Source: Bacillota bacterium (GTDB taxonomy: Bacteria; Bacillota; Thermincolia; Thermincolales; UBA2595). Taken from it: DNA of 34,629 bases. The stretch's first letter is position 1, and each line of letters begins with the position of its first letter. The translations under genes and the position numbers were made by a program. The stretch lies in contig JAJZQD010000018.1 of assembly GCA_021847735.1 (NCBI GenBank), forward strand, positions 1 through 34,629, written 5' to 3'. Of this stretch, positions 1 through 34,629 are shown piece after piece. The notes under the pieces were generated by a model. The model had not been told where the DNA came from, made no database searches, and saw only the letters and a list, made by a program, of their open reading frames with translations.

Positions 1-2
1 AT

Positions 3-479
3 GCGGTCCGGCAAATAATAAATCAAAAACTGCGGGCAGGGGCGGGGACCGATTTATGCTGCCTGCCTCCGTCAAGCCGTAATGTAATTTTGCCTGTTCT
101 GGCCAGGATGGAAGAGGAATCGGAACTGCATATTGTCCTGGTTCTGGATACCAGTGGAAGTATGCTGAAAAAGAGGCACCTCCTGGACCAAAGTCTTAGA
201 GACCTGATCATATCACTGGGAAACCGCTTACGCCCGGTTAAACTTGCCGTTATCCAGTTTCCCGGCCCATCGGGCAGCGCAAGCATTCTTAAACCGCTGC
301 AGAGTGACAACCTTCTTACGTCACAATTGTTGACAAAACTGGTTTATGGCGGGTTGACTCCTACAGGGCCGGCAATCGACCTTGCGGTGGCCGCTCTGGC
401 AGAGTCGGCTGTTGGTGCTGCGGCGGGTCATCTCCGGGGGCCGGTTAAAAACCCCGGTGCGGTGGAGAAACTAATATGA
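3..479 (+). CDS. yabS: YabS-like von Willebrand factor A protein, 5' end outside window
   Basis: The reading frame is open from the first bases of the window, so the true start lies upstream and about 158 codons are visible. A MIDAS motif DTSGS follows a hydrophobic strand, and a second MIDAS segment LTPTGPAID lies near the C-terminus. The protein stops soon after that, as B. subtilis YabS does (comparison from memory), so the short C-terminus is probably natural. vWA domains bind a divalent metal and usually mediate protein contacts; the function of YabS is unknown. Its stop codon overlaps the start of the kinase gene by 4 bases (ATGA), which indicates an operon with translational coupling. 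In B. subtilis yabS and yabT lie just downstream of spoIIE, so spoIIE is expected beyond the left edge. An internal TTG at 90 is not taken as the start because similarity continues upstream of it. Confidence 0.8.
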   Translation, partial: AVRQIINQKLRAGAGTDLCCLPPSSRNVILPVLARMEEESELHIVLVLDTSGSMLKKRHLLDQSLRDLIISLGNRLRPVKLAVIQFPGPSGSASILKPLQSDNLLTSQLLTKLVYGGLTPTGPAIDLAVAALAESAVGAAAGHLRGPVKNPGAVEKLI

Positions 480-1384
480 ATACCTTAGAACGGGGACCGG
501 TTTTAAGGTGCGGCCAGGTTGTCAGGGGCCGGTGGGAACAGAACAGTTACAGGGTTATGCGGCTTCTGGGGCAAGGCGGGACCGGGCACGTTTATCTGGT
601 GAAAAACCGGGAAGGCCAGCTGAGGGCCATGAAAATTTCCACTGACTTGGAGGGAATAACCCATGAACACCGGATGCTGCTTTCCCTCAACAGTTGTGGT
701 CAGATAAAGGAACTGGGAGTCGTACCGCAGGTCTACGAGCTGGACGACTTTCAAACCGGCAGTATAGTGAATCATTACATTGTTACCCAATACTGCCCAG
801 GGACTAATGTTGGCAGGCGTGGCGAATTTGGTATCCGCGATACTGCAGTATTAGGCAAGCAAGTTGCCCAGTTTTTGAGCAGTTTACACCAAACCGGGCG
901 TGTTTTCGGTGACCTTAAGCCGAGCAATGTTATTTATGATTTTAAACGTAACATGACTCACATCATTGATTACGGAAGCGTGACCTTCAAGGGGCATTGT
1001 TTAAAACAATACACGCCCGGTTATGACCGGGCCAGTTGGCTGGCTGGGCCCAGAACGGCAGATGAACACTACGATATATTTGCTTTAGGTATGCTGTTGT
1101 CCACCCTGCTGCTGGGGAAAGCGAACAAGTACCAAGTCGGGTTAGCGGCTGTTATTGCCCGGGTAACAACGAAAATTAATCATCCCCAACTGCGAAAAAC
1201 GGTAGTCAAAGCTCTGAAACAGGAGTATTTACAGTGTCACGAAATTGCGGCCGAGCTATCCCAGGTAGCCGATGAGATTTCTGTACAGGACTCAGGCAGG
1301 GCAGTAGGGTTCTTTGTTAATTTCATGGGGGCAGCTTCAGTATTAGCATTTATTCTTGGTTTAGCATACTATTATCAACAATAG
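476..1384 (+). CDS. yabT: YabT-like membrane-anchored Ser/Thr protein kinase
   Basis: This is a Hanks-type protein kinase of 302 residues. The glycine loop GQGGTGHVY lies at residues 32-40 and the ATP-binding lysine is K53 (AMKIS). The catalytic loop reads GDLKPSN with D146, and the metal site is DYG (D165) instead of the usual DFG. The HRD motif is changed to V-F-G-D. The kinase domain ends near residue 270 and is followed by one hydrophobic segment (about 280-298) with only two or three residues after it, so the protein is tail-anchored with its catalytic domain in the cytoplasm and has no external sensor domain. This matches B. subtilis YabT, which acts in the forespore, phosphorylates proteins such as RecA and sits in the same gene order. 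It overlaps the vWA gene by 4 bases and precedes tilS by 62 bases. Confidence 0.85.
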   Translation: MNTLERGPVLRCGQVVRGRWEQNSYRVMRLLGQGGTGHVYLVKNREGQLRAMKISTDLEGITHEHRMLLSLNSCGQIKELGVVPQVYELDDFQTGSIVNHYIVTQYCPGTNVGRRGEFGIRDTAVLGKQVAQFLSSLHQTGRVFGDLKPSNVIYDFKRNMTHIIDYGSVTFKGHCLKQYTPGYDRASWLAGPRTADEHYDIFALGMLLSTLLLGKANKYQVGLAAVIARVTTKINHPQLRKTVVKALKQEYLQCHEIAAELSQVADEISVQDSGRAVGFFVNFMGAASVLAFILGLAYYYQQ

Positions 1385-1446
1385 GCAGGAAAAGAAAGCC
1401 GGATGTCGAATGGAAACGGTAACCAGACCGGAGAGAGGTTGTTGAA

Positions 1447-2847
1447 ATGCTTGAACGGGTTCGGGCAACCATTCGAAAATACTGTATGTTTAGCCCCGGG
1501 GACCGGGTTCTCGCAGGGGTTTCCGGAGGACCTGATTCTGTAGCACTGGTTCATGTTCTTCAAAGGTTGGCAGCGGAACTGCAGATTGAGGTAAATATTG
1601 CCCACCTTAACCATTGTTTCAGGGGGCGGGAGTCGGCGCAGGATGCCGAGTTTGTCCGTGAGCTGGCCAAACAGTTGAACTTACCGGCGGTAATCGAGAG
1701 CAAAGATGTCACCCGGTACGCCAGGGAACACCACCTGTCGGCCCAGGCAGCGGCAAGGGAAGTACGCTACCGCTTTTTTGAAGACACGGCCCGAGAGCTG
1801 GGCAGCAGCAAGCTGGCTACGGGGCATAATGCCAATGACCAGGCAGAGACCGTTTTGATTCATTTCCTGAGGGGGAGCGGGCCCGCCGGCTTAGGCGGTA
1901 TTCCACCGGTGAGGGACGGGTGGATTGTCCGGCCGCTGATTGACATTCAAAGGGTCCAGATTGACAAATACTGCGAGGAAAACTGTTTAGCTGCAAGGCT
2001 GGACCAAAGCAATCTAAAAACCGTTTACACCAGAAACAAGTTAAGGCTTGAGTTAATCCCCCTTCTGGAACGGGAGTACAACACCAATCTTGTGCAGACT
2101 TTGGTGAGGACCGGCGAAATAATGAGGGAAGAAGAAAGTTTTCTGCAGGATTTGACATCTGGGTACTGGCATAAAACCTGTGTCCTGCAAGACAAGGATG
2201 AAGTAGCATTCAATCTCCGGTTGTTTAAGGAACTGCCCAAAATGATTCAGATAAGATTAATCCGTTATGCCTGGGGACAGCTGACAGGTACCGGTCACAA
2301 CCTTGGGTTCGTTCACCTGACCGCTATATTGAATATGCTGACAGGAGGGGAAACCGGTTCGATGTTGAACCTGCCAATGGGGGTTACATTTAACAGGTCT
2401 TACGGGCAGTTTTTTTTGTCCAGAGCCCTTCCGCCCGTCGGAGTACAAAGCTACTCCCATGAGATTATGATTCCTGGCGTCACCAGGATACCTGAAACGG
2501 GAGATACTATCCTGGCTGAAATTATGGAAGGAAGTATCGATGATTTATCCGAAACTCAGAGATTCGATGAAATCGTAATCGATTTTGACAAGGTCGGCCA
2601 GCCTTTAACTGTGCGCTCCCGTAAACCGGGGGAACGGTTTTCGCCACACGGCCAGATAGGGACCAAGAAACTAAAGAAGTTTCTCATTGACAGTAAGGTT
2701 CCCCGACTGGACCGCGAAAAAGTGCCGGTTTTGGTTACCGGTGACGACCAGATAATCTGGGTGGCCGGTTTACGGGCTGACCGGAGATGGCAGGTTGACC
2801 GGGATACAAAAAAAGCATTGAAGTTGAAATTAATAAGAAATATCTGA
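1447..2847 (+). CDS. tilS: tRNA(Ile)-lysidine synthetase TilS
   Basis: TilS attaches lysine to the wobble cytidine 34 of tRNA-Ile(CAU) using ATP, so that the tRNA reads AUA as isoleucine; it is an essential cytoplasmic enzyme. The N-terminal PP-loop ATPase motif SGGPDS is at residues 26-31, and the TGHNANDQAET segment typical of TilS follows near residue 125. The length of 466 residues fits the full bacterial form with the substrate-binding and C-terminal TilS domains; the basic patch KPGERFSPHGQ is in the C-terminal domain. An ATG start follows a purine-rich GGAGAGAGG site. The next gene is ftsH, whereas in many Firmicutes hpt lies between the two; no trace of hpt is seen in the 88-base gap. 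Confidence 0.95.
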   Translation: MLERVRATIRKYCMFSPGDRVLAGVSGGPDSVALVHVLQRLAAELQIEVNIAHLNHCFRGRESAQDAEFVRELAKQLNLPAVIESKDVTRYAREHHLSAQAAAREVRYRFFEDTARELGSSKLATGHNANDQAETVLIHFLRGSGPAGLGGIPPVRDGWIVRPLIDIQRVQIDKYCEENCLAARLDQSNLKTVYTRNKLRLELIPLLEREYNTNLVQTLVRTGEIMREEESFLQDLTSGYWHKTCVLQDKDEVAFNLRLFKELPKMIQIRLIRYAWGQLTGTGHNLGFVHLTAILNMLTGGETGSMLNLPMGVTFNRSYGQFFLSRALPPVGVQSYSHEIMIPGVTRIPETGDTILAEIMEGSIDDLSETQRFDEIVIDFDKVGQPLTVRSRKPGERFSPHGQIGTKKLKKFLIDSKVPRLDREKVPVLVTGDDQIIWVAGLRADRRWQVDRDTKKALKLKLIRNI

Positions 2848-2855
2848 AAACAAAA

Positions 2856-2884
2856 TTGAAAACTGCTATTTTATATGATACAAT
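2856..2884 (+). promoter_or_regulatory. Sigma-A type promoter for ftsH
   Basis: A -35 element TTGAAA (2856-2861) and a -10 element TACAAT (2879-2884) are separated by exactly 17 bases in the short gap after tilS. Transcription from here would give an ftsH leader of about 45 bases. ftsH (and probably ndk) can therefore be expressed independently of the upstream operon. Confidence 0.7.
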
Positions 2885-2935
2885 TACCTAGTATGAAAAT
2901 TTTCGAATTCCTTCGCACGGAGAGGGGTGAAGTGG

Positions 2936-4987
2936 TTGAACCGAATATTTAAAAACCTAAGTATTTACCTGCTGATTGTTGTTTTGGCAGTTGCTATAAT
3001 AAAGTACACCTCCCCAACACAACAACCGATTAAGGAGTTAAGCACCAATGAGCTTTACTCCGCTGTTCAGGAAAAAAAGGTCAAAAAGGTCAGCATCCAA
3101 CCCGAAGAGCAAATAACTCATATATCGGGTGAAATGAAGGACGGGAAAGCCTTTACGGCAATTGGTTCCACTGAGGAAATCAGCGATTTATCCAAGACTT
3201 TGCGGGAGAATAAGGTCGAACTTGCATATCGGCCGACACCCAAAGCCCCGTGGTGGACAAATCTCTTTATTAACTTCCTGCCGATTTTGCTGTTAATAGG
3301 AATTGTCTTCTTTATGCTAAACCAAACCCAGGGCGGTGGCAGCCGTGTTATGTCCTTTGGAAAAAGTAAGGCCCGCCTGCACTCGGATGATAAGAAACGG
3401 GTTACCTTCGAAGATGTTGCGGGAGCCGATGAGGTCAAGCAGGAGCTCGAGGAAGTCGTTGAATTTCTTAAACACCCTAAAAAATTTAACGAACTTGGGG
3501 CCAAGATACCTAAAGGAGTGCTTCTGTATGGGCCTCCCGGCACAGGTAAAACACTGCTGGCGAGAGCTGTTGCCGGTGAAGCAGGCGTTCCCTTCTTTAC
3601 CATAAGCGGTTCCGACTTTGTGGAAATGTTTGTAGGCGTGGGTGCTTCCAGGGTTCGCGACCTGTTTGAGCAGGCCAAGAAGAGTGCGCCCTGTATAGTG
3701 TTTATTGACGAGATTGATGCGGTCGGCCGTCAGCGTGGCGCCGGCCTTGGCGGCGGCCACGATGAACGGGAACAGACATTGAACCAGCTGCTGGTAGAGA
3801 TGGACGGTTTTAACCCCAATGAAGGGATTATCATTGTCGCCGCAACAAACCGGCCTGACATTCTTGACCCGGCATTACTGCGGCCAGGCCGTTTCGACAG
3901 GCAGATAGTTGTGGATGTACCTGATATAACCGGACGTAAGGAAATACTGCAGGTTCACATTAAAGGCAAGCCGCTGGCCAATGACGTTGATCTGGGCGTT
4001 CTGGCCCGCAGGACACCTGGCTTTACAGGGGCAGACCTGGCCAACCTGGTCAATGAAGCAGCCTTGTTAGCCGCCCGCACCAACAAAAAGCAAATTAACA
4101 TGTTTGAAATGGAAGATGCCATTGAGCGGGTGGTGGCCGGGCCTGAAAAGAAGTCCAAAGTTATTAGTGAAAAGGAAAAGAAACTTGTATCATATCATGA
4201 AGCGGGTCATGCACTTGTCAGCACTTTGCTGAAGGATACAGACCCGGTTCACAAGGTTTCCATTATACCCAGAGGCCGCGCCGGCGGATATACCTTGATT
4301 TTACCGACAGAGGACCGGTATTACCGGACCAAGTCGATGCTGTTGGATGAAATTGTTGTTCTCCTCGGCGGCCGGGTGGCAGAAAGCCTTGTCCTCGGTG
4401 ATATAAGTACCGGGGCCCAGAACGACCTGGAAAGAGCCACCAGCATTGCGCGTAAGATGATTATGGAGTATGGCATGAGCAGCGAGATCGGTCCGTTGAC
4501 CCTTGGCAGGAAGACCGAGCAGGTTTTCCTTGGCCGGGACATTGCCCGGGATCGGAATTACAGTGAAGAAGTTGCCTTTGCCATTGACAAGGAAGTCCGC
4601 AAAATTATTGATAAGAGTTATAACAAGGCCGAAGAACTGCTCAAATCCAGTATGGATAAGCTGCACCTGATTGCCAGCACTTTGATGGACAAAGAAACCC
4701 TTGACTCCGACGAATTTACTGCCTTGATTGAAGGGCGTACCGTCGAGGAAGTCAAAAAGGTAAGGCTGGCTAAGGAACTGGCCCAGGATAAAGATAACAG
4801 CATTATTAACGCGCCTCCCAAAAAAGCTGAACCTGGAGAAGAGGCTAAGCCGGTCGAACAGGCTGAAGAAGATGAACGGGCGGCCCTTGAAAAGACAGAT
4901 GACACTTCGCCCGCCGATTCGGGGCGGCCGGAAATCACGATCAACCACGGACAAAAACCGGAGGATGAGGAAGCCGATAGTAATTAA
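2936..4987 (+). CDS. ftsH: ATP-dependent zinc metalloprotease FtsH
   Basis: FtsH is a membrane-bound hexameric AAA+ protease that degrades membrane proteins and short-lived regulators. One transmembrane segment lies near residues 8-23 and a second near 105-125 ([18 protein letters not shown]), with the small external domain between them. The Walker A motif GPPGTGKT is at residues 199-206, the Walker B motif is FIDEIDAVG, and the second region of homology contains RPGRFDRQ. The zinc protease motif HEAGH is at 421-425. The C-terminus carries an acidic, glutamate-rich tail of about 60 residues. I chose the TTG at 2936 rather than the GTG at 2927: the GGAGAGGG site directly abuts 2927 but is well spaced from 2936, and the protein then begins MNRIFKN, as FtsH proteins usually do. 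A clear promoter precedes the gene. Confidence 0.96.
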
Positions 4988-5015
4988 GAACCCAGAATCC
5001 AGGAGGCGAACCAAA

Positions 5016-5465
5016 TTGGAACGAACATATGTGATGATAAAACCCGACGGGGTGCAGAGAAATCTGGTAGGTGAAATAATTTCCCGTTTTGAGAAAAAGG
5101 GGTTTAAGATTGTAGGACTGAAAATGCTTCAAATTGACAGGGCCATTGCTGAAAAGCACTATGCTGAACACATTGGCAAACCGTTTTTTGAAGGGCTGGC
5201 CTCTTACATTACCTCCGGTCCGGTAGTGGCCATGGTTCTAGAAGGCAAGGATGTAGTGGCTGCGGCGCGGGCTATGAACGGCGCCACTAACCCTGCCAAC
5301 GCGGGGCCCGGTACTGTCAGGGGGGATATGGCCATCGAGGTCGGCAGAAACGTGATTCATGGGTCAGATTCGGTGGACAGTGCCAAGCGGGAGATATTCA
5401 TATACTTTACAGAGGAAGAACTCTGTGAATATAAAAAAGTACTGGAAAATTGGATTTACGAGTGA
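5016..5465 (+). CDS. ndk: Nucleoside diphosphate kinase
   Basis: Ndk transfers the gamma-phosphate between nucleoside triphosphates and diphosphates through a phosphohistidine. The protein begins [16 protein letters not shown], the standard start of the family, and has the family's usual length of 149 residues. The active-site histidine is H115 in NVIHGSDS. The start codon is TTG at 5016, preceded by AGGAGG at 5001-5006; the frame is open further upstream into the end of ftsH, but that extension is not part of the protein. The gene lies 28 bases after ftsH and is probably cotranscribed with it. Its stop codon lies inside the first copy of a 33-bp repeat. Confidence 0.95.
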
Positions 5466-5494
5466 ACTCGTTCAGCTAAAGCTGAACATCGAAA
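5462..5494 (+). repeat. 33-bp direct repeat, copy A (contains a hairpin)
   Basis: The copy begins GTGAACTCG and continues into the palindrome TTCAGCTAAAGCTGAA (5471-5486), ending in CATCGAAA. It includes the ndk stop codon. Copy B at 5630-5662 differs at one base. See the finding on the hairpin array. Confidence 0.85.
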
Positions 5495-5522
5495 TAAAAA
5501 ACAACCTATATTGCGAAAGATA

Positions 5523-5556
5523 GAAACAGTAGGAAACCGCCTGCTGTTTCTTTGTA
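5523..5556 (+). terminator. Intrinsic terminator after ndk
   Basis: The stem GAAACAG (5523-5529) pairs with CTGTTTC (5544-5550) and continues inward as AGG/CCT with small bulges. It is followed by TTTGTATT. It would end the ftsH-ndk transcript. Confidence 0.7.
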
Positions 5557-5629
5557 TTATTACCTATTTTGGGTCTATTGTTGTAAAAAACTGTCAGCAA
5601 ATTAAGTTAACATGGGAAATCGCAGGATA

Positions 5630-5662
5630 GTGAACTCTTTCAGCTAAAGCTGAACATCGAAA
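5630..5662 (+). repeat. 33-bp direct repeat, copy B
   Basis: This copy matches the repeat at 5462-5494 in 32 of 33 bases, including the TTCAGCTAAAGCTGAA palindrome, and starts 168 bases downstream of it. Unlike copy A it runs directly into two further strong hairpins. Confidence 0.85.
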
Positions 5663-5729
5663 CTTCAGTGGGGGACTCTACCCCCACTGAAGCAGAAAAG
5701 TGGAAACTCCACCTTATAGAAGGTGGAGT
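5663..5729 (+). repeat. Two consecutive perfect hairpins (possible remnant of an IS200/IS605-type end or structured RNA)
   Basis: The first hairpin has a perfect 12-bp stem: CTTCAGTGGGGG (5663-5674) pairs with CCCCCACTGAAG (5681-5692) around a 6-base loop. The second has a perfect 10-bp stem: ACTCCACCTT (5706-5715) pairs with AAGGTGGAGT (5720-5729) around ATAG. Neither is followed by a T-run, so they do not look like ordinary terminators. No transposase gene is present. Together with the ndk terminator and the 33-bp repeats they fill most of the 364-base gap between ndk and the thioesterase gene; 5730-5829 shows only the ribosome binding site of the next gene. Confidence 0.6.
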
Positions 5730-5829
5730 CTTGGAATTGGGATTAACTATTTTGTGCATTATGGCAGGAATTTAACTAAGCACACCGAATCCTAACTATT
5801 ACCTAAAAAGTATTATTGGAGGTGTAGTC

Positions 5830-6231
5830 ATGGATCCGTCTTTAAAAATTGGCATTTTTGGTGAAGCAAAGACGGTAGTGTCTGATAAAAATACTGCCAT
5901 TACCCACGGGAGCGGCAGCATCCCTGTTTTTGCGACACCGGCGATGATAGCCCTGATGGAGAACGCAGCACTGTCTTCCGTAGAGCCCCTTCTTCCCGAA
6001 GGCCACACCACAGTTGGGATTAGCATCAGTTCATCCCATATAGCAGCAACCCCGGTCGGGATGGAAGTTACGGCCAAAGCGGAATTGGTGGAGATAGACG
6101 GAAAACGCCTTGTTTTCAAAGTTGAGGGTTATGACGCGAAGGAAAAGATTGGTGAAGGGACTCACCAGAGATTTATCATTAACAAAGAAAAATTCATGAA
6201 AAAGAATGAAGAAAAGAGGGCCGCAAAATAG
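5830..6231 (+). CDS. FlK-like hotdog-fold thioesterase
   Basis: This is a 133-residue single-domain protein of the family that includes fluoroacetyl-CoA thioesterase FlK. The three catalytic residues known for FlK (Thr42, Glu50, His76) have counterparts here with identical spacing: T36 in VFATPAM, E44 in ALMENAA and H70 in SSSHIAATP. This supports an active acyl-CoA hydrolase. The natural substrate cannot be read from the sequence; most bacterial members are of unknown specificity and there is no reason to infer fluoroacetate resistance. The ATG start follows a strong GGAGGTG site. The C-terminus is rich in lysine and glutamate. It stands alone between the hairpin region and the fhs leader. 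Confidence 0.8.
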   Translation: MDPSLKIGIFGEAKTVVSDKNTAITHGSGSIPVFATPAMIALMENAALSSVEPLLPEGHTTVGISISSSHIAATPVGMEVTAKAELVEIDGKRLVFKVEGYDAKEKIGEGTHQRFIINKEKFMKKNEEKRAAK

Positions 6232-6382
6232 TTCTAATAGGAATCCGCAGAATATATTCTATAAAGTGGTGACCGAGCTGCCTTCTTCCAACAGAGGATA
6301 TGTCATTAATTTTTTAAATATTTTGTCTTTATTGGCAGGAGAATTTATAAAGGTCACGAATAATAATAAGGCTAACCAAATA

Positions 6383-6474
6383 AGCCCCCCGACAGAGGTG
6401 TTGCCCGTATGGGCAAAGACGGCTTTGTGAATGTTTTCATAAGCCGTTTATTCGCTGCTCTGTTGGAGCGGGCT
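6383..6474 (+). ncRNA. Structured leader RNA (three-way junction) upstream of fhs
   Basis: Pairing read by eye: an outer helix AGCCC (6383-6387) with GGGCT (6470-6474); a main helix CCGACAGAG (6389-6397) with CTCTGTTGG (6458-6466), including one G-U pair; an inner hairpin TTGCCC-GTAT-GGGCAA (6401-6416); and a second inner hairpin with ACGGCTT (6419-6425) and AAGCCGT (6441-6447), extended by a further five pairs. Together these form a compact three-way junction about 170 bases before the fhs start. I do not recognise it as a known riboswitch class; the conserved signatures of THF and ZTP riboswitches are not seen. The rest of the 411-base gap (6232-6642) is AT-rich, with a TATAAT at 6614-6619 that lacks a good -35 box. 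Confidence 0.6.
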
Positions 6475-6642
6475 GCTTCAGGTATATTGATTCAAACGGT
6501 AAATCTATTGGGTTGCCGAAACATACAAGCTTATCTAAATAATTTTAAAGGGGGGGTTAATGTTTTCAAGCAGGAGGAATAATTCTTGCGTGTTTTTGTG
6601 GTTAATTCAATTTTATAATGAGTCGAAGGGAGAGATTATTTA

Positions 6643-8418
6643 ATGCCTTACAATCCTAGGTCAATGAATCCGACTGAGTTTAAAGATTGGCAAATTGCCG
6701 CTGAGGCAGAAAAGTTTTTACCTACTCCTGAGGAGTGGATTGAGAAATTAGGGCTGAAAAAGGAAGAGATGATTCCTTACGGTAAAACGCCCAAACTCGA
6801 TTTCATCAAGATAATGGACCGCCTGAAGGATAAGCCTGACGGCAAATATGTTGAAGTTACCGCCATTACTCCTACACCGCTAGGCGAAGGCAAGACAACC
6901 GTTTCCATGGGGCTTATTCAGGGACTCGGTGTAAAAGGCAAGAATGTTGGTGGAGCACTTCGCCAACCTTCCGGTGGACCGACTATGAACGTAAAGGGTA
7001 CTGCAGCCGGTGGCGGTAATGCCCTGCTTATTCCGATGACCGAGTTTTCCCTCGGCCTTACCGGAGATATCAATGATATCATGAACGCTCACAACCTGGC
7101 CATGGTAGCCCTCACTTCCCGGTATCAGCATGAGTGCAACTATACTGACGAAGAGCTTACCAAGCGTGGTTTAAGGCGTCTTGATATAGACCCGAAAAAC
7201 GTTGAGATGGGATGGGTAATGGACTTCTGTGCCCAGTCTTTACGGAACATCATGATTGGCCTTGGCGGAAAGAAAGACGGATATCCGATGGCATCCAGAT
7301 TCGGTATCGCAGTAGGGTCCGAACTAATGGCTATTCTCGCTGTTTCAAGAGACCTGGCAGACCTGAGAGACCGTCTTGGCAAGATTATCGTTGCCTATGA
7401 CAGGACAGGTAAACCGGTTACCACCTCTGACCTTGATGTGGCCGGCGCTATGTGCGCTTGGATGCGAAACACCATCAACCCGACCCTTTGCTATTCAGTA
7501 GAAGGCCAGCCTGTATTGATTCATGCAGGGCCGTTCGCCAACATCGCTATTGGCCAGAACTCTGTTATCTCTGACCGCTTAGGTCTGAAACTGTTCGATT
7601 ACACTGTAACCGAGAGTGGTTTTGCCGCTGACATCGGTTTCGAGAAATTCTGGAACGTAAAATGCCGCCTAAGTGGCAACGTCCCCAACGTTTCAGTTAT
7701 CGTAGCTACTATCAGGGCTCTCAAGATGCACGGTGGCGGCCCAACCGTTGCCCCCGGACGTCCACTGCCCGCAGAATATACCCAGGAAAACCTCGACTTG
7801 GTGGAAAAGGGCTGCGAGAACCTGTTCCATATGGTCAATGTGGTCAAGAAATCGGGTATCATTCCTGTTGTCTGTATCAACAGCTTCTACACTGACACCA
7901 AAGCAGAAGTTGACCTGGTCAGGAAGAAGTGCGCTGAATTCGGAGTTCGCTGTGCATTGTCCGAGCACTGGATGTATGGTGGTGAAGGCGCTGCTGAGCT
8001 GGCTGACGTGGTTATGGATGCCTGCAATGAGCCTACCAACTACAAACCGCTCTATCCGCTGGAAATGCCGCTCCGCCAGCGTGTTGACATGATTGCCAAG
8101 GAAGTTTACGGTGCTGACGGCGTTATCTGGTCACCGGTTGCCGAAGCTAAGGCTAAGAAATTTGAATCCGATCCTCATTACGCAGATTTCCAAACCATGA
8201 TGGTAAAAACTCACCTGAGTCTTACCCACGACCCGACACTAAAGGGTGTTCCCAAGAACTGGATGCTGCCGATTCGCGATGTTTTGGTTTATGGCGGCGC
8301 CAAGTTCCTCTGCCCGTGCGCCGGGGACATCTCCTTAATGCCTGGTACCGCTTCCGACCCAGCCTACAGGAAAGTAGACGTGAATGTAAAAACCGGCGAA
8401 GTAAGCGGATTGTTCTAA
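6643..8418 (+). CDS. fhs: Formate-tetrahydrofolate ligase, long divergent form
   Basis: The enzyme makes 10-formyl-tetrahydrofolate from formate, ATP and tetrahydrofolate, the entry step of the methyl branch of the Wood-Ljungdahl pathway and a source of one-carbon units. The ATP-binding loop reads TPLGEGKTT (TPAGEGKTT in most members), followed by [14 protein letters not shown] where typical bacterial enzymes have [32 protein letters not shown] and GADGV are further family blocks. At 591 residues it is about 35 longer than the Moorella-type enzyme; extra residues lie in the region [19 protein letters not shown]. The ATG start has a GGGAGAG site. A terminator follows. Coding looks well adapted for strong expression. 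I am confident in the family but not in kinetic equivalence to the classical enzyme. Confidence 0.92.
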
Positions 8419-8443
8419 AAAAAATATGCAACATTAAAAAGGG

Positions 8444-8475
8444 GGTGTCTCAAAAGGAGGCACCTCCTTTCTTGT
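8444..8475 (+). terminator. Terminator after fhs
   Basis: GGTGTCTC (8444-8451) pairs with GAGGCACC (8457-8464) over 8 bp with one G-U pair; an alternative stem AAAGGAGG/CCTCCTTT overlaps it. A T-containing tract follows. Confidence 0.65.
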
Positions 8476-8554
8476 AGTATGCCCGGCATGGGCTTTGGGG
8501 GAACATATGAGATTATTCAATTCAAAAAAAATAGAAAAAATAACATAGTGGGTG

Positions 8555-8578
8555 TATAATAAAACTACAAATGTAGTT
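8555..8578 (+). promoter_or_regulatory. -10 element with BlaI/MecI/CopY-type operator before the methyltransferase gene
   Basis: A TATAAT (8555-8560) is followed two bases later by the perfect palindrome AACTACA-AA-TGTAGTT (8563-8578). The core TACAnnTGTA is the recognised operator of winged-helix repressors of the BlaI/MecI/CopY family. Its position over the transcription start would allow repression. No consensus -35 box is seen. The remaining leader to 8700 is about 120 bases with no obvious gene. No BlaI-type regulator is encoded in this window. Confidence 0.55.
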
Positions 8579-8700
8579 ACAGTAATAATAATTATTTGCG
8601 TTCACAAACTGTAAGGGGGTGGTTGCCGGGATACTTTCACAGACCGTTGTCAAGAAGAAAATTATATTGTTACATAACTTAGAAAAGGACGGTGTTAAGC

Positions 8701-9768
8701 ATGGCACGACAAGAAACGATGTCACCGCCGGAACGAATGCATGCCCTTCTCACAGGCCAAAAGTTAGACCGTGTTCCTTTTATCCCGTTTATCTTCGGTT
8801 ATACTGCTGTTGCAACCGGTTACAAGGTTGGTGACATTTATGCCGAGCCGGAAATTAGTTTCCGGGCCCAGCTCTTAACCCAGGAACTCTTTGGCTACGA
8901 CGGCTCGCCCCTATATGGCTACGCTTCATATGGCGGTTGGGAACTTGGTGGAGAGATACATTTTCCTTACGGTAAGTGGGAGCAAGCGCCGAATGTGACC
9001 AGGCATCCATTAAGTACCCGTGAAGCCATCGAAGAATATGAGGTGCCCGAAGATGTCAGCAAATGTGGGGCCGTTCCTCTTATGCTTCGGTTTTCCGACC
9101 TGCAGGCCCAGTATGGGATGCCTGTCATTGTTCAGGCAGGGACACCGTTTACATGTGCCGGTGCCGCTATCGGGGAAGAAATTATGCTTAAGTGGATGAG
9201 AAAAGAACCACAGTTAGTTCACCAGGTGTTACGCAAGACAACAGATTTTCTGCTCAAAGTAATAGAACTTTTTGTCAAACGCTATGGGGCGGAAAGAATG
9301 ATGGCCTTTGACGGAGGGCCCACGGAAGCCAACCAACTGATTTCACCCAAACAATTTGAAGAATTTGCCCTGCCCTATGTTTCGGAAATCCATGACAAGG
9401 CTATTGCTATGGGAATAAACACCTTCTTTACCCATATCTGTGGTGAACAAAACCTCAACCTGCCATACTGGGAAAAAGTAGACTGCGGCAATCCGGGTAT
9501 AGTGAGTGTCGGGCACGAAGTAAGCTTGGATAAAGCTAAGCAGATATTTGGGGAGAGGAATATTGTCGCCGGCAATATCAATACGACAGTTATTCAGATG
9601 GGTACCCCGGAAGAGGTATACGAACTAACAAAAAACATCATTTTGCAGGGCAAAGATTCTCCGCGGGGATTTGTCTTAATGGCGGGATGTGAGGTGCCGG
9701 TGTTGGCCCCGCCGATAAATATCTACTATATGATGAAGGCATTACGGGACTTTGGGTTCTACGATTGA
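8701..9768 (+). CDS. MtaA/UroD-family cobamide-dependent methyltransferase-like protein
   Basis: The protein belongs to the uroporphyrinogen decarboxylase superfamily, in the branch that includes the methylcobamide:CoM methyltransferases MtaA and MtbA. The zinc ligands of that branch are present: H245-x-C247 in FTHICGEQ and C330 in MAGCEVP; true uroporphyrinogen decarboxylases lack this set. Zinc activates a thiol or similar methyl acceptor. No corrinoid protein or substrate-specific methyltransferase is adjacent, so substrate and acceptor are unknown; a non-methanogen would use an acceptor other than CoM, for example tetrahydrofolate via another protein. I chose ATG 8701, with AAAAGGA upstream; an in-frame GTG lies nine bases earlier. 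It follows fhs but has its own promoter region and a terminator after it. Confidence 0.8.
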   Translation: MARQETMSPPERMHALLTGQKLDRVPFIPFIFGYTAVATGYKVGDIYAEPEISFRAQLLTQELFGYDGSPLYGYASYGGWELGGEIHFPYGKWEQAPNVTRHPLSTREAIEEYEVPEDVSKCGAVPLMLRFSDLQAQYGMPVIVQAGTPFTCAGAAIGEEIMLKWMRKEPQLVHQVLRKTTDFLLKVIELFVKRYGAERMMAFDGGPTEANQLISPKQFEEFALPYVSEIHDKAIAMGINTFFTHICGEQNLNLPYWEKVDCGNPGIVSVGHEVSLDKAKQIFGERNIVAGNINTTVIQMGTPEEVYELTKNIILQGKDSPRGFVLMAGCEVPVLAPPINIYYMMKALRDFGFYD

Positions 9769-9833
9769 TTCGGTTGCTGTTGATACCTTTTCACGACAGG
9801 ATGATATGAGATGGTTACAACGAGGGTAAGAAA

Positions 9834-9865
9834 GGGCTGCTGACGGAGGTCAACAGCCTTTTTTA
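9834..9865 (+). terminator. Intrinsic terminator after methyltransferase gene
   Basis: GGCTG-C-TGAC (9835-9844) pairs with GTCA-A-CAGCC (9849-9858) around GGAG, followed by TTTTTT. A strong Rho-independent terminator. Confidence 0.85.
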
Positions 9866-9960
9866 CGTCAAGGGCAGGATTTCTGCGGAATATGTCTAAT
9901 AAAGTATGTTACTGCCAAGCAAACTAAGGTTAGTAATTAATCACCTATGGGGGGAGTTTC

Positions 9961-10482
9961 TTGACCAGGGTGCAGTCAATAATGGAAGACCCGCTATTTG
10001 CGGAATACCTTTCAAAAAACAGTATCAAAGAGGCGGACAGGAAATTCTGCCGGCATACTTTCCAACACCTTGTGGATGTTGCCCGTATCACATATATCCA
10101 GATGCTGGAAAGCGGCGGCATCAAGAGTTTTTGCGAGGAAAAGGATATTAATATGAGGTTGGCCCGGGAAATAATTTACGCCGCCGCCCTGCTCCATGAC
10201 ATTGGGCGATGGAAGGAGTATGAAACCGGGGAGGACCATGCGGCTGTCAGTGCGGAACTGGCCAGGGACATATTGAGGAGGACCGGATTTCGTGAAAGCG
10301 AGATTCGGATAATAACCACCGCCATTTCGGAACATCGGCGGACGACAGAAAATATGTCAGTACTTGGTACGTTTCTATACAGGGCAGACAATCAGTCCAG
10401 GCTGTGCTTGCGGTGTGAGGCAAGCAATGAATGCTATAAATTTGACCAGATGGAAACAGCCCGCAAGGGGCTGATTTATTAA
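9961..10482 (+). CDS. HD-domain metal-dependent hydrolase, first gene of the folate cluster
   Basis: This 173-residue protein contains an HD domain: H36, H79-D80 in LLHDIGR, H125 in SEHR and D143 in RADN provide the expected metal ligands. HD proteins of this type are phosphohydrolases acting on nucleotides or similar phosphate esters. A cysteine cluster C149-x2-C152-x5-C158 follows the last metal ligand and could bind a further metal. The start is TTG at 9961, preceded by a GGGGGGAG site. The gene ends 29 bases before the folP start, so it is likely cotranscribed with folP-folB-folK. A role in removing phosphate from dihydroneopterin triphosphate would fit the location, but this is inference only. 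Confidence 0.8.
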   Translation: MTRVQSIMEDPLFAEYLSKNSIKEADRKFCRHTFQHLVDVARITYIQMLESGGIKSFCEEKDINMRLAREIIYAAALLHDIGRWKEYETGEDHAAVSAELARDILRRTGFRESEIRIITTAISEHRRTTENMSVLGTFLYRADNQSRLCLRCEASNECYKFDQMETARKGLIY

Positions 10483-10511
10483 AAATATTTGGGCATTTGG
10501 AGGAATGTAGT

Positions 10512-11696
10512 GTGAGAATCAGGGCAATTAAAATAGATGATGCTGCCAAGGCGAGACAGGAAATCGCCTCCATCGGGGCTGACGATGCCGGGGTTGCGGT
10601 AATGGCTCCAAAGGCCATCTACAGGGTAATCAAAGTCGAAAATATTTCCGCTAAGGCGGCGGTTGTTTTAAAACAGGAAATGCTTTCTAAAGGAGGTGAA
10701 GCGGCTGTTAGCAGGGGGGTTGGCAATTTTTCGGTCGAAAAAACCGACGTTTTGCTGATGGGTACTGTCAGGCAGTTTAACAGGCTGATTAGCAAACTGA
10801 GGGCCCAGCCTTTCGGACTGAGCAAACTGGCGGAACTGTTGTGCCAGGCCATGGGTAACCTGGACAGCAGCTGTCGCCAGCTTGGTCTGAATTGCCGTGG
10901 GTATCACCTGCCATTGGGCGAAAGAACTATTGTGATGGGGATCCTCAATATAACCCCTGATTCATTTTCTGACGGAGGCCAGTTTTTTGACCTGGACGTA
11001 GCAGTAGAACATGCACTGGAAATGGTTGAACAGGGGGCCGATATTATTGATATAGGCGGGGAATCTACCAGGCCGAAGGCCTCTCCGTTACCTTTGGAAG
11101 CCGAACTGGAGAGGGTAATGCCGGTCCTGAAAAAACTTGTGCGGGAGATAAAGGTACCTATTTCTGTAGATACGTACAAGGCTGAGGTAGCCAGACAGGC
11201 CCTGGCCGAAGGGGCCCACATAATAAATGATGTCTGGGGGCTCCAGGCCGATCCCGAAATGGCCGGCGTGGTTGCCCGGTTCGACGATGCACCCCTGATT
11301 CTTATGCACAACCAAACTGGTAACGAATATAAAAGCATGATGGATGACATCCTGGGTTCGCTTGGGGAGAGTGCCGGGAAAGCGTTAGAGGCAGGCATAA
11401 AACGGGAAAACATAGTCCTAGATCCGGGAATTGGCTTCGGAAAAGACACAGACCAGAACCTGGAGGTAATGAACCGCCTGTGGGAGTTTAAAACCCTTGG
11501 TTACCCAATCCTGCTTGGCACCTCCAGAAAATCCATGATCGGCAACACCTTGGGACTGCCGGTAACGGAAAGGGTTGAAGGCACGGCAGCCACTGTCGCA
11601 TTTGGCATAGCCCAGGGTGCGGATATTGTCAGGGTGCATGATATTAAAGAAATGGTACGGGTAGTAAAAATGACTGATGCTATGGTGAGGAGGTAG
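10512..11696 (+). CDS. folP: Dihydropteroate synthase with N-terminal extension
   Basis: FolP condenses 6-hydroxymethyl-dihydropterin diphosphate with p-aminobenzoate to form dihydropteroate; it is the sulfonamide target. The catalytic TIM barrel begins near residue 135 with the signature MGILNITPDSFSDGG, followed by DIIDIGGESTRP, the metal and diphosphate region. Before it lies an extension of about 125 residues that short FolP proteins (about 270-280 residues) lack, as also seen in other clostridial FolP. The extension begins VRIRAIKIDD and resembles no domain I can name. The start is GTG at 10512, eight bases after GGAGG; a TTG at 10497 overlaps that site and is not used. folB follows after 4 bases. 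Confidence 0.93.
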   Translation: MRIRAIKIDDAAKARQEIASIGADDAGVAVMAPKAIYRVIKVENISAKAAVVLKQEMLSKGGEAAVSRGVGNFSVEKTDVLLMGTVRQFNRLISKLRAQPFGLSKLAELLCQAMGNLDSSCRQLGLNCRGYHLPLGERTIVMGILNITPDSFSDGGQFFDLDVAVEHALEMVEQGADIIDIGGESTRPKASPLPLEAELERVMPVLKKLVREIKVPISVDTYKAEVARQALAEGAHIINDVWGLQADPEMAGVVARFDDAPLILMHNQTGNEYKSMMDDILGSLGESAGKALEAGIKRENIVLDPGIGFGKDTDQNLEVMNRLWEFKTLGYPILLGTSRKSMIGNTLGLPVTERVEGTAATVAFGIAQGADIVRVHDIKEMVRVVKMTDAMVRR

Positions 11697-11700
11697 CAAT

Positions 11701-12069
11701 ATGGGTAAAGATAAGATAATTCTCTCCGGGATGCAGTTTTACGGGCGACACGGTGTTTTTCCTGAGGAAAAAGCGATGGGCCAGAAATTCATAATTGATG
11801 TCGAACTGTTCCTGGATTTGAAAAGAGCGGGGACTTCCGATGATATTGCCAATACACCCAATTATGCCGATATATATGCAATCATAAAGAACGCCACAAC
11901 TCAGAACAACTATAATTTGATAGAAGCTCTGGCGGAAGCCATTGCCCAGGAAATACTGTCAGCCTACCATATTGACCAGGTGGTTGTCCGGGTGCGCAAG
12001 CCTCATGCCCCAATCAGCGGGATTTTTGACTATATGGGCTGCGAAATTGTAAGGGGGCGCAAGGGATAA
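11701..12069 (+). CDS. folB: Dihydroneopterin aldolase
   Basis: FolB splits 7,8-dihydroneopterin to 6-hydroxymethyl-7,8-dihydropterin and glycolaldehyde. The 122-residue protein has the family's N-terminal segment MQFYGRHGVFPEEK, the NTPNYADI block and the C-terminal KPHAPISGIFDYMG with the conserved catalytic lysine region. Length is typical. It lies 4 bases after folP and its stop codon overlaps the folK start by one base, so the three genes are translated from one message. The substrate supply step (folE) is not in this window. Confidence 0.95.
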   Translation: MGKDKIILSGMQFYGRHGVFPEEKAMGQKFIIDVELFLDLKRAGTSDDIANTPNYADIYAIIKNATTQNNYNLIEALAEAIAQEILSAYHIDQVVVRVRKPHAPISGIFDYMGCEIVRGRKG

Positions 12070-12563
12070 TGCCCAAGGCATTTATTGGGCTTGGTTCGAA
12101 TGAGGGTGAACCGGTCGCCAATCTAACCGGGGCCTTGAGAGCCCTTGACAATACAGCGGGGATAAAGGTAATTGCTGTTTCATCCCTTTACCTTACCGAG
12201 CCGGTAGGGTATGAAAACCAACTGTGGTTTCATAACTGTGTGGCGGAAATCGAAACAAAACTACCGCCCACCCGACTGTTACAGGTACTGCAGGGCATAG
12301 AAAACTCCCTGGGCAGGGTCAGGACTGTCAGGTGGGGGCCCAGAACCGTTGACCTGGACATACTTCTTTACGACCGGGTGCAGATAGACTCCGAAAAACT
12401 GGTTATTCCCCATCCAAGGATGACTGAACGTGCTTTTGTTATGGTTCCTTTGGCAGAAATAGCCGGGGAAGAGCTGTTTACGGACGGGCGGACTCTTAAC
12501 GAAATAAGGAGTCTTCTGGGTAATAATCAAAGATACAGTTGCATTCCACAGAAAATATGGTAA
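12069..12563 (+). CDS. folK: 2-amino-4-hydroxy-6-hydroxymethyldihydropteridine diphosphokinase
   Basis: FolK transfers diphosphate from ATP to hydroxymethyl-dihydropterin, giving the FolP substrate. The 164-residue protein shows the family marks FIGLGSNEGEP at the N-terminus, the FHNCVAEIET strand, RWGPRTVDLDILLYD with the two metal-binding aspartates, and IPHPRMTERAFVMVPLAEI. It completes a compact folP-folB-folK order. Its ATG overlaps the folB stop by one base. A terminator-like hairpin follows about 135 bases downstream, before the pantothenate genes. Confidence 0.96.
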   Translation: MPKAFIGLGSNEGEPVANLTGALRALDNTAGIKVIAVSSLYLTEPVGYENQLWFHNCVAEIETKLPPTRLLQVLQGIENSLGRVRTVRWGPRTVDLDILLYDRVQIDSEKLVIPHPRMTERAFVMVPLAEIAGEELFTDGRTLNEIRSLLGNNQRYSCIPQKIW

Positions 12564-12698
12564 AATTAAAAATGCCAGGCAGTATCCAGTTCTGGAATTG
12601 CACCGGCGAAGACCTTTTTTGTGGCACGTCAAATATTTTTCATGAAACCGCTTGGAGCCGTGAGGACCGAGACGGAAGGTATACTTGATTTTGCTATC

Positions 12699-12737
12699 AA
12701 AAACCTTTCGGATATTTTCGGGGGTTTTTATTTTTTT
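12699..12737 (+). terminator. Terminator or attenuator between folK and the pantothenate operon
   Basis: AAAAACC (12699-12705) pairs with GGTTTTT (12723-12729) and is followed by ATTTTTTT. It separates the folate genes from panG. The gap 12564-12776 holds no gene; a TATACT at 12680-12685 could be a -10 box, in which case the hairpin would lie in the panG leader and act as an attenuator. Confidence 0.6.
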
Positions 12738-12776
12738 AATCTATTGTCTAAATTTTCCGCCAAAGGAGAATGCCGT

Positions 12777-13667
12777 ATGTTTAGAGTTGGTGTGATAGGG
12801 ACTGGAGTTGTCGGTTCGGCTGTGGCCCTCTTATTACGGCAAAAAGGGTACGAATTCACCGGCGTCTGTTCCAAAACAGGCGTTTCAGCCGCCCGGCTTG
12901 CAGCTTCACTGGGGTGTAAGTTTTATAGCGACCCCGCAGACGTGTTGGTTGACGCCCGGATTGTATTCCTGACAGTACCTGACCGTGAAATAGACCAATT
13001 AGCCCACCGGTTGGCTGATTCGGAATATGTAAATAATGAACATGTTTTTTTTCATATGAGCGGGGCATTACCTGCCGAAGTTCTCCATCCTTTGAAGGAA
13101 AAAGGTTCGGCTATAGGTTCCATGCATCCGCTGCAATCCTTTGCAAGCATTGAAAAAGCGGTTGAAAATCTTCCAAATTCGTTTTTTGCTGTACAGGGTG
13201 ATGCCGCCGCTGCTGAGATAGCCTTTGCCTTAGCCGAAACACTGTCAGGAAAGCCTTTTATGTTAAAGAGCGAGGACAAGGCACTCTATCATTTAGGGGC
13301 CTGTATTGCCTCCAATTACCTGGTAGCCCTGATCCATTTTGCAGTGGGTATTTACAGGCAAATTGGGCTGACCGAGATGCAGGCAACCGAGGCTCTGATG
13401 CCTTTAATCAGGGGTACGCTGGCAAACATAGAGTTGTTGGGGCCGGCTAAAGCTCTTACGGGACCTGTGGCGCGAGGGGATATCAATACGATAGAGAAGC
13501 ACCTGGGGGCCATCGGGAACCTTGCTTCCGGCCAGGCCGATTTATATAAATATCTTGGCTGTTACACGACTCAAGTGGCAGTTGAAAAGGGCAGTATCGA
13601 TAATTCTATTGCGGAAAAGCTGTTATGCATTTTCCGGGAGGAGGTAAATCAAGATGTCAGACAGTAA
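12777..13667 (+). CDS. panG: Rossmann/DUF2520 protein, probable ketopantoate reductase PanG
   Basis: The 296-residue protein starts with an NADP-type Rossmann motif, [14 protein letters not shown], followed by a C-terminal helical DUF2520 region with [13 protein letters not shown] and [14 protein letters not shown] protein of this type (PanG) was reported as an alternative ketopantoate reductase in Francisella and Clostridioides difficile, replacing PanE. Here it directly precedes and overlaps panB by 14 bases, in a cluster that has panB, panC and panD but no panE or ilvC, so the reduction of ketopantoate to pantoate is most likely its job. The true start is ATG 12777 after AAAGGAGA; the frame is open upstream, but those residues are not part of the protein. 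Confidence 0.8.
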
Positions 13668-14490
13668 AGTTACTACCTTGAAGCTTAAAGAAATGAAACA
13701 ACGTGGTGAAAAAATAACGGTGTTAACGTGTTATGACTATTCCACAGCAAAAATGTTGGATAAAGCGGGGATAGATGTTTTGCTGGTTGGGGATTCCCTG
13801 GGTATGGTGCTGCTGGGGTACGATTCCACCATTCCGGTTACGATGGAGGACATGATGATCCATACCAAGGCCGTTTCAAAAGGCACAAAAAAAGCTCTGG
13901 TGGTAGGAGACATGCCGTTTATGTCTTATCAGATATCTGTAAGCGAAAGTGTCAGAAATGCGGGCAGGTTCCTGCAAGAAGCCGGGGCCAATGCCGTTAA
14001 ACTGGAGGGCGGCAGGGAAATTGCCTGCACTATCCAGGCCATCAATGCGGCGGGTATCCCGGTAATGGGGCACCTCGGGCTTACCCCGCAGTCGATTAAC
14101 AAACTTGGGGGCTACCGGGTCCAGGGCAAAGACGAAGCCGCCGCCCGGATTATACTAAATAACGCCCTGGCCTTACAGGACGCGGGAGTTTTTGCTATTG
14201 TGCTGGAATGTGTTCCGGCACCACTGGCGAAGATGGTCACCGAACGGCTGGATGTCCCTACTATTGGAATTGGAGCCGGGGTGGATTGTGACGGCCAGGT
14301 GCTTGTGATCCATGACCTGCTGGGGCTTTATTCAGAGATATCGCCCAAGTTTGCCAAGACATATGCGTCATTGCACAGCACCATCGGAGAAGCCGTGGGC
14401 CAATATAAAGCCGATGTCAGGAAAGGTGTGTTTCCGGGACCGGAACACAGCTTCGGGATGGATCCAGGTGAAATAGGCAAGCTTTACTAA
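13654..14490 (+). CDS. panB: 3-methyl-2-oxobutanoate hydroxymethyltransferase (ketopantoate hydroxymethyltransferase)
   Basis: PanB adds a hydroxymethyl group from 5,10-methylene-tetrahydrofolate to 2-ketoisovalerate, giving ketopantoate, and so links the folate and pantothenate genes of this window. The 278-residue length is typical. Family marks include [33 protein letters not shown] with metal-binding aspartate, VKLEGG and [10 protein letters not shown]. The ATG start at 13654 follows GGGAGGAGG inside the 3' end of panG. panC starts 55 bases downstream. Confidence 0.97.
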
Positions 14491-14545
14491 TCTCCAGAGC
14501 AGTGCCGGGCCAAGATTAATAGATTGATGGGAGTACCGAGAGAGC

Positions 14546-15391
14546 ATGCGCGTAATTAGCACTATTAAAGAAATGAAATCTGCGGTCAGGGAAGTGCGGG
14601 GCCAGGGCAAGTCAGTAGGTTTTGTACCTACAATGGGGTACTTGCACAACGGCCATCTTACCCTGATGCAGGAAGCAAAAAGTAAAACTGATTTTGTGGT
14701 AGTGAGCATTTTTGTCAATCCACTGCAGTTCGGTGTAGGTGAAGATTATGAGGATTATCCCCGTGACCTCAGCCGGGATAGTTCTTTGGCTGAAAGCGCG
14801 GGTGTGGACATTATTTTCGCCCCGACAGTGAGGGAGATGTACCCCAAGGGTTACGCCACCTTCGTGGAAGTTGAGAAACTTACCGGCGTGTTATGCGGGA
14901 AGTCACGGCCGGGGCATTTCAAAGGGGTTACCACTGTGGTAACCAAATTGTTTAACATTGTCGAGCCTGACATCGCCTTTTTCGGCCAGAAAGATGCCCA
15001 ACAGTCTATTGTGCTCAAAAAGATGGTTGAAGACCTGAATATGAATCTCAAAATTGAGATTGTACCTATAGTAAGGGAAAAAGACGGTTTGGCCATGAGT
15101 TCCCGAAATTCCTATTTAAATTCCGAGGAAAGACGGGCAGCCCTGGCTTTGTCACAGAGTCTTGAAATGGTTAGAGAGCTCATCGCCTCCGGGGAAAGAA
15201 ACAATCTGGTCTTGGTTGATGAAATACGTAAGTTCATAAGCCGGGAGCCTTTGGCCAGGATTGATTATGTTGAAATCCTTTCTGTCCCAGACCTGGAAAA
15301 GACGGAATTTCTTCAGGGCAGTAACCTTATTGCCCTGGCGGTATTCATAGGTAACACCAGATTAATTGATAACATGGTTTTGGAGGGATAA
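14546..15391 (+). CDS. panC: Pantothenate synthetase
   Basis: PanC joins pantoate and beta-alanine with ATP cleavage to AMP and diphosphate. The 281-residue protein has the nucleotidyltransferase marks PTMGYLHNGHL (HxGH motif), FVNPLQFG, YPRDLSRD and the KMSKS-like AMSSRNSYL. Start ATG 14546 with a GAGAGA site. panD follows after 3 bases, so the two are cotranslated. Confidence 0.97.
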   Translation: MRVISTIKEMKSAVREVRGQGKSVGFVPTMGYLHNGHLTLMQEAKSKTDFVVVSIFVNPLQFGVGEDYEDYPRDLSRDSSLAESAGVDIIFAPTVREMYPKGYATFVEVEKLTGVLCGKSRPGHFKGVTTVVTKLFNIVEPDIAFFGQKDAQQSIVLKKMVEDLNMNLKIEIVPIVREKDGLAMSSRNSYLNSEERRAALALSQSLEMVRELIASGERNNLVLVDEIRKFISREPLARIDYVEILSVPDLEKTEFLQGSNLIALAVFIGNTRLIDNMVLEG

Positions 15392-15394
15392 GGC

Positions 15395-15778
15395 GTGTTT
15401 AGAACAATGTTAAAATCCAAAATACACCGGGCCAAAGTCACAGAAGCCGATTTAAACTACGTCGGAAGTATCACTATTGACGAAACCCTTATGGAGGCTG
15501 CCGATATCCTTCCGAATGAGAAAGTGCAAATTGTTAACAATAATAACGGTGCGCGGTTTGAAACGTATGTCATAAAAGGCGCCAGGGATTCAGGTGTCCT
15601 CTGCCTGAACGGGGCGGCAGCCCGCTTGGTTCAACCTGGGGACAGGGTTATCATAATTTCATACGCTCTGGTGGATAACCGGGAAGCCGCTGATTTTAGG
15701 CCGAAAGTGCTTTTTGTCGATGATAACAACCATATCAGTGAAATAAGTTCCCAGGAAATCGCCGGGGATGTCAGGTGA
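15395..15778 (+). CDS. panD: Aspartate 1-decarboxylase proenzyme
   Basis: PanD makes beta-alanine from aspartate using a pyruvoyl group formed by self-cleavage between Gly24 and Ser25, seen here in NYVGSITID. The first residues [16 protein letters not shown] are standard for the family, and the length of 127 is typical. The start is GTG at 15395, although ATG at 15407 (Met5) cannot be excluded. It completes the panG-panB-panC-panD set. A gap of 88 bases precedes nadA. Confidence 0.95.
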
Positions 15779-15866
15779 TTTTTCGCCAAAAAATTTATTT
15801 AAAAATGAAGGTTTTTGTGGTCTAATATTTAATAAGGAATAGTACATGTTTTAGGAGTTGATATAC

Positions 15867-16793
15867 TTGGCAGAACGGGAACAGGATTTTGCCCAACTTT
15901 CCGCAGAAATATTAGACCTGAAGAAAAAACACAATGCTATCATACTCTCTCACCTGTATCAAAGACCGGAAGTTCAGGATGTAGCTGATTATATAGGAGA
16001 TTCCCTTGGCCTTTCACAGGAAGCGGCCAAGACTGGTGCGGAGGTTATTGTTTTTTGCGGTGTTCATTTTATGGCGGAAACGGCCGCCATATTGTCACCC
16101 GGTAAAACAGTGCTCCTCCCGGAAGTAAATGCCGGTTGTCCCATGGCAGATATGGTAACAGCTGAGGCTTTACGGGCGAAAAAAAGGGAGTATCCCGATG
16201 CGGTAGTGGTATGCTATGTTAACTCGTCGGCTGATGTTAAAGCGGAATCCGATATCTGTTGTACTTCCGCAAACGCTGTCAAGATAGTCCGTTCTGTTCC
16301 GGTGGACAAGCCGGTTTTGTTTGTGCCTGACCGCAACCTGGGGAATTACGTAGGTGTTAAATCAGGCCGCCAGATTATATACTGGGAAGGTTATTGCAAC
16401 ACCCATGACAAATTGACTGTTGATGATATCTTGCAGGCAAAAGAGTCCCATCCCGGTGCTACTGTGATGGTACACCCAGAATGCCGGCCCGAAGTGGTGG
16501 CTTTGGCAGACCAGATTTTTAGCACCTCGGGTATGATAAAGTTTGCCAGGGGAAACGAGGCTGCGGAATATATTATTGGGACAGAGATGGGGATTCTCCA
16601 CCAACTTTACAAGGAATGCCCGGGCAAAAAGTTTTATATTGCTTCAAACAAATTGATTTGCCCAAATATGAAAGCTACGACTTTGCAGAAGGTCAAGTGG
16701 GCTTTGGAAGAAATGCAGCCTCGGGTCATGGTGCCGGAAGCGATTCGTGAGAAAGCCCTGGGCGCCGTTGAACGGATGATTACAGTTAAGTAA
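15867..16793 (+). CDS. nadA: Quinolinate synthase
   Basis: NadA condenses iminoaspartate with dihydroxyacetone phosphate to quinolinate using an oxygen-sensitive [4Fe-4S] cluster. The 308-residue protein contains the cysteines of the family in FCGVHFMAE, ESDICCTSANA and KLICPNMKATTL, and the conserved HLYQRPEVQD, EVNAGCPMADM and HPECRPEV blocks. I chose TTG 15867, nine bases after AGGAG (15853-15857); TTG 15858 directly abuts that site. nadB follows after 16 bases. The gap 15779-15866 has an AT-rich stretch that may hold a promoter, but no convincing element is visible. Confidence 0.95.
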   Translation: MAEREQDFAQLSAEILDLKKKHNAIILSHLYQRPEVQDVADYIGDSLGLSQEAAKTGAEVIVFCGVHFMAETAAILSPGKTVLLPEVNAGCPMADMVTAEALRAKKREYPDAVVVCYVNSSADVKAESDICCTSANAVKIVRSVPVDKPVLFVPDRNLGNYVGVKSGRQIIYWEGYCNTHDKLTVDDILQAKESHPGATVMVHPECRPEVVALADQIFSTSGMIKFARGNEAAEYIIGTEMGILHQLYKECPGKKFYIASNKLICPNMKATTLQKVKWALEEMQPRVMVPEAIREKALGAVERMITVK

Positions 16794-16809
16794 CGGGGGA
16801 GGCTTTTTT

Positions 16810-18435
16810 TTGATTCCAAGGTATATTGCTAATTTTGATACCCGAAATCTTCCTCAGAGGCAAACGGATTTTTTGATTATAGGCAGCGGTATAGCCGGAT
16901 TGTATACTGCCCTTAATGCCAGCAGTTTTGCCAAAGTAACGGTCCTAACCAAAAAGAAACTGGGTGACACCAATACTGAAAGGGCCCAGGGCGGCATTGC
17001 GGCGGCTATTCACAGCGCCGACTCCCCCGCATTACATAGGGCTGATACTTTGGAGGCCGGGGCCGGGCTGTGTAGTATTGCCTCCGTCGAGGTGCTTGTT
17101 AATGAAGGCCCGGACCGGGTCAGAGAATTAATTGAGATGGGAGCCAACTTTGACCGTTTAGACGGGAAACTGGCTTTTACAAGAGAGGCGGCCCACTGCC
17201 GCCGAAGAATTTTGCATGCCGGGGATTCCACCGGCGAGGAAATTCAGAATACCTTGGCCAGAAACCTGGTAAGGGACGGAAAAGCGGATTTTTTAGAAGA
17301 CCATATGGTCATAGATTTGTTAACAGTGGACAACACTTGTTATGGGGCGGTAGTCTGGAACGAACGGTCTAAGGAAATAGTGGTGTACCGGGCCGGGAAT
17401 GTTGTGCTGTCTTCCGGTGGGGCCGGGCAGGTATTCCGGAATACCACCAACCCGGAAGTGGCGACCGGGGACGGCATAGCTCTGGCTTTCCGGGCCGGTG
17501 CCGCCATTATGGACACGGAGTTTGTCCAGTTTCACCCTACTGCCTTATATCTACCGGGTGCACCCCGGTTTCTGATTTCCGAGGCCGTGAGGGGAGAGGG
17601 CGCCGTTTTACGCAACATTCACGGGGAAAGGTTTATGACCAAGTACCATCCGGGGGCAGAATTGGCCTCCAGGGATATTGTGGCCAGAGCCATTATCAGC
17701 GAGATGGTTGCCACCGGCAGCTCCCATGTGTATTTGGATTTGTCGCCCCTGGCAGGGGAAAAGGTGAAGAAAAGGTTTCCAACTATCACCAGAACGTGTG
17801 CCCAATACGGAATAGACATTGCCAATGAAATGATACCGGTTGCTCCCGCGGCCCACTATATGATGGGGGGAGTCCAGACCAACTTAAACGGCGAAACGTC
17901 AGTCAAAGGACTTTATGCCTGTGGGGAAGTAGCCTGTCAGGGCGTACATGGAGCAAACAGGCTGGCGAGTAACTCCCTGTTGGACGGGTTAGTGTTTGGC
18001 CACAGAATTGTAGAACATTGTAGACCAATTTTCCAAAACGGACGGGCAATAGATCAGACCGATTTTGCATGTTCCGAATTGAAACCGTGCCGGCCGGAAA
18101 CTTCCGCAGCAATAAAAAGCCAAGTTCAGGACACAATGTGGGATAAAGTCGGGATAGTAAGGGATGGCAAGCACTTGAAGGAAGCCATGAAGGAACTCGG
18201 GCAACTGGAAGAAATTTTGTTATATGAAGCGTGCAGTGTGGATGCCATGGAAACCTATAATATTCTTACCGTAGGAAAGCTTATTACCCAGGCGGCTCTT
18301 ATCCGGGCCGAAAGTCGTGGAGGGCATTACAGAAAAGACTCTGTTATGAGAGATGATGTTAACTGGAAGAAACATGTGGTTTTGCGGAGAAATCCGGGAG
18401 GTGACCTTTGTGCTTTTGAACATGAAGTTGGTTGA
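16810..18435 (+). CDS. nadB: L-aspartate oxidase
   Basis: NadB is an FAD enzyme that oxidises aspartate to iminoaspartate, the NadA substrate; in anaerobes fumarate can serve as acceptor. The FAD-binding motif LIIGSGIAGLYTA lies near residue 23, followed by ERAQGGIAAA, TREAAHCRRRILHAGD, MDTEFVQFHPTAL and the catalytic-region SEAVRGEGA. VHGANRLASNSLLDGLVFG is the conserved C-terminal FAD block. The 541-residue length is typical. The start is TTG at 16810, about 8 bases after GGGGGAGG. It overlaps nadC by 26 bases. Confidence 0.96.
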   Translation: MIPRYIANFDTRNLPQRQTDFLIIGSGIAGLYTALNASSFAKVTVLTKKKLGDTNTERAQGGIAAAIHSADSPALHRADTLEAGAGLCSIASVEVLVNEGPDRVRELIEMGANFDRLDGKLAFTREAAHCRRRILHAGDSTGEEIQNTLARNLVRDGKADFLEDHMVIDLLTVDNTCYGAVVWNERSKEIVVYRAGNVVLSSGGAGQVFRNTTNPEVATGDGIALAFRAGAAIMDTEFVQFHPTALYLPGAPRFLISEAVRGEGAVLRNIHGERFMTKYHPGAELASRDIVARAIISEMVATGSSHVYLDLSPLAGEKVKKRFPTITRTCAQYGIDIANEMIPVAPAAHYMMGGVQTNLNGETSVKGLYACGEVACQGVHGANRLASNSLLDGLVFGHRIVEHCRPIFQNGRAIDQTDFACSELKPCRPETSAAIKSQVQDTMWDKVGIVRDGKHLKEAMKELGQLEEILLYEACSVDAMETYNILTVGKLITQAALIRAESRGGHYRKDSVMRDDVNWKKHVVLRRNPGGDLCAFEHEVG

Positions 18436-19261
18436 TGATATTATCCTATTAGCCCTCAGAGAAGATATCGGCACTGGGGATGTGACCACACTCAGTACCA
18501 TTCCGGCTGAGTCGACGACCAAGGGTTCAATTTATGCAAAGGAAGAGGGGGTTGTGGCCGGACTACCCATCGCTAAGAGGGTTTTCCAAATACTTAACGG
18601 GGAAATCGAGTTTATGGCCCATAAGAAGGACGGCGACAGGGTTACCAAAGGGGAGATCCTGGCCACAGTAACCGGCCCCGCCCGCCCCATCCTGACAGGT
18701 GAGCGGGTAACCCTTAACCTGTTGCAGCGCTTGTCAGGCATAGCCACCCGGACGGCAAAAATTGCGGAGATTTTGACTTATTACAATACCACGGTGGTTG
18801 ACACCAGAAAAACCACGCCCGGTCTTCGCATGCTGGAGAAATACGCTGTAAGTGTGGGCGGCGGGAAAAACCACAGGTTCGGGCTCTATGACGGGGTATT
18901 GATTAAAGATAACCATATTAAAGTTGCCGGGGGCATAAAAAAAGCCGTGGCCATGGCCAGGGGGAATGCCCCTCATACAATGAAAATTGAAGTAGAGGTT
19001 GAAGACCTGACCGGTGTCAATGAAGCACTGGAAGCCAAAGCAGACATAATTATGCTTGATAACATGGATATTGCAGCCATTAAAGAGGCGGTAAAGCTGA
19101 TTAACGGACAGGCTCTGGTTGAAGTTTCCGGGGGAATTGATGAAAGCAATGTTGTAGAATACGCTAAGGCGGGAGTAGACCTGATTTCTATCGGGGCCCT
19201 GACCCACTCGGTCCAGGCACTGGACATTAGTCTGGATGTGGGGGAAATAAAAGTGAAGTGA
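18410..19261 (+). CDS. nadC: Nicotinate-nucleotide pyrophosphorylase (quinolinate phosphoribosyltransferase)
   Basis: NadC converts quinolinate and PRPP to nicotinate mononucleotide with loss of CO2, finishing the de novo branch begun by nadB and nadA. Family marks include LREDIGTGDVTT, RVTLNLLQRLSGIATRT, DTRKTTPGLR, YAVSVGGGKNHR, LIKDNHI and VEVSGGI. The start is GTG at 18410, eight bases after GGGAGG; the frame is open further upstream but lies inside nadB. With that start the protein has 283 residues, the usual length. Confidence 0.95.
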   Translation: MLLNMKLVDDIILLALREDIGTGDVTTLSTIPAESTTKGSIYAKEEGVVAGLPIAKRVFQILNGEIEFMAHKKDGDRVTKGEILATVTGPARPILTGERVTLNLLQRLSGIATRTAKIAEILTYYNTTVVDTRKTTPGLRMLEKYAVSVGGGKNHRFGLYDGVLIKDNHIKVAGGIKKAVAMARGNAPHTMKIEVEVEDLTGVNEALEAKADIIMLDNMDIAAIKEAVKLINGQALVEVSGGIDESNVVEYAKAGVDLISIGALTHSVQALDISLDVGEIKVK

Positions 19262-19319
19262 AATTGCCGGTTTTTTGGAAAAACATTAATTCTGGTAAAA
19301 TTTTAAGTATACAGTATAT

Positions 19320-19373
19320 TGGTTAACCATTGGTTCTAAATGCGTTGACAATATGCTGTTCTTTATTTAAAAT
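19320..19373 (+). promoter_or_regulatory. birA promoter overlapped by a probable BirA operator
   Basis: The promoter has TTGACA (19345-19350) and TAAAAT (19368-19373) with 17 bases between. A BirA-type box with half-sites TGGTTAACC (19320-19328) and CGTTGACAA (19343-19351), 14 bases apart, covers the -35 element. The half-sites match the Firmicute type TTGTTAACC/GGTTAACAA at 8 of 9 and 7 of 9 positions. This fits repression of birA by its own product. Confidence 0.65.
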
Positions 19374-19396
19374 AGAAACTGTATCGAGGTGGAACT

Positions 19397-20365
19397 GTGA
19401 AAACAAAGGTTCTTTCATTACTGAAAAAAAATTACCCGGACTATGTTTCAGGTGAGGAGATTAGCCGCCAGCTGGGGATTTCCCGGACAGCGGTCTGGAA
19501 GCACATGCGCAAGTTAAAGGAAAGCGGTTACGAGATTGAAGCCCGTTCGAAGGTAGGATACCGTCTGATTCAAACTCCGGACAGGTTATATGAGCACGAG
19601 TTAACGGCTTTGCTCAAGGCAAGTGTACTGGGGAAAAAGATTGTCTATCGGGAAACAGTCGGTTCCACCAACGAACTGGCCAAAGAACTGGCCCAAAAAG
19701 GTGCCCAACAGGGCACGGTGGTAATTGCCGAAGAACAGACCGGCGGCAAAGGCCGGATGGGGAGAATTTGGTATTCACCGGCAGGGCAGGGCCTGTGGTT
19801 TTCGGTAATCCTAAGGCCCCGGATCAGCCCGGTTGATGCAACCAAGCTGACTCTTGTCTGTGCAGTTGCTGTGGCCAATGCGGTCAGAGAAATCACCGGT
19901 CTGGCCGCGGGAATCAAATGGCCTAATGATATATTAATTGATAACCGCAAAGCAGCCGGAATTCTTACTGAGATGAGCGCGGAAATTGATAAAGTGAACT
20001 ATATGGTACTGGGGATAGGGATAAATGTAAACTTCAATTCCAAAACAGTTCCTGCTGACATGGCTGGTATTGCTATGTCACTGGATGAACAAACAAACAC
20101 CAAAATATCCCGCATCGATTTACTTGCCGCAGTTCTAAACAACCTCGATATGCTGTATCAGGATTTTACCCAGGGCAAGTTTGCCGCAATTCTTTCCGCG
20201 TGGAAAGAGATGTCTGTCACGCTTAACCGCTGGGTAAAAGTTGTTTCACCGAATACCGTAGACGAAGGGATTGCTTTTGACATCGATGACGAAGGAATTC
20301 TTATTCTAATGAAAAAAGACGGTTCAATGAAAAGGATTCTATCTGGGGATGTCAGTCTAAGGTAG
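19397..20365 (+). CDS. birA: Bifunctional biotin-protein ligase and biotin repressor
   Basis: BirA makes biotinyl-AMP and transfers biotin to carrier proteins such as acetyl-CoA carboxylase subunits; long forms also repress biotin genes. Residues 1-60 form a winged helix-turn-helix (GEEISRQLGISRTAVWKHMRKL), so this is the DNA-binding form. The ligase domain has GSTNELAKELA, the biotinyl-AMP loop GGKGRMGRIWYSP, and KWPNDILIDNRKAAGILTE. A C-terminal SH3-like domain ends the protein. Length 322 is typical. The start is GTG at 19397 after GAGGTGG. bioY follows 81 bases downstream, and both genes carry BirA boxes upstream. Confidence 0.96.
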   Translation: MKTKVLSLLKKNYPDYVSGEEISRQLGISRTAVWKHMRKLKESGYEIEARSKVGYRLIQTPDRLYEHELTALLKASVLGKKIVYRETVGSTNELAKELAQKGAQQGTVVIAEEQTGGKGRMGRIWYSPAGQGLWFSVILRPRISPVDATKLTLVCAVAVANAVREITGLAAGIKWPNDILIDNRKAAGILTEMSAEIDKVNYMVLGIGINVNFNSKTVPADMAGIAMSLDEQTNTKISRIDLLAAVLNNLDMLYQDFTQGKFAAILSAWKEMSVTLNRWVKVVSPNTVDEGIAFDIDDEGILILMKKDGSMKRILSGDVSLR

Positions 20366-20401
20366 ATGGCTTGTTCCCGCAAGCCAACATTTTTGAAGAT
20401 A

Positions 20402-20433
20402 TTGTAAACCTAGTTACTTAAAAACGTTAACAG
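20402..20433 (+). promoter_or_regulatory. Probable BirA operator upstream of bioY
   Basis: Half-sites TTGTAAACC (20402-20410) and CGTTAACAG (20425-20433) are 14 bases apart, the same spacing as at birA. The left half is an exact match to the known Firmicute box variant; the right half matches GGTTAACAA at 7 of 9. The site ends just before the bioY ribosome binding site. Confidence 0.7.
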
Positions 20434-20446
20434 AGGAGGGCGGATT

Positions 20447-21016
20447 TTGAAACTTACAGTCAAAGAAATGGTTTTGGTTTCCATGTTTGCGGCCTTGGCC
20501 TGCCTGGGAGCATTACTGCTCAGGGTTGGGGGTACCGGTATTGTCCCTTACAGTATTTTGCCTTTTGTTGTCCTGCTGGCCGGAGCAATGTTGGGAAGCC
20601 GGCTCGGGGCTCTGAGTCTGACAGTATATGTGGCTCTTGGACTTGTCGGTGTACCGGTTTTTGCCTCGGCGCCCTATGGTGGGATAGCTTATTTGGTTTC
20701 ACCTACCGCCGGTTTCTTGTTCGGATACATTGGCGCTGCCTATGCAACCGGGCGAATTGTCGAAATCCTTGGGAAGAATACGGTCCGGACCTATTTGCTG
20801 GCTTCCTGTGCAGGACTGGTGGTGCTTTATCTGATAGGGCTGCCATATTTATATGTGGTTTTGAATTATTTTGTGGGAAAAGCCGTAAATGTGATGGGTA
20901 TATTAAAAATTGGACTGCTGCCCTTCATAGGATTTGATTTGGTGAAGGCATTGATTGTGTCTTTAGTAACCGTATCCGTGATGAAACAAGCGAAAACAGG
21001 CCGTTTTTCTCTTTAG
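20447..21016 (+). CDS. bioY: Biotin transporter substrate-binding subunit BioY
   Basis: BioY is the S-component of the biotin ECF transporter. The 189-residue protein is almost entirely hydrophobic with about six membrane helices, and shows the family marks GGTGIVPYSILPFVVLLAG, GLVGVPVFA and PTAGFLFGY. ECF ATPase and T-subunit genes are not in the window; shared energising modules are usually encoded elsewhere. The start is TTG at 20447 after AGGAGGG. The BirA box directly upstream argues for regulation by biotin. It is convergent with the vWA operon on the minus strand. Confidence 0.94.
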   Translation: MKLTVKEMVLVSMFAALACLGALLLRVGGTGIVPYSILPFVVLLAGAMLGSRLGALSLTVYVALGLVGVPVFASAPYGGIAYLVSPTAGFLFGYIGAAYATGRIVEILGKNTVRTYLLASCAGLVVLYLIGLPYLYVVLNYFVGKAVNVMGILKIGLLPFIGFDLVKALIVSLVTVSVMKQAKTGRFSL

Positions 21017-21069
21017 CCCCCCGCCCCTTGTACCCAAAGGGGCAGCCTCACTTTAGTTTGGCCAGAAAA

Positions 21070-21188
21070 GGAAAGGGCAGGTGTGTTCCGCAGAGCGAGG
21101 CTGACGTCCGCCAGCCCGCGACCGCGTAAGCGGGAGCGGTTTGCTGGCTGAGTTGTTGCTCGCTCGGAGGAATACACCTGCCCTTTCC
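21070..21188. repeat. Large inverted repeat with nested hairpin
   Basis: The left arm 21070-21099 (starting GGAAAGGGCAGGTGT) and right arm 21159-21188 (ending ACACCTGCCCTTTCC) are complementary at about 27 of 30 positions. Between them lies a nested stem with GCCAGC and GCTGGC and a GC-rich inner hairpin around GTAA. It sits between the convergent ends of bioY and the vWA operon. It could end transcription from both sides, but it has no T-runs and is much larger than a normal terminator, so a small mobile or REP-like element is also possible. Confidence 0.7.
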
Positions 21189-21222
21189 TTGCCAGCGTAC
21201 CCGGAGCAAGGAGGATGTCTCT

Positions 21223-22977
21223 TTAACTGTACTTATATTGTTCCCATTCCTGAGTTACTACATCAACGAGGCTGTTTTTGTCAAGTTCATCAACAATATA
21301 GAGGTTGCCCTTCCCGATGGTGGAGAGTTCGGTCATATACTCTTCATTAGGGATTACTCCTATACAGACCAGCCTGATTTTATTTTCGGCAATCATCTTA
21401 GCGGCCTTCAAGGCATCTTTTTGAGCATCTGTGGTCCACAACGGGAAGTTGGGGATACCGTCGGTTATTAATACCAGCAAGGGGTTGCGAGCCCGTTTCC
21501 GCTTGATTAAATTGATGCTTTCCACTATTCCCTTGGCCAGGGGAGTTAACCCTTCAGGTTGGACAGTGCGCAGGCCGTCCTGCAGCTTCTGATAGTTCTT
21601 GGTAAAGGGTACAACTACCTGGGCGGACATTTCCTGGAAAACCACCACACTAACCTTTTCTTTGGAGGTCAAGAGGAAGTGCTCCGCTAAATAAGATACG
21701 GCCCTTAGCTTTTCCCCGACCATACTGCCGCTGCAGTCAATGGCAATACATGTGTCGATGGGGGCAAAAGATTTTTTGCCGTATACCTTGATGTCCTTTT
21801 TTTCAATTGTCATATGGGTCCGGCCTTCCAGGTAACTGCGGACTGAAGCGTTTACAACGGTTTCCGGTATGGCGATATCACTCAGCCAGGCCCGGTCAGG
21901 CTGGCTTACCACCTTCTTATGGTCAGTAAGCTGGCTCTTTCTGGACTTAAGCTCCGAATTCCGGTATGTCCGGTAATTGTGCCGGACAATCTGGTACCGG
22001 CGGATAGACTTTCTGACTTGGGCTTCCAGTTCTTTTTGGTGGTTTCTGATAAAATCGCGGATAGCCTTGCCATCATCCGTCAGAATAGAGGCAAGCCTGC
22101 CCTTTTTGATAAGGTTGTGGTTGGACAGGTCCAGCAGGGTTTGCTTCAGGTCCCCGTCGCCGTGTTTCTTGGCAAAGGACCCCAAGAATATATTCCCTGC
22201 GGTGGTGAGGGATTCCAGGAACCTGGCAGCCTCTTCCACACTCCCAAAGGCACAGGCCAGGTTCATGATTATCTGCAAGCGGTTTTGCTGGGCACGATAT
22301 TTCTGCGATTCGGGTGAATTAAAACCTGGCAGGCCTAAACCTATTCCCAGACCGGGCCTGGTTTCTATTTCTTTTTCACAATGGATGATTTTTTCCACTC
22401 GCCTGATTTCAAAGCCCTGGTTCATGATGGCTTGTTCCACAGCGTCAGCAATAAACAGCAAACTGTCATAAAACTGGGGCTTCACCGTGAATAACAGGTG
22501 GACGTGGGTTTCCGGCTTTCTGGCCTTTGCCGGGATCAGTTCCACTGTACGGCTGGCCAAATCGAAAACGCTTCCTTTGCCCCCTGCGGTCCTTAGAAGA
22601 ATACGCTGAGCCATATATTTTGTCAATTCTGTAATCCTGTCTTTTGAAAACTCATCGCTCTTTTCTTCCTGCAGTTTTCGGAAGTAGCCGTCTACTCCGT
22701 CCCATATCCGCCTGGCTACGAACACTGGGTCCAGGCTGGCTGGCTCATGAAATACGTCCATATGCAGCATGAGGTCGTCTTCCGTCTGCTGCAGGTAGTA
22801 ACGTCCTGCATCCTGGTCAGTGTATATGCGGATGTCGCCCGGGGTCCTGGGGTCATTACCGTGAAGTTTACGGCTGACAACGGTAGTTTCTCCTAAACGT
22901 ACGCCCTGATTCTTTCTAAAGTACGCGCTCAGGTACTTTTCGAGGGTCATCCTTTGTTGTCTTTCGGAATATTCCAA
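21223..22977 (-). CDS. vWA-domain protein, second copy (partner of AAA+ ATPase)
   Basis: The 584-residue protein has an uncharacterised N-terminal part of about 390 residues and a C-terminal vWA domain. The MIDAS residues are present: DCSGS from D414, T in EGLTPLAKG, and D in LITDGIPN. It resembles by position and layout the vWA partners of MoxR/Mg-chelatase-type ATPases. It is a near duplicate of the protein encoded at 23014-24765: the MIDAS aspartate is residue 414 in both and well over three quarters of residues agree by eye. The start is TTG at 22977, encoding MEYSER, with an AAAGGGGG site on the minus strand. It is the last gene of the operon and lies 36 bases after its twin. Function unknown. 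Confidence 0.85.
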   Translation of the reverse strand: MEYSERQQRMTLEKYLSAYFRKNQGVRLGETTVVSRKLHGNDPRTPGDIRIYTDQDAGRYYLQQTEDDLMLHMDVFHEPASLDPVFVARRIWDGVDGYFRKLQEEKSDEFSKDRITELTKYMAQRILLRTAGGKGSVFDLASRTVELIPAKARKPETHVHLLFTVKPQFYDSLLFIADAVEQAIMNQGFEIRRVEKIIHCEKEIETRPGLGIGLGLPGFNSPESQKYRAQQNRLQIIMNLACAFGSVEEAARFLESLTTAGNIFLGSFAKKHGDGDLKQTLLDLSNHNLIKKGRLASILTDDGKAIRDFIRNHQKELEAQVRKSIRRYQIVRHNYRTYRNSELKSRKSQLTDHKKVVSQPDRAWLSDIAIPETVVNASVRSYLEGRTHMTIEKKDIKVYGKKSFAPIDTCIAIDCSGSMVGEKLRAVSYLAEHFLLTSKEKVSVVVFQEMSAQVVVPFTKNYQKLQDGLRTVQPEGLTPLAKGIVESINLIKRKRARNPLLVLITDGIPNFPLWTTDAQKDALKAAKMIAENKIRLVCIGVIPNEEYMTELSTIGKGNLYIVDELDKNSLVDVVTQEWEQYKYS

Positions 22978-23013
22978 GGGTTTTGCCCCCTTTTAGCGGA
23001 CTAAGGATAAAGC

Positions 23014-24765
23014 TTAGGATTTATATTGTTTCCACTCCTGGGTTACTACATCTACCAGGCTGTTTTTGTCAAGTTCATCAACAACATAAAGATTGCCCTG
23101 ACCAATTGAGGCCAATTCCTCCATGAAACTTTCGTTGGGAATGACCCCTATACAAACAAGTCTGATTTTATTTTCGGCAATCATCCCAGCGGCTTTGAGG
23201 GCATCTTTTTTGGCATCTATCGTCCACAGCGGGTAGTTGGGCAGGCCGTCTGTAATCAGGATCAGTAAGGGGTTGCGGGCCCGCTTCTTCTTGATTAAAT
23301 TAATGCTTTCCACTATTCCCTTGGCCAGCGGAGTTAACCCTTCGGGTTGGATAGTCCGGAGGCCGTCCTGCAACTTCTGATAGTTTTTGGTAAAGGGGAC
23401 AACTACCCGGGCACCTGTTTCCTGGAAGGCCACTACGCTTACCTTTTCTTTTGAGGTTAGCAGGAAGTGTTCGGCTAAATAAGATACGGCCCTTATCTTT
23501 TCCCCGACCATACTGCCGCTGCAGTCAATGGCTATCAATGTATCGATTGGGGCAAAGGACTTTTTACCGAATACCTTGATATCTTTTTTCTTGATGGTCA
23601 TACGGGGTTCGCCTTCCAGGTAACTGCGGGCTGAAGCGCTTACGACGGTTTCCGGAATAGCGATATCGCTTACCCAAGCCTGATCCACCTGATTGACCAC
23701 CTTCTTATGGTCAGTCAGCTGGCTTTTCCGTGACTTAAGCTCTGAATTCCGGTAGGTCCGGTAATTGTGCTTGACAATCTGGTACCGGCGGATAGACTTT
23801 CTGACCTGGGCTTCCAGTTCTTTTTGATGGTTTCTGATAAAGTCGCGGATAGCTTTGCCTTCATCTGTTAGAATAAAGGCAAATCTGCCCTTTTTTACGA
23901 GATTCTGATTCGACAGATCGAGTAGGGTCTGTTTCAGATCCCCGTCACCGTGTTTCTTGGCAAAGGACCCTAAGAATATATTCCCTGCAGTAGTGAGGGA
24001 CTCCAGGAACCTGGCGGCATCTTCAACACTCCCGAAAGCGCCGGCCAGGTTCATGATTATCTGCAAACGGTTCTGTTGGGCACGATATCCCTGCGCTTCC
24101 GGTGAATTAAAACCCGGCAGGCCCAAACCTATCCCCAGGCCTGACTTGGTTTCCATTTCTTTTTCACAGTGAATGATTTTTTCCACCCGCCTGATTTCAA
24201 AACCCTGGTTCCCAATAGCCTGCTCAACGGCGTCGGCAATAAACAGCAAACTGTCAAAAAACTTGGGTTCTACTGAAAACAGAAGGTGGACGTGGGTTTC
24301 TGGCTTTCTGGCCTTCTCAGGCACCAGTTCCACACTACGGCTGGACAGCTCAAATATATTTCCCGTTCCGCCGGCAGTCCTGAGAATAATTCGTTGGGCC
24401 AGGTTTCTTGTCAATTCCGTAACCTTGTCTTTTGAATATTCGGTACGGTTTTCGTCCCGTAGTTGGAGGAAGTAGCTTTCAACACCCTGCCATATCCGCC
24501 TGGCGACATAAACCGGGTCAAGGCTTGCGGGTTCGTGAAAGACATCCATGTGCAGAACCAGATTATCATCATTTTCCTTGAGGTAATAGCGTCCGGCATC
24601 CTGATCCGTGTAAATCCGGATTTCACCTGGGGCTTTGGGGTCGTTTCCGTGGACTTTGTGGCTTAGAACCGTAGTCTCCCCCAAACGCACACCCTGATTC
24701 TTTACAAAGTACGCGCTTAGGTAGTGTTCAAGAGTCATTCTGCGGTGTCTTTCGGAGTATTCCAA
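23014..24765 (-). CDS. vWA-domain protein, first copy (partner of AAA+ ATPase)
   Basis: The 583-residue twin of the downstream gene: the same N-terminal region of unknown fold (LSAYFVKNQGVRLGE, FHEPASLDPVYVARRIW, HCEKEMETK) and a C-terminal vWA domain with DCSGS from D414, LTPLAKG and LITDGLPN. The segment with GLGIGLGLPGFNSPE and AAGNIFLGSFAKKHGDGDL-like blocks is almost identical in both copies. The real start is TTG at 24765 (LEYSERHRR), placed after AAAGGAGGG on the minus strand; the frame is open upstream but that part has no counterpart in the twin. It follows the ATPase gene by 110 bases, which contain a GGCCGGG hairpin at 24851-24868. Function unknown; an ATPase-driven remodelling role is inferred. 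Confidence 0.85.
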   Translation of the reverse strand: MEYSERHRRMTLEHYLSAYFVKNQGVRLGETTVLSHKVHGNDPKAPGEIRIYTDQDAGRYYLKENDDNLVLHMDVFHEPASLDPVYVARRIWQGVESYFLQLRDENRTEYSKDKVTELTRNLAQRIILRTAGGTGNIFELSSRSVELVPEKARKPETHVHLLFSVEPKFFDSLLFIADAVEQAIGNQGFEIRRVEKIIHCEKEMETKSGLGIGLGLPGFNSPEAQGYRAQQNRLQIIMNLAGAFGSVEDAARFLESLTTAGNIFLGSFAKKHGDGDLKQTLLDLSNQNLVKKGRFAFILTDEGKAIRDFIRNHQKELEAQVRKSIRRYQIVKHNYRTYRNSELKSRKSQLTDHKKVVNQVDQAWVSDIAIPETVVSASARSYLEGEPRMTIKKKDIKVFGKKSFAPIDTLIAIDCSGSMVGEKIRAVSYLAEHFLLTSKEKVSVVAFQETGARVVVPFTKNYQKLQDGLRTIQPEGLTPLAKGIVESINLIKKKRARNPLLILITDGLPNYPLWTIDAKKDALKAAGMIAENKIRLVCIGVIPNESFMEELASIGQGNLYVVDELDKNSLVDVVTQEWKQYKS

Positions 24766-24875
24766 GGCTCTTGCCCTCCTTTCTGCTGCCAGGGGAAACG
24801 AAATCCTGCCAAAAAACAAAAACCTATTATTTAATGCAGGATATAATGATGGCCGGGTAGCCCCGGCCTAGACTG

Positions 24876-26243
24876 TTATTTAAAGTCTCCTTCTGATTTT
24901 ACCAATTCGTCCAGATTCAAGTCCGGAAGCCTTTTGGCCTTATTAAGCGGTGATGCTTTGACAGGGTCATTACTGGAAGTTTCCTCTGCCGGTTTTTCCT
25001 GTTTCCCGGTAAAGAGTTGTTTCAAGGGTTTAAAAAACGATTTATCTTCTTTGACAGCAGCCGGTTCGGGTTCGAAATTCACTTCGGCTAAACTGCTGTT
25101 GATAGCCGGTTCATACTCGGAAAAAGAAGTCTCGGGTTCTTTTTTTTTATTTTGGGAAGAAAAGTTCATGGCCGGGGGAGCGTTATCTCCGCCACTGGGT
25201 CTGGAGTCGGAAGAATTCATAATCTTAGTCAGGGTTTCCACATCCACCCTGTGTTTCAGGGCCAGGGGAATGACTTTTAGGATGTCGCTTACCAGCAACT
25301 GATCCCGTTGTCTTAGGGCGCAATGTAGAATAGCTGCATGCTGAATTGCCTCAATCGCCCGGAAACTTTCCAGGTTGTATTTTACGTAAAGCCTGGCAAT
25401 AAAGTTCCGGAGGAAGTCCGGCATGGTAAGAGATTCAAACTTTTTCGCTATCAAGGCCATTTCTTTCAGGAGGCGGGCCGAATGGTCTACGGACCTTTTT
25501 GCAATATTTTCTGCGCCAAGCCGTCTCTGTTCACTTTGTACCAGGATGTCGGCGATGGCATCAGGGTTAGTAGTCCGACCCATTTCAACCACAAGGTCAA
25601 ACCGGTCTGAGAGCTGTCTTCTGATTTCCTGTAACGGTCCGGGTTCCTCGTCGGGGTTAGAGGCTGCCCATACCGATACCTGAACAGGCAGTTCTACTAC
25701 CGGTAATCCCGTTTCTTCAATTTGTACACGACCGGGTTTAGTTCCCATCACGTCAAGCAAAATATCTGTTATCTCCGGGGAAGTGTCGGCCAGCCGGTTT
25801 ATTTCATCTATAAAGATAACTCCCCGATGGGCTTGCGGGATAATCCCCGGCAACAAAGCCGCTTCAGGGTTGGCGGAATTTGTGATTTTCTGTAAATCGA
25901 TACTGCCGGCAATGGTCCCGATTTTGGCGGAATGAGATATCTCCAGGAAGGGACGCGGTACTGTTTCATTCCCCAACGACTCAAGCTCTTCCTTTGACAG
26001 GTGCCTGTGGTTAGGGCAGTGGGGATTTTCAGGGTCACAGTTATACAGGCAGTTTTTAATCCGTACGATAGGAGGCATAATCTGACGGGCGGCCCGCATA
26101 ATCGTCGTTTTACCCGTCCCCCTCAATCCTTCGGCATGTAAATGAAGGGGAACATTCCATAACATAGAAATAATCGCCATCTCAACAACCTCAAACAGGG
26201 TGTTGTTGCCGTCATGGCGGGCTAACTCGGTATAGGATTTCAT
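24876..26243 (-). CDS. AAA+ ATPase of the Mg-chelatase I/MoxR type
   Basis: The 455-residue protein has Walker A GLRGTGKT (residues 39-46), Walker B GVIFIDEIN, a sensor segment WAASNPDEEPG and an arginine-rich RRQLSDRFDLVVEMG, the pattern of ChlI/BchI-like ATPases. An insert after Walker A carries C65, C69, C76 and H79 (CLYNCDPENPHCPNH), a possible metal site. The last 105 residues form a low-complexity tail rich in E, K, P and S with no recognisable domain. No other chlorophyll or cobaltochelatase gene is near, so metal chelation is unlikely; such ATPases with vWA partners mostly remodel protein complexes. The ATG start has AGGAGGAAGG upstream. It is first in the operon with the two vWA genes. 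Confidence 0.87.
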   Translation of the reverse strand: MKSYTELARHDGNNTLFEVVEMAIISMLWNVPLHLHAEGLRGTGKTTIMRAARQIMPPIVRIKNCLYNCDPENPHCPNHRHLSKEELESLGNETVPRPFLEISHSAKIGTIAGSIDLQKITNSANPEAALLPGIIPQAHRGVIFIDEINRLADTSPEITDILLDVMGTKPGRVQIEETGLPVVELPVQVSVWAASNPDEEPGPLQEIRRQLSDRFDLVVEMGRTTNPDAIADILVQSEQRRLGAENIAKRSVDHSARLLKEMALIAKKFESLTMPDFLRNFIARLYVKYNLESFRAIEAIQHAAILHCALRQRDQLLVSDILKVIPLALKHRVDVETLTKIMNSSDSRPSGGDNAPPAMNFSSQNKKKEPETSFSEYEPAINSSLAEVNFEPEPAAVKEDKSFFKPLKQLFTGKQEKPAEETSSNDPVKASPLNKAKRLPDLNLDELVKSEGDFK

Positions 26244-26269
26244 TTACCTTCCTCCTGCCGGCACAGAGT

Positions 26270-26298
26270 TTTATAATAATTCCTTACACGAAAAACAA
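26270..26298 (-). promoter_or_regulatory. Promoter of the AAA+/vWA operon
   Basis: Read on the minus strand, TTGTTT (26298-26293) and TATAAA (26275-26270) are separated by 17 bases, about 27 bases before the ATPase start codon. The 378-base gap 26244-26621 between this operon and cheX is AT-rich; apart from this promoter and the cheX ribosome binding site no gene or clear element is seen. Confidence 0.5.
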
Positions 26299-26621
26299 CC
26301 TCGGTAAAATAAGGATTGAGATTGTGAAAAAAATTATAAAATTAGGAATGTTTATTAATTTTATGTATATTTCTAATTATATCTAACTTACGGTCAAATA
26401 TGCAACTAAAAAATATCCTAAAGGTTGTATTTAATGCTTTTACGGGCAATTACCGGTACTGGGAGTCAAAAATAATAAAATAGCCACGGTGAACGGTAAA
26501 TTTCCGTTTTAAAAAACTTGTTGGCCAAAATCTAACAAATTTTCAAAAAAAAACACCTTAAGAGCAGGTAAAAGTATAAATAATGTCGAACCATTTTTCT
26601 AAGAGAGAGGAGTGAGAGCCA

Positions 26622-27098
26622 GTGAAGGTTGAATTTATCAGCCCTTTCGTCAATTCTACAATAAAGGTTTTAGAAACTGAAATTGGCCGGCCTGTCCCCA
26701 TTGAAAAAGGGCAGTTGACAATAGAAGCCTCTTCATATACATGCCAGGATGTAACGGTTTTGATTGGAGTAATTGGAGCCGTTCAGGGTATAGTAATGTA
26801 TGGTATGTCCGAAAGAACTGCCAAAAACATTGTTTCTTCCTTTCTAAACGAACGGGTAGTAATATTTAATGAAATGGTGGAAAGCGCTGTAGCTGAAATG
26901 GGTAATGTCATCACCGGTATTGCCAGCACGGAGCTTGAAAAGGCCGGATATGCCTCAACTCTTGCACCACCCACGGTAATTACGGGACGCGGGGTAGTTA
27001 TTTCCACCATCAATATAAAAAGACTGCAGATTCCTCTCAAAACGGAGTTCGGTGATATAGAACTGGGCGTGGCATTACGGGAAAACAACTGGGCCTGA
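26622..27098 (+). CDS. cheX: CheX-like chemotaxis phosphatase domain protein
   Basis: The 158-residue protein matches the CheX/CheC family, which removes phosphate from CheY-P. The phosphatase motif ExxN is present as E92 and N95 in VAEMGNVITGIAS. Only one such motif is seen, as in CheX, which works as a dimer. No other chemotaxis or flagellar gene is in the window, so it is an orphan here. The GTG start at 26622 has a GAGAGAGGAGTGAG site. A terminator follows. It is divergent from the AAA+/vWA operon. Confidence 0.85.
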   Translation: MKVEFISPFVNSTIKVLETEIGRPVPIEKGQLTIEASSYTCQDVTVLIGVIGAVQGIVMYGMSERTAKNIVSSFLNERVVIFNEMVESAVAEMGNVITGIASTELEKAGYASTLAPPTVITGRGVVISTINIKRLQIPLKTEFGDIELGVALRENNWA

Positions 27099-27114
27099 TT
27101 TATAAAGCTTCAAC

Positions 27115-27143
27115 AACAACTCCTTTTGGGGGTTGTTTTTTTA
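27115..27143 (+). terminator. Intrinsic terminator after cheX
   Basis: AACAACTCC (27115-27123) pairs with GGGGTTGTT (27129-27137), with one G-U pair, followed by a run of T. Confidence 0.85.
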
Positions 27144-27158
27144 TATTTTACTAAGTTG

Positions 27159-27167
27159 TGGTATAAT
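27159..27167 (+). promoter_or_regulatory. Extended -10 promoter for coaX
   Basis: TGGTATAAT combines a TGn extension with a perfect TATAAT (27162-27167). The -35 region is poor, as is usual for extended -10 promoters. It lies about 75 bases before coaX. Confidence 0.55.
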
Positions 27168-27239
27168 TCTATTGAGATACGGTCGGACGTGATTTAATAC
27201 CTAATCCTGGGTGTAAAATTGGAGGAAGGTGTTTGTTAG

Positions 27240-28013
27240 ATGATTCTGGTGGTAGATGTAGGAAACACAAATATTGTCTTAGGTGTTTTTGAAGGCAAAA
27301 AACTTATTCAGAGCTGGAGAATCTCTACTAATAAGGACAAAACCGCAGACGAATACGGCATTCAAATAAGAGTACTGTTTCAGTATTCCAATATAAAATA
27401 TGAAAAAATCGAAGCAATTATCGTCTCGTCTGTGGTGCCGCCGGTTATGCCGGCCTTGGAAGGGATGACGGTTAAATATTTTGGGATGAAACCGCTGATT
27501 GTCGGGCCGGGGGTCAAAACTGCCATGCCTATTAGATATGATAACCCCAAGGAAGTGGGCGCTGACCGGATTGTTAATGCTATAGCTGCTTTTGAACAAT
27601 ATGGCGGTCCTTTAATTATCGTGGATTTTGGGACGGCAACCACTTTTGACGCCATATCGAAAGAAGGTGAATACCTGGGCGGGGCCATTGCACCCGGTAT
27701 TGGCATATCCACGGAAGCTCTTTACACCAGGGCGGCTAAACTGCCCAGGATTGAATTGGCCAAGCCTAAAACCGTTATCGGGAAAAATACAATAAGCAGC
27801 ATGCAATCAGGAATTATATACGGCTTCGTTGGCCAGGCAGACGGAATTGTGACCCGAATGAAAAGAGAAATGGGTGGTGAGGCTTACGTTGTTGCCACCG
27901 GGGGGTTGGCTGAGCTAATCAGTAAGGAATCCGGTAATATTGACAAAGTTGATACTAACCTTACGCTGGAAGGGCTTAGAATAATTTACGACCGTAACAG
28001 GGAACCCGGTTAA
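27240..28013 (+). CDS. coaX: Type III pantothenate kinase
   Basis: CoaX phosphorylates pantothenate, the first step from pantothenate to CoA, and so uses the product of the pan genes upstream in this window. The 257-residue protein of the ASKHA fold has the phosphate-binding [14 protein letters not shown] at its N-terminus, the [12 protein letters not shown] block, [11 protein letters not shown] and GGAIAPGIG. Type III kinases need a monovalent cation and are not feedback inhibited by CoA. ATG start after GGAGGAAGG. dusB follows 37 bases downstream. Confidence 0.96.
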
Positions 28014-28050
28014 GACGGGCTTTGTTTTCAAAAACTCTGGAGGCAGATGC

Positions 28051-29031
28051 ATGATTATTGGCACCTTAAAACTTGATAACCCGGTTATTTCGGCTCCCAT
28101 GTCAGGAATTTCCGACAAGGCTTTCCGCCTCTTGGCCAAAGAGGCCGGCTGTGGGCTAGTTTGTACCGAGATGATTAGTGTCAACGCATTGGCCTATGAT
28201 AATGAGAAAACAAAATTTATGTTTGATTTGGCCGGCGAGGCAGGGCCAACCGGTGTTCAGATTTTTGGCAGTGACCCTGCCAGAATGGCTGAAGCAGCGG
28301 CCATTGTGAGAGACGCAGGCGCCGCCACGGTTGATATAAATATGGGTTGCCCCGCACCCAAAGTTGTCAAGAACCTGGAAGGCTGTGCCTTGATGACAGA
28401 TCTACCGCTGGCCGGGAAAATAATTAACGCTGTCGTAAAATCGGTTGATGTTCCGGTAACGGTAAAGATGCGAAAAGGATGGGACGAAGGTTCCGTCAAT
28501 GCGGTGGAACTCGCTAAAATAGCTGAACAGTGCGGGGCCGCGGCGGTAACCGTTCATGGTCGCACCCGCGGCCAATTCTATACAGGCAAAGCAGACCGGA
28601 ACATCATCGCCAAGGTCAAAAGTGCAGTGACAATTCCGGTCATTGGAAACGGTGATATATCAGAGCCTGCCGATGCCGTGCACATGTTCCGGCAAACAGG
28701 TTGTGACGCCGTCATGATTGGCCGGGGTGCGCTGGGTAACCCCTGGCTGTTCCAGCGAACTATTCACTTGCTGCAAACAGGGGAAGAGACCCCGGGGCCA
28801 GGTTTTGGGGAAAAGATTGCGATGGCGGTGAGACATCTGAAGATGGCCGTCGGTTTTAAGGGAGAAAAAAGGGCGGTTAGGGAGATGCGTAAGCATATTG
28901 CCTGGTATTTAAAAGGTATCCGGGATTCATCCAGGGTGCGCGAGGCTGTCAACAAAGCTGCTACGGCTGATGAACTGGTTCAAATCCTCGAAGGTTACCG
29001 GGATTACCTTGAAGAGTCAGTTGCTAATTAA
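28051..29031 (+). CDS. dusB: tRNA-dihydrouridine synthase, DusB type
   Basis: Dus enzymes reduce uridines in tRNA using FMN and NADPH. The 326-residue protein has the family start ISAPMSGISDKAFR, the catalytic cysteine in DINMGCPAPKV, RKGWDEGS, VHGRTRGQFYTG and the phosphate-binding GNGDI and MIGRGALGNPW. It follows coaX closely, an order seen in many Firmicutes where dus genes lie before greA and lysS. The stop codon is part of the following 15-bp stem. Confidence 0.95.
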   Translation: MIIGTLKLDNPVISAPMSGISDKAFRLLAKEAGCGLVCTEMISVNALAYDNEKTKFMFDLAGEAGPTGVQIFGSDPARMAEAAAIVRDAGAATVDINMGCPAPKVVKNLEGCALMTDLPLAGKIINAVVKSVDVPVTVKMRKGWDEGSVNAVELAKIAEQCGAAAVTVHGRTRGQFYTGKADRNIIAKVKSAVTIPVIGNGDISEPADAVHMFRQTGCDAVMIGRGALGNPWLFQRTIHLLQTGEETPGPGFGEKIAMAVRHLKMAVGFKGEKRAVREMRKHIAWYLKGIRDSSRVREAVNKAATADELVQILEGYRDYLEESVAN

Positions 29032-29064
29032 CGGGCCCACCCGAAACGAGGGTGGGCCCGTTAA
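29028..29064 (+). terminator. Strong hairpin after dusB
   Basis: A perfect 15-bp stem TTAACGGGCCCACCC (29028-29042) and its complement (29050-29064) surround a 7-base loop. It includes the dusB stop codon. There is no long T-run (TTGACATTTT follows), but its position fits termination before the next operon. Confidence 0.65.
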
Positions 29065-29116
29065 TTGACATTTTATGCCTTGCCTTCGGTGGAAAACTTT
29101 GCTAAAATAATAAAAG

Positions 29117-29144
29117 TATAATATGTACACAAAATTGTGCACAT
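29117..29144 (+). promoter_or_regulatory. Promoter -10 and palindromic operator of the regulator operon
   Basis: A perfect TATAAT (29117-29122) abuts an imperfect 22-bp palindrome: ATGTACACAAA (29123-29133) and ATTGTGCACAT (29134-29144) match as inverted halves at 9 of 11 positions. No consensus -35 box is seen at 17 bases. The location over the transcription start suggests repression, most simply by the HTH protein encoded next. Confidence 0.55.
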
Positions 29145-29183
29145 AATAGTACCTTGAACTGGATAGAATAGGTTTACAGGGGG

Positions 29184-29738
29184 TTGAAGATGGACTTAAT
29201 CAGAATTGGCGAAAAAATTATTAGCCGCCGGAAAATGGCCAGAATTATCGACCAGATTCTAGAGATGCGCAGCACCGGGGTAGCCCAACAGGAAATTGCC
29301 AACAGGTTAGGCGTTGACAGAACGTTCATTTCCCGGTTGGAAAATCTGGGGGAAGTTCGTAAAGGTAACAGGATAGCCGTGGTTGGTTTTCCTATCAAGA
29401 ATAAAGATGAGATTTTGGACTTGCTGCACCGGGAAGGCATAGAATTCACGTTAATCATGACTGAGACCGAGCGCTGGGATTTTGTCAAAAAAAGCAAAGG
29501 TATTGAACTGTTTAACAAAATTATGAATGTCCTGGCGGAAGTAAGGTCTTTTGACGTGATAATCGTAATAGGTTCAAATCAACGGATTAAAGTAATTGAG
29601 GCTATTATCGACAAAGAAGTGGTCGGGTTTGAAATAGGGGAGTCCCCAATAGAAGAGGATAAGTACGTAGATCCAATGAAGGTATTGGATATATTAAGTG
29701 CCATAAAGGCAAAGGCGTTTAGGGAGGCAATAAAGTGA
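29184..29738 (+). CDS. HTH transcriptional regulator of a three-gene operon
   Basis: The 184-residue protein has an N-terminal helix-turn-helix (VAQQEIANRLGVDRTFISRLENLG, about residues 30-53) and a C-terminal alpha/beta region of about 120 residues (RIAVVGFPIKNKDEI, FDVIIVIGSNQ, EVVGFEIGESP) that I cannot assign to a known ligand-binding domain. It starts with ATG after AGGGGGTTG. The stop codon overlaps the GTG start of the next gene (GTGA), so it is translationally coupled to the dehydrogenase-like pair. A palindrome at its promoter makes autoregulation likely; the ligand is unknown. Confidence 0.75.
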   Translation: MKMDLIRIGEKIISRRKMARIIDQILEMRSTGVAQQEIANRLGVDRTFISRLENLGEVRKGNRIAVVGFPIKNKDEILDLLHREGIEFTLIMTETERWDFVKKSKGIELFNKIMNVLAEVRSFDVIIVIGSNQRIKVIEAIIDKEVVGFEIGESPIEEDKYVDPMKVLDILSAIKAKAFREAIK

Positions 29739-30652
29739 AACGGGTCATGAGTGTAAGCCTGGGTTCTTCAACTCGGAACCACACCGTGGAAACTGAGTTT
29801 TTAGGAACAAAATTTTTGATAGAACGTATAGGTACCGACGGGGACATGGACGAGGCCATACAAATAATCAGTAAATATGACGGTATTGTTGATGCGTTCG
29901 GGCTGGGCGGGATAGACCTGTACATATATGCCGGACCTAATCGCTACACTTTTAGGGATGCCGAGCGGATTGCCAGAGCAGCCAAAAAGACCCCTATTGT
30001 TGACGGAAGCGGTCTAAAAAACACCTTGGAACGAAAAGTTATTGCATACTTACAAAATGAAATGGGAATGGTATTCGCAGGAAAAAAAGTGTTAATGGTT
30101 TGTGCTGTGGACCGGTTTGGAATGGCTGAAAGTTTTTGGGAGGCTGGGGCAACCATGGAATTCGGCGACCTCATTTTTGCCTTAGGGATACCGGTTAGTA
30201 TTTCCTCTCTAAAGTCTTTAGAAAGATTAGCAAGAATAATGGCGCCGGTGGTAGTCAAACTTCCCTTTAAAATGCTGTACCCGACCGGTGAAAAGCAGGA
30301 GAAGGTTAACCCAAAGTATGCCAGGTATTATGACCGGTCAGACATAATTGCCGGAGACTTTCATTTTATCAGGAGATATATGCCGGAAAAGCTGACAGGT
30401 AAATGTATTATCACAAATACGGTAACTCCCAACGATGTGGAATTATTAAGGGACAGGGGGGCAGGCTTACTGGTTACTACAACCCCTGAATTGAACGGGA
30501 GGTCTTTTGGTACAAACGTAATGGAGGGAGTATTGATTGCCCTGACCGGTAAGACTCCCGATAAAATGTCACCTGAAAATTACTCTGAAATACTTGAACA
30601 AATAGGGTTTAAACCAAGAGTAGTCAATTTTTTAAACGAACAAGTTACGTAG
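29735..30652 (+). CDS. Uncharacterised protein of a conserved pair, often named quinate/shikimate 5-dehydrogenase
   Basis: The 305-residue protein is of unknown function. Homologues are commonly labelled quinate 5-dehydrogenase, but the classical Rossmann motif GxGxxG and the shikimate dehydrogenase catalytic residues are not seen. Visible blocks are MSVSLGSSTRNHTVE at the N-terminus, DAFGLGGIDLYIY, a beta-alpha unit FAGKKVLMVCAVDRFGMAE near residue 115, and VTTTPELNGRSFGTNVMEG near the C-terminus. It overlaps the regulator gene by 4 bases and precedes the acyl-ACP-reductase-like gene by 12 bases, so the two proteins probably act together. No signal peptide or membrane segment is evident. Confidence 0.65.
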   Translation: MKRVMSVSLGSSTRNHTVETEFLGTKFLIERIGTDGDMDEAIQIISKYDGIVDAFGLGGIDLYIYAGPNRYTFRDAERIARAAKKTPIVDGSGLKNTLERKVIAYLQNEMGMVFAGKKVLMVCAVDRFGMAESFWEAGATMEFGDLIFALGIPVSISSLKSLERLARIMAPVVVKLPFKMLYPTGEKQEKVNPKYARYYDRSDIIAGDFHFIRRYMPEKLTGKCIITNTVTPNDVELLRDRGAGLLVTTTPELNGRSFGTNVMEGVLIALTGKTPDKMSPENYSEILEQIGFKPRVVNFLNEQVT

Positions 30653-30664
30653 GGGGAGACGCGC

Positions 30665-31753
30665 GTGGACAGTTTTGCTTTCATGATCCATCCCTTGGAT
30701 GAATCTGATGTGACGAAAAAATATTCTGCCGCCAGATTTGTACCAAAATTTATCATAGCCCAGATGTTAAAGCACGCCCCGCCGTTTAAGGCGTCTGATA
30801 TAACGGGGGTTACCTCAAAATACAACAAAATCGACGGCTCGTTTGTTACTTGCCCTCTTACGGCCAAGCAAATGATATCATTGCCAGAGTCATTTGTAAT
30901 CAATAAAATTATCCAGGCCGGGAAGGTTGCTGAACAGCTCGGGGCTAAAATACTAGGGCTTGGAGCATATACCTCGGTTGTGGGAGACGCGGGGCTTAGT
31001 GTGGCCAAAAACCTAAAGATTCCTGTGACCACAGGAAACAGCTACACGGTGGCTACCGCCATTGAAGGCGCCAAACTGGCGTCCTGTAAAATGGGACATA
31101 ATCTTGATGAGGTAAAAGTGGCTATAATAGGTGCAACCGGTTCTATAGGAAGTGTTTGTGCCGAAATCTTAGCCCGCGATGTAAAAACTCTTATACTGGT
31201 GGGAAAAGATGAAGTAAAGCTTCATAGACTTGCCAACCGGATTCTTTATGATACAGGGTTAGTAGCTAAAATTAGTCTGGATTTGAGGCAGTCTTTAAAA
31301 CACGCGGATGTTGTTATTTGTGCTACCAATTCAGTGGAAATCCTGATAAACCCGGAGGACCTTAAGCCGGGGGCAGTCGTTTGCGATGTCTCCAGACCGC
31401 GGAATGTTTCACGTAGGGTTGCCGAGCTAAGAAATGATGTGCTGGTTATCGAAGGCGGGCTTGTTGAGGTGCCGGGGGATGTCAATTTTAATCTTAACTT
31501 CGGTTTTCCGCCCGGTATGGCCTATGCATGCATGGCGGAAACAATGATTCTCGCTCTGGAAAAGAAATATGAAAGCTATACCTTGGGTCGTGACGTAAGT
31601 ATTAAACAGGTTATGGAAATCGATAAACTGGCCAAAAAACACGGCTTCAGGGTAGCGGGGTTCCGTAGTTTTGAAAAAGCTGTAACGGAAGTGGAAATAA
31701 ATAGTATCAGGGACAATGCCATGAGAAAGGTTTTGGTTACAGAAACAGCTTAG
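30665..31753 (+). CDS. Acyl-ACP reductase-like dehydrogenase (usually annotated shikimate dehydrogenase)
   Basis: The 362-residue protein has a Rossmann nucleotide site at VAIIGATGSIGS (GATGSIG, residues 156-162). Compared from memory with cyanobacterial long-chain acyl-ACP reductase (AAR), similarity runs through the whole chain: DITGVTS with EITVTS, LGLGAYTSVV with SALGGFTSII, TTGNSYT with TTGNTHT, AIIGATGSIGS with AVVGATGDIGS, and AYACMAETMILAL with MFACFAEAMLLEF. The last block holds C289, which lines up with the AAR active-site cysteine that forms the acyl-thioester. A fatty-acyl-ACP or acyl-CoA reductase activity giving aldehyde is therefore more likely than shikimate reduction. No aldehyde-deformylating oxygenase is nearby. 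Start GTG 30665 after AGGGGGAGA. It ends the operon. Confidence 0.75.
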   Translation: MDSFAFMIHPLDESDVTKKYSAARFVPKFIIAQMLKHAPPFKASDITGVTSKYNKIDGSFVTCPLTAKQMISLPESFVINKIIQAGKVAEQLGAKILGLGAYTSVVGDAGLSVAKNLKIPVTTGNSYTVATAIEGAKLASCKMGHNLDEVKVAIIGATGSIGSVCAEILARDVKTLILVGKDEVKLHRLANRILYDTGLVAKISLDLRQSLKHADVVICATNSVEILINPEDLKPGAVVCDVSRPRNVSRRVAELRNDVLVIEGGLVEVPGDVNFNLNFGFPPGMAYACMAETMILALEKKYESYTLGRDVSIKQVMEIDKLAKKHGFRVAGFRSFEKAVTEVEINSIRDNAMRKVLVTETA

Positions 31754-31783
31754 GGTATAATTACTGTTTTTAGAGGGTTATCC

Positions 31784-31812
31784 TTGACAACAGGTGGCAT
31801 TCTTTTTATAAT
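31784..31812 (+). promoter_or_regulatory. Consensus sigma-A promoter upstream of greA
   Basis: TTGACA (31784-31789) and TATAAT (31807-31812) with 17 bases between are a perfect match to the consensus. The greA start is about 160 bases further on, leaving a long leader that contains a hairpin with a T-run. Confidence 0.85.
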
Positions 31813-31860
31813 ATTTCCATAAGAAAGACGGTGCCCGGTCAAAACAGGTAATGCCGTTTT

Positions 31861-31889
31861 AGTGTCAAGCTATAACTTGACACTCTTTT
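31861..31889 (+). terminator. Hairpin with T-run in the greA leader (possible attenuator)
   Basis: AGTGTCAAG (31861-31869) and CTTGACACT (31876-31884) form a perfect 9-bp stem with loop CTATAA, followed by CTTTT. A second possible promoter, TGGTATAAT with TATAAT at 31903-31908, lies just downstream, so greA may be read from two starts, the first passing through this hairpin. Confidence 0.5.
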
Positions 31890-31976
31890 AGTGCCTACAT
31901 GGTATAATCCATTCGGTGGCGAGCATACTGCATTGGCTGGGATTTTTGGCTAAAACCTTAAAAGGGGAGCGAGATA

Positions 31977-32453
31977 ATGGTAGAAAAGGAAGTTATACTG
32001 ACTCTTGACGGTCTTAAGAAACTTGAGCAGGAGCTGGAGCATTTCAAATCCGTTAAAAGAAGAGAGGTTGCCGAGAGGATTAAGGAAGCCATTGAATTTG
32101 GCGATATAAGTGAAAACTCCGAGTACGAGGATGCCAAGAACGAGCAGGCGATGATAGAGGGCCGGATCCTCACCCTGGAGAAATTGTTGCGAAATGCCAG
32201 GGTCATTGATGAGGGGGATATCCATACTGATGTTGTTTCCGTGGGGTCTACGGTGCTTATTAAAGACCTGGAAGTGGGAGATGAAATAGACTACACCATT
32301 GTTGGTTCTGCAGAGGCCGACCCTGCGAAGAATAAAATATCGAACGAATCCCCAGTAGGAAAAGCCATTCTTGGTCAGCAAACCGGAAAAATAGTTGAAG
32401 TCTCGGTTCCTGCCGGCAAGCTTCGATACCAGATTATGAATATCAGAAAGTAA
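31977..32453 (+). CDS. greA: Transcription elongation factor GreA
   Basis: GreA enters the secondary channel of RNA polymerase and stimulates cleavage of backtracked transcripts. The 158-residue protein has the N-terminal coiled-coil with the acidic tip [18 protein letters not shown] and the C-terminal FKBP-like domain ending in [17 protein letters not shown]. The ATG start follows GGGGAGCGAG. lysS comes next after a hairpin, the order usual in Firmicutes. Confidence 0.97.
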
Positions 32454-32464
32454 TTCGAAACTAA

Positions 32465-33982
<1,518 letters not shown>

Positions 33983-34023
33983 AACGATACCTAACCAGGC
34001 TGAAATGCATTTTCCGCAATAAG

Positions 34024-34062
34024 AGCAGGTAAGCCGCGTTTTTTGGCAAACCTGCTTTTCTT
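34024..34062 (+). terminator. Terminator after lysS
   Basis: AGCAGGT (34024-34030) pairs with ACCTGCT (34050-34056), with an inner GCC/GGC pairing in the loop, followed by TTTCTT. The stretch 34063-34320 shows no gene or clear element. Confidence 0.75.
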
Positions 34063-34326
34063 ATCTCGTGCTGTATGATCTGAGGCGGTAATAATTTTTA
34101 GCCGGTATAAACAGGTTCCGGATGAAAAAACAAAGTTTGTCTGGACAGTCTTCGATACAGCCTGGTTTATAGCCTGTTTTCTTTACAAGCCTCCAGATTT
34201 CAACTGATTTCAAATGGATACTCATGATTCAACAATCACTGGGGACGAATTATGATTATGTTGTCGAAAAGAAAAGAATAGGTCAACCAATTTCGTTTAC
34301 TGGCAAAATACCTTAGTTTTTTTAAG

Positions 34327-34355
34327 TTGACGGTCGCCATATCCTATGATATATT
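34327..34355 (+). promoter_or_regulatory. rRNA operon promoter P1
   Basis: TTGACG (34327-34332) and TATATT (34350-34355) are 17 bases apart, with a TGA extension before the -10. It is the first of two tandem promoters about 80 bases apart before the 16S leader. Confidence 0.65.
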
Positions 34356-34408
34356 TTCTATTGCCATGAAAAATAAGGTTAGTCTAAGAAAGAAGCTGTT
34401 GGTGCTAC

Positions 34409-34438
34409 TTGACAAACCCGGTTTTACCGTGGTACAAT
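34409..34438 (+). promoter_or_regulatory. rRNA operon promoter P2
   Basis: TTGACA (34409-34414) and TACAAT (34433-34438) are 18 bases apart. A hairpin AAGCGC/GCGCTT with T-run (34448-34467) sits at the start of the resulting transcript. Confidence 0.7.
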
Positions 34439-34444
34439 AAAATT

Positions 34445-34629
34445 CCGAAGCGCGTAATGCGCTTTTTAACAATTACCAGAACAAACCTGTTGACCTGAGG
34501 GAACAGGAATGGTAAGATGAAGTTCCGCGGTTGAGAGACGGCGGGACAGCCAACGGTCCTTGAAAACTGAACAGTGAGAGAGAGAGAGATGGTTGAAGAA
34601 GCCAATAGACGTTAGCCAAGAGCTAAGCA
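34445..34629 (+). other. 16S rRNA leader (rRNA operon runs off the right edge)
   Basis: Downstream of P2 the sequence has the boxA-like TCCTTGAAAACTGAAC (34557-34572), a purine run GAGAGAGAGAGA and GCCAATAGACGTTAGCCAAG, features typical of Firmicute 16S rRNA leaders. The conserved 16S start (AGAGTTTGATC) has not yet been reached at 34629, so the mature rRNA lies beyond the window. No protein gene is supported here. Confidence 0.75.

Follow-up and report, generated by a model that had tools for sequence, protein, structure and literature searches.

A predicted AAA+ motor with two tandem vWA adaptor genes in a Bacillota genome: a tentative case for alternative adaptors

A three-gene unit on the minus strand of a Bacillota contig, in which the gene for a ChlI/MoxR-type AAA+ ATPase is followed by two near copies of a gene for a vWA protein (Table 1), may encode one AAA+ motor and two alternative adaptors, a reading which we hold tentatively and at a probability of about 0.45. 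The unit was studied within a window of 34,629 nucleotides, the whole stretch of DNA analysed, and in relatives from the same phylum (genomes, contigs and loci are numbered with G, C and L). The MoxR/ChlI-vWA kind of system is already known; new here are the single motor with tandem adaptors and an N-terminal domain of the adaptors (N-domain) that is unmatched in the families searched.

The genes are arranged in the order ATPase, vWA copy 1 and vWA copy 2, with 110 bases between the ATPase gene and copy 1 and 36 bases between the two copies. The layout and order given in the initial annotation are retained, except that copy 1, formerly started at 24819, most likely begins with the TTG at 24765; the TTG starts of both vWA genes are preceded by a purine-rich site. 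The vWA proteins had also been described as near copies with intact MIDAS residues, and they are indeed identical at 488 of 582 residues (84%) in a gap-free alignment, each keeping all 17 residues checked (five of the MIDAS and 12 of the N-domain). No further adaptor copy was found in the window's genome, a bin 61.8% complete in 165 contigs. The GC-rich hairpin at 24851-24868 could set the ratio of motor to adaptor. A palindrome of 130 bases lies just past copy 2, at 21061-21190 (75% self-complementary; the RNA folded from 21050-21199 has -83.6 kcal/mol, z -8.7). It is a dispersed palindromic repeat, for which the window's own genome gave 51 matches, some being the opposite strand of one copy. 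At 12576-12679 of the window, the Rfam pan motif RF01749 scores 44.8 bits (gathering cut-off 36.2) and overlaps the start of the frame at 12621.

Table 1. Features of the three-gene unit, in window positions.
Feature	Position	Strand	Basis or remark
ChlI/MoxR-type AAA+ ATPase (motor), 455 aa	24876..26243	-	Pfam and PDB profile matches
Walker A GLRGTGKT, residues 39-46	26106..26129	-	7/8 residues invariant in 47 ATPases
Putative metal site (Cys3His) C65-x3-C69-x6-C76-x2-H79	26007..26051	-	72/73 aligned ATPases
GC-rich hairpin, no T run, between ATPase gene and copy 1	24851..24868	-	fold z -3.39
vWA adaptor copy 1, 583 aa, TTG start behind AGGAGGG	23014..24765	-	
N-domain of copy 1, residues 18-212	24130..24714	-	alignment of 62 sequences
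Winged-helix part of copy 1, residues ~225-320	23806..24093	-	Sso10a 1r7j E 7.5e-4; HTH_45 in 23/62 members
vWA domain of copy 1, residues 400-583	23017..23568	-	BchD 2x31 E 7e-15; VWA_2 51.5 bits
vWA adaptor copy 2, 584 aa, TTG start	21223..22977	-	
N-domain of copy 2	22342..22926	-	
Winged-helix part of copy 2	22018..22305	-	gap-free alignment with copy 1
vWA domain of copy 2	21229..21780	-	VWA_2 49.4 bits

By its sequence, the ATPase is assigned to the ChlI/BchI group. It matches the Pfam families Mg_chelatase (25.9 bits, cut-off 20.3) and AAA_lid_2 (34.6 bits, cut-off 22.7) as well as the PDB profiles of ChlI (8osf, 1.1e-35) and BchI (1g8p, 5.3e-30), and it has the Walker A and B motifs and the ChlI-type AAA+ core with lid that place it among ChlI/MoxR-type AAA+ proteins. 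A vWA protein with a MIDAS is encoded beside it, which is the genomic mark of MoxR-vWA pairs. The Cys3His site, suggested earlier as possibly metal-binding, is conserved in 72 of 73 aligned ATPases as a putative metal site, the one ATPase outside the count reading X at this place. The cysteines are absent from the ChlI chains 8osf and 6l8d, and BchI 1g8p has one. In two proteins of a CobN cluster of G002, the same position is occupied by C-x3-C-x8-C-x2-C, which makes the Cys3His site a variant of a motif that CobN-type relatives already carry; one ChlD-like protein of that cluster is without the cysteine site. The predicted structure of the ATPase was unusable (pLDDT 35.9).

Each adaptor comprises the N-domain (residues ~18-212), a winged-helix part (~225-320) and a BchD-like vWA domain (400-583), and Pfam names the vWA domain only in both proteins. 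The MIDAS of copy 1 consists of D414xS416xS418, T478 and D506. The 390 N-terminal residues had initially been left without a name; this still describes the N-domain, which matched nothing when compared alone and by sequence with the PDB up to E 10 and had no consistent Pfam match among 62 members, and it no longer describes residues ~225-320, for which winged-helix matches were obtained. Within the N-domain, S35, D56, G58 and H77 are invariant in the 62 sequences, and H39, H72, D74, T130, H158, H160 and E181 are found in at least 90% of them. PHROGs matches are weak and limited to the vWA and the linker or winged-helix parts. A structure model of the adaptor has a pLDDT of 51.6 overall, reaching about 80 for residues 81-150 and about 60 from there to 190, and a fold search with it retrieved the vWA domain of NorD (9qh6, Z 16.0 and 15.6) in matches spanning the vWA part only. 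The parts of the adaptor behave as modules, since the profile skips the winged-helix part in L151-L153, short proteins of 259-290 aa are without the N-domain in L148-L150, and a long insert follows the N-domain in L143.

Of the 396 genomes sampled from the phylum, at least 115 have the N-domain, which nearly always lies within a longer vWA frame; these counts may be low, as the best eight or fewer candidates were scored per genome. At least 106 genomes outside the window's order have a match and at least seven have two (G033, G084, G106, G152, G199, G337, G390), those of G033 and G199 being pieces of one gene, and among the matches listed no two N-domain genes outside the order were direct neighbours. 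For a closer view of the neighbourhood, 80 loci from about 70 genomes were fetched from the phylum sample, with the window's order included. The ATPase gene adjoins a vWA gene in 72 of these, and six of the other eight are cut by contig ends, one still showing the last part of the ATPase; in L089 and L090, a vWA gene has no ATPase nearby (in G351, a further 15 kb upstream were read). Irregular adaptors include a broken one in G170, split frames in G199 and G318, and pieces at contig ends in G008, G242, G337 and G373. G152 has a short stand-alone N-domain frame (C43, ~231 aa) with no ATPase within the 6000 bases read, and in the second locus of G007 (C46; L069 8431-9111), which is counted among the 72, the gene after the ATPase encodes a 226-aa N-domain alone, without winged helix or vWA. 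This G007 protein retains the HxD and HxH motifs and may be either a decayed remnant or a form that stands alone.

Two or more adjacent vWA genes occur in nine of the 80 loci, all nine of them in the window's taxonomic family. The earlier expectation that such ATPases usually have one partner thus describes the phylum outside this family and does not extend to a general rule, Bat loci being an exception. The syntenic place, flanked by CheX-CoaX and BioY-BirA, contains one vWA gene in G001, two in the window and G009, three in G004, G005 and G006, and at least three in G008, where the locus is split over contigs; no match for the operon was found in G003, a 100% complete genome of the window's family. 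Since G001 has one copy and G003 none, no copy is indispensable. Wherever the locus could be read in relatives, one ATPase is accompanied by one to three adaptors, and genome-wide the family ATPases (E below 1e-180) stand against N-domain adaptors at two versus at least five in each of G004, G005 and G006, two versus at least four in G009, and one versus at least two in the window's genome. G004, G005, G006 and G009 have a second locus, where a separate ATPase is accompanied by a pair of divergent vWA genes (35-42% to the window), with HDOD, CheX and LrgAB genes nearby (L064, L066, L068, L074); G008 and G002 carry a single vWA gene together with an ATPase at another place. In G004, G005, G006 and G009, a protein of ~900 aa that is absent from the window is encoded between the vWA genes and BioY; it has a class III aminotransferase match in L063 (3267-5963) and is similar in L065, L067 and L073.

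The initial annotation had proposed either a hetero-complex or a recent duplication under selection. Selection is borne out by the comparison of synonymous and non-synonymous differences, and recency is not: the window pair has a dN of 0.091 and, at well-diverged synonymous sites, a dS of 0.87 (ratio 0.105), so that the copies did not arise recently and neither of them is in decay. The ratio is 0.041-0.073 for same-position copies 1, 2 and 3 of G004, G005 and G006, which extends selection to each copy in relatives. The annotation would have yielded to single copies in all close relatives together with decay of one copy here; relatives have one to three, and both window copies are intact, although a second-locus partner in G007 is shortened to 226 aa. 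The dS of tandem pairs is above 2 or saturated in G004, G005, G006 and G009 and 0.67-0.83 in G008, and all 15 complete tandem copies keep all 17 key residues.

In a tree of 33 proteins, copies 1, 2 and 3 of genus g4 (G004-G006) form separate clades (100/100 each), and the window copies (99/97) and the G008 copies (100/99) are sisters; the bootstrap of the window pair is 84-93 on smaller sequence sets. With the window copies and the G008 copies each clustering within their own genome, no set of specialised copies is common to the genera. Copy 1 of G009 joins copy 1 of genus g4 at 91/90 in the same tree and at 58/0 to 66/30 in trees of smaller sets, and window copy 1 as a copy-1 orthologue was not rejected by AU tests (p 0.0748 for the N part, 0.115 for the rest, 0.0577 for the whole). 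Either separate duplication or gene conversion may have produced the genome-wise grouping. Within the window pair, synonymous differences are more frequent in the N-domain (pS 0.635) than elsewhere (0.452; permutation p 0.001, circular-shift p 0.038, at a boundary chosen after inspecting the data), which would fit partial gene conversion without proving it.

Because the copies differ most in the N-domain, they probably act as alternative adaptors whose clients overlap. Genus g4 has 105 sites that are uniform within each copy yet distinguish the copies from one another, and these fall on 53 of 200 positions of the N-domain, 33 of 199 of the middle part and 19 of 184 of the vWA domain. Mean identity among the 15 complete tandem copies is 0.709 in the N-domain, 0.798 in the winged helix, 0.759 in the linker, 0.852 in the vWA domain and 0.868 in the C-tail, and the last two values would fit a docking face shared by the copies. 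Orthologues of copy 1 also change faster in the N-domain than in the vWA domain, those of copy 2 mostly do so too, and those of copy 3 do not, so that the N-domain excess is only partly copy-specific. Together, these comparisons lend moderate support to the view that the copies may differ in client reading.

In the proposed working of the system, the ATPase would form a hexamer, on which the adaptors would dock one at a time via the vWA domain and the C-terminal tail, and ATP-driven movement would pull or twist the N-terminal part of the adaptor, which would grip the client. The N-domain with its invariant His and Asp and the winged helix would be the client-reading parts. NorQD and the chelatases suggest by analogy that the client would likely be a metalloprotein or a cofactor site, which is the least certain step. 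NorQ-NorD is a pair of MoxR AAA+ and vWA proteins that inserts FeB into NO reductase. The window's system resembles it in its predicted AAA+ ring and in a MIDAS vWA adaptor with a separate N-terminal part, but its N-domain matches no PDB chain by sequence and it has several adaptors per motor. In a study of NorQD, a vWA finger is reported to enter the hexamer pore and the C-terminus of NorD to touch NorQ, with rotation proposed as the movement that stretches the linker leading to the N-terminal domain (PMC13036017). The rubisco activase CbbQ-CbbO likewise combines a motor with a vWA substrate adaptor, whose isoforms are reported to act on different rubiscos, with a motor:adaptor ratio of 6:1 (PMC4660213); each CbbO isoform has its own motor isoform, however, whereas the window adaptors share one. 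Given this ratio, and by analogy, alternative complexes appear more likely than one ring holding both adaptors. In Bat (aerotolerance) loci, one MoxR is accompanied by two vWA genes, BatA and BatB, which are not known to be near-identical copies and have a domain layout unlike that of the window adaptors. The likeness lies in more than one vWA gene per MoxR gene, and a Leptospira study places moxR and bat genes in one cluster (PMC3557215).

The copies could also do the same job, with tandem duplication only raising the amount of adaptor relative to motor and gene conversion maintaining their likeness. Copy numbers of one to three, the genome-wise grouping in the window and G008, and the lower synonymous divergence of the window pair outside the N-domain agree with such a dosage effect, but the genus g4 copies stay distinct across species, with half of their 105 diagnostic sites in the N-domain and tandem dS values beyond 2 or saturated, and we regard it as somewhat unlikely. 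Less probable still is an obligate hetero-complex with both adaptors in one assembly, be it a double ring or a hetero-oligomer, for most carriers manage with one adaptor and the ratio reported for CbbQO is 6:1 (PMC4660213); the close spacing of the two genes, the key residues kept in both and the two divergent vWA genes beside one ATPase in the second locus of G004, G005, G006 and G009 are points in its favour. Alternative adaptors, the preferred reading, have the ATPase-less loci L089 and L090, the short N-domain partner in G007 and the similar short frame in G152 counting against them. That the duplication is recent, unselected and heading for loss would agree with copy numbers differing among relatives and with shortened or broken copies elsewhere (G007, G152, G170), yet the synonymous divergence, the low ratio, the open frames and the complete key residues of both window copies make it scarcely credible.

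The nearest sequence relatives of both gene types are the I and D subunits of Mg/Co chelatases (ChlI/BchI, BchD/ChlD, TIGR02442), which speaks for a cobalt or magnesium tetrapyrrole chelatase. This reading is very unlikely, because no ChlH/CobN gene (PF02514) was found in eight of the order's nine carriers, of which five are at 99% completeness and three, the window's own genome at 62% among them, at 62-75%. The exception, G002, has PF02514 in a different cluster that includes ChlI/ChlD-like proteins of its own, and contig C50 of G002 (L018, L030) bears several such CobN-like genes. The window vWA protein, in contrast to chelatase subunits, is without an AAA domain and has an extra N-domain and winged helix, the ATPase site is Cys3His and not C4, and scores are far below the equivalog cut-offs (TIGR02030 111 of 467 bits, TIGR02031 47-84 of 500, TIGR02442 87-157 of 779). 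A more specific proposal, which we consider doubtful, is a chelatase-like machine for metal or cofactor insertion that would operate phylum-wide mostly without the tetrapyrrole subunit (as tested in the order), with the His and Asp residues of the N-domain carrying or placing metal and the winged helix reading the client, and with one motor that has, in the window's family, been given two or three adaptors directed at different metalloproteins.

Several roles and settings were tried. Maturation of CO dehydrogenase was rejected as an obligate role because six carriers (G014, G017, G063, G068, G084, G101) have no TIGR01702 match. No family of the PADLOC models for anti-phage defence matched any of the three proteins at E 0.01, and a plasmid or virus origin was dismissed, matches being limited to the vWA domain. 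Spo0A_C occurs in 112 of 115 carriers, as against 232 of 281 non-carriers (Fisher p 2.5e-5, which ignores relatedness and takes the matches listed as carriers); as relatedness is uncontrolled and G003 has Spo0A without the operon, a link to sporulation is only hinted at. The neighbour settings vary (LapA-RecJ-RelA, GerM-Rph, MnmG, LytTR), with no constant partner.

The N-domain is widespread, in at least 115 of 396 genomes of the phylum, yet without a Pfam or PDB relative found, and the tandem copies, at one to three per motor in close relatives, allow a direct test of the client specificity of a MoxR-type motor.
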